NCBI GenBank assembly: GCA_007922305.1 | Contig: ML677335.1 | Span: forward strand, 19,316,246-19,380,245 | DNA: 64,000 nt | DNA from: Dermatemys mawii | Taxonomy: Eukaryota; Chordata; Testudines; Dermatemydidae | Direction: 5' to 3' | In this document: in pieces, positions 1 to 64,000 of the stretch | Numbering within the stretch: position 1 is the first letter of the stretch | How the letters are laid out: the number at the start of each line of letters is the position of its first letter | Translations under genes and position numbers: made by a program | The notes under the pieces: generated by a model | Told to the model about the DNA's origin: nothing | Databases searched by the model: none | What the model saw: the letters and a program-made list of their open reading frames with translations, nothing else

Positions 1-2400
1 ACACACACATTGAAAAAAATAAGCTTACTTTGGCTTTCCTTTTTTTACATTAACCTAACAACAGCGGAAGTGACTCAGAAATCAGTCATCATAATCAGAT
101 GTGTTGTGTGATAAATCATCACTCAGTTGAAGTCGTTAGGAAGGGAGACTATAAATCCTAGAGGGCACAACCTTCTTAAACAGAAGCCAAGAATATCTCA
201 TTAGCACAACAGTTGTAATAAGTCCCCCATAGTTACTGAAGAAAGATTTTTGTTAACATGGCTACAACATAGCTCTTTAATAAGAAGAGAAAAGCAATAC
301 AGCAGACATGATATTTCAATATGATCATTCATAAATAACTAAAATTTAGAAGCCAACATCAAAATGCTTTAATAAATAAGAATACATTTAAAAGAATTAT
401 AAAAACACCCTCTTAAATCTCTGAAAAGATAGAAGCAAACATTTTTAGATAAGAATAGACATTAGAGTTTGGCAAATATACACATACACACTACAAACTA
501 GAGCCAAATTTTAGGGTTTAGGAACCTAGGTAGAGATTGAGGATAGTTTATTGAATCATTTGTAAATCTTTAGCAGATAAAGTCAAATAACCCTTTCAAG
601 CTGTAATAACCTTTCTCCACAGGGACTATTTCCTTTTTCACATTGTTAAGCCACAAGGATTGTTGTGTTCTCTATAAAGAGATGGGGGACTGATGTATAT
701 TTTTAATCTTTTACCTGTCTCAGAATAGTATATTTGGAGTAAAGTTTAGGCCTGTGGAATACAAGAAAAAACAGTAGACCTCCCAAGTTACAAGGAGAGT
801 GGTAATCTTTCCCATACTCAGAGATCTGAAGCTTAGCCACATGGCCTCTTAAAGATCCTCCAGGATATGCAGTGTTTTAGTGGATGGGAATAGCGTGGGA
901 GGGAGAGTGATAGAGGCAAAGCCAAGAGAACATGCACCATTTCCCGCAAAACCCTGCGAGAAAAATCAGGACAACCAAAAAGCACCATCACCAGAAAAAG
1001 AAAAGAAAAGAAAAGCCTGAGGCAGTATTAGCTTTTCTATGGCCTCCTCCAGGCCTAAGAACCCTTCTTCAGAAGCAGTTCTGTGGTCATTGCTGTCTGT
1101 GGAAGTCCCTGCCATGCAGTTTCATTGAAGCTGTGTTGCCAGACAGATAGGAAGACAGAGGGCCTAAGACTCACTGCAAATGGCTCTGACACGTTATGGA
1201 TCTCCAGAACTGCAGGACTTTTCATGGATGAGAAACCCCACTGCCCTTTGTTCCTCCCTCATTTCCAAAGGAATGACTTGAGGAAAACTCTGCTAGCCAA
1301 TCCTTAAATAGTTTTCCCCCTCCCAGAAATATCTCCTACAGGAAGGTATGATTAAGGTTTTAATTCACTAACAGCTAGTAACAGTTATAGACACATGAAA
1401 ATTACACTGAATATTTGTACTTAATAGGTGTAAATTGAAGTAATAAAAGGTCAAACTGATATGCTAATGATACAGAGCCCACAGAACAGTATACACTTAA
1501 CAATGCTTAGTCTTACGGGCTAAAAAAACCTAGGCAGAACTACATACAATGTTGTTTATGTGGCATAAGGCCACAAGGGGGACTCTTTTACCATTCTACA
1601 GGTGCAGATATTTTCAAGGAGAAAAACAGAGTGTGATGAAACTAGTCTTCCAGCTGAATAAAAAGGAATTCAGTGTGAGGTTTTAATGTAAACCCTTTAA
1701 GGTTCTTTGGACTAGGAGAGCTGCTAATCTGCAAGAACTAATCAAAGTTTATGTCCCAGTTTGCAGATTATGTTGTCACTGATTTGTCTCTGTGTAGCTC
1801 CTGGTTGTCTACTGCAAATTCTTTGCTATTTTTCCTGGCTTATGTGGATTTGAGGAACTTTGGGGCCTTGTTGAATCATTAGGACTGAAACACAGCTCTG
1901 CTTTTAACAAAAGCTACTAATTCTTAACTTACCTTGTTTTTGTGATAATAGTACTTTGCATTTATATTGTGGGGGTTTATGCTCAAAGGACTACACAGAC
2001 TTTACAAGCAAATTGTGATTTCTCCTATCTCGGATGATGCTAAACAGTGTGTTTTCACAGTGCAAGAGGAACAGGATTTGAGTGTATCCCCAGCAATGCA
2101 AAACACAATTTGTCTAGGGCTAGAAAGAGTAGCGGGAGGGACAAATACCACTAGTGGTGTGGTCAATCCAACCTCCAAAACCCATTCATGCCCAATTGGA
2201 GAAAGCAGTTTTATATGTACTTTATCATTTCATAGTCATTCCATTGCTCGCTAATTTCCCCTAGATAACAGGTATAAGTGCAAACCTTGTCAATGGCAAT
2301 TATTCTCCGTTTGTCCACTTCTTTGAAAACACCCATCAACGTAGCTTCTGCAAATGTCAATTTTCAAATGATAAGCTTGACATATGAACATCTCCTTTGC
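1..2400. other. Intergenic, no gene recognised
   Basis: The stretch is AT-rich apart from a mildly more balanced patch at 0.9-1.3 kb. Open frames are short and look random. I see no repeat or gene I can name. Confidence 0.5.
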
Positions 2401-2404
2401 ATTT

Positions 2405-3106
2405 ATGACCTCATCAGTTGACTGTCACATGCATTCTGAGCACCTTCTGAGTGAGGAGAGTGTCTGAGGCTGAATCAAATGCCTTAAAATAAAATAATTT
2501 GGTTTTTCCAGCCAACCTGCCAGTAGTGTCACATCCCGAAAGGGCATGGAAATCTGACAGTGCAGTGACTTTTAATTGTCCCAGTGAGAGGAACCCTAAC
2601 TCTGAGGGATATACAGTGATTCTGTTCCCCAGCAGCAGGCACAAAAATGGAACAAAAACAGATGCTGTTGGGTTGTATCACAGATAGCAGTAGAACAGCT
2701 GTGTCTTATTTAGTACCGCCTCTCTGTGGCATGCAAGATCATTTTAGTGTCTGCCTCCTCATACTCCACTGGACGGTGTAAGGCATCAACTTCATTATGC
2801 CATGTCTCTCTCTTGGGATATTCTTAGGCTTACCTCAGAAGAAGCAAGTGTTCTTCTCGAAACACATGCCATAGGACCTGGTATAAAGTGCTTCTCACCC
2901 CGAGCTAGCACTTATCCCAGCATGTTATTTTTTTTTTCTGATGCATTCTCTCTACAACCTTGCCAAATTAAGTTTATGGTGCACTTCTTATAGCATATAA
3001 GGTGCCACTGAGCATTGTGTTTAACCTGGTCCAAAGATTCAGCTACTAGTCGGTACCCTTCAGCTCCCCAGCGATGCCTAAAAATGATCAAGACCAAAAT
3101 GAACAC
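2405..3106 (-). pseudogene. Decayed transposon-type ORF (HEEADT / FHALSGCDTT family)
   Basis: The minus strand carries, in order but in different frames, WHLICYKKC (about 3.0 kb), EEADTKMILHATERR (about 2.75 kb) and LSDFHALSGCDTTGRLAGKT (about 2.53 kb). These three blocks occur in the same order in a family of long uncharacterised proteins found in many animals and usually linked to transposons: a WH..CY motif, an EEADT..LLHA motif and a FHALTGCDT..FAGK motif. Several frameshifts and stops separate them, so this is a relic. I do not know the biochemical role of the family. Family membership is from memory of the motifs. Confidence 0.6.
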
Positions 3107-6100
3107 AAAGATTTTGTAATAAATTACTTTGGGACTGTAATTAATTATGTTATAACACAGATGTTATGTAATGATGTGCGTAACATTTGCAGTTGGATGC
3201 GTGTGATTTCTGGCTGGAAGCGAACAGCTTAACCAGTGCAAAATTACAACTCTTTTGGCATAATAAACAAAACTGATAATCAATACCACTGAATCACTTC
3301 TTTTCTTTTGCTTTTGGGCTAATGATGGCAAGTCAGCTTGAATCATTCTTTCCCTTTATAGTAATCTGTAATGTTAAAAAATGAATCAGATACTTTGTGA
3401 GCATTAGTTGGTTACTGACAGTACAGCTAGTCAAGGACCACAATTTGACTTTGTGAGCACTGCATGTTTGACAAAGATATCTTCAAATCTGCATATCATG
3501 CAGCCATTTGGAGAAAAGCCAAAGATCCTGAAAGTAGAAGTAGTAAAAACAACCGGTATAAAATAACCTTAAATAGTATACCTCACATAACTTTTATACA
3601 CTTGAGCAAGTTTATGAACAGAAAGCTGATGTATAATGCAGCATAGAAAAGGAAACAGCATATAGCCCCAATTTGCTATAGTAGAATCTTTTTGAAGCTC
3701 TAGTATATCCATTGTTGACTTTAGGGCTGGTGATTCAGGAAGTTAATACAGATAATGCTACTAAAAAACAAATGTCTTAACATTTTCTGAGGAGAATATA
3801 AAAACTGGTTTTGGTGCCAAAGAATACACAGCAGAGCCTGATACAAGAGATTTGTCAAGCTTTCATTGCAATTCAAGTTGAATGGGATAGGTCACTGTTA
3901 GAGTTTCCCCCCCCCGAAAAAAAGAGGGGCCCCCCCCCAATTAATTTGATCAATATTTCATGAAATGAATTAATGCTATCTTTGGTTTTATATAAAATAT
4001 ATTTTGGAAATATTCTGTTAAACAAGACTCTGCAAAGCATAGAAGCATTCTCTATTCCTTTCTTCTCAGATGTTTTTAAAAAGGTAAATCAAGTCTATAG
4101 CACTTGCAGTATTGAGAATGACATGGGATGAATCAGTCCCCAATCAAACCAATAAAACTAAAAATCTAAACCCAGGGATTTTACCCCTGTGATCTTTACA
4201 AAAGCAGAACCATCAGAGCACACGGATAGTCTAAAGTTTCAGTTAATAATCCATAATAGGACACATACACACTATTAACACTTGTGCTGGAAAAGGCAAC
4301 ATTTCAATGATTGTACAAGTGTATGTTTTAGGGCCTATCCGTTATTTTGAAGTGAGAAAAGAACCTACCTGTAGCTAATCCTAATGGAAGAAAAATGAAT
4401 TCTTTTGCACCCTTTTCAGTGTCTCTTTCTCAAATGTCAATACTTTTTGGTTTCTCACAGGTTATTATCAGACCTCCACATCCAGCCAGCCATTCCATCC
4501 CCAGTGTCTTACTATTTATAGGAATGCTCTTTTGCAGGCCTCTCCAGATCGGGGAGTCAAATGCCCTAATCTCTCAAAGCGGGAGGGAGGAGGAGGAAGT
4601 CCACAATGCTGCCAACAATACAGCTTCTACATAGTAGGCTTTGAGAAGTCTTTCTGGCTGGGCTGCTGAGTAAGGCTTAGTTTGTTCTGCTTACTCTGAG
4701 AATTTGCTGCACTCTCCGTAGGGTCAGGATGAAGATATCCTTCTTGGGAGTCCCTCCAACAATCTCCCACTTACAGCTATGCTGCTCTTCCCCAACAGCT
4801 GACTGCAGTTTCTTCCCCTTAGAAGGTCACCTTCCTACCATACATGATTGACAGGGCTGGCGGACGGAGTTAGCCCTGCCCTCAGGACCTCTCTGGCAAC
4901 TTCCTTGTCAGAGTGGGGTCTACATGCCCTATCACAAAACCCTTCTTTATGAAAATAACCCCGGATTGAAAAAGGTGCCCCTAAAATAAAGCCCTGGCTA
5001 ATATGGACCATCTGTCATTAAAGAAATCTTTTTGTACCCTATTATCCACGCACAGGTGCCATAGATAAAAGTTTAACTTCACTGTTCCTGATGGCAATAT
5101 ATCTGACCAAAGAATGCTATTCAACCCACAAGGCTAAAATGGCTAAAATTGTGCCTGAATCAGGAGTGCAAGACGGAGCATCACACTGAGGATGAGATTC
5201 AGGAAATAAGCCCTATCCAGGACAATACTTAAGCATATGTTTACCATATGGCACATGCATACATAGTGTCTTGAATAGGGCTAGACATAAACATGAGTCC
5301 TGAAGCCTTGTACTTCAGATTTTTGACTAATATTTCGTGGGAGGAAGAAGAGAGAAGGGAAGGGAAAATAAAGAAATCAGTTAACAGTACCAGCTCAGTG
5401 AAATCTCACTTGTCACAGTACTCTGCACGTTCAGAAAGGCTGGTCCTATGACACTCACAATTTATATGACTTTGCTATTGGGAGACACAGTACTGTACAT
5501 CTAGAACATTTCACGTGTTTAGGGCTACCTAACATTGAGCCTAACATATACAGTAGCAAAGAGAAGCAATAAAGACATGACAATTTATTTTAGTTGAGTT
5601 TAATCTGCTTTCTCTTCTGTGACCTCATTTTTGAATTAGTGGAATCAGCCACTCATTTTATTTCTGGTACTTCAAGATATAATGTGGGATTCAAGATATC
5701 TCACTCATGAAGTCTAGTAATACAATAACATTACAACTTTCCAACAGTTGTGCTGTACAATTGCCTGGTAATTGTGAGCTTATCATGAGCCAGTAATTTT
5801 ATACTAATCAGGTAGGTCTGGGTCTTAAACTGTAAAACTATGGTTTAAATGACATCCCCTCCTCCCATTATTTTAAATTGTCTTCCTCAAGGATTAAAGT
5901 AAGAGGAGTACAGGACATGCAGCTCCTAAAAGCAGAGGGAGACCAGACCTTCTCCTCTCTCTGGCTTGAGGGAAAGTTATTCACCCTCCCTCCTTGTCTG
6001 TTGTGGTGAGGATTCACCAGGCAGGGAAATCTAAAGAAGCGAAGAAGGTACCTAGTAGAGGAGGAGTTACTGTTTCTCCCAGCATTTCCACCATAAAGTG

Positions 6101-8000
6101 CAGCTCCTGTTGCAGGGAGATGATGTGTCCCACCTCTGTTTTCTAAAGGAAGACAACTGGCTTCCTCTCAGAGTCAGCTCCTTCACTGCTTTGGGGAAAA
6201 GGCGTGAAGGACTGATAACTGATGTATAATTTGTGTGTAACGTTTCCTAAAACACTAGGGCATTCTGGAGAGGGGAGCCTCCTAGACCCTTCTTTTTTAT
6301 TTATTTATTCTATTGATTCAGATTCTCTCCTGCTCAAATCTAAATGATAGCATATATAGGAACTGGGGTGCATCACATCATTATTGTGCTATGTAATTAT
6401 TGTTGTTTGTGGCTTTGCAATATTTTGTTGAGAATTCAGGACTGACAGGAGAAAATAATGATTATTTTAAACTCAACTTTCTCCCAAAGTGCCAGGCTGC
6501 AATGTGTGGCCCTTTCAGTTAACTCATTTTCTCGTGTGAAAGCCATGCTGGGAGCTGTTCAATAATTCACATTTAATTTTCATAACAGAAAACAAGTTAA
6601 AATTGGCCACAGGATGCCAAATTACGGTTGAAAGGACAGCTGAGATTCTGGCCATGCCAAGGAATGTTTAAAAATATAAAACTTCAGGAAGAAAGGAAAT
6701 AAATTGGGGGAGTTGAAAATAAACAAATATATTAAAATTAGTAGGTTATCAACACCCTCTCTCTCTCTCTTTTTGTATTTTCTCCTCATTTAATGGAACC
6801 TGCCATGGACATAATTTTAGGCAGGTGGTGGAAAAATTGCAGAGAGCAGTTCTTCCAGTCAGCTTTCACCATATGGTGCCTTCTACCTTTCAGTCCACAC
6901 TTGGAATTGGAGAGGAAGGGAAGGCATGAACTAAGGTAGCTCAGGACTCCCTCTCTACCTCCTTTGTTGATTACTGCTGAGGTGGATGGGAGAGTCTCCC
7001 TAGAGGCTGCTCTGATCCCCTTCAGGGCAGGTAGGAGGCTGTTCTGAAGAACCACAGCTCTGCCTGCTTCTTCCTCAAGCTCTTAGGAGCGGGAGCCGAG
7101 GTAGGGGCAGGGAAGCTGAACCCCAACCCCCTGCCCCTCAGTATTCCTCCTTCCTTTCCCTCACATGAAGAAGGTTCAGGTATGGCTGCTTCAAACCATG
7201 AATTTATTCTTTTCTTCATTTCCTATCTTCCTTCTACTTCTGCCCCCCACAATGTTTCAGTGTCAAGGAAACCTTTGATCGCACTATTTACAGCTTTATA
7301 AATCTCCTTATACACCTCTCTCTGTGTGTGTGTATACATATAAGAAAATAGGGATAATCTGGAGTCTCAGGGTTCATCATTTTGCTAGAGATCTGAATTG
7401 GGGAGAGATTGACCATGTTGTCACTCTAATTAGTGTCACATAACACTAACGTTGTCTTATTTACTTGCTCATTTAAGGTCGGATGTTGTTCCCATTTAAG
7501 TGAATGAAAGTTTTTCCCTTGAATTCAAGAGAGCAGGAGCAGATTCTTTTCTAACATGGTGGCTGTTAAAGATACTAGGTGGGTGAAATCCCAGCTCCAC
7601 TGAAGTCAATAGCAAAACTCTCCTTGCCTGTAATGTAATAGATTTCACTCCCTGTATCTTTATATAGTTGAACTGTTCTTTTGTTAAATGAGAAATATCA
7701 GGTTACAAGCAGAACACATTTTTCTAAGAAGTGGAGCAATTTAGAATTGAATGAAATAAAATACCACAATTTTTAAGCTAAGGATTTTTTTTGATTGTTG
7801 CCCAAACTGTAGATTTGTAAGTGAACAAATGGCAAAGCCTGCATCCTCCATCTATTGCAGAAAAGAACAGAACGTCTCTTGTGGTAAGGCCATTTGTTCA
7901 TATGAAATTATCATTTCAGATATTACCACCAATATATATTTTACAGGCTTTAAGAATAAATGAAGAGATTTATGGTTATAGGAAAGTGTAATTGTATGTA
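3107..8000. other. Intergenic, no gene recognised
   Basis: AT-rich, low-information sequence. A C-run/A-run/G-run/C-run tract lies at about 3907-3938. Near 7.57-7.65 kb is a fragment of the 'CCACTGAAGTCAATAG' palindromic repeat. Nothing else is recognised. Confidence 0.5.
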
Positions 8001-8004
8001 TTAA

Positions 8005-8128
8005 GTATCAGAGGGGTAGCCGTGTTAGACTGGATCTGCAAAAGTGACAGTGTCCTGTGGCACCTTTCAGACTAACAGACATATTGGACCATATGCTTTC
8101 ATGGGTGAATGCCCACTTCATCAGATAC
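8005..8128 (+). repeat. Turtle SINE-like dispersed repeat (GGGGTAGCCGTGTTAG head)
   Basis: It starts GTATCAGAGGGGTAGCCGTG, continues through a CCTGTGGCACCTT block and ends near GCCCACTTCATCAGAT. The order of these blocks is that of a very abundant turtle repeat. The same head is seen inverted at 57.42-57.46 kb. A coding function is excluded by stops. Confidence 0.8.
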
Positions 8129-8385
8129 AACCAGATGTCGGTTTTAGGTGTCAAGTCTTTCCATTGTCTCTTTTATTCAAGTAACAAAGGGCTACATAAA
8201 ATTACAGAGAACAGAATAGCATTGCCAATATAGTACATAGAGATATAAATAGGTTACTTCAAGGATCAATATTCTAGATATGTTCTTATACTGCAATCAT
8301 CAATGTAATATCTGAGAGCCCTTTTCAACTGTACTTCATTATATGTCTTGTTACTTGTTACAGTCAGATTTTTGATTTAGGTGCC

Positions 8386-8669
8386 TAAGGATATGTCTGC
8401 ATTCTGTACTGGGGTCTAATTCCCAGCTCAAGAAGATATACATGTGCTGGATCTGATTGAGCTAACTCTAAAATAGAGTGTAGCTGCAGCAGTGGGAGGG
8501 CCAAGCCATCCCAGTACATACCTGTCAGAGACACCAGTTGAGTACTAGGGGCAGCTAGTCCTTCCCACTGCTAGTGTTGCTGCAGCTACACTTTAATTTC
8601 AATGCACTAGCTCGATGAGTGCTAGTGTCTCCTTGAGCACTCTCAGCTTGAAGTACAGACAGGCCCTAA
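8386..8669. mobile_element. MITE with terminal inverted repeats
   Basis: The left end reads TAAGGATATGTCTGCATTCT and the right end AGTACAGACAGGCCCTAA; the right end reverse-complemented begins TTAGGGCCTGTCTGTACT, so the ends are imperfect inverted repeats. The interior holds two inverted AGTGTAGCTGCAGCA-like arms. It resembles the GTATGTCTACACT-ended non-autonomous DNA elements common in turtles. Confidence 0.6.
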
Positions 8670-8985
8670 ATCTCATTGAAAGTTCCACTGAAATCATTTG
8701 GAGTTCGGTGCCTAAACTGGTTAGGCACGTTTGAAAAATCCTGCATTTTTATGTGCGTAAATCACCTTTTAAAATCTGGCTGTATGTGTCTGTCCCTTTA
8801 GAAAATGGGATTTAGGCTACATCTGTCATTCTGTACAAGTGTCGAAATATAGGAAATAGATGCGGACAAGACGTTTTTCTAATTTGGCTTTTTACTTCGT
8901 TTTATGTGTTTACTAAGAAAAAATTAGTCCACAATTTCAAATTTAGTAGAAATTTTAATAGAAGTATAATCCGAGCATGAGCTAG

Positions 8986-9121
8986 CTCCCTATGGTCCAG
9001 TCCCACCAATCCTTATGCACAGGAATAACTTTACATACTTGCGTAGTCCCATTGAGTTCATTGGGACTACGCAGGCATGTCAGGTTACTCCTGTGCATAA
9101 ATGTTTGCAGGATCAAGGCCT
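8986..9121. repeat. Palindromic dispersed repeat
   Basis: CTTATGCACAGGAATAACTT and the later AGGTTACTCCTGTGCATAA are near-reverse complements flanking a GCGTAGTCCCATTGA / TTGGGACTACGCAGG hairpin core. The ends (GGTCCAGTCCCACC, GCAGGATCAAGGCC) match a palindromic element present many times in turtles. Related pieces lie at 45.62-45.75 and 52.62-52.71 kb. Confidence 0.65.
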
Positions 9122-9639
9122 ATATTTGGACAATGCTATTTGCTCCTAGGTCATATACTGTAGAAGGAACAGATTATGATGGGCATTTTATAAATAGGTA
9201 TAATAACAACAATACTGTTGAAGAAGGAAGCAGAAACCTCATCCATTATTGTGCACATTTTGTAAGAAAGAATTCAGAATTTTTAAATGGATTTTCTAAG
9301 AATAGTAGTAAGAGAAATGATAATCAGATATTCAAATGGATAAACATAGGATCCAAATAGTGCATACAGTACAGGACAGGGAACAAAAACAATTGAGTAG
9401 CTCTTTAACTAGGTCATAAATTGTGCTAATTAAATAGCCCTCTGATTATGGTATGGTAGAGATCTTACTGGGGTATGTTTAATTAACAAGCATGTTTTTG
9501 CTAATAGTGTACGTTGATAAATATTTTAATTTAAATCTACAGTATAGATTAATAAATTCCAATTAATTTCAAATTATAGGTCTGTTGCTGTTTTTTATTA
9601 CATTTTTGCTCAGAAGGCTAAAAAAACCCATAATTATGA

Positions 9640-9790
9640 AAGCATATCTGACTTTATTATTCTATAGTACCAGAAGCTTGTGGTGCATTACAGATATAAA
9701 AGGCAAATCCTTTCTCAAAGGAGTTTACAGTTTAAATTGAACCTAACACAATAGGGGGATGACAAGACAGGTATTCAATGGATATTAGCA
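9640..9790 (+). repeat. MIR-like SINE fragment
   Basis: The region TTTATTATTCTATAGTACCA, followed by GTGGTGCATTACAGATATAA and GAGTTTACAGTTTAAATTG, has the layout of the turtle MIR-type repeat 'ATTGTGCTAGGTGCTGTACA...AGCTTACAATCTAA'. Similar copies lie at 23.81-23.96 and 44.88-45.02 kb. Confidence 0.45.
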
Positions 9791-9965
9791 GAATAAGGGC
9801 TGCTGGAATGGAGACAACACAGTAGGTACATCCATATCTCATTTCTTCTATTAAATTGGTTTTTAGACAAAGTACTTTTTCATTTTTTGAATTACTATAT
9901 TCTAGTTAGTTTGAGGAAGCAAAGGCTGTCCAGAGTGGAAATCAATGCCAGCAGGTTACCAAAGA

Positions 9966-10260
9966 TCTGGTCTACAGTACACGATTATTTCAGTATTAGC
10001 CGAGTTAATTCAAAGTAAAATTGATTCCGTCCACACGATCAACCTGGTTGTGTTGATTTAAAGGGCTCTTAAAGCCGGTTTCTGTACTCCACCTTGGCAA
10101 GGGGAGTAGTGCTAAAATCGACATCGCAGTTCTGGATTAGCAGTACTGTGGATGCAATTTGACATTATTGGCCTCCAGGAGCTATCCCAGAATGCTCCAT
10201 TGTGACCACTCTTGACAACACTTTCAACTCTGATGCACTAGCCAGGTAGGCAGGAAAAAC
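9966..10260. mobile_element. Left terminal region of a Harbinger element
   Basis: The sequence from GGTCTACAGTACACGATTAT through GTTAATTCAAAGTAAAATTG, ATTCCGTCCACACG and a CAGGAGCTATCCCAGAATGC block matches the end of PIF/Harbinger elements common in turtles. It sits directly upstream of the SANT-type gene relic. A matching right terminus was not found, so the element is probably truncated. Confidence 0.6.
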
Positions 10261-10381
10261 CTTGGGAACTTTTGAATTGCATTTCCTGTTTGGTCAGCGT
10301 GGTGAGCTCACCAGCACAGGCGACCAGGCAGATCCCACCGTCACAGGCAACCACGTAGTCCCAGATTTGAAGACAAGCTCC

Positions 10382-11910
10382 AGCATGGTCTGAACGGGAG
10401 GTAATGGAGCTCATTGCAGTATGGGGAGACAAACTTGTTATGGCAGAACTATGTTAAAAGAAAAAATGCAAAAGTCTCTAGGGGCATGATGGAAAAATAC
10501 TACTGCAGGGACACAGAGCAGTGTTGTGTGAAAATCAAGGAGCTCAGGTAAACCTACCAAAAAGCCAGGGAGGTGAATGGGTGTTCTGGGTCACAGCCCC
10601 ATACATGCCCCTTCTACCATGAGCTGCATGCAATTATGGGGGGGGGTGACGCCAACATTACCTCACTATTGTCCATGGACACCTGTAAGGGGGAAATCAC
10701 ATGGAGTGAGGAGGATGAGGTTTTGGAGGACAAAGAGCAGGAGGAGGGGAAAGTGGATAGTGTACAGGCAGCAAGTGGTGAATCCGTTCTTCCCAGCAGC
10801 CAGGAGTTGTTCATCACCCTTGAGCCTCCACTCCCTCCCAAGGTGGGCTCCCACAGCTCGACACTGGAGAAGGCACTTCTGGTGAGTGTACCTTTTAAGT
10901 ATGATACAAGGTTTAAAAGCAAGGATGTTTAACGATTCATTTGCCCTGAAGACTTGTGATGCATTCGCCTCCTACTGGAAAAGTCTGTTAACGTGTCTAG
11001 GTATGGAGAGCGAATCCTCCAAGGACATCTCCATGAAGCTCTCATGGAGGCACTCTGCTAGTCTTAGCAACAGGTTTCTGGGTAGGGATGCCTTATGCTC
11101 TCCTTCGTGGTAGGACACTTTACCCCACCTAGCAAGTAGTAGAGAATCATTGCTTCACAGAGCAGAGCAGAGCAGCGAAAGCTCCTGGGTTTTGGACGCA
11201 TTCAAGCAACATTCATTCTTTATCTTTCTGTGTTAGCCTCACACGAGTGACATCATTCACGGGCACCTGCTTGAAAGAGGGGAATTTGTTTAAGGGACCA
11301 ATCAGAGGTGTCCGCGTTTGGCTGAGGCCTGATCGGAGCCACACAGTGGAGGTGGGCAGAAACCCAGCCGTGCTGGACTGTTCGCGTTTAGTTTAAAGAG
11401 CTCATCCCTGAGCAGAGCCTAATTGGAGCCACGCAGAGGTGTCGGCGTTGGGCCTAAAGGGCGTGGGGGATGTGTGCTGTGTGAAGCGATCATCCCAGAG
11501 AGATCGCAGGCCAGATCGAGAAATGAAAAATGTGGAAGAAGCAGTACTCCATGTGCCTCTGGCCTTACCATGGCTACCTGCAAGCTGAATTCTGTTGTGC
11601 AGCCACGTGTGATGCCTTGGTAAAGCAAACTGGCAGGCACTTCAGTATAACAGGCAAAATGCAACCTCATAAAGAAAGAACACGTGCTGCGTACTATGAA
11701 TTGTCTATTTCACTGAGAATCTCCCCTTGGTTCTCTAAAATGTATCTTTTAAAATTCTACCCTGCCTTTTTCTCCTCCTGCAGGAGAAAAAAACGCCCCT
11801 ATCAACCCTGTCCCAGAGGCTGGCCCAGATTAGAAGACGGGAAAAAATGCATTCAGGATGACATGTTCACAGAGCTTATGCTGAATGTGTGGAGGCATAC
11901 AATGTAAAGC
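10382..11910 (+). pseudogene. Harbinger-associated Myb/SANT-like gene relic
   Basis: The plus strand reads AWSEREVMELIAVWGD (10.38-10.43 kb), then NYVKRKNAKVSRGM (10.45 kb), EQCCVKIKELR followed by a stop, then CPFYHELHAIMGGGD and an acidic tail with EEDEVLEDKEQEE. This is the order of the Myb/SANT-like trihelix protein carried by PIF/Harbinger elements. A donor GTGAGT at 10882 and an acceptor CTCCTGCAG before 11784 would bring in RLAQIRRREKMHSG, which fits the C-terminal IRRRKK segment of such proteins, again followed by a stop. In-frame stops and a frameshift mark it as broken. In the family this protein helps DNA binding and nuclear import of the transposase. Confidence 0.7.
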
Positions 11911-12426
11911 GTGCAGTGAAAGTGATGAGAGGAGGCAGGAGAGTGATGAGAGCAGAGAGGGTGCCATGCTGAAGCTGACGGGGCGGGGGAGCAAACTGAC
12001 ATGCTGTGTTGTCTGGTAGACTTTATGTGGGAAAGGCAGCAAGAGCACAGACTGCCGCTGCATTCCTTGTATAACCACCCTCCCTGCTCCCCAAGTTCCA
12101 TAGCCTTCTGACCCAGATGCTCACGAACACAGGGTGCGGGGGAGGGGGGAGCGAGGCTCTGGAGACTCAAACCCAGAGCACTGCCCCAGCAGCAAAAGGC
12201 TGGCATGTCCAAAATTTTGATTTGGTTTCTGGATTTGTTCTTCCCTCCTCCTCCTCCACCCCCATAACCCTTCCTAACATACTAACAACACCCCTTCCCC
12301 CAGGCTACCTTTTGATTCTTCTGATTTCTCTCAACGTGGTGTTCAACAAATAATAAAGAATTGTTTTTACACAATTGTGACTTTATAAAGGGGGTGGGTA
12401 ACTTCAAGGAGAAATAAATGCAACTG

Positions 12427-13460
12427 TCACACCGTACCCTGGCCAGTCATGAAACTGGCTTTCAAAGCTTCTCTGATGCACAGCACGCCCTGCTGCACTC
12501 TTCTAATCACCCTGTTAGCTGGCTGTGCAAAATTGGCCACCAGGTGATTTGCCTCAACCTCCCACCCCGCCATAAACATCTCCCCCTTACTCTCACAGAT
12601 ATTGTGGAGCACACAACAAGCAGCAACTACAATTGGAATATTGGTTTTGCTGAGATCTAACCTAGTCAGCAAACAATGCCAGTGAGCTTTCAAACATCCA
12701 AATGCACATTCTACCACCATTCTGCACTTGCTCAGCCTATAGCTGAACTGCTCCTTACCACTGTCCAGGTCCCTGTGCACAGATTCATGAGCCATGGCAT
12801 TAAGGGGTAGGCTGGGTCCCCGAGGATAACTATTGGCATTTCAACACCCCACTCCCACAAACAGTAATTTTCTGGTCTGGGAAGTAAGTCCCTTCCTGCA
12901 GCTGTTCAAACAGCCCAGAGTTCCTGAAGATGTGAGTGTCATGAACTCTTCCTGGCCATCCCCTATTGATGTCTGTGAAGCATCCCTTGTGATCGATCAG
13001 TGCTTGCAGCACCATGGAAAAGTACCGCTTGCGGTTTACATACTGACTGCTTCGGTGTTCCGGTGCCAAAATAGGGATATGCATTCCATCTATCATCCCA
13101 CCACAGTTGGGAACTCTAGCACATTGAAGCCATCCACAGTGGTCTGCACATTTCCCAGTCACTACCCTTGATAGCAGCTCATCAGTGATTGCATTGGCTA
13201 CTCGCAGCACAGCAGCCCCCACAGTATATTTGCCCACTGCAAACCGATTCCCGAGTGACTGGTAGCTGTTGGGCATTGCAAGCTTCAGCAGGGCTGTGGG
13301 CACTCACTTGTCAACTGTGAGGGCTGCTCTCATTTTGGTGTCTTTGTGCTCCAGGGCGGGGGCGAGCAAGTCAAAGTTCCAAGGAAGTGGTCCTACGCAT
13401 GTGAAAATTTTGTAGGCACTGGGAATCATCCCATACCTGCAACACTATGTCTGTGCTTGT
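12427..13460 (-). pseudogene. Harbinger (PIF/IS5-type) DDE transposase, broken
   Basis: Reading leftward: LCDLLAPALEHKDTKMRAAL, then LAMPNSYQSLGNRFAVGKYT, the first catalytic Asp in GGMIDGMHIPILAP, the second in GWPGRVHDTHIFRNSGLFEQ, GDPAYPLMPW, and the Glu in MVVECAFGCLKAHW. These are the core motifs of HARBI1-type nucleases in the right order. A stop near 13307, another near 12830 and at least one frameshift near 12.79 kb break the frame, so no full protein is made. It converges on the SANT gene, an arrangement seen in some Harbinger elements. All three catalytic residues are still readable, suggesting moderate age. Confidence 0.85.
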
Positions 13461-13749
13461 TTCCCGGGCCTAGAATTGGCATTTCACGGTGTCAAACTGG
13501 CCCACTTTTTATTTAGTTGCACCTTATGCTACTTTGGAGTCCTAGAACGGCAGAGGCCAAGCATAATGTGAACAGGATAAACAATCTCTGAGATTATGAT
13601 GTTCACCATATTTCTTCTAGGGCTGTCATGCGAGGTGATGATCTGGCCCTAATGCAGTAAATCACTTAAGCACAGATTTAACTTTAAGCATATAACCAGG
13701 TGTGTTTAACTTTAAAAAAAGGTGTGTTTTTTTTTAAACAATCCCACCT

Positions 13750-13892
13750 TGCAGATCCTAGAGCCCAGGTTCCATCCCAAGCCAGAACATCTACACTGAA
13801 ATTAAACAGCCCTTTAGCCTAAGCACCATGAGCTCAAGTTAGCAGACATGGCCCTGCGGTGGATTTTTAATTGCAGTGTAGACATAACCTTA
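13750..13892. mobile_element. Small MITE fragment
   Basis: The region contains CAGAACATCTACACTGAAAT and ends TTTAATTGCAGTGTAGACAT. CTACACTG and CAGTGTAG form inverted arms, and the GAGCCCAGGTTCCATCCCA head matches a short non-autonomous element frequent in turtles. Confidence 0.55.
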
Positions 13893-16800
13893 TATACTTC
13901 CAGCCCCCTTCTCCATTAACTTATACCCTTTGCCACATCACTGAATAGATGACCACATATTTTGGATTTTTCTGGGGGTGGAAGGAAGTGTGCTTGTCAG
14001 TAAAAGAAAACAAACACAGCAGAGACATAGATATGCAGTATCTGCAATTAGCCTCAAGATATTATTAAATTTTGTGGTTTAATGCATTCTTATTGCTGAA
14101 TGCTTATGTTTTAAAAACAAATCTGAACTACAGAGATTAATCAAATTATGTTATTATCCAACACTATTAACCTTCTCTGTGTCAAAAGCATGTGTTTCTG
14201 ATGTCCTATCATATTGAAATCAGTAGCAGGAACGCCAGAGAGTTTAATATTTAATAATTTTAAAAAATGTACGCTACTTTCTCATTAAGAAAGCCCCTTA
14301 GTTTATCAGGACTTGTTAAATAAAAGTTAGAATTAAGCAAAAGTTCTCACTTGGCTACAGCGGCTTTGAGAGATTGTCTTGGTCTAATTTCTAAAATGTA
14401 ATATATAAAAAGTATTATTCTTACTTGTGAAAAACTAATCCGATTAAATAATTAACTTAATAAAATTGCTTGAGGTGGCTTTTATCACCTACTATAGTAG
14501 ATTTTCACTTAGATATTAAAAATAATCTTGCCAAAGTCTAGTTTCTCTGAACTTTCCTGTTGGCTTTCAGCACAGAGATTAAGTAAAACCCAAAACATTA
14601 ATTTAATATGCATTGGATAAAGTGAGATTAACCATGAAAGAGCTAAACACATAGGAACTGATTCTGCCACCCTTATTCACCAGGAAAAGTACCTTACTAC
14701 ACAAGTAATCATATTGAAGTCAACAGAGCTGCTCATATTGGGTGTGAGTGTAATACCATTAGTCACATTGAGTAGTGTGTTACTCTCCTGAGTAGTTCAT
14801 AAGTTTCAATGGGAGTGTATGTCTAGTAGGGTACTGCTTAATATGATTAAGTGTATCACAATCTGCTCTTTGCTACGGTACTACTCAGTGAGTTAGAGCA
14901 ATAGAATGAAAGCCATAGTTATTACAGTAGCAAAATATCTTTGAAGGGCTAGATTCACTACGTTGGATGCATAAAGCTCCCAATAGCATTATATATTGAG
15001 AGTATATTTTACTCAATGGCTAACAAGCATTCCAGGCCTTTCAATGCTTAGTTCATGCCTCGGAGGGGGGCCATTAGCTCTTCAATGGCTAAATTAGAAT
15101 ATTTTTTTCAAATATAATTTGTGTTTATTTTGTTTTCTAATGATCCTCAGTTAACTATTTTATGTATTGTTCTTATACTTGTCTTAATATTAAGTGCCCC
15201 AGCTACAATATCTAAGGAATTTATCACAACTAATGTTAAAGGAGTAAGAAATAGCAAGTTGGAACTACATACAGAAACACACCTGTAGTCTAACTAGTGA
15301 GGAAAGCTAGAATTCACAGATATATTAAGAAGTAGTACACACTTCGTACTACACATAATGAGTGTATGCTATTATACGATAGGATTACTTCCCTTTTATA
15401 TTTACTTACACACAGGCGCACAGATATAAAGATTTCTCAACACATGCAAAAAACACAGTGCCAATAGATACCGCTGATGTTGTGCAAACCCTTTAACAAC
15501 ATCCATTAACAAGGGACAGAAAATTCTGTTCTGTCCAGGGGACTAGGACTGCAAATTAATAGCTGCAAGTTGCCCCTTGCATATAGATTTTTAGCCTCTT
15601 TCTCCAGTGCTTGAAAAATCCTTTTAAAACCTCTGTCTAAACCCCTCTAATCCCTGAACTGGCAGTTGAGTCTTATGGATGCTGAAATAGGCTGGAACAG
15701 GCACTTGCCACGTTTCTGATTACTGTTACAAACAGAGACAACTCCTCAGCTTGGTTTTTTTCATGTGCCCTGATAATCTGAATTCAACGTATGGCAAACC
15801 TATGTTCTCTGCTGATGGAGAGCACAAGTCTTAGTTTGGTTATGCTGCACAGGGCTACTAAGCTTACTCTGCTTGCTTTGCCTTATTAGATGATATTTTA
15901 TTTTTTGTTCCTTAAGCAAGTCAGTGAACTCTTAGAGCATGAAGGAGCAATATGACATGCCAAAATGAAAGTGTGTCCTTTCTCTTTAAGAAAGTTGATT
16001 GCCATTTTGACTTTTGCAAGTGGGGCAAGACCCAAAATGTAGTAGCAATGCCTTCCCACTGAAACACAAAATGCCCTTCAAAACTTGCTACAGTTAGTTA
16101 CAAATCAAAGGATTCCTCACTGGCAGCCACTCTTGCTATGGGGTCGCCCCCTTAAAATAATTTAAACAGACAAGTACTGGTAAAAATTCATGACTGCAGA
16201 GTAGGTGTTCACTAAGCAACTGGTATTTCCCTCCCAACGGGCAGTACAAAATAGGCTAAACAAATAGCCTAGCCCTGCTGTTCATCAGCCCTGTGCACTT
16301 CCTCCATTTCTCAGATGCAATACTACCTTAGCTGTGAGGATTATTGATCAGGTACTTGTAAGACTATATATTTTTCTATTAAAATTGCTCTCCTGAATTG
16401 AACCTATTTTAGCCCTGGATTAGCTGGGTGACCCTTCAGGGACTTTTCCTTTTTGTGGTAGCCTTTGAAGATTACTTTTGCTCTTTATGCCTTGCTCCTC
16501 TTGGGGCAAGCTAAGTGCCTGTCACGAGTCTTCCCCAATGCCCCATCCTGCTTCCAGTGAAGTCAACAGTAAAACTACCATTGACTAGTGTAACAAGATT
16601 AGGCATCACTGAGCTGCTTTCCTATTGGTCTCTGAAAAATAAACTGTGATACATCCCTTGAGTGGCAATTATAGTGTTGTGCTCTGTCTGCTTATTTTGT
16701 TTCAGGGAATGGCTGCAGTTTGTGTGTAATTTGGCTGCTGGAATGACTCTTAGGGGATACACCAAGATACCTGTGCATAAGTTAGAGCAAACCTTCAGCT

Positions 16801-17850
16801 GCTACAGTTTATGCTGCGAGCCAATCTGGCATTGTGAAACAATGGATATCAATTTGCATAGCCTATAAATGTCCCATAAGGCATATGCTACTCATTTCTG
16901 GGGTCAGAAAAACAAACATTATAATTATTTGTAGCTTATGTTAGAAAAGTACAATCATTAATCAGTGTCAGAAAAAATGTGTTATGTTACAGTTGTCAGA
17001 AAGTGAGCAATCAAGGAAGTTTTGCTCATGTCATTATAGAAATGAATGAGCTGATTCTAGTCCTAAGGCAGTTAGACATATTGATCCACAGTTATTTATC
17101 ATTTAATGAACTGCATCACTACTACAAGTTCACAGGGTTAAATCACTAAAACTCTTACAATAAAGGAAAATGTATTTTTAATTCATCAACTGTTCTTTTA
17201 ATAAATAGGGAGTATCATGATACATTTGTTAAATTGCATCAGTTTCTAGATAGTAAAAAAAAATAGTCTTTATCAATATTTTCTAAATAACAAAGGTCCT
17301 CTTCACTTTAGGGAAAAAATGAGAAATTCAGGCCACATACCTAAATTAGTTTCTAAGTGTTTCTTTGTTTACCAGACAACTATCCCCTTGAATGGTGAAT
17401 GTAGATAGAGTTTTGAGGAAGTAGTGAGCATTCTCTTTCTCTTGAGTGCTTGGCTAGCTGGTTCTTCCTCACATGATCCAGGTCTAAGCCATCACCATAT
17501 GTGGAGTCAGTAAGGAAATGTCTCACAGGTGTATTAGTAGTGATCCTGTTTTTTTTCCCCCCTTCCTCTGTTGCCTTTGTGTATGTGTCACTAGTTGGGA
17601 TTGTGTGTGTATATTTCACACGGGGCAAGGCTAACTGAGGGAGAACAGGGATTTAAAAAGCCAACTCCTAAGCAACCAGATGAGCAAATACCAGAGCGTT
17701 TTGTGAGGGAGTGTGAGAGGCACATATACCTACCAACCATACAGCTAAACGTAGGCCAATAACCATCACCCCCTGAAAGAAAGAAATGGATAAGCGTTTT
17801 AAGTTTATTAGCGACTGTGAAACCTTTTGGGAAAGGAGGAGCGTATACAA
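13893..17850. other. Intergenic, no gene recognised
   Basis: Mostly AT-rich. Around 14.66-14.87 kb is a decayed copy of the palindromic 'TTGAAGTCAACAG' repeat type. A small patch at 16.66-16.87 kb has an open frame with no recognisable domain. Nothing else is named. Confidence 0.5.
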
Positions 17851-17862
17851 GAAGGATGGGTT

Positions 17863-17986
17863 TAGGGTGACCAGATGTCCCAGTTTTATAGGGACAGTCC
17901 CAGTTTAGGGGTCTTTTTCTTATATAGGCTCCTAGTACCTCCCACCCCCTGTCCCGATTTTTCAAATTTGCTGGCTGGTCACCCTA
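17863..17986. mobile_element. hAT-like MITE, TAGGGTGACCAG ends, 8-bp target duplication
   Basis: The ends TAGGGTGACCAG and CTGGTCACCCTA are perfect 12-bp inverted repeats. The element is flanked on both sides by GATGGGTT (17855-17862 and 17987-17994), a perfect 8-bp target duplication as hAT transposases make. Length 124 bp. The family is very common in turtles. Confidence 0.88.
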
Positions 17987-19405
17987 GATGGGTTCCACAT
18001 AATTCAAAACTGAACCAGACTTCATGTTTCAGGAGGAGACATCCTTTAGGGATGAATTTATTAAAGGGAGTACTGTATCCTAGTATAGATAATAGGAAAA
18101 CAGTTGATATAGTACACGTAGAAGCCAGTGAGGAACAGTTAAACATAAGAGTCCCGTTTAAACATAACACATGAAGGGAAGCAACTGAGTATTGACAAAA
18201 TTTACAAGTGCTGAGATGCAAATGCTAGAAGTCTAAATACTAAGATGTGTGAACTAAAATGCCTGGCATGAAAATGAGGATATTGGCCTAATAGGTATCA
18301 CAGAAATTTGGTAGAATAAGGATAATCAGTGGAACATGACAATACCAGGGTACAAAATTTATAAGAATGACAAAATAGGTCACACTGGTAGGGGAATGAC
18401 ACTGTATGTGAAAGACAGCATTGAGTCAAACAAAGTAAACTTCTTAAATGGATGAAATCGTACCGTAGAATCTCTGTGGACAGAAATTCCATGCTTGAAC
18501 AATGAGAATACAGCCTTAGGAAACTACTACTGACAAGGGGGTGGTGACAGTGATTTTGAAATGCACAGGGAGGCTAAAGAGGTTACAAAGGCAGAAAACA
18601 CAATAATAATGGGGATTTCAACTGGGTAAATGTCACCTCAGGACATGATGCAGAGATACAAATCCTAGACACAATAAATGACTGCTTTTTGGAGCAGCTA
18701 GTCCTAGAGCTCACAAGAGGAGATGCCATTCTTGAGTTAGGCCTAAGTGGAACACAGGAACTGGTCCAAGAGGTAACTATAGTTGAACTGCTACCATAAT
18801 GTAATTAAATTTAACATCTTTGTTGGGGGGGGCATGCCAAAGAAACTCACCACGGTAGCATTTGACCTCTAGATAGATGAAAATTAAAAGAAACAATCAC
18901 ATGGGTGAAATGCCTGCAAACGACATGGAGACTATTTTAAAACACTTAGTAGAAATGGAAACTCAAACTAAATACATCCCAAATAATTAAAAAAAAACAA
19001 ACAAAAAAAAACAGCAAGAGGATGAAAAAAGTATATTAAAAAAATTAAAAAGCCACACTGGCTAACCAGTAGAGTAAAACAGGCAGCTACAGGTAAAAAG
19101 ACATCCTTTAAAAATGTTAAGTCATATCCTTGCTGAGGAAAATAGGAAAAAGCATAAATTTTGGCAAGTGAAAAAACTGTAATTAAGCAGGCCAAAAAAT
19201 AATCTGAAGAGCAACGAGCAGAAAATACAAAAACTTTGAATCAGAAGACTAGAGGATGACTAATTAACACCATTTTTAAAAAAGGCTCCAGAGCAGATGC
19301 TGGCAGTTACAGGCCAGCAAGCCAAACTTCAGCACAAGGCAAACTGGCTGAAATGTAAACAATATTATCAAGCACATTGATGAACATAATAGGCTGGGGA
19401 AGAGC

Positions 19406-19688
19406 AGGGGCGGCTCTAAGTTTTCAGCTGCTCCAAGCTTGGCACTGAGGCAGGATTCAGCGGCACGGCTGCGGGGGGTCCGCGGCTGTCCCGCAAATTT
19501 GGCGGCGTTTCTGTGGAAGGTCCGCGGGTTCCTTTGCTTCAGTGTACCCACCGCCAAAATGCCACTGCCGAATCCGCAGGACCAGTGTACCTGCCGCCGA
19601 AGGCCTCCTGACAGCAACCATCATGGTGCCCCCCTGTGGCTTGCCACCCCAGGCACGTGCTTGCTGCGCTGGTTCCTGGAGCCGCCCC
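19406..19688. mobile_element. GC-rich palindromic MITE inside CR1 (AGGGGCGGCTC ends)
   Basis: The element begins AGGGGCGGCTCTAAG and ends GGAGCCGCCCC. The flanks GGGAAGAGC and GGGAAGAGT are a 9-bp target duplication with one change. Internal sequence is rich in CCGCAGG/CCGCCG inverted motifs. Removing it restores a continuous CR1 (AGGCTGGGGAAGAG, then TGAACAAAG). Confidence 0.8.
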
Positions 19689-20048
19689 GGGGAAGAGTGA
19701 ACAAAGTTTTCATAAAGGGAAATCTGGTCTCACCAATCTATTAGAATTCTTTGAGGATGTCAGCAAGCATGTGAGCAGGGATGATCCAATTGCTACAGTG
19801 TGCTCGGACTTTAAGAAAGCCTTTGACAAAGCCCCACAGCAAAGGCTCTGAAGCGAAGTAAGCAGTGAAGGAATAAGCAGGAAGGTCCACTCATGGATCA
19901 GTAATGAAGGGAAGAAAAATTGTTACCTTTCACAATGGAACATGGTAAATAGCAGGGTGTCCCAAAGAGCTGTACAGTTCAACACAGCTGTAAATAATCT
20001 AGAAAAGTGCTGGGGGTGGGGATTGTGAGGTGGCAGTTTGCAGACAAT

Positions 20049-20472
20049 CAGGGAGGGAGGGGAGAGAAGCAGAGTGGCAGCACGCTCTGGGGAGGAGGCG
20101 GCGGTGCAGTGGAGGTGAGCTGGGGTGGGGACCAGTTCCTCTGCCCCCTGCCCTGGATTACTTACTGTGTCCCCCCAGCTCACCTCCATTCCACCACCGC
20201 CTGCTCCCCTGAGCGTGCCCCCGTTCCACTTCTCCCTGCTTCCTCCCAGGCTTGCTGCGCAAATCAGCTGTTTTGTGGTAAACCGGGGAGAAGCGGAGCA
20301 GCGGTGGCGTGCACAGGGGAGCAGGTGGATGAGGAGCGGAGGTGAGGTGGTTGCGGGGGAGGGGGAGGGCGACAGGGGGTCCAGTGGGTCCATGGAAGCA
20401 ATAAAAATAAAGCCCCTTCAGATGTGCTGCCCTAGGCATGTACTTCCTGTGCTGGTGCCTAGAGTCACCCCT
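20049..20472. mobile_element. Second GC-rich palindromic MITE inside CR1
   Basis: It is flanked by a perfect 9-bp duplication, GCAGACAAT, at 20040-20048 and 20473-20481. Inside, GCACGCTCTGGGGAGGAGGC (about 20.08 kb) is inverted relative to CTGCTCCCCTGAGCGTGCCC (about 20.20-20.22 kb). Its right end AGAGTCACCCCT resembles the first MITE's GAGCCGCCCC end. CR1 sequence continues on both sides. Confidence 0.75.
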
Positions 20473-21540
20473 GCAGACAATACTAAATTAGTCAAGCGCA
20501 TTAAGTCCAAAGCTGGCTACAAAGAAATATCACAAAATTGGATTACTGGGCAACAAAATGGCAGATGAAATGCAGTGTTGATAAGTGCAAAGTAATGCAC
20601 ATAGGAAACAAATAATCCCAAATATGTAGATAAATTGACAAACTCTCAATTAGCCATTACCAGTCAAGATAGTAATCATGGATTCATCATGGGCAGTTCT
20701 CTGGAAACATCTGCTCAATGTGCAGCAGCAGACAACAAAGCTAACTGACTTTTCGGTCTCATTAGGAAAGGCATAGCTAATACAACAGAAACCATCACAA
20801 TGCCACTGTGTAAATCCATGCTATACTCATACCCTGAACACTGCATGGAGGTCTGGGCCACGCCATCCCCAAAACGGTATATTAGAATTAGAAAAAGAGC
20901 ATAGAAAGGAAACAAAAATGAGTAGGAACACTGAGCACCTTTGAAGACTGGGCCTGTTAAGTTTAGAAATGAAATGATTAAGGGGGAATATGACAGAGGT
21001 CTATAAAATCCTGAGTAATGAAGAGAAAAAGTTATTTACCCCTTCACATAATACAAGTACTAAGTGCTCTTGATGAACTTAATAGGCTGTAGGTTTAAAA
21101 CATACATAGGTAAGAACTTCACATAACACAAAGTCAACCAGTGGAACTCATTGCAATGTGATGTTGTGAAGGCCAACATTATAATGGTCTTAAAATAGAA
21201 TTAGATAAGTTTATGGAGGACAGGCCCCACTTGACATTAGCCAAGATGGTCAGGGATGCAACCCCATGCTCTGCATGTCCCTAGACCTCCAAGTGCCAGA
21301 AACTGGGACTGGGAATGTATCACTCAAAATTATCCTCTTCTGTTCCCTCTGAAGTGGCACTGACCACTGTCAGAAACAAGATACAGGGCTCGATAGCCCA
21401 TTTGCTTGACCTAGTAGGGCTCTTCTTATGTTATAATTAATTTCCCTACCATTGGTGGTGGTGGTGGTGGGGATGGGGGGAATTGCAGGAATTGGACCAT
21501 TTTGTTCCTTTCTATTTTTCTGCCTGTGATTATAATAGTC

Positions 21541-21672
21541 TAGTCACCTGTGGGCTATAATTCTTTGGTTTAATTTCAGCTGTTGGGTTGTGCGGTGTTG
21601 GTTGTCTGTGATATTCAGGAGGTTGGAAGAGATGATTTGGTGGTCCCTTCTGGCTTTAAATTCTATGACTCT
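21541..21672 (+). repeat. CR1 3' end fragment
   Basis: The text GGAGGTTGGAAGAGATGATT followed by GGTGGTCCCTTCTGGCTTTA and ATTCTATGACTC is the classic CR1 3' UTR with its terminal ATTCTATG unit. It is short and 5'-truncated, as most CR1 copies are. Confidence 0.8.
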
Positions 21673-22344
21673 AGCATGCACCAATTCCCAGATCCTGCAT
21701 GCATGCGCAAACATCTGTGCAACATTTAGTGACATTAAACTGACAGAATGCTGAGCTCAAGCAATAGCCTGGCATTTTAAATCTAGCTAGCTTTCTTTGT
21801 ACAGCCAGGGATTAGTGCTTGAAACCTATAAATGAAGTTTTGTGCATACACTTTTTGAAAATTTGTTCTTAAAAGATTCCAAGATAAGAATTTGTCACCA
21901 TCTGCCAACTACAAAATGTCTTTATTTTGAAAGTTTTGAATTTCCATTGGTATTTCTAAGTTATGGGGCAAGATGAAAGGCATAAAGGGACAAAGCAATC
22001 TTCACAAATGCTCAGGCCATCTTATAAAGGAAGCCCACGGAGAGTCATCCTTATAATCTACAACCATAAAAAGAGCCATTCAGGAGAAGTATTTTCTTTC
22101 ACAAGTGCACGGCCTTACTGATAGGATGCCTATGGTGGCAAGATAAAGAGTCCCATTTAAGCAAATTTCCCATTGTAACTAAGACCAGTTTTGTCCTTTG
22201 CAGCTCGGTGCTATGCAGTGCAGTACTTACCTATCGTGCCTACAGAAGGCTTGTGGAGGGACAGGGGTCTACCCCATCTATGAAGCATCCAACTAGTTAT
22301 GTATAAGCATACTTAGCTATGATATAATGGTTTTAAAGTGCAGG

Positions 22345-22500
22345 TCACCAAACATTGTATGATGGAGGGCAAGGATCAGCATCCTAATTTTACAGCTGCA
22401 GAAGTGAAGACACAGAGAAGCAGAGGGTCTTGCCTTACATCGCGCAGCTGGTCAGTGTCAGAGCTGAGAATCCAAATGGTCTGGTCAGTGGTACAGTTTG
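22345..22500 (-). repeat. MIR-type SINE fragment
   Basis: The plus strand shows CAGCATCCTAATTTTACAGC, GAAGACACAGAGAAGCAGAG, TCTTGCCTTACATCGCGCAG and TCAGTGTCAGAGCTGAGAAT, which is the reverse orientation of a MIR core. It is diverged and old. Confidence 0.75.
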
Positions 22501-25200
22501 AGTTAACAGGACACTTCTGTGTTGTGGGAGAGGAGGGTGCTGGTGGAAAGAAAAGTTGCTTGTGAGGCTGGCTGTATTAAGAGAAAACTCAGTGGGAAAT
22601 TGGCTAACCCTAGAATATGACAAGGTAGAGATTGGAAGTGCAAGACTAAGAGAGACAGACTGTGGTACAGAAAACTGAAGCAGGGAAGAGAGACATAATT
22701 AGAGAGGGAACAGATGCAGGGGAGAGGAGAAAAAAATGGAGACAAATAATTAAAAATGTATATAACGAAAAAGATGGAATGGAGATTTGGGTGTGAGTTG
22801 GAAGGAGTAAAAACAAAAGGATAAATAAAAAGGGAATGAAAGACCAAATAAAAAGGCCAGAGAGAAAAAGATGCGAGAACACACACACCTTTGATGTTAG
22901 CATTTTGTTTAATTTCCTTTTTGTTTACAGTCCATGTTACTGTATTTCCCCTTTTCAGGCTAATCTTCCCTTGTAGAAAAGAGGGGAAGGGAAGGAGTAG
23001 GAAGTCCAATATAAACCAGCTTTGGCAAGCAGCTGGAGGAATATTGAAGTGGATTAGAGTCACAGGCTTTGGGAAAGGTTTTCAAGCATGAGGGTTTATT
23101 GCAGCACTTTCCCTCTGTCTCGTCCAAGCTCTGATTTAATATTGATTTAACTCTCTGAAGTAGGAAATTACAAGCCACCAGATCTGGCAGAGTTTTGTTA
23201 GAATCGCATGTAGTCAGAAAACCAAGTTGGTACAGTACTGAATCAGCCATATCTCACTGTGTTATGATACCATCAATTATGTACTTCAGCTAGTTGAATG
23301 AAGAACTATTATTGAATTTTAAAAGGTATTGATATTGTCAAGAAAGTAAGTTATGATTAAATCCATTTTGCCTTGTAGTGATCACAAAAGCTATCTAGCT
23401 GTACACATGTAGCTTTTATGGGACTTGATTCCATGATTACAATAAATGATGGTGGAGCATGCTCAGTACGCTGTACGCCATAACACCTTGTGTGGTCTTT
23501 TTTCAGGTTACTCTTCCATTGATTCAGAGGACTGCAGGATTATCCTTTTAATCTGTTTTAAAATGTCATATCAGGTCCCTAATTATTTTTTGTTGCTCTT
23601 CTCTGAAATTACCCATTTGTCAATATCTTTCTAGTAGTCAAGTGTCTATAAATAAATACTACATGGGCTCACCAGGATCAGATAGACAAAGGCAATTATC
23701 TTAATTTTCCTAAGATGTTTCTCTTATGCATGTCAAATCAGATTGGCCTTTTTTCTTTTGTGCTATTGTACACTCTCATTTGTCAGGTTTTTTTTTGTTT
23801 AGCATCATCATCATTTTTTGAATACTGTGACTGGTGCCTTACAAAACCACCAGAGATGCATCTTCTGCCTCAAAGAGTGTACATGCTAAATTAATCATGA
23901 CATGACAAATGAGCATCATAGAGAAGGAAGTAAGTGGGGGTGAAAATAATAGTATAGTGTGGTTACTGCCAAAGGCAGGCATATCTTTGGTGATTTACTT
24001 ACCTTTTCATGATTATTCCCTGCCTGCATCTTCTTCTGGACAAGATGTTATAAGGAGGAATTTGAAAGTGTTGAAGAATGTGGATTGGGAAACTTGTTTG
24101 AGGCAGCTGTTCTAAGAGTCAAAACAGTATGGAAGAATAACTGCTTACCAACCATACAGCTGGTGTCTTTGGCTCTATTGTTTTTCAGGTTATTTCCTTC
24201 TACTGAATTTCTGTATTTTGGATTATTTCCCCTATATCTATTGGAAAATATAATAGCATTTCTTGTGAACAGTTCTACTTTTCTCTAGGTATTTTTGCAA
24301 AGGAGGGCTGATCTAAAATCCACTGAAGTCAAAGGGGAGTTTTTACATCAATTTCATTGAGCTTTGGTTCAGGCCCAATATGTCCCTGTCCTCACATCAC
24401 TTTGCAGCTCCTCCTATGTTGGGGAGGACCATCAATTTCATTACCACATTGCTAACAGCATCCTCTGTATCACTGATGTTATTAAACAAGATCAGACCTA
24501 TCAAAAATTCACCTTTTTATACCCCACCAACCAAATCCACTGCTGGATTATTACCCTTGTTAGCTATCCCTCACTCAGTTCACAATCTACTTCACAGTGC
24601 TCATACCAAACCAATTTTAATGATTTTTGTAAGTGACATTGATTAAACACTATTCAATGATTTACTCAAATCCATATATTTGATATCTTTTCCATTTCCT
24701 ATATCCTCTAGGGCCACATTCAGAACTCCTTCTCAAAAAGAAAGGATCAAATATGGGAATTCTATTAAAAAAAGAAAACAGAGGGTTCCCCCCCCCCCAT
24801 GATTTGTTCATTTATAAACCTGTACCACTTGTTGCTAGTGGTTCTGATATTCTCTATATGTTTAGATTTTTATTTCATAAAAAGATTTGCTACTTCCAGA
24901 GAAAGCAAATAGCTGGAAAATATTCAGTTTTCAAAAGCCCTGTCGAATGCTGAACCAATGGTCATTTTGCCCAAGGCAAGTAGGTTTTATATTAATGCTG
25001 CCCATTGATAAACAAACTATATACCTAATGTGTTGTAATGATCGCCATTGTGCTAAACTGAGAAGCAGGTATTGATAGGCTTCTACTTTAGGAAGCATAC
25101 AGTAGCATTGCTGCCTTTCAGCTTTAGGGCCTGACCTTGCCCCTTGCAAAGTTAGGCCATTAGGTGATGTAGTAGGTCTAAGCTAAACTTCTAGCAGTGT
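22500..25200. other. Intergenic, no gene recognised
   Basis: A purine-rich patch lies at 22.62-22.88 kb. A MIR-like fragment lies at about 23.81-23.96 kb, and near 24.31-24.38 kb is a piece of the 'CCACTGAAGTCAAAGG' repeat type. The rest has no named content. Confidence 0.5.
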
Positions 25201-25212
25201 GACATACTAATA

Positions 25213-25328
25213 TAGGATGACCAGATGTCCCATTTTATAGGGATGGTCCTGATTTTTGGGGTCTTTTTCTTATATAGGCTCCTATTACTCCCCACCCCAT
25301 CCCAATTTTTTGCTGTCTACTCACCCTA
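25213..25328. mobile_element. hAT-like MITE, second copy
   Basis: TAGGATGACCAGATGTCCC at the left and CTACTCACCCTA at the right are the same family as 17863-17986, with diverged ends. Flanks TACTAATA and TACTAGTG share their first five bases, a worn target duplication. Confidence 0.8.
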
Positions 25329-25538
25329 TACTAGTGTCTGAGGTGATGGAGAGAAGGGAACTAGAACATATATGAACATGGGGAGATACAGCAAAGAGAC
25401 AGGATCAGTATGAAGTGAACCGTTGGACAGCCCTCACAAGCAAAGTGGTATAGTGAAATAATCCTTTGCACAGGATTAAAACATTTTTTTCTAGTTATTT
25501 CAAAGAATAAATCCCTTTCTTCCATGAGTCTTGCCTGC

Positions 25539-26270
25539 TGTGACAGGTCAAGGACTCACCCCTGCAGGGCTTCCTGCCGGTCATCCAGGGAATCAGCTCT
25601 TCTGGCCCCCGGAGCACCCCCTGCAGGTTGATGTCCCACCTGTGTCTGGCCCAGGGTCCTTCCCCCACCCTGGGGCCCCCCCAGCAGGGGTGCTGCCCCC
25701 CGCCCACAGTAAACCCCACTCAGTAGGTCTCCCACTATGGGGAACCCCCACCCCCTAATCCCACCTTGCCTCAGCCGATGGGCTACTGCCAGTCACCATA
25801 CAGCCCCCACTCCTTGGGGCAGATTGCAGTGTCATAACCAGTCATCACAGGCAAGGGGGTGGGGGGTTAGACCTGCTGCCTTCATCTAATCCCAGTACCT
25901 TACTTCAGCCTTTGTGTCAGGCTTGCAGCCTGGGAGGATGCCAGGCCTGAGCTTCCCCGCGCTCAGCCTATCCTCTCCCCAGTACTGCCCCAGCCTGGGT
26001 ACCTTCCTCAGCTTTCTAGGCAGCCAGATCCTCCTCCCTCCAGGTAGCTAGAGAGAGTGTCTGTCTTCTTCTAGCCCACTACTCTCTTATAAGGGCTAGC
26101 TGGGCCCTGATTACCCTGGCTACAGCTGTGGCTGCCTTCCCTATCAGCCCAGCTGTTATCAATGCCCTTCCCAGCTACAACCCTCTGCTGGGCTGCTTTT
26201 CTCTAGCAGCAGCCCTCCGCAGAGCTGTTTTAACCCCTTCAGGGTTGGAGCAGGAAGCCACCCCGCTACA
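25539..26270. mobile_element. Solo LTR of a retroelement
   Basis: A 732-bp GC-rich block starts TGTGACAGG and ends CCGCTACA, so it has the TG...CA ends of an LTR. It is flanked by CCTGC (25534-25538) and CCTGT (26271-26275), a 5-bp target duplication with one change. No gag, pol or env frame is next to it. Orientation is not established. The sharp GC change against flanking AT-rich DNA agrees with insertion. Confidence 0.65.
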
Positions 26271-26275
26271 CCTGT

Positions 26276-27700
26276 ATACATAAGGCTATAGCTAAACTGC
26301 AAAAGCTAGGTTCAATTAGCTGCTAACTGGATATTTGATCTAATAAAAGGGCTAAGAAAAAAAATCCACTGCAGTTATTTTACTTTTTGCAAGTTTATGC
26401 TGCATTTTACATTCCCAAGGACAACTTTTGTCTTTCAGAATATTTTGTCTTAAATAGGGACATCTGAAATCTCAGGTTGAAAATGATGCAATCCTTCTGT
26501 AGTACAACAGAATTTTTAGAACATATAGATTTTCTTTACATGCTAATAGTTTGTAAAGGCAGGTAAGTGAGATCTCCTGGAAAAAAATGTGCACGGGTGA
26601 GGAGGGAAGACAAAACAGCAGCAGCTATGCATTTACTAGCACAGCTAAAATATGAGTTCATAAATATACAAAACTTTGTAATGAATCTTTACTACATCAA
26701 TATGGAATAAAATTTTGTGCTGCTGCATTTTTTCTTACAGCATGGCATGGTTTAGAATTGAAGCTGATGTTGACTCAGCCTACTGTTCAATAAAGTTTCC
26801 ATATTACTCTCTTAACTAAGTGCAGTTTGATCCTATTCCTTAAAAAAATAAATGTGTGGCATGACAAGACATGGTTCATCAGTGAACATTTTTTCTTTTT
26901 CTAATATAATATTGAAAGAAATATTTTTCTTAGTAATGATAATGGCTCCCCTTCCAAGCATTAGTTAATGAATACAGAGGGTGACACCTCTCTGCTGCAT
27001 GTTTAAGTTGCACAGATATTGTACTAAAATGATGGGTACTGTTGAATAATGAAGAAAAAAGTGGGTGCCAATATTTCATATAATAAATTTTAGAAGCAAT
27101 ACACCTACTACAACTTTTTGACCCAATACAAATTTCCTGTTTTCCCAGTCCCTTTGCCCTTGACAGCTTCTTTCATGCACATTAGGTTCAGAAAGTTTCA
27201 CTATTCATTTGCTTCAGTATGATTCATTTGTCGTTACCACAGGTTTATGTTCTGTAGTGTGGTAGGGAATCCTTATTGTACTGTTCTATTTAACCTAAAC
27301 TCCATCCCTGCTTAATTACCTTGTATACCTATTTCTTTCATTCAGGCTTCTGTGTCCTCCCTATTTTAATTTAGGAGAATATACCCCTATGATGTAGCAT
27401 AAAAACTGAAGATAGAGTGTATAAAGAAGAAAACAAATTTAAGGCAAGAAATGATGAAAGAATGACTAGGGAAGATCGAAATGAACTAATTTATAACAAA
27501 AATGAATGGACTAAGGGCAGGTAAATTGAAACAAGAGCATCCCTCCTCTGCAATTTTTATTGTATTTAATCTTCTATTCCCCTTTTCTAATATACCTACA
27601 CTTCTGTAAGGTGTTAGACTTGTTACCACACAACATTTTGATTTAGAAAATAAAATGAGATAAAATTAACATGGCACACATTAAATGGATTAAAAACATA
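26276..27700. other. Intergenic, no gene recognised
   Basis: AT-rich sequence with no coding signal and no repeat that I can name. Confidence 0.5.
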
Positions 27701-27704
27701 CTGA

Positions 27705-28125
27705 TAGGTCTCAATGTTTCATGCTGAGTCAGACCAATGTCTTCCAGCAGTTGCCAATGCCAGATGCTTCAGAAGGAATGAACAAAACAGGGCAATTACT
27801 GAGTGATCTATCCCTGTTGTGCAGTCAAAGGTTTACAGATATCAGAGTATGAGACTGCACCCCTGATCATCTTCGCTAACAGCCATTAATGGACCTATTC
27901 TCCATACACCATTCTAATTATTTTTTTTAACTCAGTTATGCTTTTGGCCTTCACAACATCCCCTGGCAACGAGTTCCACAGGTGACTATATGTTGTATGA
28001 AGTACTTCCTTCTGTTTGTTATAAACCTGATGCCTATTAATTTCATTGGGTGACCCCTGTTTCTTGTCATATGTGAAGAAGTAAATAATGCTTCCTTATT
28101 CACTTTCTCCACACCACTCTGGAAT
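27705..28125 (-). repeat. CR1 3' region, minus strand
   Basis: CTGAGTCAGACCAATG, GGCAACGAGTTCCACAGGTG, AAGTACTTCCTTCTGTTTGT and CACTTTCTCCACACCACTC are the reverse complement of the CR1 3' region ('GAGTGGAGAAAGTGAATAAG ... TGGAACTC'). Confidence 0.85.
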
Positions 28126-28129
28126 GCAT

Positions 28130-28680
28130 AAATAGGGAAATCTCAAGTAGGAGGAGAGAGGTTATTTCACCTCCATATTTGGCATTGGTGCAACTGCTGC
28201 TGGAATTTTATGTCCAGTTCTGGTGTTCACAATTCAAGCAAGATATTTATAAACTGGAGACAGATCAGAGAAGAGCCACGAGAAAGATTAAAGTCTTAGA
28301 AAACATACCTTATAGCGATACATGCAAAAATCTCAATATATTTAATTTAACAAAGAGAAGGTTAAAAGGTAACTCGGTTATAGTCTGTAAAAATATACAT
28401 GGGAAATAAATATTTAATAGTGGGCTCTTCAACCTAGTAGAGAAAGGTATAATAATCCAATGCTTGGACACTGAAGCTAGACAAATTCACACTGGTAGTA
28501 ACAAAGTAACTCACCATGGCTGGATTGTGTATTGCTGACAATTTTTAAATCAAGATTGGATGTTTTTTCTAAAAGATATGCTCTGGGAATTATTTGGGGA
28601 AGTTCTAGGCTGTGTTATACAGGAGGGCAGACCAAATGATCACATGTCCCTCCGGGCTTTGGAATCTACTAATCTTCCAT
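28130..28680 (+). repeat. CR1 3' region, plus strand
   Basis: GTCCAGTTCTGGTGTTCACA, GACAGATCAGAGAAGAGCCA, GACCAAATGATCACATGTCC and CTCCGGGCTTTGGAATCTAC follow the CR1 3' half in forward orientation. It abuts the minus-strand CR1 piece, giving a 5'-to-5' pair. Confidence 0.85.
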
Positions 28681-29046
28681 ATAATAATGTTAATCTGTTA
28701 TATAACCAATATATTTAGAGCTACAGTAGACCTGATTTTAGTCCACATCCACTTTATAGCTTCATAATTCTATTGGGATAGATCCTCAAGTAGTGTAAAT
28801 TGGCAGAGCTTCATGGACTTCAATATTGTTGTGCCAATGTACATCATGAGGATCTGGTTCATTGACATCAAAGGCTTTACTTCTGATTTATTATAGTGTG
28901 AGATGCGAATCAAACCCTCAATCATAAAATTTTAATTTTCAAATTTAAACAGTCTATTCACACATACTATACAGTAAAATAAGCTAGGCAAGTATAGAAC
29001 TTTTTGAAAAGTCGACAACATTTTCTGTGCATTTAGTAATTCACTG
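28681..29046. other. Region beyond the PCDH15 3' end
   Basis: AT-rich. A worn palindromic repeat (TAGATCCTCAAGTAGTG ... CATCATGAGGATCTGG) spans about 28.78-28.86 kb. Confidence 0.45.
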
Positions 29047-29052
29047 TTTATT
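29047..29052 (-). promoter_or_regulatory. PCDH15: Candidate poly(A) signal after the last PCDH15 exon
   Basis: TTTATT on the plus strand is AATAAA on the minus strand, about 250 nt past the TGA. A GT-rich stretch (TGTTGTCG) follows about 30 nt downstream. Another AATAAA at 29263-29268 lies only about 35 nt after the stop. Either could end the transcript. Confidence 0.35.
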
Positions 29053-29301
29053 AAACAATAAATCAAGATCCAACAAAAAAGATAATTTTTAACTGAGTAT
29101 TGTTTAGTGAACTGAGAGCCTTTCAAAAGTGTAGTTGGGAAGAACAATTAATTGATTCAAATATGAGTGCAAAGTCTCTCTAAAGCATGTCGTTCAAAGT
29201 GTACAATTTATGTGCACAATACAAATTCCATACATTTTCCTCAGTGACATTAAAAAGCATAGTTTATTATAAACTGAAGTAAAAATTAAAATAAAAAAAA
29301 G

Positions 29302-29853
29302 TCACAGTTTTGTCATTGGTATGTGAAGGTTATTCCAAGGGCCCATCCAGAGCTCCTCTTCCTCTGAGTGTGTGTGATCGCTGTGTGATTCCAAGGGCTC
29401 TCTGACATCCTCATTATCAACAACAGACTCTTGATCTTCTGTGCTTTTCATTTTGTGGCCCCCAGACTTTGTTGCTATGTTGTCAGCCCCTCTAGCAGTG
29501 GAGGCAAATGAGACACTAGACGGTCTTGTGTTCAGTTTGTCACTAGAAGATGGCCCCTTTGACAATGTGTTCAATGGGACATTCTCCTCATGTGTCACTG
29601 CTAGCTTGTCCAATTTCTTGAAGTGTTTCCCCAGTCTAACAGGGGATGCGACTTTTAAATTATTGGAGAGACAAATGCGACGGGTTCTCACAACTGACCC
29701 ATTCTGCGCAATATAGATATTGCCATTTACATTGTTTTGAATATTGGGGTTGTTAAGACGATTCCTCTGGCATTCTGGAGCACTGTCTTCTCCAGTTGAG
29801 CTGGTCTCATATTCTGGATCAACTACTAACTTGATCCTTTTCTTTCTGGCCCA
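29302..29853 (-). CDS. PCDH15: PCDH15 3'-most terminal coding exon (CD3-like by gene order)
   Basis: This exon codes for 183 residues. It starts WARKKRIKLVVDPEYETSST, then GEDSAPECQRNRL, NIYIAQNGSVVRTRR, KVASPVRLGKHFKKLDKLAV, THEENVPLNTLSKG, an acidic SEEEELWMGPW segment and the C-terminus IPMTKL. These blocks match a mammalian PCDH15 tail strongly. The acceptor is TTGTCAAACAG|TGG, in phase 0 with the 136-nt exon; the stop is TGA. MTKL fits a class I PDZ ligand. Whether mammalian usage calls this CD2 or CD3 I cannot settle here; order and length favour CD3. It is the last PCDH15 coding exon in the window. Confidence 0.93.
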   Translation of the reverse strand, partial: WARKKRIKLVVDPEYETSSTGEDSAPECQRNRLNNPNIQNNVNGNIYIAQNGSVVRTRRICLSNNLKVASPVRLGKHFKKLDKLAVTHEENVPLNTLSKGPSSSDKLNTRPSSVSFASTARGADNIATKSGGHKMKSTEDQESVVDNEDVREPLESHSDHTHSEEEELWMGPWNNLHIPMTKL

Positions 29854-30229
29854 CTGTTTGACAACAAAAGAGAGTTTATTAAATCACAACATAATTTCTT
29901 ACATTTTTTCAGCTTTTATATTCTACCTAGTGTTTCAAATACCTAATCTATTTTATTAAGTTATTTTGTAACTTTTCATTTTAATTTGTACATCGATCAT
30001 TTCCATTTAACTGTGCTATTACTGTTGAATGCTGCAACATTGAACAACTTCCCTTACTCACTGGATGTAAAAGTACTGAGAAATCTGCATACCTGCTGTT
30101 AAACAACATTTCAGGTAGATACCAGGCAAAGGCAGAAAAATCTGACATATTTCTGAGAGAGCTTCCAAGATTAGAAAACCATTTTAATGTTTTTGCTAAA
30201 TTCACATCCAGCTGTCATCAGAGAGTCTG

Positions 30230-31100
30230 TGTGCCCATGAAAATAAGGTGATTCTCTGGAGACTTTGTGGCTTGACTGCAGCGCACCTTAAGTAGGAGGT
30301 TGAGGGAGGGGAATAGCGAAAGGGGGAAGGTGTTATCTGGCTTGCTAGGTAAAGGGGTATACCTTTTTAAGAGGTAGAGAACCATGCTGGGTTAGTCTGG
30401 GGACACCAATTCATCCCTCAAGGTGACATGACTGGAAGGGAGGAGAGAGTATAAAGGGATAAGATGGGCAGGAAAAGCCCAAACCAAGCGAGCAGCACCC
30501 TTGGAAGTGGTGAGATACCAGGTTTAGTCAGGATCCACTGGGGGCACTGTGCTAGCCACTGCTTTCTCCAGAGGACTGGGAAGGAATTTTCCCCTCACTG
30601 CCAGATTGGCCAAGGCAGAGTGTGTGTAGGGGTGGGGTTTTTTTTTTGGCATCCTCACAATGGGTTTAGGGGGGTATGGTTGGGGTGAGCATGAAATGGA
30701 AGTTAGGCTATGATGTTGCAACTTATTATGTAAGTGTGGGGTGGTTACCTCATAGGAAACGGATACAGTGGTCAGATAAATCTATTGGTAAAGGATTTAA
30801 AGAAAGTGTTTGTTAAAGGAATGGAAATGAGGAGAGATTCAGGGTGCCCATGAATGGCATGGCAGAGAGCCTCCTTTATAGACAACCCTAATCCTCATTC
30901 AAGGATGGGGGTAGATATTAAGGTACCAACAGTGGATTGGTTGGGGAGCAGAATGGAAAAAGGGAGAGGGCTGACAGAAGCCCCTCCAAATAAATATTGC
31001 AATGATCAAGGATTTACCTGCACTGGACACTTATCTGCTGGGTACTCTCAGACAGTTAATAATAAAGTTGCAGCCTAATTAAACCACATCCAGTGTCTCC
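30230..31100. repeat. Unnamed dispersed repeat in the last PCDH15 intron
   Basis: The stretch GGGGGCACTGTGCTAGCCAC followed by GGGAAGGAATTTTCCCCTCA and CCAGATTGGCCAAGGCAGAG has a close counterpart at 37.91-38.0 kb. A purine-rich GC-balanced body and an AATAAAGTTGCAGCC end (about 31.06 kb) suggest a retroelement piece; the class is not known to me. Confidence 0.5.
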
Positions 31101-33889
31101 TGTCCTCCTTCCGATATGGCTGAACAATAGAGATTTTTCCCTTCCAGAAACTTGCTTAACAAATGTGTTGTGCAAATCATGTTATAGGTAAACCAAAATT
31201 ATATTTTGACAAAGCAACAATTTGTCAGTTGGTCATACACAGGAATATAAAACACAACATGATACACTTTATAATAGAAATTGGAATTTATTCATGTAAA
31301 ACTCTGCAGAAATGGTTGTTCTCGGTAACTGCTACTGCTAAGTGGTAAATACTCTGAAAATCACTGGAAGTTTTCTTCGAGAATGTAAATATACTGAATA
31401 CTACACTGTAATGTCAGCTTAGGGATAGCATTTGACATTTCTATTTTACAATAAGAAACAACAGTGGCATTTCAGGAACAAAACTGTCTTAATTTCTCAG
31501 GCAAAGATAAAGTGTTGACAGGATTGATTAGAAAAAAATGCCACATTATTCCTTTCCATAGGACTTGATGCACCAGTCCATTACACTGATACAAAACTGG
31601 AGTAACTCCACCAAAATCAACAGAATTACACTGCTGTAAAAATGAAGTACACAGTAGGTACATCAGGCCTACAGATTTTACACTACATGCAATATTTTCC
31701 ATTATGGTCACACAAGCTGAATTTTAGAGTTGTGACTTTGTTTTGATTGTGGTTTACATAAACCTCTTCACATTATTTTAATTTATACCATGAATCTCAT
31801 TAGAAAGCTGCTTCCTTAATATAAAATGAACCCAGCTATTGTCGCTCTTGAACTAATAGTGAAAGCTCCATGTTTATTCACAGAATTCTACTGTTAGGAT
31901 ACTGGAGCGGACTTCTACAGCACACTCATGCATGCGCACACACACACACTCCAGAGGAAAGGAGATTTTTAAAAAACAGCAAATCATGCAGTGTACAAAT
32001 AGATGGTACTTAACATGCTTTTGAAAAACTAAACTTTGCACAAATTACTTACAGGGCTCTCTTCTACCTTTTTATCCTTACACATATGTATCATTTTTTT
32101 AATACTGGTATGTATATTTTGGTCAGTGGGAAAATTGACTAGTTTCAGGAAAAGATCTACAATATATGTGCAGCTACAACTTGGGGATCAAGAACTGAGT
32201 AAGAGGAAAGGGATAACTGATTCTATATTCATTGAACATTACAAATATAGGGACACGAGCTTCCTCCTCTTACAGTCAATGGCAACAGTGTCAGTTTTCA
32301 TGGTAACTGTGCAGCATACACAGTAGTGAGCAATAGAGATACATCATCTGTTGGAACATACTGTTAGGAAAGTTGTTTCGTAGGCATAAGATAATTGTCA
32401 CAGCACAGTCTGTTCATGCTCTGGGGCATATTTTGTTGCCTACAAGGATACTAGTCTTTATACCTTTTGCTACTGGTTCCACAGTGCCCTGGCACACTTG
32501 AGTGATGGTACAAAGAAAACATTTTCAAATTCCTCTTAAAAAAGTAAAAATATTTTGCAAAAAAAGGACATATGTAAAGACAATGAGCTTGCAACAGCTG
32601 CAGGAGAGTCATTAAAACTTGAGTCAAAGGAATATGGGAGTCACATATTCTTAAGGAGATGTTCAATAATGCAGATCCTAGTTTTTCTCACATTTTTTCC
32701 CCACTCACAGAGGTCTGCACCTGTCAGACATGGGGAATCACAGAAGAATGGAAAAAATAGGGGTACAATACTGACTCCATTGAAATTAAGGATAAATTTC
32801 TATTGACTTCAGTGGAGTCAGGATTTCACCCTATAAATACAAAAATGTTGCAGAACAGTAGCTCTTTAGCACAAGCATTCCCATATATATCCTCTATTTG
32901 AAAGAATGGGCCATTGCCCACTCAAAAATTCAGTCAGTGGCAATTTCCATATTGCCAAATATAGCAGCTACTGCAAGAAATAGCTTTATTTCACACAACT
33001 AGTAAAACACAAGTCTGACTGTTAATTTATCAGCCTACTAGCTTTGTAGCTCACAATCCAGGTACTGGAGCAAGAGAGGTGATTCATCTTTGGTTCTATA
33101 AACTAACATTAATTTAGCTGGGAACAGATTGTGAGCTTTTTTATATTGAAATTAACCTCCTACATAATCCACTGTTTGAGAATAAGCTGTGCAGTCTTTT
33201 GTACAATAAGATAAAAGGAAGGGCCAACAGATTGGATGTGTATACACATTTTTAACATTCAATGTATTGGCTGCATGAATTAGAGCTCTGTGAGGCACAG
33301 CATCATGCAGCAATAATTAAATATATGAAACAAATGCAATTTGAGTTTTTAAACTCAAGTCCTTTCTTCACAATCATGCCAACTCTGAATGGAACTGAAA
33401 TTGTAAAGCTCTAAAACTGTCATTTCTACACTGAACAGCATCAGATACTCCAGGTCATTGAATTTTAGAGAGCAAGTCCAAAAGTACAGACACAAGGTAA
33501 ACTGGACTTTTCTTGAACTACCTGAAATAAAAAATGTGGATGTTGACAAAATACAATCATTAGCCAAAATAATAACAATGTTGGTCTCTGTAGAAATTGT
33601 TCAAGTAGTACTTCACATCACTCATATTGTTACAATGATTAAAGACACTTAGCAGTTAGTAACTGAAACCTGTGAGTGCAACTGTCATAACTGCACGTTA
33701 AAAATGTCCATTTTATAGGTGACTTTGGGGGAAAACACAACTTTTTTGTGAATTTCTACATCTTGTTTATCTGATTCAATTTTAAATGTGCTGTCTGAAT
33801 TATTAGATATCCTCTACCCCTCAAAGTTTTGCCATGTTGAGACACAGGATGATCTAGAATCTACAGGAATGAGCACAGAGGTTAGGGAT

Positions 33890-34085
33890 TCTAATCCTGA
33901 CTCTACCACTGATGTCCGAGACTGCACAGAGTAAGCCACTTTTCCTCTGAGTCAGTTTTCCCATCTGTAAAATGGAGATGATAATAGCTACATTCAAGGG
34001 ATTATTATGAAGATTAGTAAACATTTATACAGAATTGAACATGTAGTGAAGTGCTATATGAGTATCAAATGTTGATTATTGATAC
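33890..34085 (+). repeat. MIR SINE
   Basis: CTGAGTCAGTTTTCCCATCT, then GTAAAATGGAGATGATAATA, GGGATTATTATGAAGATTAG and GTGAAGTGCTATATGAGTAT is a well-preserved MIR in forward orientation. Confidence 0.88.
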
Positions 34086-34588
34086 TATACTTTCTATTCC
34101 TCATTGTGGCAGCTGCCTGAATGTAAATTATATTACAATATGAATTGCCTACTATATGCAGAAGTTTTTGACAAGCAAGCCATTACTGCAAATGTAATAT
34201 GCAATAATACTTTGCACCATGACTTGCACAGTGCAAAAAGGGTAAATTAAAGGACTACTAATAAAATGCCTTTTTCTTATAGGGTTACAGTTTACACAGG
34301 GGGAAAAAGTGCATCCCTTCCTGTTAGTACTTTTTAAATTAAAATTCTATCAATGTATACACACTTAGAATTACATTTAAGTATTTTCACTTGAGAAATG
34401 ATATCTGCATAGCTTTTTATATTACTAATATTAACAAGATGGACATCAGTGTAATTGAAGTATCTAGACAGGATGATATTTTGTCATTTTGTTTCTAATG
34501 CTTTAATCAAATCAGTAGTGTTCATGCAGAGAGCACAGCAAACAAGACCATTCCTTACTGCAAAATGTACACCTACTGTTCTCTCTTT

Positions 34589-36331
34589 TTAAAAGGATGT
34601 GGAGTCAGCAGCAGTCTCTGACTCTGATGCAGCAGTGTCAGGAGTCTCATCTGACTGAAGTTCGCTGTGTGTTGAGGAAATCTTTTTTCTTAGATTGATT
34701 CTTTTCATATTGGAATCAGAACTTGGAAAATCTGATTCTTGGGAAGCATCCGTTTTAATAGAAAAAGTGGCACTCACTGAGCTCTTTGTCCCTCTGCTGC
34801 CTTTGGAAGTAACACTATTTTCACTTTCAAGGCTTTTTGATTCACTCCTACTGAGAGTTTCTTCCATATCCTTAGCATCTGTACCAATCTCTTCTGTGCT
34901 TTCAGACACGCTACTTCCAACACTAATATCTGATTTTCTTATCTTGCTCTGTTCACTGGAAGTTGTTTTTTGACTGATGGAAGATGTTTCAGATATAGTC
35001 CTATCCCTTATATTGTCACCTGCCTCATCAGGGCTTGTATCATCTTGCTCCAAATCTGATTTTTCATCTTCCTCTGATATCTCCTCTATTGTGTCTTCTA
35101 TTTCGCTGCCAACTGTGGACATTTTTTTCTTGTAGCTGGATCCAGAACTCTTTCCAGAACTCTTGCTTCTGTCACTTACTGATCCCTTACAGCTAACTTC
35201 GCTGTTAGAATTCATCACTTCTGACCTGTGACTGGAATCCCTTGTTCCTCCACTAGATTTACTTCCCTTACTTGACAAACTAGTTCTTTCACTAACTCTT
35301 CTGCTATTGGAATCACTATACTCAGATCTGCTGTAAGAACTCTGATTTGAGGATACCTTTGACTGGAGGTCATCTTCATCACTGTCAGAGCATTTATTCT
35401 GAGAACCAGAAACTTGAGAAAGGACACTTTTTGACTTTTCCTCATCTTCTTCCTCTTCAGAGTGCTCAGATATGTCATCTTCTGATTCATCCTGTTCATT
35501 ATCTGAATTGGATACAGAATGATTATCTTCTGAATCCCGTAAATCTCCCTCCTCTTCATCAGAGTCCACAGTACTTTCATTGGTTTCATCTTGGTCCAGT
35601 GTCACTTTCAAATAGTCTTTATCATCTGCCTGAGAGGCAGAGATACTACTCCTTGCTGATGATTCATCAACATCTGAAGCAGCAGATTTTCTTTTTTTCT
35701 TCTTATCATTGTCATCAGTCACATCACTAGCCTCTGGCTCACTTTCTGCTGTGATATTAATTGAAATGCCTGATTTTGTTTCATCTCTTTCAGATTCACT
35801 CACCCTCTGACTTTCAGAGTCTTCCCCTCCTTGTTCACTTGCAGATACTGAACTTCTGCTAACAGAGCTCTGAGATTTGCTATGCTTTTGAAATTTTTTG
35901 GAAGCACTAATGTGTTTTAGCACATGACTTAGTTTTCTGGTTGTTGAAGGTCTGTCATCTGCTGATTTCTGGAAATAATTTCCTTTGATAATCATGCTGT
36001 CTTCACTGTCCATTGGGCGAGCTGACATCAGCTTGGCATAATTGGAATCTTTGCTACTGCCTTTTACTTTCTGTAGAATCATTGGAAATATCTTTGCTTT
36101 CTTCCATGGAGAATGAGCAGACTCAGTTGTTCCATCTCGTTTGTGGGCTTTTACGGCTATTCGACTCAACTGCATCACTGCTTTTAGTTTTCTTTTCCCC
36201 TGGCTGGTCCTATGTTCTCTTCCAGAACCATCTCTTAGATCCACCCCACCACCTAAAATGCTACCTTCTATTTGATGCCCTGCTCTTTGGTTTATACCTC
36301 TGCCTGGAGGACCTTTGCCTTGACTCATCCC
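34589..36331 (-). CDS. PCDH15: PCDH15 long alternative terminal exon (CD2-like by gene order)
   Basis: An open frame of 580 codons plus a stop at 34589-34591, preceded by the acceptor CATAATTGCAG and in phase 0 with the 136-nt exon. The first 160 or so residues are strongly basic (MSQGKGPPGRG, KRKLKAVMQ, KKAKIF, TTRKLSHVLKH). The rest is dominated by Ser, Asp and Glu with many SDSDEDD-like CK2-type sites, one basic KKKKRKS cluster inside the acidic part, and a C-terminus ADSTSF that fits a class I PDZ ligand. I assign it to PCDH15 by strand, phase and position between firm exons. The CD2 label follows gene order (CD1, CD2, CD3) and is not certain. It looks longer than the mammalian CD2 tail as I remember it. 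Confidence 0.85.
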   Translation of the reverse strand, partial: GMSQGKGPPGRGINQRAGHQIEGSILGGGVDLRDGSGREHRTSQGKRKLKAVMQLSRIAVKAHKRDGTTESAHSPWKKAKIFPMILQKVKGSSKDSNYAKLMSARPMDSEDSMIIKGNYFQKSADDRPSTTRKLSHVLKHISASKKFQKHSKSQSSVSRSSVSASEQGGEDSESQRVSESERDETKSGISINITAESEPEASDVTDDNDKKKKRKSAASDVDESSARSSISASQADDKDYLKVTLDQDETNESTVDSDEEEGDLRDSEDNHSVSNSDNEQDESEDDISEHSEEEEDEEKSKSVLSQVSGSQNKCSDSDEDDLQSKVSSNQSSYSRSEYSDSNSRRVSERTSLSSKGSKSSGGTRDSSHRSEVMNSNSEVSCKGSVSDRSKSSGKSSGSSYKKKMSTVGSEIEDTIEEISEEDEKSDLEQDDTSPDEAGDNIRDRTISETSSISQKTTSSEQSKIRKSDISVGSSVSESTEEIGTDAKDMEETLSRSESKSLESENSVTSKGSRGTKSSVSATFSIKTDASQESDFPSSDSNMKRINLRKKISSTHSELQSDETPDTAASESETAADSTSF

Positions 36332-37228
36332 CTGCAATTATGAAAAAGGAACTTAATTACAATTTGAAAGATAGGTATTATGAAAACTTGCTATCCTAAA
36401 ATAGTTCAGCCGGAAGAGAATGAAGAGTTAATATCACCACGAAACATTTTTCCTGGAATCAAAACCAGCTTACCTGTTATCATATAGTTTTATTGCCAAA
36501 GTTTCTGGGACTCAAAGAAAAAGTTTAACTTCTAGATTGGGCAATTAGTTCCCAGCGATTTTACTCAGTTATGCAACAAAAGACTGGCTCAATCATTACA
36601 GCTTCTTTTCTAGTTAATAACATTTTTTCTATCTATAACATACTTTTTCTGAACATTAAATTTAAACATACAACTTCATATGATTTTTTTCTAGCATTTA
36701 CTGGGCATTTTCATTTATTTTCCTTACACTCCATTGCCAAGCATTATGATAAATTATTATAGTAACTATTGTGTTCATCTGCAGATAATCAGTTATAGCC
36801 AGTTATAGTCAGTATAACTAATGCAGATATAAGTAATATAATAAACCATTGTTTAGGAATATAATCATATATGAGGTTATATATTTTTCTTACTGGACAA
36901 GAAATCCATGATTTAATGGAAGATAGCTCTATGTAGATTAAAAGCAGCTTTGTAATTCTTAAAAAAGGAAAGGAGATGATGACATGAAAATCATGATCTT
37001 AAAACCTTCTATTTGGAAAAGCAATTTTCTTCTTGACATATCACCAATCATCACAATCGAAAATCTCAACCAGGTTTCATTGGATCCTTAATGCTCTGAA
37101 GAGTCTAAATTTGTTTAGCTAGTGTGTGCACAAAATAATGCACTAATTAATTATGCAAAGAAAACCCGGAAATGTTAAAAGATACTCCCTTATTACAAAA
37201 TGGAATCAATTTAATATATTACACTTAC
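36332..37228 (-). other. PCDH15: PCDH15 intron before the CD2-like terminal exon
   Basis: AT-rich, with no coding signal and no recognised repeat. Confidence 0.6.
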
Positions 37229-37364
37229 TTCTCCTTCAGTTGTTGATCCATGTGGACTGTAATAATAGCTGCCATCATTTTCCACAACCACTTCACCATA
37301 CTCATCATACATTCCAGTTGGAGATAACAATCGGCGACGACTCCCATATTGAGGCAATTCATAC
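37229..37364 (-). CDS. PCDH15: PCDH15 136-nt exon, last shared exon of CD2/CD3
   Basis: The translation is YELPQYGSRRRLLSPTGMYD and continues with EYGEVVVENDGSYYYSPHG and STTEGE, closely matching mammalian PCDH15. The acceptor is TCTTTTCCAG|G and the donor GGAGAA|GTAAGT. It enters in phase 2 and leaves in phase 0. From here the transcript can join either 36331 (E-G-M-S-Q) or 29853 (E-W-A-R-K), both in phase 0, so this exon is the branch point for the two alternative tails. Confidence 0.93.
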
Positions 37365-37639
37365 CTGGAAAAGAGACCATTAACTTGAGATATCCTGTGT
37401 GTTTAGTATCTGTGTGTGTGTGAATGTTTATTTGTATTCTCTCTCTTTCTCACACACACACACACGCATGCACGCACACACTTACCCTAAAGTGAAAGAG
37501 TCTCCCTGCTCTCTTGTTACTGTCTACATGAGACATTGTTGATATTAAGAATATAATTGAAAACCCACTGCAATCAACAGAAAGACTCTCATAGATTTCA
37601 ACAGGTTTTGAATCAGGCCAAAGCTACTGGGTATCCTGG

Positions 37640-38060
37640 ATCAATCATAAGGCTCCCAAATTTGGGCAGCTCCTTCCAGGTACCTGCTTCTGTTTCCTAT
37701 TTTTATTGGGAGAGTGAAGCGGAGGGAGAGAGAGGGGGTAGGAGGAGGTCACAGACTGCTGTAAAAAGGTGGGTGGTGGTCAGCTTTGCAGTGCTGACTC
37801 ACCCCCTGGGAATGGGGGCGGGCGCGAAAGGTTTTGGATGCTCTTTCTCCATGCAGCAGCACCCACCTCCCCTCCCCTTAAGGTGCTAATATCCGGTTGG
37901 GTTAGGAGCTGTAGGGGGCATTGTGCTAGTCACACCTTTTTACGGGGGGGGGGCTGGGAAGGAACGTCTCCCTCACCACCATATTGGCCTAGGTAGCATG
38001 GGTTTTTTTCCCAGCCTTCCTAACAGCGGGTTCGGGGAGGACCTATTACGGTGAACAGAA
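37640..38060. repeat. Dispersed repeat, related to the one at 30.5 kb
   Basis: GC-rich block in an AT-rich intron. GGGGGCATTGTGCTAGTCAC, GGCTGGGAAGGAACGTCTCC and CACCACCATATTGGCCTAGG align by eye with 30.54-30.62 kb, same strand. It lies between the 74-nt and 136-nt PCDH15 exons. Confidence 0.55.
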
Positions 38061-38243
38061 AAGTGGTTAAGCCATATGTTGCAATGGTATATAAATTCTT
38101 GCAGGTAGAGTATAAATGTAATCCTCATTTTTTTCTAGAATCCTGAAGAAAATGAAATTTTCCAAACTGAATGCTGAAATAATAAAAATGCTAAGCCTGA
38201 AAAGCTGTATTTGCAAAGTTACATAAGAAAACTGAAACCATAC

Positions 38244-38317
38244 CCATGTTCATAACTGTAGTAATCTTGCCCATAGTATTCTTGGCCTGGATCAATTCCG
38301 GATTCCATAGACAACTC
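38244..38317 (-). CDS. PCDH15: PCDH15 74-nt exon, ELSMESGIDPGQEYYGQDYYSY
   Basis: This exon codes for ELSMESGIDPGQEYYGQDYY plus SYEH and the first two bases of Gly. The sequence is a tyrosine-rich segment well known from PCDH15 CD2/CD3 isoforms. Acceptor GGTTTACAG|GAG and donor CATGG|GTATGG give entry in phase 0 and exit in phase 2; the next exon starts G-TAT-GAA to complete H-G-Y-E-L. The density of tyrosines in acidic context would suit phosphorylation, which is inference. Confidence 0.93.
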
Positions 38318-39980
38318 CTGTAAACCAAAAGAGAAAACTGATTGAACGGAAATACTTAAACACATAGTGATGGTGATAAGGAATGCAGAAAAGAGTATTA
38401 CCAAAAAAAAAAAAGACAAGAACTACAGTGAGTGCCTTTGATTACTATCACTTGCCATTTCAATAATACATTCTCAGGTGGCTATGCTATTTTTTTCTCA
38501 TGCCTGAGCTGGGATGCTAGTGAATCATAATTCAAAAGGCTTCTGTGGTGTTAAAAAACACTGTCAGAAACTACAGTCAGCACATGAGTAATCTAAGGCC
38601 AAGAGGTGCAATAAATGCTTTATTTTAATGATATAAACCCAGAATTGTCACAGTTAGCAAAGATTCAAGTGTGTAAAAGTTGCATATCCTTCTGTGTGGG
38701 AAAAGTATTTTTCAGTTGTAATTTACAATAGCTTTATTCAGCATAACTGACTCATCACAAATATACTGTCACTTTTCTCAAGAATTTTCATTTCTTGCCT
38801 TCATGCCCCATATCTTTCCATAGGACTGTTTAAAAGCATTCCTAGCCTAAGATGGAGACTATTTTCTTTACAGTATTTGCCAGGCTCTACTTCAGAACAT
38901 GTCTTCTGTTGATTTGCTAACAATTGTTATTGGCAGTACTGAATCAGAAGGCATGATTTTGTTTATATCATACAAAAATACCATTGTACCCTTTAAAAAT
39001 CTTCACAGTCCCTGTGATGTTACAGAGAAAATTATTGTCTTGCAAGGTAGACAATAAAGTCTTTTTGAAAACAAAGGCATCAAAACTTGGAGTGAGGAGG
39101 AGGAAGGTGGCTGTCTGCTACCTTTGTACTCCCCTGATCACTAGGAATCCTGGGGGCAAGTCCAGCATTACATAAATTAGAGCATCCTCAGAGCTGTTCT
39201 AGATTCCTTTTTCTTTTCCAGTGGCTCCTGGGAGTTAGTCTGATTTCCAGGGATTGTTGGAATTCCATGGCAAGCCATCCCCACACCTTTCCCAAACTAG
39301 CATCTATGTCAACTATATCAGCTTTACTTCACTGGTGGTTCCCATATTCCAGAGGAATCTTCAGCTGGCCATACTGGCCAGCTTTAAGTCAGCATTGCAT
39401 CACTAGTACAGTGCAGGGCATGTTTATCAGGATCAGGGATCTAACCCAAAGGACCTGCTCCTCCTGAAGTTAATGGGAGTTGTTCTGTTGATTACACTGG
39501 AAGCAGTATCATGTCCAAGTGATTTTAATTTAAAGCATCAAGGATATAATCCAGATCTTTCACTACACTTTTATTATTTTTGGAAAGGCAGCTACCCACC
39601 TCATCTCTAGAAGTAATAATGACCAACTGACTGGCACCAGAGAAACTAGATAAAAATGTGATAGCAAATAAAATTATTCTGTTTATTAATCTGAAAAAAA
39701 ATGCTAATAAGCTTTGCAGTTGGTGGGGCTGAAGTCACCAATAATGACTGAAAGAAGTGGGAGCTTGCTCCATGGAAAAATGTCATGAGGCAGAAAATCT
39801 CATATTTAATCAAATCAAATAAACGGAATTTTAAAAAATCAGGGTTTTTTTCTTCTACGAAATAAACATTTTTTTCAGTGGTGAAGAAAAGCCTTCCTGG
39901 AAAATAGAAATTTAGATCAGAAAATACTGTAAAGGCTGCTTTGAAAGTTACAGAATAGTATGACAGGGAAAAAATAGTAC
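38318..39980 (-). other. PCDH15: PCDH15 intron, no recognised element
   Basis: AT-rich sequence between the 74-nt and 39-nt exons. An A-run lies at about 38402-38413. I see no exon, and no repeat I can name. Confidence 0.6.
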
Positions 39981-40019
39981 CTCTGGTCTGAGAAGAGAGG
40001 GTCTCAGTAATTGCTGTTG
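39981..40019 (-). CDS. PCDH15: PCDH15 39-nt exon, QQQLLRPSLLRPE
   Basis: The minus-strand acceptor TTATTTCTGTCAG is followed by 39 nt coding for QQQLLRPSLLRPE and the donor GTACTA. It begins and ends on codon boundaries, so it can be skipped without changing frame. A second AG lies 6 nt inside the exon (CAACAG), so an in-frame two-glutamine shortening through a tandem acceptor is possible. The donor is weaker than those of the neighbours, in line with a cassette exon. Evidence is splice signals, phase and position between two firm exons. Confidence 0.7.
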
Positions 40020-40491
40020 CTGACAGAAATAATTAGAAACAGAAAGATTAATCAGACAGTGCTAGTTAGTAGAGAGATAATTTATGTTGAAACTGAAACG
40101 TCTGAAGGAGAGCATCCAAACACTGTTCTATCTGTATTTTTAATTTCAGAATGATCAAATACTTCAATACTCATTGAATAATTTTTAGTTACGTTGTATA
40201 CAGAGCACCATATAAGTACAGATTGCTGTATAATTGATTTGCAGTCTATTTCTTTCGTTTACTGTACAGTCATGTGATAATTATTTTCTGAGTTATTTTC
40301 TGATCTTAAGTAAAACCAGAGAATTCATTGTGCAAGTTAAAAAACTTCAGAGTAGGTGGAAAGCAAATCTGTAGGCATCTTCAGATTCCTGCAGTGGTTT
40401 CTGGTCTTTGTACAGGAGCTTATGTATTACTCCTCTGAACTCCTCTCCCCACATGGCTTCCACAGGCTCTCTCATGGTTACATAGGAAGTC

Positions 40492-40790
40492 TATGGATAT
40501 GTTTACAATATCCGCCAGACTGGCAAGTAGTGATCGATTCATCGGGGGTCGATTTATTGCATTTAGTCTAGATGCAATAAATCAATCCCTAAGTGCTCTC
40601 CTGTCGACTCCTGTACTCCACCACGGTGAGAGGCTCAGGCAGAGTTGATGGGGGAGTGGCAGCAGTTGACTTACCACAGTGAGACGCCATGGTAAGTGGA
40701 TATAAGTATGTCAACTTCAGCTATGCTATTCTTGTAGCTGAAGTTGCGTATCTTAGATTGATCCCCTTCCCTAGTGTAGGGTAGGCCTAT
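40492..40790. mobile_element. MITE with GTCTACACTA-type ends
   Basis: It runs from TATGGATATGTTTACAATAT through GATCGATTCATCGGGGGTCG, its inverted partner AATAAATCAATCCC, CTGTACTCCACCACGGTGAG and GTAGCTGAAGTTGCGTATCT to CCCTAGTGTAGGGTAGGCC. The blocks match an abundant turtle non-autonomous DNA element. Confidence 0.75.
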
Positions 40791-40914
40791 GATAGAACTA
40801 ATAAGAAAGCTCAGGTATCTTGATTTCCTGTCCTGTGTTTTAATCACAAGATCATCACTTCCTCTTTATTTTCCTCTGTGGTTGCTGTCTTCTATGTATT
40901 CGGGTACTTATTTG

Positions 40915-41135
40915 TCCCATATTGCCATAGTATTTGAGCACCTCACAACCACTAATATATTTAATCATCACAATAGCCCTCTGAAGTAGAGAAGTATCAT
41001 TCTCATTTTTCAATTAGGGAATTTAGGAATAAAGTAGATTTAAAAAATGTGTCTGTATTCACACTAAGTCTGTGGCTGCCCTCGGGTTTGAACCTAGATC
41101 TCCTGAGTTTCACTCTAGTATCCTATTCACTGCAT
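40915..41135 (-). repeat. MIR-like SINE
   Basis: TTGAGCACCTCACAACCACT, then TAATCATCACAATAGCCCTC, TTCTCATTTTTCAATTAGGG, GGTTTGAACCTAGATCTCCT and AGTATCCTATTCACTGCATC is the reverse-oriented MIR-type repeat common in turtles. Confidence 0.8.
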
Positions 41136-42413
41136 CATCAGAGGAAGATAAATAGTTTTATGTAATTGGTGGAACTATATAATTGCTACAACTATATTCT
41201 CTGTTCTGCTGCATGGTGTATAAGATAACAAAAACATATTAATATCAGAGGGAGAGCAATTGGAAGCTGCCTAGAGGACAATGACATATGATTATCCTGC
41301 GTGACCTCACAGCTAAATACAGCCCATTTGTGGCAATTACACTATTGACTACTATGTGGCTCAAATTATTTGAACTAAGATCCTTCCTTATCAATATTTA
41401 CTGATTTTCCCCCAATAATTGCTGGATTTTTGAAAATGCCAGTATTCAGGTTTTGTTGATTTCCACATTTTTGGGATCCAGGAATTTTTTTCAGAGGAAG
41501 CAAATGGGGCCACACTCAAGGGCCCGGGGCAGAAGTGGGGTATGCCCAGGGGTGAGGGAGGGCAGAACTCACAGGTTGTAGCCTTCCACTTCCCTCCTGA
41601 CTCCAGCCCTTCAGCGTGGCCCCCGTTTGCTTCTTCAAAGCAGTGTGGGAGCAAGACCACAGAGAGCTGGGTCCTGGCAGCTGAGGTCCTCTTGACTGCT
41701 GCAGAAAGCTGCCCTGGCTACTGTGAGTACTGAGCACCCCTCCTGCCTGCCCACTACCCTTTAATTTCAGCTTTCCCCCCCCCACCCCTTTTAATTTTTT
41801 TAATTAAACCCCAGAAAAAATGAAGGCCTTATTTATACCTTACTTTGAGTGTTGTAATTTACAAGGCACATCACATATTGCATTGTAATTTAGCGGCAGA
41901 TACTACTCTTCTTGAGAAGGATGGTAGCATCTTACTAGGCAAATAGTCCCACTGAATTCAATGGGATTATTTGTATGGTAAGGTGCCATTCGGGAGTTTG
42001 TTTGGCAAAATAAAGCCTTTATTGAAAAAACAGCAAGTCTTGCTACTTGCTATATTCACCCCATCAGAGAGGACACATGAATATAGCACTGCAGAAGGAG
42101 CAAATCATAGCAAGGTAGCAATTTTGCAGATGCCAAAGAGGGTACAGAGCATATGGAGCTGGATATACTGCTCTTGCAGGCCCTGACATTAATGGGTTTG
42201 ACCCAGTTTTCCCCATCAATCTTCAGCCTTTTAAGCACATTAATTTATATTAATGCAAATTTTCAAGTTATTGTTAAGATTTCAATCAACCTAACATATT
42301 TGAAAAGAAAATCTGTGTGCTTTAAACAGCTGAAGAAAAAGTGCTGTGAATAGGTAGGTATGCATTCTCTGTTATTACACTCGTTTAATAATATAGTTGG
42401 GGAACAGCCTTAC

Positions 42414-42435
42414 CTCTTGCTGTGTATATCCTCGC
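42414..42435 (-). CDS. PCDH15: PCDH15 22-nt exon on the CD2/CD3 path
   Basis: Minus-strand acceptor TTTTTCTGAATTTAG precedes GCGAGGATATACACAGCAAGAG, followed by the donor GTAAGG. Joined to the AT left by the shared cytoplasmic exon it reads M-R-G-Y-T-Q-Q-E and ends on a codon boundary, so it converts phase 2 to phase 0. That phase change is needed by all downstream exons, which supports it being a required part of this path rather than chance. It is too small for ORF callers. I infer it from splice signals and phase; homology to mammalian PCDH15 here is plausible but not confirmed. Confidence 0.78.
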
Positions 42436-44879
42436 CTAAATTCAGAAAAAGAAAAGCATATCATTAGTATACATCTCTAAACATATGTAAAGATGTAGTA
42501 ATATTCACAAAATATATTCACTATTTTCATGGAAGTGAGGTTGAAAAAGAATGTCCTTGGAAATGTTACTGACATGGTAAGAAATATTCATCTAAGAGTA
42601 CAAAATCAGTGTGTCTTTAGAGTCAAAATAAATGCCTGGACTTACACAACTATATTTGAGGAAGAGTATTGCATCTGTGTGCTGATTAGAGCTGTGTACA
42701 GAGTCCCAGTAAGTCAGAGTCAGTGCACGGGTAGAATAGGATATGGATGGGGAGAGGCAGCACACACGCTGTGCATGGTGCTGCTGGTCATATCCCTTGC
42801 CCACTCATTTTCTTTCTTTTCAATAGTGAGGGTGGAGTCCTGCCATAGAGATCCTCTCTGTGGCACAGAGCAGGTGCAGAATTTTCTGTTTTGCTCCCTC
42901 TTGCAGCTGATAGACACTTAGCCCAAAAGCAAAATAAAAACTTTCTGCACCCATGCAGGAGTTGTTAGAATTTGGCCTTGAGCTTCTATGGTTAATTTCT
43001 GCTAATAACATTATTATTAAAATTATACATCTCCTAACATTTCCTCAAGGTATTTACATGGACATATATTCTTTCAGTTATCTATGGTTATTTTTCCACA
43101 GGCTTTATTGGAATATTTTCTGGTTTTAATTCATATTCAGTGAACCATTCATATACTGGAAAAATGCTCTTATATCTGTCAATTCTCAGACTTTCACATT
43201 TCGTTCCAGGAACCTTAAATGATTTAGGCAAAAATATTGAACAGCATTTACATCTCAGTGTTGCTATAAAAAGAAAGTTTAAGATATTTTGATATAGAGA
43301 GAACAAATGCTCAAAATTGTGTTGAGCTTAAACTAGTACATAGGCAGCAGCCCAGGAAAATCATTTAATTACAGTTCAGAGAAAACTAAAGAACAGAGTG
43401 AACTTTCAATTTTTAATATCACTAAAGCACATTATTGATTATCAGTGTAAAATATTGCAATTGTCCCTACGATAAGAAAGTAATGAAATGAAGATTCATC
43501 ACCAAAATATGATCTTCACTCTCCAGCGCCTACTTGAGCAATATTGTATTTAGTTACCTTGTAGTCTACAACAATCTCTAGAAATTAAAGTTCTTGAGTT
43601 GCAAGAAGGATAAACAAGCCTATTAAAACTTAATTGTTCTTATATGGTCAACACACAGTAGATTAAAAGTGCAAGTAATGAAAGTAAGTTAATACTTATT
43701 TACTTCTTGAATTCAATTTGCTGAGAATACACCCACTTTGCATAATCAAGCTTTTTGAGAAGTGCTCATAATGTTTCTCTACTATTAATGGTTTGACACT
43801 TTCAAAAAAGAAGGAAAAGCACTCTGCTAGCTTTCATTTCTCTTGGTATTTCACCCTATACCATAAGCTTCCATTACAAAAGGAAAGTCTAAGGTGAAAC
43901 TACATATTTCATTCCCATGAAATAATTTTAAAAATCTCCCCCAAAGGATCTATAATAATGTCTGAATAAAAAGTACCATCTGTTTTCCATGGCTTTCAAT
44001 CTGACAGATGCCCTCAATTTAGTAAAAAAAGTAAAACAAGGGAAACAGTATGAATGATGATGTACGCTAATGCCAAAACATACACAACACTTATTTTATA
44101 TAACTAGTACTTATTGTTAAGATTACTGTGAAAATGAAGTTATTTGCACAAATGGTACATCTTCCACTGCTCTATATTGCTAATGTAATTTTAAGGAATT
44201 TTGAATAGTCTTTCCCAGCAGTTATCTATTCATTTTAATCCTTCTGAGTGTTTTATTTTAAGATTATTTATTCTTGTATTAAAAGCAAAAGAAAGATCAA
44301 AAGCAAAACATCATAAATACAAATTAGAATTAGGAATTGTTTTATCTATTTTTTGTCTTTTGAGATAAAAAAATTCACTCTGTTCAAAGCTAGGAAGAAA
44401 TAATTTTTCTAAACATGTAAAAAATAGCTATTTTTTCTCCACATAGTCATCACATGTACCTCTTACCAACAGCATACTGTTGATTATTATTTACCAACCT
44501 TAGAACCTGAAAATTAAAAAAAACCAAAAGTATGATTCTGTTTTAAGATTTTGTTTTAAGTAAGAAAAAATGAGATTTAGAACGGTGAGAGTTAAGGGAA
44601 TGATGAAGCCAGAAACCAGCTTTGACAATGGGATGAACTGTGGACCCTCTTTTATCTTGTAGTGAAGAAAATGCTATTCACTTATGTAATCAATTCACTT
44701 GTTCAATTGATCCTAAAGACACTCAAACTGGTACAAAAAAACAGCAAATACAGGCCATGTGTCCAGTCTACAGTTGAGCCTAAGGAACCAATTCAGGGAG
44801 CATGACAATTAAGTTCATGGGGCTAACAATAACAACCTTGTTTTTTAAGGTCTTTGAAATTTGTTTTGGAGACTTTTTG

Positions 44880-45025
44880 GTAATTTATTATTATTATGTG
44901 TATTATAGTAGTATACAGAGGTTTCAACTCAGACTGGGCCTTCGTTGTACTAAGTTCTGTAAAAATACACTGTAAGATATATTCTCTGCCCCCAAAGACT
45001 TTGTAATCTAATAAGAGAAAACAGG
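44880..45025 (+). repeat. MIR-like SINE fragment
   Basis: ATTATTATTATGTGTATTAT, CAGACTGGGCCTTCGTTGTA, CTAAGTTCTGTAAAAATACA and CCCCCAAAGACTTTGTAATC follow the same turtle repeat as 9.64-9.79 kb, better preserved. Confidence 0.75.
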
Positions 45026-45499
45026 CGAAAGGATGGGAGAGGACAGGGAGGAACTTGTCCTTCTACTGCTCCAGATTGCCACTTTATCATTGCACAGTTT
45101 TGGAACTGTAACAAAGTCATTTTTCAAAAAGGATCTTAACAGAAAAACACACTGGAGTATATTGCCAGCTAGCACCCAAAACCTCAGCTGGTCAGCCAAG
45201 GTTGCCCAGAGATATTAACTCTAATGAAAATGAAAACAAATTAAAGAAACCCAAAGGTTAAAACTTTGATTAGTATTAAGGAGGATATTAAGTATTAAGG
45301 TTCTCCAAAATGACAAAGAAAGTGCAGTGAAAAACTAGTTAATGTGGTATCATTTTTCGTACAGATTCTTTTGAGCCTGATCAGATTAAACAAAAAAAAA
45401 AAAAGAAAAAAGGAGGCTATTGTGTGGTAGGTGGCCGTTCAGATTAAGGAAAGTCATACAAAATTATAGCTGAAAAAACTTTGAATAAATTAACTATTA

Positions 45500-45755
45500 G
45501 CCAGATTTTCAAAAATGCTGAGCAGCCGCAGCTCCCTTTGACTTCTGTGGAATGCATGGACAACTTCTGCAAATCAGGTGATATTTATCTACATAATATA
45601 CTTCACATAAGTGAATTATAGCCCCTGATCCTGCAAAGACTTACAAATGTGCTTAACCTTGTGCACTGCGACTAGTTCCATTGAATTCATTTGTACTGTT
45701 CAGCGTATAAAGTTAAGCATTTGAATAAGTCTTTGCTGAATCAGGGCTTTTAGAA
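45500..45755. repeat. Two ancient dispersed repeats in tandem
   Basis: CCAGATTTTCAAAAATGCTG ... CTCCCTTTGACTTCTG is one repeat type. GCCCCTGATCCTGCAAAGAC ... AAGTCTTTGCTGAATCAGGG is the palindromic type also seen at 8986-9121, with its outer arms inverted. Confidence 0.65.
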
Positions 45756-47888
45756 TCTACTCAGTAAACTACTGCAGTGTACGCAGTAGCATACACATTT
45801 GACCAAATGCAAAACATTGTAATGTTGTACAGCCAGGCCAGTTTTAAGCCGGACAGTCCTGCTTTTGCTTGGTTTGTTCTATCCTGTACAGATGTGGTTT
45901 CATCCAGTATCATGCATGGTAGATGCCATTCTGAAGAACGCACCGCTCCACCCCGACTGGTGTGACCTTGCACACACTGTCAGGGCAGGGTTGCACAGAC
46001 AGGGGTGGTCCCCTGCCATTCCCAGTAGTACTGGCATGTCTGGTATTCTGGAGATACATCAGTGACCACCTTAGTGTTGTGGATTATTCCAGCAACATAT
46101 CCTGAATTACTGGTATACATCTAGTTTAGATTTAAACCTTACATACTTATTTGCTTGCTGTCTGATTGGCTGTGAGTGGAAACTTGCTGCTGGTGCTGCA
46201 GTTGTACTACTCACTGAGAATTTAGCACCGTAGGCAGTTACTATAAACACTTGAATCCTATCAAATACTAAATCTATGTTACAGCAGAAAATTGATTATC
46301 ATGTTCCCTACACATTTGGCTATTATTGCTATTCATTACATGCATTGGACCTAAAATCTCACCCACTGTGCAAGGAGACTATATTAGGCATAGAGTATTT
46401 CAACAATATCAGCAGAATTTAGGTGATGAAGTTCACAGCTTTTGGCTCTGGGACAAAAAAGCAAAACTACCTTCAGCAATTTCTGATTGAAACATCCATT
46501 CTTGTCCCAATTGTAGTGAAAAGAAAAGAAAACCACGTACCGTGGAAAAGCTGGGCAGTTAGCTAAGTACCCTTATAATTACCTTTCTGCTTCGAACAGA
46601 TAACATTTTCTCATGGACAGGTTTTAAGTTTTTATTGTAGATTCCTTTAAGTACTGGTTCCTCACCCCACTGCATTTAATTCTATAAAAAGTGTCAGTTT
46701 TAACATGATTATCTAGGGTTTTGGCAAAAGAGAAAAAAATAAAACGGAGCATTAAGCTAAACTTATATTCATTTTTTATCCCAAACCTCTTTTTACTTAC
46801 TATTTGTTTCAAAGAACACGCTAATTTAATATAACCGAAATATTTAAGTCTGGGTTTAATTTAAATTAATGCTACCCATATATAAATATACACATCTTTT
46901 ACAGACACTTATTAAACCTTTTCTTTATGACACTTTTCAGAATAATTATTGCATTCAAAGATATGCAAAAATGTTATTGGTGGAAATAACCACCAATATT
47001 TAGTAATCATGAAATATGATTAAAGAGATACCTAATTAATATGAACAAGCAAAATTAACAAGCACTTTTTACATTAAATGGTTTACAAAAGTGAAGACCT
47101 ACAATGTGACGTTTCAGAATAAAGAAAGCAATGGGAAGCCTAATGTAGATAACAAAAAGGAGGACAACAAGGTTGACTGACAAATAACTAGAAAAACCAT
47201 TATCAAACCTAGAAGGACAACAGTGAGAAGAAAAAACATCACCAGAGCAGAATGCTATACAATTTCCTATAGAATGACATGATACATTATTGTAACGACT
47301 GTGTCTTGTTATTGCTGAGTTAGTTTTCTAGCATCATTTGCATTCTGTGACATCCAACATTTTACAGTAAAAGTAAGAGTTCTCCCACGATGTACACTTT
47401 ATGGGTAAAGCAAGAGTATTCAGTATTTCAGGATAATTGCCTTGCTTATTGACATAACCAACAACACTAGAGTACCCTTGTGACAAAACAGTGCAGAGTG
47501 TTTAGAATAAAGCAATGCCATCATATGACTACTACTTATAGTTCATTGGTTTTAAAGGGACACTTTCCCCCATGAATCTTTTGCAAGCAGACAAAGAAAA
47601 TAAATCGGCATAATAAAAGAGTAAAACGCAGAGTGGACAGAACTGCCTTTAAAATATTATACATTACAAAGTTATGAGTGATCAGGCAAAGAAAATGGAC
47701 TGTAGATTTAGCATCAGGAACAAAACAAACAAACAAACAAATAGCAATATACAGCAAAGAGGAAAAAAGTCTGAATTCTTTCATCAGCGTTGAAGTACTT
47801 TAGCTATGGAACATATGAGGCAGATAACATATACTGTGATAGCCATGTCATGCAAAATATAACACAAGAAAAAAAATCATCTGTTATT

Positions 47889-49293
47889 TTATAATGCAGT
47901 GGACTGGGATGGAAATCGCTTTTCAAGTTCCTCAACTAAACAGCTCAAGTTGCCATTCTGCTGGCTGTGCTCAGCAACAGTTGCTGTAGTTGGCAGTTCG
48001 GATACTGCAATTGGTTTAAGCTTGGATATATGCTTGGGTAGAATGTGGTTTTTGTCTATTTGACTGTACATGTTGGCCACAGATTTTTCAATATCTGCCA
48101 AGTTGTGAATATTTTTGAGAATCCCTTTCAACTCCCTGTGAGGTGGTGGCTCAGGTACTGTGGCCTGTGATGATACTGGCAGCTGTTTGGCTGGGGACGT
48201 AGTATGCTTTATAGGGGAAAGGTGCTGGGTACTTAGACTAGATGAGGAGGAGAGGGCTAGAGAAATGGTAGGAAGAGATTGAGGTTGTGGTGGCAATGGA
48301 GGAGGAGTTGGAGGAGGAGGTGGCAGCAGGGGTGGTGGAGGAGGGGGAGTTTTGGGTGGATCTGGAATGCTTTCTGTTACTTGCACTTTGGTTTGAGCAG
48401 CCAGAAAACTTTGGCAAGCTGGTCTCTTTATCATAGAAGAGGGAGTTGGTGGTTTGTGAGTTGGTGGAGGAGAAAGTTCTTCAGGAAAGTCATGATGAGT
48501 GATGATTACTGAAGGAACTGCAAGAGATTGAAATTCAATTGCTTCAATGGAAGGTGTCAAAGAGGAGAAAGAAGGAGAGCAATGGCATGGAGAAGCAAGC
48601 AGATGTTCAGGAGACAGCTCTAGCGTGTTTTCTCTTTCTTCATGGTAATTGCTGTGTGTTGGTGAATGTGAACACTTCATAGCATAGGATTTCACGTGTT
48701 TCATTTCCTGCAAAGCCTGTTGCTCAAACTGTCTTGCTTTCTCTTTTACAGTTAACTTGGTGCCAATTTTTTTTTTAAATATTGGACTGCTAATATCAAC
48801 CCTGCTGTGCTGATTGTCGCTTCTTTCATTCTCTGCTTTGAGTCTTTCCTGTTGCCACTGAACTGGATCCATGATAATTGGCCTACTTAGAGCATCAGAT
48901 ACATGTCTCCTAGTAATACGAATTGGTAATGTCCATGCACGGTGAATGCCTCCCAAAGGGCACCCCAAAAGGGCATCTTTCAAGGCTAATCTTCTAGGTG
49001 AAAGACTGTCTAAAACATCTTTCCTCTTCTGTAGCAATGAAGAGTTGGGTGAACCTTGAACAACACCTTCCATATACAAAGGATTCTGAGTTGTTAGTGG
49101 GTTCTCATCAGATAAAAATGTAATGTTACTTGCTGATTTGGGGAGATTATTGTTCAACGATCCATTGATATTAGACTGCTTGTGAGCTTCAATAGCACGT
49201 GAAGCAAAGCTGCTTATTACTCTTTGACGGTCTCCTTCTTCTAAGACTGACTTTTTTCCCCTGCTTTGTTGGAAATGGTAGAGAAGAAAAAGA
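47889..49293 (-). CDS. PCDH15: PCDH15 CD1-type 3' terminal coding exon
   Basis: This codes for 467 residues of intracellular tail that define the CD1 class. It opens LFLLYHFQQSR, followed by an FLSDENP...NPLY motif (about residue 58-73), a basic mid-section, an LSP-rich part, a poly-proline block (about residues 312-335) and a conserved GILKNIHNLADIEKSV...MYSQ segment (from about 389) before the C-terminus PSQSTAL. The human CD1 tail has the same order of landmarks and ends STSL. The acceptor is TTTCAAG|T, entering in phase 2; two residues present in human after the junction Met appear absent. The stop is TAA at 47889-47891. The last four residues, STAL, fit a class I PDZ ligand. The 3' UTR must lie below 47889; its end is not resolved. 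Confidence 0.93.
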
Positions 49294-52200
49294 CTTGAAA
49301 GAAAAGAAGATAATCACATGTAAGGAAACATGTATGTACATAGATTTTCATGAGAAAAAAATGAATTTATGATGAAAATGAATGCCATATCATTGCTTCT
49401 AACATTATCATCCAAAATAAATATTTATAAAAGTCTACTGAGGCAAGACATTTACTTGTACATCTTCTCTAGAGGAAAAGGATATGAAGAAAAGAGGAAG
49501 AAAACCAGCTCTGACCAACATAAATGAGTTCTAACCTTAACCACATGGCCTTTCTCTCCTGGAAACAATTACACTTTCCCTTTCAATTATTATTTCCTCT
49601 TATACAGTGATCTAAACAAACACTTGAACACATTTTTCCATATATTTTGTTAGTAATTAGGGTGACCAGATGTCCCAGTTTTATAGGGACAGTCCAGAAA
49701 TTTGGGGCTTTTTCTTACATAAGTGGCTATTATCCCCCCATCCTCTGTCCTGATTTTTCACACTTGTTATCTGGTCACCCTATTAGTAACAGTTATGCTA
49801 GACAATATTTATGCAACTTATTATTCTATATCCTTTCACCTTATAGTCCTATATGTATATCAATTAGAGTTCTAGTACTGCTAGAGTAGTAATGACAACT
49901 ACATGGTAAAATAAAGCTACCTATGAGTTTCTTTCTATTCTCCATTTTCAGTAACTCATAAATGTCTAATATTTTCAGCTTTCCAGTTTAAATTTTCCAG
50001 GCTTGGTCACTACATAAAGTTGATTTTTTAAAAAGTTTAAGAAAAACTGGATCAGGTGTTTTTAATCAAAAATAATAGTTAAAAAAACCCAGATCTTCTA
50101 GCATGTAACTGTAGAGTCTACACACAAAATTAGTGCACAGCTTGAATCATGCTAACTATTTGTCTAGACAAGCCCCAGTATTGTACAATATTTAGTGCAA
50201 ATGGCAGGACACAGTGCTAGGAGTACTTAGTTAAATAGTTCTATATTCTGGAATGTCTTTCTCCCCTTTTCTCCCCCTGAAAAACAAGACATTTCATGAA
50301 AATTAGGCTAAAGGGAAATTTACCGTGGCATGGTTAAACACTCCAAAGTTAGAAATCACTCAAGACAAAGGAGAAGACATTTAAACAGTACTGAATGACA
50401 GTAAAATAAGAAGCCACACAGATGCACCTTTAAATATGTGGGCATAAAAGCTCAAAAATATATACATTTAGGAAATAAGGGAAGGTTATAATACAATTAT
50501 TTTGTTTCTTGAATTGTCTGGAAGCTGATATACACGGAAAATCTATATTCTCTAAATCTATCTGTAGAGATGCAGGAGTGGCAGACAGAAATCATTTCAT
50601 GGGATATAAGGTCTATTTCCATCACACACACTTGGGAGCACACTTTTTTCTAAAAGGACCTGGGGCATTAAATGGGGCTGACAAACAGTGGGCAGAATGT
50701 GGCATCCCTAAAAAGGGCTACAGCAGAGAGGATACTCTCCCCAGTGCAGGGAAGAACACAGATAAACAGAATGCATCTCAGAAACTACCGCTTAGACAGA
50801 GGAGGTCTACATTTCAAATAGGGTTAGTAGTTAATAAGTATTTGATTATGGGTATTTGATATGTTATTTTACATCATTAACTTATATTTAAACAATATGC
50901 CTTGACAGATATTGGACAAGCTTCCTCAGCTATCTTAGTGATCATATGGATTTTCAAATGTAGACACTGGAAAAATCAATGATTCCTGAAGTTAAATGAA
51001 GATCCATTTTGCTTCCATTTACAAAGCACATACAAACTGATATACTATTGATATGTGTGAGAATAGATTATTTGAAAAGCTGCTTGATTGCAAGACTATT
51101 TTTATATGAAAACACTAAAGAGTGATTTTATGATGAGAACTTAATATTTGTACAACAATCTTTTGTCTCTTTGTTCCAACAAGGAACTGCATCAGATTGG
51201 TTTGAAGTCATATTTCGGCAAACAAGAGCAATGATGGCTGCCTAAAAAGAAATTATGGGTAAAGGATGAAAAGATTCTGACTGAATGTGAGCTTGAGAAA
51301 CCTGCTTACCTATCAATCTGTTTTAGGGATCTGGAGAGCACCAATCACCAGAGAGTGTAGGTGCTGAAACTAGAGATTCTTAGAAATAATACTATTCAAG
51401 TTCAGCAATTATAGTTCTGTACTTAATCACTACTTGGTACAAAAAGGTTAAGGAAAATGAAAGGAGACGCACAAATCTTTCCACTTAAAAGTAAATGTCT
51501 TCCATGTAGTACACCATTGTAAAATAAAGGCTGATAATCAGCAGCAATTAATTACAGTTTTAACTTCAGCTAAGCATAGAAGAATCAACTACTGTTTCTA
51601 TTGGCTACAAACATTATGCATGATGAAGTAAGTTTACTTACTGATGCCTATGTATCCAAAGATGGAGAAAGAATGGAAGTCAAGAGACATAAGGCAGATT
51701 TAAAACAAAAAAAGAGTTTTTAGTTGCACTTAATTTTCCAAAAAAAAAAAAAAAAAGAAAAAGAAAAAAACCCCAAACAAACAAATTAAGAAAATAAAAC
51801 ATAAGGCCATAGGACAGAAAGAAAATATTTGACAAAGGACAATTATGGAAAGACAAATTTTTCAATTTTCTTAAATTTCTATTATTTGGTATTTAAGAAA
51901 ATTGTTGGAGATTCAAGAAATAATTGAGAAGAAAAATAAAGTGATGCATGAAATTATAATAGTATAACAATTCACTTGTAAGTTGAAAATGGGTTTACAA
52001 TATTCTACTATAATTTTTTTTCTTGAAGATTGACTTTCTGAGGAAGATTGTTGCTTTTAGATCAAATATTGGATTCAGTTAAACTTCACAGATCTTTGAA
52101 AAACTTTTATTTAAATTTTATTGAAAAACATTCTCTCTTTAAAATTATTAAGTGCACTGATTTACATTATTTTTCTATATCTCTATCTTCTACTAGAGAT

Positions 52201-54125
52201 TCCTGGATCAATATCTCAATGTTGTGGAAATATTTACTTGTCATTCTTCCAATGGGTTATTTTAATATATATATTCCATAGAATATATATATTATATTAT
52301 ACAGGGAAAAATCTGTATTTGCTAGAGGTATACTGTTAGTTTCAGTGCTGTTACAAATCTGAGTAAATGTGTGTCTAAATCAGAGGTGCAAGTATTCAGA
52401 TTTGCATCTGGAATTCATTTTGATTATGCAAAACTTTGCAAGTGCAATTTTTGTCCACAAACATTAAGGCCTGGTCTTAGCCTAGCTGAGAGCACATCAA
52501 TTAGACTGGAGAATGCAGACTTATAAGGCTTCCAATGTCCATTTGTAACTAGTCCAGTCTAACTTCTAGTAAAGTGAATTGCAGTCTTCCTTTTACTTTC
52601 ACAGGAATTGGGTTAGACTTTAAGGAACCAGGGTCTTGATCCACTAAAGTACATCAGCATGGGTGTAATTATAAAGACATGAGTAGTCCCACCTAGATCA
52701 AGACCTAGAACTCACATACAATAACCTTTTAAATTTGGTGGGTGTTGTGTTTCTGTGAAACATACTTCTTTCTTTCAGCTGCTCAATCAGTAACAATTCA
52801 GAGGCATAAAATGCCAAGGGAGAGGGGAGAAATTAGTGGTTAATTTGAAGGAGGAGTAGCTTCTCTTCCAAATGAGTTATGTAAAGGTTCTCTATTCACA
52901 AAGAGAAATTCAACCCAAAACATCTGGAAATCAGACACTGTCTTTAAATAATCAAAATTTAAAACATACTATAGCAATGATACTCTTCCCCTGCTATAGT
53001 AACATGTTTATAAACTGAAATATATATAGATGAACTCTCTGATTAAGGGATAAAAAGTGACTTCAAAATAGAAGAAAAATCAGCCTACACTAGATAGCAC
53101 CAACATTCCCCTACCCCCAAATACTTTAGGAAGTCTATTATTTTACTGTTGTCATCTTAATGTTATTCTTTTAAAATAATACAAAAGTAATACATATTTT
53201 CTGACTTTAGCATATAAGCAAAAATATTGTACATGTAAATATTTCCCTGTACTGTGCTATTATGATCTGTTCATACTATGTTGATTTCTGCGTGGAGTCT
53301 CTTGACTACAATTAAGTTACATCAGTGCCTGAGTACAGTTCACCTTTTCTTAGTAATTTAATGTCTTAATAGATCAATGACTTTGGTCATATCATCCTGT
53401 TAGAAAAGAAGACCCAAGACACATTCTAGCTACAAATACGTTACCAACATATAAAGGTAAAAAGATGCTTTCCTTTAACTACTATTTTTTTACAATCTAT
53501 TTTATTGCCCCATTGTGTTTAATTTTAACATTTAAATTACTTCAGATTTACAAAGAAAAAAACATTAGCCAATGGAATATTTTATACCTAGGAGTCTATC
53601 AAATGGGATTTCTGATTGAGTTTTATAAAGTATATTCAGCAGGCAGCTTGGAAGAAATACCATTTTGGGCCAAGCTCAGTGCCAAAGCTGCATTCAATAC
53701 ATCTGAGAAGTGAAGGCTTTCTGCCACTTTTCAAGCCCCCTAACTTTGATGCAAACTAGAGCAGCCCTAGGACTGTTTTAACTTGCTATAGCACCTATGG
53801 GCTGTTGTGCTGGCCCCAAAACATGAAGTGCAGTATGTTCCAGCAACGCCTAATGAACAGCTTTCCACTTTATACTTAGAGAGCTTTTACTACCTCTGGA
53901 GAAATCCCAGCTGACGATTCTGTCCCTTTTGTGCCACTGTGTCACAGCTGAGTCTCCAGCCCACTTATTTATTTTCTTGATTTTTAAGAAGCTCCAGTCA
54001 TTTGTGGAATATACCCTCATCAAGAAAATTCTATTCAATTATGTTGTAATAAAAGACATTTCAGAAATGTGACTTATGCCTTGGTTCACTAACGATTTTA
54101 GTGATGAATCACAATGAATACTTAC
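49294..54125 (-). other. PCDH15: PCDH15 intron before the CD1 terminal exon
   Basis: Long AT-rich intron. It carries one TAGGGTGACCAG element (49658-49782) and an A-rich tract (about 51741-51770). Around 52.62-52.71 kb is a piece of the palindromic 'GATCC...TAGTCCCA' type repeat. The rest (50.0-51.7 kb, 52.8-54.1 kb) shows nothing I can name. Confidence 0.65.
49658..49782. mobile_element. hAT-like MITE, third copy, in a PCDH15 intron
   Basis: Ends TAGGGTGACCAG and CTGGTCACCCTA are identical to the copy at 17863. The 8-bp flanks TTAGTAAT and TTAGTAAC differ at one base. Length 125 bp. It lies about 365 nt upstream of the CD1 exon acceptor. Confidence 0.88.
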
Positions 54126-54236
54126 ATGGTGCTGTCACCGAGTTCTTCATAGAGATTATTGGCAGTGCTACTTGACGGTTTGCCGGCTGGCAAGGCCATC
54201 TGGATTCTTGCTGTCTTTGCACATTCCGCTTGCCGC
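54126..54236 (-). CDS. PCDH15: PCDH15 shared juxtamembrane cytoplasmic exon
   Basis: A 111-nt exon coding for the first cytoplasmic segment: RQAECAKTARIQ, a short Ser/Ala stretch, then NLYEELGDST. RQAEC and YEELGDS are hallmarks of PCDH15 in mammals. The acceptor is ACCAAAG|GCGG and the donor ACCAT|GTAAGT; both junctions are phase 2. Splicing onward to 49293 completes codon AT-T and gives the CD1 tail; splicing to 42435 completes AT-G and gives the CD2/CD3 path. The mammalian exon, as I recall it, carries a proline run between the two conserved ends; here that part is only about ten residues (GKPSSSTANN), so the turtle segment is shorter. Confidence 0.92.
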
Positions 54237-55366
54237 CTTTGGTAAGTTGTGCAGGGAGGGAAAAAATGTGTGTTAGAAATATTCTGTAGTGTACATGGGC
54301 TGACATATAGTAGTCAGATGGTAGTTCCTCAAACATTACTGGTTTTGTATTCAAAGAAAGGTAATCTTGTGAGCAATTTGTTTTAGCTTTGTATCACTCC
54401 ATCGCTTGCTCTTTCATTATGGAATTCCAGAGCTCCAAAAGGTATCTAAATACTATCATTCATTTTATATAATTGCAAAACCACTTGATCATCACGAAAT
54501 AATAAGAGATTCATTAGCAATTACATTTAATTGACTAAGAGGCCAATTAAGCTTTAACAATACTAGTTTTCATCAGGTGTTCTGTGGTGAACTGGGTGCT
54601 TTGGCAAAGCCACTCATTTATTGACATTGATTCATATCACATTTTAATTTAAACATTTGTAAAGTCTCCCTCCAAGTTTAATTTTTATGACTTGTAACAC
54701 CTTTATCGGCATAAGAACTGGTGAACAATTTCCCATTTGAATGATTTTTCCAAATGCCCTTTTCGTAAAATTGAAATTTTATGTATGAAAATTTCAGTTT
54801 TGTTGAAAAATGTTGATTGGCTATCAAGGAAATCTAAATGATGGTCACCGGAAAGCTCTTGTTAATTTCACCTTATGTCTGCAGGCAGAAAGTGAAAGTA
54901 ACAAGAGACTGAGGACCCTGGCTCTGGTTTGGAGGTAAGGCAAGGAGGCTGAGCTCCAGGGAGACAGAGAACCAGGGCAGAAAATTAAATTGACAAGAGT
55001 TTTCAAGGTGGGCACCTTCCATTTTGGATGTCCTGAAACCAATATTTTTCAGGAAATCTCTTTCTGCAGAAATATTTGCATTTTTTAGGGGAAAAAAACA
55101 TGATTTTTTTCATGGGAAGAGACTTCCATTTTTTGGCCAGCTCAAGTCAGCACGTAGACCATAAATGCAAGCCCTCTAGCTCATTTGTAAGGGTGAAAAA
55201 GAGCAAATAATAACTATATGACTGGTAACAGTACTGAGAGAAATTTAGTTCAGAATAGAGTACAACAGACTCTACCTTGATTTTCAAAATAATTCATGAT
55301 TATTATTATTCACTTTTATATTATGGTAGTGCTTGGAGTTAAGTTGTCATTTACTGAAGTTCTAAA

Positions 55367-55369
<3 letters not shown>

Positions 55370-55413
<44 letters not shown>
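55370..55413. repeat. (AT)n microsatellite
   Basis: About 22 uninterrupted AT units. Intronic in PCDH15. Confidence 0.95.
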
Positions 55414-55415
<2 letters not shown>

Positions 55416-56039
55416 TACATTGTTACATTAAAAAAATCCTCTCACATTTGGCTGAAAAGATTTGGATGGTAACTAGTTACCAAGCCCTTATTCTTTAACC
55501 TTCCTCCCTTCACCCCTCCAAATTAACAATACTGAAGTCTGAAATTCTCAGACCTGAACTGTTCTGGCATTACCCAATAATTGTTTCTTCTGAATAACTA
55601 AGTTCATTTCCCCTTTAGAATTTTAATTTTAAATAATAATATCCATAACCATGTATTTCTAGGATATCCACTATTTATAGTATATAACCATATAACTAAA
55701 TTAGCTCTGCTGCAATTCTATTTAATTGAATTGAGTTACTCCAGGGATGAATTTGGCTTAACGACTTCATGTTTCAATGAACATTTATCTCCTGGATCAA
55801 TAAATCATGATGTTCACCTCAACAGAAATCAATATCTGCTGATGACATCGCACAAACATTAAAAGGCCACACAAAGCCATGTAACCCACGGGTTCTGTAC
55901 TATAATCCTATTTTAAAGTTTACCACTTCAACATCTTGGTAAAGAACAATCACCCAATGATTACAAAATTACACAAAGATACGATACTTAAATGTAAACA
56001 GCACAAAGAACGAGATCGTCCTGGTCTATCCTGTGCTCT

Positions 56040-56225
56040 ATATAAGTGTAACACTGACAGACGCCAGTTGTAGGCTGGAGGGATTGAACCTGGGATCTCT
56101 GGAGTTAAATGCATGAGCCTTTACTGCATGAGTTAAAAGCCATAGGTCTCTTAGATAAGGCTTTACAGAAGACTCATTAATCCACTAGATGGGATAGAAC
56201 ACCACGCCCAGCTGGTACGTGGATT
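56040..56225 (-). repeat. tRNA-derived SINE
   Basis: On the minus strand, ATGGCTTTTAACTCATGCAG resembles an A box and GGTTCAATCC is a B box, about 50 nt further on, as in a tRNA-type Pol III promoter. The downstream part GTCTGTCAGTGTTACA matches a turtle SINE as I recall it. The tRNA part does not fold into a full gene. Confidence 0.65.
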
Positions 56226-56307
56226 ACATAAGCAGAGCCTTCCCATTTTATTGAGTTTTCTTCAGCATATCCGTCCACATTTCCAAATTCAAATTAAGTT
56301 AATAAAT

Positions 56308-56593
56308 CAGTGATTCTAAAACTGGGGGTTGCGACCCCTCTGGGGGTCGTGGGGCCATTCCAGGGGGGTCGCGAGCTGCCGATGCATTCAGCGGCATTTC
56401 GGCGGAAGCTTCAAACGCGGGAGTGCATCTGCCGAAAAGCCGCCAAAGTGAAAGCTTCCACTGTCAGCGGCATTTCGGTGGACACAGAGAAGAGGTCAAT
56501 TAGGTGGCATTTCGGCGGACATACTCCCCGGGCCACGACAGGATGCAGCATAGGAAAAAGGGGTCGCGGAACACTCAAGTTTGAGAACCGCTG
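56308..56593. mobile_element. Non-autonomous hAT-like element with target duplication
   Basis: The left end is CAGTGATTCTAAAACTGGGG and the right end CAAGTTTGAGAACCGCTG, imperfect inverted repeats of the CAGNG-type hAT end. Flanks TAATAAAT (56300-56307) and AAATAAAT (56594-56601) match at 7 of 8 bases. The inside is GC-rich with repeated GGCATTTCGGCGGA units and no transposase frame. Confidence 0.85.
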
Positions 56594-57333
56594 AAATAAA
56601 TGATGTAAAAAGCAAGTGGTTCAATTAACATACAAAGAAATCAAGTTTATAGGCATATATACATATAGATAGATATGTGTGTGGGGTGTTTTCAGTTTAA
56701 TATAAACTATTTTTAATATCAAGCTATTATTTATTCAGTATGTATATGTCGTATACAAGATATTTTAGTATTTAACCCTATTACTTGGATTCCCTAGCTA
56801 GGCAGAGCCTATGAAAAAGTTAAGAGAACATTCAACTCAGAGTTTTTTGAAGCATCCCATCAACAGGGAGCGATGGGTAGCCTATGAGCTGGCAAGAGTA
56901 AGTTCCTCTGGTATAATAATTTTCAGGATCAAAGAGGAAAGGACCTCTTATATGAACAGAGGTAGGCACCATCTTACTGGCTTCCTCTTCCTGGAAATTT
57001 GGCTCCTGGAGTAGAAGGCACAGCCTGGGTAAACATACTGTGGCTTCTTCGGAGCATCCACAGAATCAATTCTCACCAGAATTAACCTTCACTAGCGTCA
57101 TGAATGAAATAGGGGATGTTGTCATGCCTCCATGTCCCACACAGAGCCAAAAGAAAATTCTTCACAAAGAAAAAGAGAGATTGTTGTTGTGGAAGCATTA
57201 TTTCACCTTCAGCATGGGCCTAAAACCCACTCCACGTGCTTTAGCAAAGCAGACCCGCAGAGCATACCACTGGTTTACCAAACCTGCTATCTTGTCTATG
57301 ACATTGGCCAACAGGTGATCTTTTATAAGATGT

Positions 57334-57460
57334 AAAGAAAGCAAGGAATACTTGTAGCACTTAGAGACTAACCTTAGAGACTGGTTAGTCTCTAAAGTGC
57401 TACAAGTATTCCTCGCTTTCTTTACGGATACAGACTAACACGGCTGCTATTCTTAAACGT
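57334..57460. repeat. Partly inverted turtle SINE forming a hairpin
   Basis: From 57460 leftward the minus strand reads the SINE head (AGCAGCCGTGTTAGTCTGTA) and its following block to 57383. A forward copy of that block (57334-57373) follows after a 9-nt spacer. The arms match over about 40 nt with one mismatch and one gap. Confidence 0.8.
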
Positions 57461-57842
57461 TTTATAAGACAGCATCACATCTTTAAACCTATGCACCTAG
57501 GTTAATTATATAATGCTGTACAATGGGGAAAAATCCTCTCTTTTCTCTGCAGGCAAACAGCATGAAATTTGATTGCCTAAGCTTAGCACATAACTGAATG
57601 TCTTATTAAATGGTCATAAAATTAACAAGTTTCTTTTAAAATCCAGCCACAAAAAGATCTCAGGTATCGCAATGCATTCTACGGTTTGACTATATGAAGT
57701 ATTTCCTTTCACTGGCAATAAATTTACTTCCCTTAAATTTCAAATGGGCTTTATTCTTGATAAATGATAAAAAGTAGATATTGATTAGTGATTATTATTC
57801 TTAAACAAGGTGTAAGAAGCAAATCTAAAAGTAAATACTTAC

Positions 57843-57851
57843 TCTTTAAAT
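57843..57851 (-). CDS. PCDH15: PCDH15 9-nt cassette microexon
   Basis: Minus-strand reading gives a long CT repeat, TTGCATAACAACAG, then ATTTAAAGA, then the consensus donor GTAAGT. The nine bases are in phase with both neighbours: the transmembrane exon ends CA, the next exon starts G, so inclusion gives Q-F-K-E-R-Q and skipping gives Q-R-Q with the frame kept. Mammalian PCDH15 as I remember it reads YRQFKVRQAE here, so the F-K pair supports a real exon. The upstream pyrimidine tract and a UGC just before the acceptor are typical of SRRM4/SRRM3-controlled microexons. No transcript evidence is available to me. Confidence 0.8.
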
Positions 57852-57862
57852 CTGTTGTTATG

Positions 57863-57864
<2 letters not shown>

Positions 57865-57896
<32 letters not shown>
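57865..57896 (-). promoter_or_regulatory. PCDH15: CU-repeat tract upstream of the PCDH15 microexon
   Basis: (AG)n on the plus strand becomes (CT)n on the PCDH15 sense strand, ending about 14 nt before the microexon acceptor with TTGCATAACAACAG between. It can serve as polypyrimidine tract and as binding site for PTB-type repressors; UGC beside the acceptor is the SRRM4 recognition core. Function is inferred. Confidence 0.6.
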
Positions 57897-57899
<3 letters not shown>

Positions 57900-60027
57900 C
57901 ATGTTAAAAGTGTTCCATTTACAACAAAAGTTATCTGAAACAGTGAACCTTATATTAATATTAAACTAAGAATGGCAATCATTTTACATGTTAAATAGCA
58001 AAAGTAATGACATATTTAAGAACCACTATGTTTAAATAACTGAAAATCATTTAATTCCTTTTGTGACTGTGAGACTGTTATACAACTATCATCCATAAAC
58101 ATGAATTTACAGGGGAACAAATCAGTTATAGGCCACACAGAATCTGAAAAAAACATTGATTAAAGATGTCGATATCAAATTATGAATTAGGATTTTTAAA
58201 AGTGGAATATTAAAGATGAAGTAATTTTTATAACTGCCTCCTCATTTTAACATGGCGAATATTAAACAGTCCTTCATAGTAAAGGACAATTATATTTTGG
58301 CTTCTATGTGGAATTTGCCACCCTTGCTGTGATTAATTGACACTATATTTTTCATAATTGTTTTTTTGGTTTGTCCTAGATAGTGAATTTCAAGCATCAC
58401 TTAAAAAATAATAATAATGATAATTTATTAGATTATTTACAAGCAATACATGCAGTCAGTCAGCTGTGCTTTAACAGTGATAATTTTACATTAAAAGTAA
58501 GCAATGTAAAACTCATTTAGTTTAACTTTTATTTTTTTTTAAATGTAATAAAAGTAAAATTAATTCTTTGGATGTTAGTTCATCATTGAGCTGAAAAGTA
58601 TTGAAAAACTACCTACTACACACAAAAGAGTTCTAACATTAAGCAAGTCTTAATGTTTCCATTATATGTGCACTGAGTGTGACAGTTACATTTATTCAGC
58701 TATAATTTTTGCATTAAGTGGCAAAATTGAACTAGTTTGCCAGAATTGTTAATTGGGAGATTATATTAAACAGCTTTGGGAAAGGGGAGCTAAGAAGTAA
58801 GACAAAAATGAATTTGTTTTCTAAACAATTCAGTAGAGTATAAGGTTTATATTAAGATGGAAATCATTTATACTGTCTTCAGTCTACATGAATTGTATTG
58901 ATTTATTATTCATAGTACTAAAAATTTATTTGTGGTGGTTCGATAAAAAGTCCAACTGTACATGATACCAGTGGACCACAAAATTGTGATTTTAGACGGA
59001 CAGCAGTTAAATAGATTACTTAAAACAGCCTGATGTATTTGGGACCTGATTCTGTTCCTATAGATGTCAAGGGGAATTTTGCAATTTGCTTTTTCTTCCT
59101 GGAAAAAAATCACACAGAAGTCACATTGCAAACTAATGACAGCTTGAATCTTTGTTCAATAAAAATGTACTGTATGAAAATTTTAACAACCACCGTATGA
59201 CTCAAGAAACATGATCCAGCATAGGGATATATTTTCTGGAAGCATATTCTGAGGTGCAGGGCTCTCAGTGGTATATTTTGTTCAGGCAGGAAATGGTTAA
59301 ACACTGGTAGGGGAGAGGAGTATGAATAGGAAACCTGGAAGATGCACTTATTCAGCACACACTCCCCATTCAATCCTGACAGAAGGGCTCCAGGCTGGAT
59401 TGCCTGAGGTGCTTTAGGGTTATCCCCCCTAGATAGAGCCCCTGCCTAGTGCAGGAGCTGATTAAACCTATGGCCTTTCAGACTCTTTTTGGAGGATTTT
59501 TTCTCTAAAAAAAACCCTGGTAACATTCAGATATAAATGTTATTCAAACAAATATCAGCCATTTAAAAATAGCTATATAACCCAGTTACTCCTCTTATGT
59601 GATTATTAATCATGCCTTCAGGCATACTAGTGTTCTTTCATGCAGTGATGACTCCTTTAAAGATTAAGAAAATCTGATTTATAACACAAACCACCAGAAT
59701 GCAGATTGTCCCTATCTCTAGGAAATATTCTAACTCAGCTATTAAAAATGCCAAATTACAAGGACTACAGGTTTAAAGAGAATTGTTACTCAGCTTACAC
59801 TTGTAAAACATAAGATTGCTTTTGATTTTATTATCTGGAGCCCAAAGTGATAGCCACATACAATGTATAATGAATATGGACAGAGATACAGCTAAATTTA
59901 GCCCTATCATAAGTACAACTCATGATACTGTTGTTGCAGTTGCTTATGACAGAGCATTGACAAACAGTATTATGTTCTATCCCAGTTACCATGCAGGAAG
60001 GAACAGCAGGATCACATTCCAGTGATC

Positions 60028-60095
60028 TATTATAATACACATGCATTGGTTTCTTTATAAGATTATAAAGAAACCAATGCATGTGTATTATAATA
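60028..60095. repeat. Perfect 33-bp inverted repeat with 2-nt spacer
   Basis: Arm 60028-60060 (starts TATTATAATACACATGCATT) is the exact reverse complement of 60063-60095. The spacer is GA. It lies in the PCDH15 intron and does not match a repeat I know. Confidence 0.95.
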
Positions 60096-61222
60096 CATTG
60101 TCTCAATTTGCAGGCTGCAAAGGCACTGGTACTTAATTGCCCCAATATAACTGACAGGGATCTAATAGCAGTGCATCCTCTGTAAGAACTTCAGAGCTCT
60201 GGAAAGCCCTTCCACACTTGGTTCTAAGTAGCTGAGATTTGCTGAGTAATAGGGCATGCTGCAGGCCCATTTGCTTTACCTGGCCTTTGAAGAGAGGCAG
60301 AGAGATTGAGGTATAGGCTGATTTATGGGGGTGTTAGTATTTGATTATCAATTACTGTCTGGTGGAGGTGTAAGCTTATTGAATTGCATTTTTGTAATTT
60401 TAAATAATTGGAAGGATGCTCAGAGATTGCATACGGACACTTTTTATTTTATTTTTTATTTAAAGGAAATGTTAAATATGGTCTCAATTTCCAGTTGCAT
60501 ATATGTATTAGTGAGAGCACCTCAAACTGTTGGGTCAGATGAGCACCCAAAAGTTGAGATGTTTATCCATTTGTTAGCCAAACTATTTAAAATTCCTGAA
60601 TCTATTAAATGTAATGAGAAATCTAAAGCAAATATGTTCTCGTGAGATTTTTGCCTATTCAGAAAGAGCTATCATAGAACAAGAGCAACCTTTCTACAGT
60701 ATGTTTTGATGCGTGAACTTCAGTCTCAGCTGGAACCAAGTAGTTCACAGGTGTGAAAAAATCAAAAATAACAATTGCTTCATATTTTGGAGCCACAATA
60801 AAATTTTGGATCATCTCATTTTCCCTGTAATATAAAAGTTGAATCTCGATTCCTGTACTAAGCTACTAACTGTTTGGGCATATATGGACCCAGAGCTGTG
60901 GCTGAAGCATGATAAAAGGAAATCTAGATATGATATTCAGACTGCAGTCTGTGCTCACATGTTAGATATTTGGATTCAGGATTTTGGTTTCACTTCATCT
61001 ATAATTTCAACTAATTACTCCATCATTTATATATAATAAATATAAAAATATATATATACATAAAAGCAGCAGACATTAAAAATAACCAGACTGCAGTTTG
61101 TCTGTGTGAGACAGCTTTCAATGCAGGTGAGTGTTCAGGGTTACCAAACGTAGTTCCCCTTGTAGTAAGTGTATAGATTATAAGAAAGAATTTTCAATGA
61201 CAAAGAAATTTGGAGTACTTAC

Positions 61223-61441
61223 TGTCTGTAGCTAACCATAACTATTAAAATAGCAGGCATGCAGCAAAGGATGATTATGACAGCCAAAGCAAGTAATGCT
61301 CCTTCTGTGTAGCCTACAGCTTGTGCCTGCTTCTTAACATTGGCCACCACGTCTGGGGTGCGGATTTCCAGAATACGTCCTCCTTGCCCAAGGTATGGCT
61401 GAAATTCTTTATTGATATCCAGCAGTTTTCCATCCAAGAAC
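61223..61441 (-). CDS. PCDH15: PCDH15 exon: membrane-proximal region and transmembrane helix
   Basis: This exon codes for the end of the protocadherin-15 ectodomain and its single membrane-spanning helix; the protein forms the lower part of the hair-cell tip link. The translation has the membrane-proximal stretch [10 protein letters not shown], then the RTPDV segment, then a hydrophobic run (about residues 46-69 of the exon, [13 protein letters not shown] and following) ending in VSYRQ. This matches my memory of mammalian PCDH15 almost residue for residue. On the minus strand the acceptor reads TTGAAG before G-TTC-TTG and the donor is ACA|GTAAGT, giving a 219-nt exon that enters and leaves in phase 2. 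No in-frame start belongs here; it is internal. In the family this helix contacts LHFPL5 in the transduction complex (established knowledge). The identification is secure; exact edges are by eye. Confidence 0.95.
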
Positions 61442-61748
61442 CTTCAATATTACAAAACAAAATTATTATAGCAGACCTGGTTAATTCTATCTACTAGTTC
61501 ACTGAGTTAATAACTATATGTTCTGTATATACTGCTATAGTATATGCCTCATCTTTATGTACTTATGAATCTTACTGTTCTTTCATAACCCCTTTTCAGT
61601 ATTATCACTGATGTATTTAATATTATTAATCTCCCCTAGAGACTGATACCCTGATGTGTTGGGGTCACCTGTATGTCTCCATGATCCCAAGAACTACTTC
61701 AGTGGGAGTTAGGGTTAAACAAACATGACAAATTGGCTTGATCTCTGT

Positions 61749-61750
<2 letters not shown>

Positions 61751-61779
<29 letters not shown>
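61751..61779. repeat. T29 homopolymer
   Basis: Twenty-nine T in a row, about 310 nt upstream of the TM exon acceptor in the PCDH15 sense direction, where it reads poly(A). It could be the tail of a retroposed copy or plain slippage. Confidence 0.9.
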
Positions 61780-61839
61780 GAAGTCTTCTGATCTTCCTGG
61801 TTGGGCATGAGATTGACTTAACCTCATACAATGCTTTTA

Positions 61840-62145
61840 TTTTGGAAATAGTAGAACAAATAAAACGCCAAATACAGATCCTTGGATCAGTAGATAGCTC
61901 AAATAGACAGCATGATGGATATCAGCCAAAAATAGCTTTGAAAGGACACTTTTGTCCTGAAAAACTGACTGTTCCAGGCTCGTTCCAAACTTTGGATGGG
62001 GTTTTGGAATGTGAAGACTACTTTACCATCAGAAAATCAGCCCAAATCATCAAAGAAATGAAAAATTATAACACAGACATTCATTGTATTAATGAATGCA
62101 GGTGGCCAGATGCAGGTATAATCAAAATAACTGCCTAGGAAAGAA
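61840..62145 (+). mobile_element. RTE-type LINE endonuclease fragment
   Basis: The plus strand encodes RKSAQIIKEMKNYNTDIHCI followed by NECRWPDAG. This is the helix and ISE-RW segment of an apurinic-type endonuclease domain, as in RTE-like LINEs ('TGK..Q..KEM..Y.ID..CISE.RW'). The upstream part is diverged. It is probably one element with the piece at 62625-62725. Confidence 0.6.
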
Positions 62146-62350
62146 TACTGTGGAAAAGGATCTGAGAGGTCATAGTGGATCACAGACTAAATATGAGTCA
62201 ACAGTGTAACACTGTTGCAAAAAAAGCAAACATCATTCTGGGACCTATTAACAGGAATATTGTAAGCAAGACTCAAGATATAATTCTTCTGCTCTACCCT
62301 GCACTGATTAGGCTTCAACTGGACCAGCAAATGAAAAGATGGATAGAACA
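62145..62350 (+). repeat. CR1 internal fragment, plus strand
   Basis: GAAAAGGATCTGAGAGGTCA, GAGTCAACAGTGTAACACTG, TTGCAAAAAAAGCAAACATC and GCTCTACCCTGCACTGATTA follow the CR1 region just upstream of its 3' end very closely. Confidence 0.85.
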
Positions 62351-62404
62351 CTTCCCATGACATCCTTAATAGAGTCTCACCCAGAAATAACATTTAACTT
62401 TGAT

Positions 62405-62610
62405 AATTCTAGAATCATAGGGCTAGAAGGGACTGCAAGGGTCATCTAGTTTAAACCCTGCCAAGATGCAGGATTTTTTGTGTCTAAACTATACAAGACA
62501 GATTGCCATCCAGCCTGCTTTTGAAAGCCTCCAGCAAAGGAACTTCCACAACCTCCCTAGACAGTCTGTTTTATTGTCCTACTGTTTTTACAGTTAGGTA
62601 ATCCCCCTTC
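62405..62610 (-). repeat. CR1 3' end, minus strand
   Basis: AGAATCATAGGGCTAGAAGG, GGGTCATCTAGTTTAAACCC, ACTTCCACAACCTCCCTAGA and TTTTACAGTTAGGTAATCCC are the reverse complement of a CR1 3' end. Confidence 0.85.
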
Positions 62611-62624
62611 CCCATCTTTTGTAG

Positions 62625-62725
62625 GGAAGATGGCAGAACTTGATGTTTGTTGTGAGGATATTACTCTGGATGAACTTAAAGTGCCCATAGAAAGATTAAA
62701 GAACAAATCACCAGGTAAATATCAA
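62625..62725 (+). mobile_element. RTE-type LINE linker fragment
   Basis: The frame ELDVCCEDITLDELKVPIER followed by LKNKSPG is the 'eEl..aI..LKN.KSPG' segment that sits before the reverse transcriptase core in many LINEs. It lies on the same strand as the endonuclease piece, beyond the CR1 pieces. Confidence 0.5.
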
Positions 62726-63569
62726 ATCACAGCAGAAGCCCCCTCTCTCCCAGCCCACTCTAGGCTTCAGAGCCCAAGCTCAACCTTCAGCTTAAACTGC
62801 AAAGTACTAATATACAGCTATTTTTACAGCATAAACCACTAATTTGAGTCTTTTGACCTGGGCTGGGAGGCTCACTCAAAATGTTTAATATCCTGACTGA
62901 CCTCACTTCCCTCATATTAAAAGGAATGGGATTTCATGGAAAATATGCACTAAACGGCCTTTCAGTAACTTTTGATCTCATTCTTATATCTGCTCTGCCT
63001 AAGAAGGTTGATCATTTAGTCTCTAAGTGTTTGATATTTATCCAACAAAGCATATCATGTACTGGGCCAGATTTTTTCCTGTGCCAAGATCTGCTTGGTG
63101 CTGGGGGGAAATCATCAAGCCACAATTATCAAACCACACCTGCTCCATTGACTGTGTAAATTAGAGAAAGCTAGGAAAATGCCCTGTATGCCCAGGTGGG
63201 GGTGGCTGATGCAGGAACCTGTTCAAGCTAGTTGATAGTACCTTCTCTGTCAAGGGAATTCTTAGCTGAGCAGGTGTATCCAGATTCCTGAATGGCATAC
63301 AAAGGAACTGGAACAGGTGAAAATAATGCCCACAATCTTTATAATATGTTAACTACATTAAGTAGAGCACTATCATACATTTTTAAACTTAGTTTGGGAC
63401 TCAGGAAAGTTGCCAATCTGACATCAATGTAAACTGAGTCTTCTATTTATTCAGAGAATGTACAGTACAAAAATCAGTGTTAAATCAACATATATTTCCC
63501 ATATATGCCACCATATATTTCCGACCCTCTTCTGGAATAAGTAATACTACTATAGTATAATGTATGCAG

Positions 63570-63710
63570 TGTAGTCATAGCAGTGGTGGTCCCACCCAAC
63601 ATATTAGAGAGACAACATGGATGATGTAGTATCTTTTACTAGATGAAGTTCTATTGATGAGAGAGAAAAGCTTTCGAAGACAAGCTTTGTGTGGCTCAAA
63701 AGCCTGCCTC
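63570..63710. repeat. Dispersed turtle repeat
   Basis: ACCCAACATATTAGAGAGAC, GTATCTTTTACTAGATGAAG, TGATGAGAGAGAAAAGCTTT and CGAAGACAAGCTTTG correspond to a repeat common in turtles and other reptiles ('ATTAGAGAGACAAGGTGGGTGAGGTAATATCTTTT'). Confidence 0.7.
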
Positions 63711-64000
63711 TTTCTGCTGAGATTTTTACCAAGAAAGCAATTGAGATAACCTTGTCCACTATACACTGGATACATCATATTTGCTCATTTTACATATGTC
63801 ATCAAGACAGCCATCAGACAACAACACAATCTGATCACAACCAACATTGACTAACACTATAAATTCTGGTCTATTAGTAGAAATCTATAATAACAGAGGT
63901 ACGAAAATAGACAAAGGAGTTTGCCAGGATAGGTTTAGACATTGCTGTGATTTAGAGTTAATTATCAGGAACTACATTCCACTGTCATTACTCGAAATCT

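Follow-up and report, generated by a model that had tools for sequence, protein, structure and literature searches.

A nine-base cassette exon of PCDH15 behind the transmembrane helix in the turtle Dermatemys mawii, with candidate elements for regulated inclusion

In the cited passages of two papers, the isoforms of PCDH15 are described as differing C-terminally and as sharing the part after the transmembrane (TM) helix (PMC4119359, PMC6092121), and variation by three residues within the shared part may therefore be overlooked. Next to the TM helix comes the common region; an interaction with LHFPL5 was reported for it earlier, but, according to the section cited, the cryo-EM map does not show this region (PMC6092121). 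The alternative C-termini CD1, CD2 and CD3, as outlined in part of PMC4119359, arise from the same gene and likewise by alternative splicing of the cytoplasmic portion; however, they swap C-terminal parts, whereas the nine-base exon dealt with here adds three residues in the part common to all three. In mammalian PCDH15, a segment F-K-V, found in the solved chains 6c13 and 6c14 and in many records, occupies the same joint (SYRQ-FK(V)-RQAEC), has the same length and is variable between isoforms as well, while it differs from the turtle segment F-K-E in its third residue, V instead of E. Both chains, which we take to come from the mouse PCDH15 study PMC6092121, read VSYRQFKVRQAEC, with FKV at that joint.

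Microexons are exons of 3-27 nt, as defined in the part of PMC7935315 cited here. The neural microexons of the SRRM4/SRRM3 type share with the PCDH15 exon this size range, the keeping of frame and the order of pyrimidine tract, UGC and AG. They are defined by SRRM3/4 dependence and neural inclusion, while the PCDH15 exon, 9 nt long and with a UGC that discriminates little, resembles them, and likewise PTBP1-repressed exons, in its sequence. In the portions of PMC3464207 cited, the Srrm4 motif consists of a pyrimidine tract, a UGC near its 3' end and AG; mutation of UGC abolished Srrm4-dependent inclusion in six minigenes, and UGC did not emerge as a frequent motif in the upstream regions of 60 control exons. 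Opposition of PTBP1 to SRRM4 is discussed in passages of PMC3464207 and PMC8456117, the latter proposing such a competition for the cochlea. Exon 68 of Cdh23, for which regulation by RBM24, RBM38 and PTBP1 is stated in the cited part of PMC7397384, is an example of PTBP1-repressed exons with CU-rich upstream tracts; like it, the PCDH15 exon belongs to a hair-bundle cadherin gene, and it has a pyrimidine-rich element upstream.

The nine-base exon is already contained in database records from turtles other than D. mawii, from birds and from mammals, and no paper naming it or its regulation was found in searches of the open-licence literature. In the cited portions of PMC7652395 and PMC3464207 it is not named as an Srrm4 target; the former counts alternatively spliced exons of Pcdh15 among those with regulators still to identify, and the latter names PCDH15 solely for a deafness mutation.

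The window, that is, the whole stretch of D. mawii DNA analysed, comprises 64,000 nt. Five turtle PCDH15 records, compared by tblastn, place the exons in PCDH15 order and all on the minus strand: the TM exon, the next exon, a CD1-type C-terminal exon (STAL), pieces at 38320 and 37363, a C-terminal exon in CD2 position (STSF) and a CD3-type C-terminal exon (MTKL). The TM exon (61223..61441, 219 nt) encodes the end of the PCDH15_12th domain (Pfam PF23206), a linker and the transmembrane helix, ends CA/gtaagt and is 98.6% identical to turtle PCDH15 over 74 aa (tblastn). With the acceptor aaag/G, the next exon (54126..54236, 111 nt) starts the cytoplasmic common region, RQAECAKTARIQ...; the identity of these two exons to the five records ranges from 78.7 to 98.6%. 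Within the intron of 6,986 nt that separates them, positions 57851-57843 of the minus strand form the nine-nucleotide exon ATTTAAAGA (57843..57851), which is preceded by the 3' splice site AG at 57852..57853 (context AACAACAG) and followed by the 5' splice site GTAAGT at 57837..57842. The order on the minus strand is (CU)15.5-UGC-AUAACAACAG, the exon, and then GUAAGU, and the stretch from -85 to the acceptor is free of AG.

The skipped form reads ...VMVSYRQ-RQAECAKTARIQ... and the included form ...VMVSYRQ-FKE-RQAECAKTARIQ... (SYRQ-FKE-RQAEC). With microexons taken as exons of 3-27 nt, with a length that is a multiple of three and consensus splice sites on both sides, ATTTAAAGA is one of them, having 9 nt, AG and GTAAGT at its borders and both joins in frame. 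The coordinates, CT tract, UGC and donor given in a preliminary description of this DNA are right to the base on the minus strand; its phase-matching holds on both sides, since the skipped and the included join each keep the frame, and both joins bear out its placement of F-K-E right after the TM helix in a real, in-frame PCDH15 microexon. The donor is consensus from +1 to +6 and has A instead of G at -1. The third codon of the insert is split by the junction, GA/G giving E in the turtle, so that the mammalian V would imply a different last exon base (GT/G) if G is also the first base of the next exon there. The donor would then lack the consensus G at -1 in the E form as in the V form, as suits a regulated exon.

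With an exon this short, it might be argued that there is no exon at 57851-57843 and that the resemblance is due to chance; nothing besides the short length speaks for this. The spacing AG-N9-GT occurs 22 times in the intron, AG-N9-GTRAG twice and AG-N9-GTAAGT once, and the second AG-N9-GTRAG, at 56986, lacks a pyrimidine tract under the filter used. Among frame-keeping candidates of 3-27 nt with a GTRAGK donor, the ATTTAAAGA exon is the sole one in the intron. In 300 introns simulated with a first-order Markov model, which does not cover microsatellites, AG-N9-GTAAGT was seen with a mean of 0.087 per intron and of 0.000 when a pyrimidine tract was required; a looser donor with the tract gave a mean of 0.023 (300 simulations). 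Coincidence is also contradicted by the records of other turtles, birds, snake, gecko, gharial, toad and fish in which FKE stands, without deviation, at precisely this joint. On the conservation of FKE/FKV at the joint, the intron counts and the simulations, a chance match was rejected, its probability being practically nil.

Across the whole window and both strands, one other site passes the combined AG-N9-GTAAGT and pyrimidine filter. This second AG-N9-GTAAGT, at 22239 on the minus strand, has a pyrimidine-rich upstream stretch, lies beyond the last PCDH15 exon found and is probably a decoy. Also beyond that exon, at 12427-13303 on the minus strand, two ORF pieces correspond to the initial and the final part of DDE_Tnp_4, presumably a Harbinger-type transposase; by these matches they represent a broken transposon remnant.

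The preliminary description had made its reading of the exon depend on conservation outside D. mawii, and in protein records FKE or FKV was indeed found in other species. The best 120 of 1,102 proteins matched, sorted as non-mammals by organism name, include 43 with FKE and 77 without insert; the best 120 of 1,086 matched by a mouse-type query, sorted in the same way as mammals (one row being without name), include 90 with FKV, 27 without insert and three others. A search with a short query listed 107 proteins, two of which carry the joint pattern (Ameca FKE, koala FKV) while 105 do not. Of 242 records with readable joints among the matches listed, 44 have FKE, 91 FKV, 104 none and three another insert, the uniformity of the FKE and FKV sets being the result of selection, so that the fair count is that of the two lists of 120. 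The three odd inserts, all in the mammal list, are VFEG (P0312), LFKVVKFKV (P0313) and VLIR (P0314), possibly mis-predicted microexons. FKE carriers among the matches listed comprise turtles, birds, snake, gecko, gharial, a toad (P0174), Amia, Polypterus and paddlefish; a sturgeon record (P0108) and a tegu record (P0196) are without insert. Occurrence of FKE or FKV from ray-finned fish through mammals implies that the exon is older than the split between ray-finned fish and tetrapods.

Six pairs of records, mostly predicted, are identical over their whole length save the three residues, thus combining inclusion and skipping in one species: from duck, chicken, Perognathus, Fukomys (twice) and elephant (P0114/P0158, P0125/P0198, P0232/P0323, P0244/P0333, P0245/P0335, P0250/P0338). 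The rows are not independent of each other, and their order reflects likeness to the included form, for which reason inclusion levels cannot be read from their ratios; skipping may be over-counted, because an exon of nine bases can escape gene prediction, and the records with insert are mostly predictions, too. According to these protein records, ATTTAAAGA is a conserved PCDH15 cassette exon from ray-finned fish to mammals, used alternatively as far as annotation goes. It might be conserved and yet little used in turtles, if the CU microsatellite had expanded there and over-bound PTBP1: the insert is missing in 16 of the 19 turtle rows among the matches listed and present in three (P0111, P0115, P0116). 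Considering that a predicted record can miss an exon of nine bases, such low use is very unlikely.

The C-terminal exons, given here by their tblastn limits, which are not splice sites, also lie on the minus strand. The CD1-type exon, ending STAL, extends over 47892..49292 (92.5% identity to Gopherus evgoodei, 467 aa), the exon in CD2 position, ending STSF, over 34592..36334 (88.7% to Mauremys reevesii, 582 aa) and the CD3-type exon, ending MTKL, over 29305..29859 (90.8% to Carettochelys, 185 aa). Their closest matches among those listed are all from turtles, with the values just given for CD1 and CD2 and with 95.7% to Chrysemys and Lepidochelys records (P0171, P0167) for CD3. Class names follow the endings STSL, NTAL and MTKL, the last denoting CD3, as listed in the cited part of PMC5102745. 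The exon in CD2 position, a long and acidic one with many serines, has STSF at its end in place of NTAL; it matches the mammalian CD2 tail weakly (27.9% over 183 columns), so that this tail seems strongly diverged between turtles and mammals. Sorted by ending, the non-mammal list (best 120 of 1,102) has FKE in 24 of 34 STSF, 14 of 56 MTKL and 3 of 25 STAL rows and in 2 of the 5 remaining ones, and the 16 NTAL rows of the mammal list (best 120 of 1,086) have FKV in 15 cases, skipping in none and another insert in one. The higher frequency of FKE with the STSF end could be annotation bias or real coupling; since the rows are non-independent and mostly predicted and are sorted by their resemblance to the included form, the association is not counted as proof.

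Upstream of the exon, the (CU)15.5 polypyrimidine tract at 57865..57895 (minus strand, 100% match) is a candidate PTBP1 site. In the 200 nt upstream, CUCUCU matches 13 times (overlapping matches counted), where the intron average would give 0.46; the exon has beside it the CU-rich tract by which PTBP1-repressed exons are recognized in sequence. PTBP1 binds CU-rich RNA, and runs of CU are well-known elements through which it represses exons; this repressor potential was absent from the preliminary description. Between the tract and the exon lie 13 pyrimidine-poor nucleotides, which include the candidate SRRM3/4 element UGC (57862..57864, minus strand). The preliminary description, whose reading is supported in part, had connected this UGC with SRRM4/SRRM3 and raised hair-cell or neuron specificity and a variable tract length as possibilities. 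Its position, -13 to -11, does fit the published one, but UGC is found in -25 to -9 of 98 of the 393 AGs of the intron and also before the acceptor of the next exon, at -17 to -15 (54251-54253, minus strand), and UGC alone therefore discriminates little. UGC has four copies upstream and four downstream of the exon against 3.15 expected (200 nt on each side). The UGC of the next exon is a caution against taking single UGCs for SRRM4 sites; of the two elements, it is the (CU)n tract that departs more strongly from expectation. A branch-point-like TTAAC at 57903..57907 (minus strand), which starts 56 nt before the exon, is a consensus match only. A search of Rfam at the gathering threshold gave no match.

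A conserved microexon could also be included to a broadly similar degree wherever PCDH15 is transcribed, with neither neural nor hair-cell specificity, the (CU)n run being merely a strong polypyrimidine tract that compensates for the tiny exon size. The high base rate of UGC in the intron would agree with this, as would the fact that both forms are annotated within single species and in combination with several C-terminal classes. Since a CU run of 15.5 copies followed by 13 pyrimidine-poor nucleotides is of the PTBP1/SRRM type, and the donor is non-consensus at -1, uniform inclusion is considered rather unlikely. The main regulator might, instead of SRRM3/4, be a different factor of hair cells, for instance RBM24 or ESRP1. 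A review counts Pcdh15 among the genes with RBM24-dependent exons, although its cited section leaves the exon unspecified (PMC10018040), and for hair cells the cited part of PMC10987577 proposes ESRP1 and SFSWAP. Within 200 nt on either side of the exon, however, the RBM24 and ESRP motifs GUGUG and GGUGG have no copy, nor do UGCAUG and GCAUG, searched for RBFOX; control of this kind is regarded as distinctly improbable. In the same flanks, the NOVA motif YCAY is close to the intron average (three upstream, four downstream, 3.26 expected), and one QKI-like ACUAAY is located downstream of the exon, with 0.14 expected.

Inclusion set by competition between PTBP1-like proteins and SRRM3/4 is given an even chance on the basis of the elements described. 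PTBP1-like proteins on the (CU)n tract would block the exon in most cells, and loss of PTBP1 together with action of SRRM3/4 via UGC would permit inclusion in neurons and sensory cells. This switch is preferred, at roughly even odds, over SRRM4 alone because of the distinctive (CU)n tract and the opposition of PTBP1 to SRRM4. The best overall explanation, held with slightly better than even confidence, is a conserved PCDH15 cassette microexon with the proposed PTBP1-SRRM3/4 control and a juxtamembrane effect.

As to that effect, inclusion puts F-K-(E/V) between SYRQ and RQAEC, where the cytoplasmic common region makes its first turns. Three residues would lengthen a juxtamembrane helix by ~4.5 A and rotate the following part by ~300 degrees. 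A model of the fish fragment P0001, which contains FKE, has one continuous helix from 77 to 121 running through the insert (105-107); the model is poor (11 sequences, mean pLDDT 54, pTM 0.24), with a confidence of ~90 for residues 81-100, ~75 for the insert block and 55 for the next block. If this modelled helix is real, three extra residues would shift and turn everything after them. That lengthening and rotation alter the contact of the common region with the inner leaflet, LHFPL5 or TMC is put forward tentatively, as a doubtful possibility.

Taken further, the exon might provide a vertebrate-wide three-residue switch at the very point of entry of tip-link tension into the cell. The presence of F-K-(E/V) would then be set cell by cell by PTBP1 and SRRM3/4 and would alter LHFPL5/TMC coupling and the sensitivity of the transduction channel, either independently of CD1, CD2 or CD3 or preferentially with CD2; this proposal as a whole is improbable. 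The transfer of force by PCDH15 to LHFPL5/TMC could be probed with this variant of three residues, which occurs naturally, is conserved and lies where the common region begins; in the design of PCDH15 constructs for gene therapy or structure determination, one form has to be chosen.
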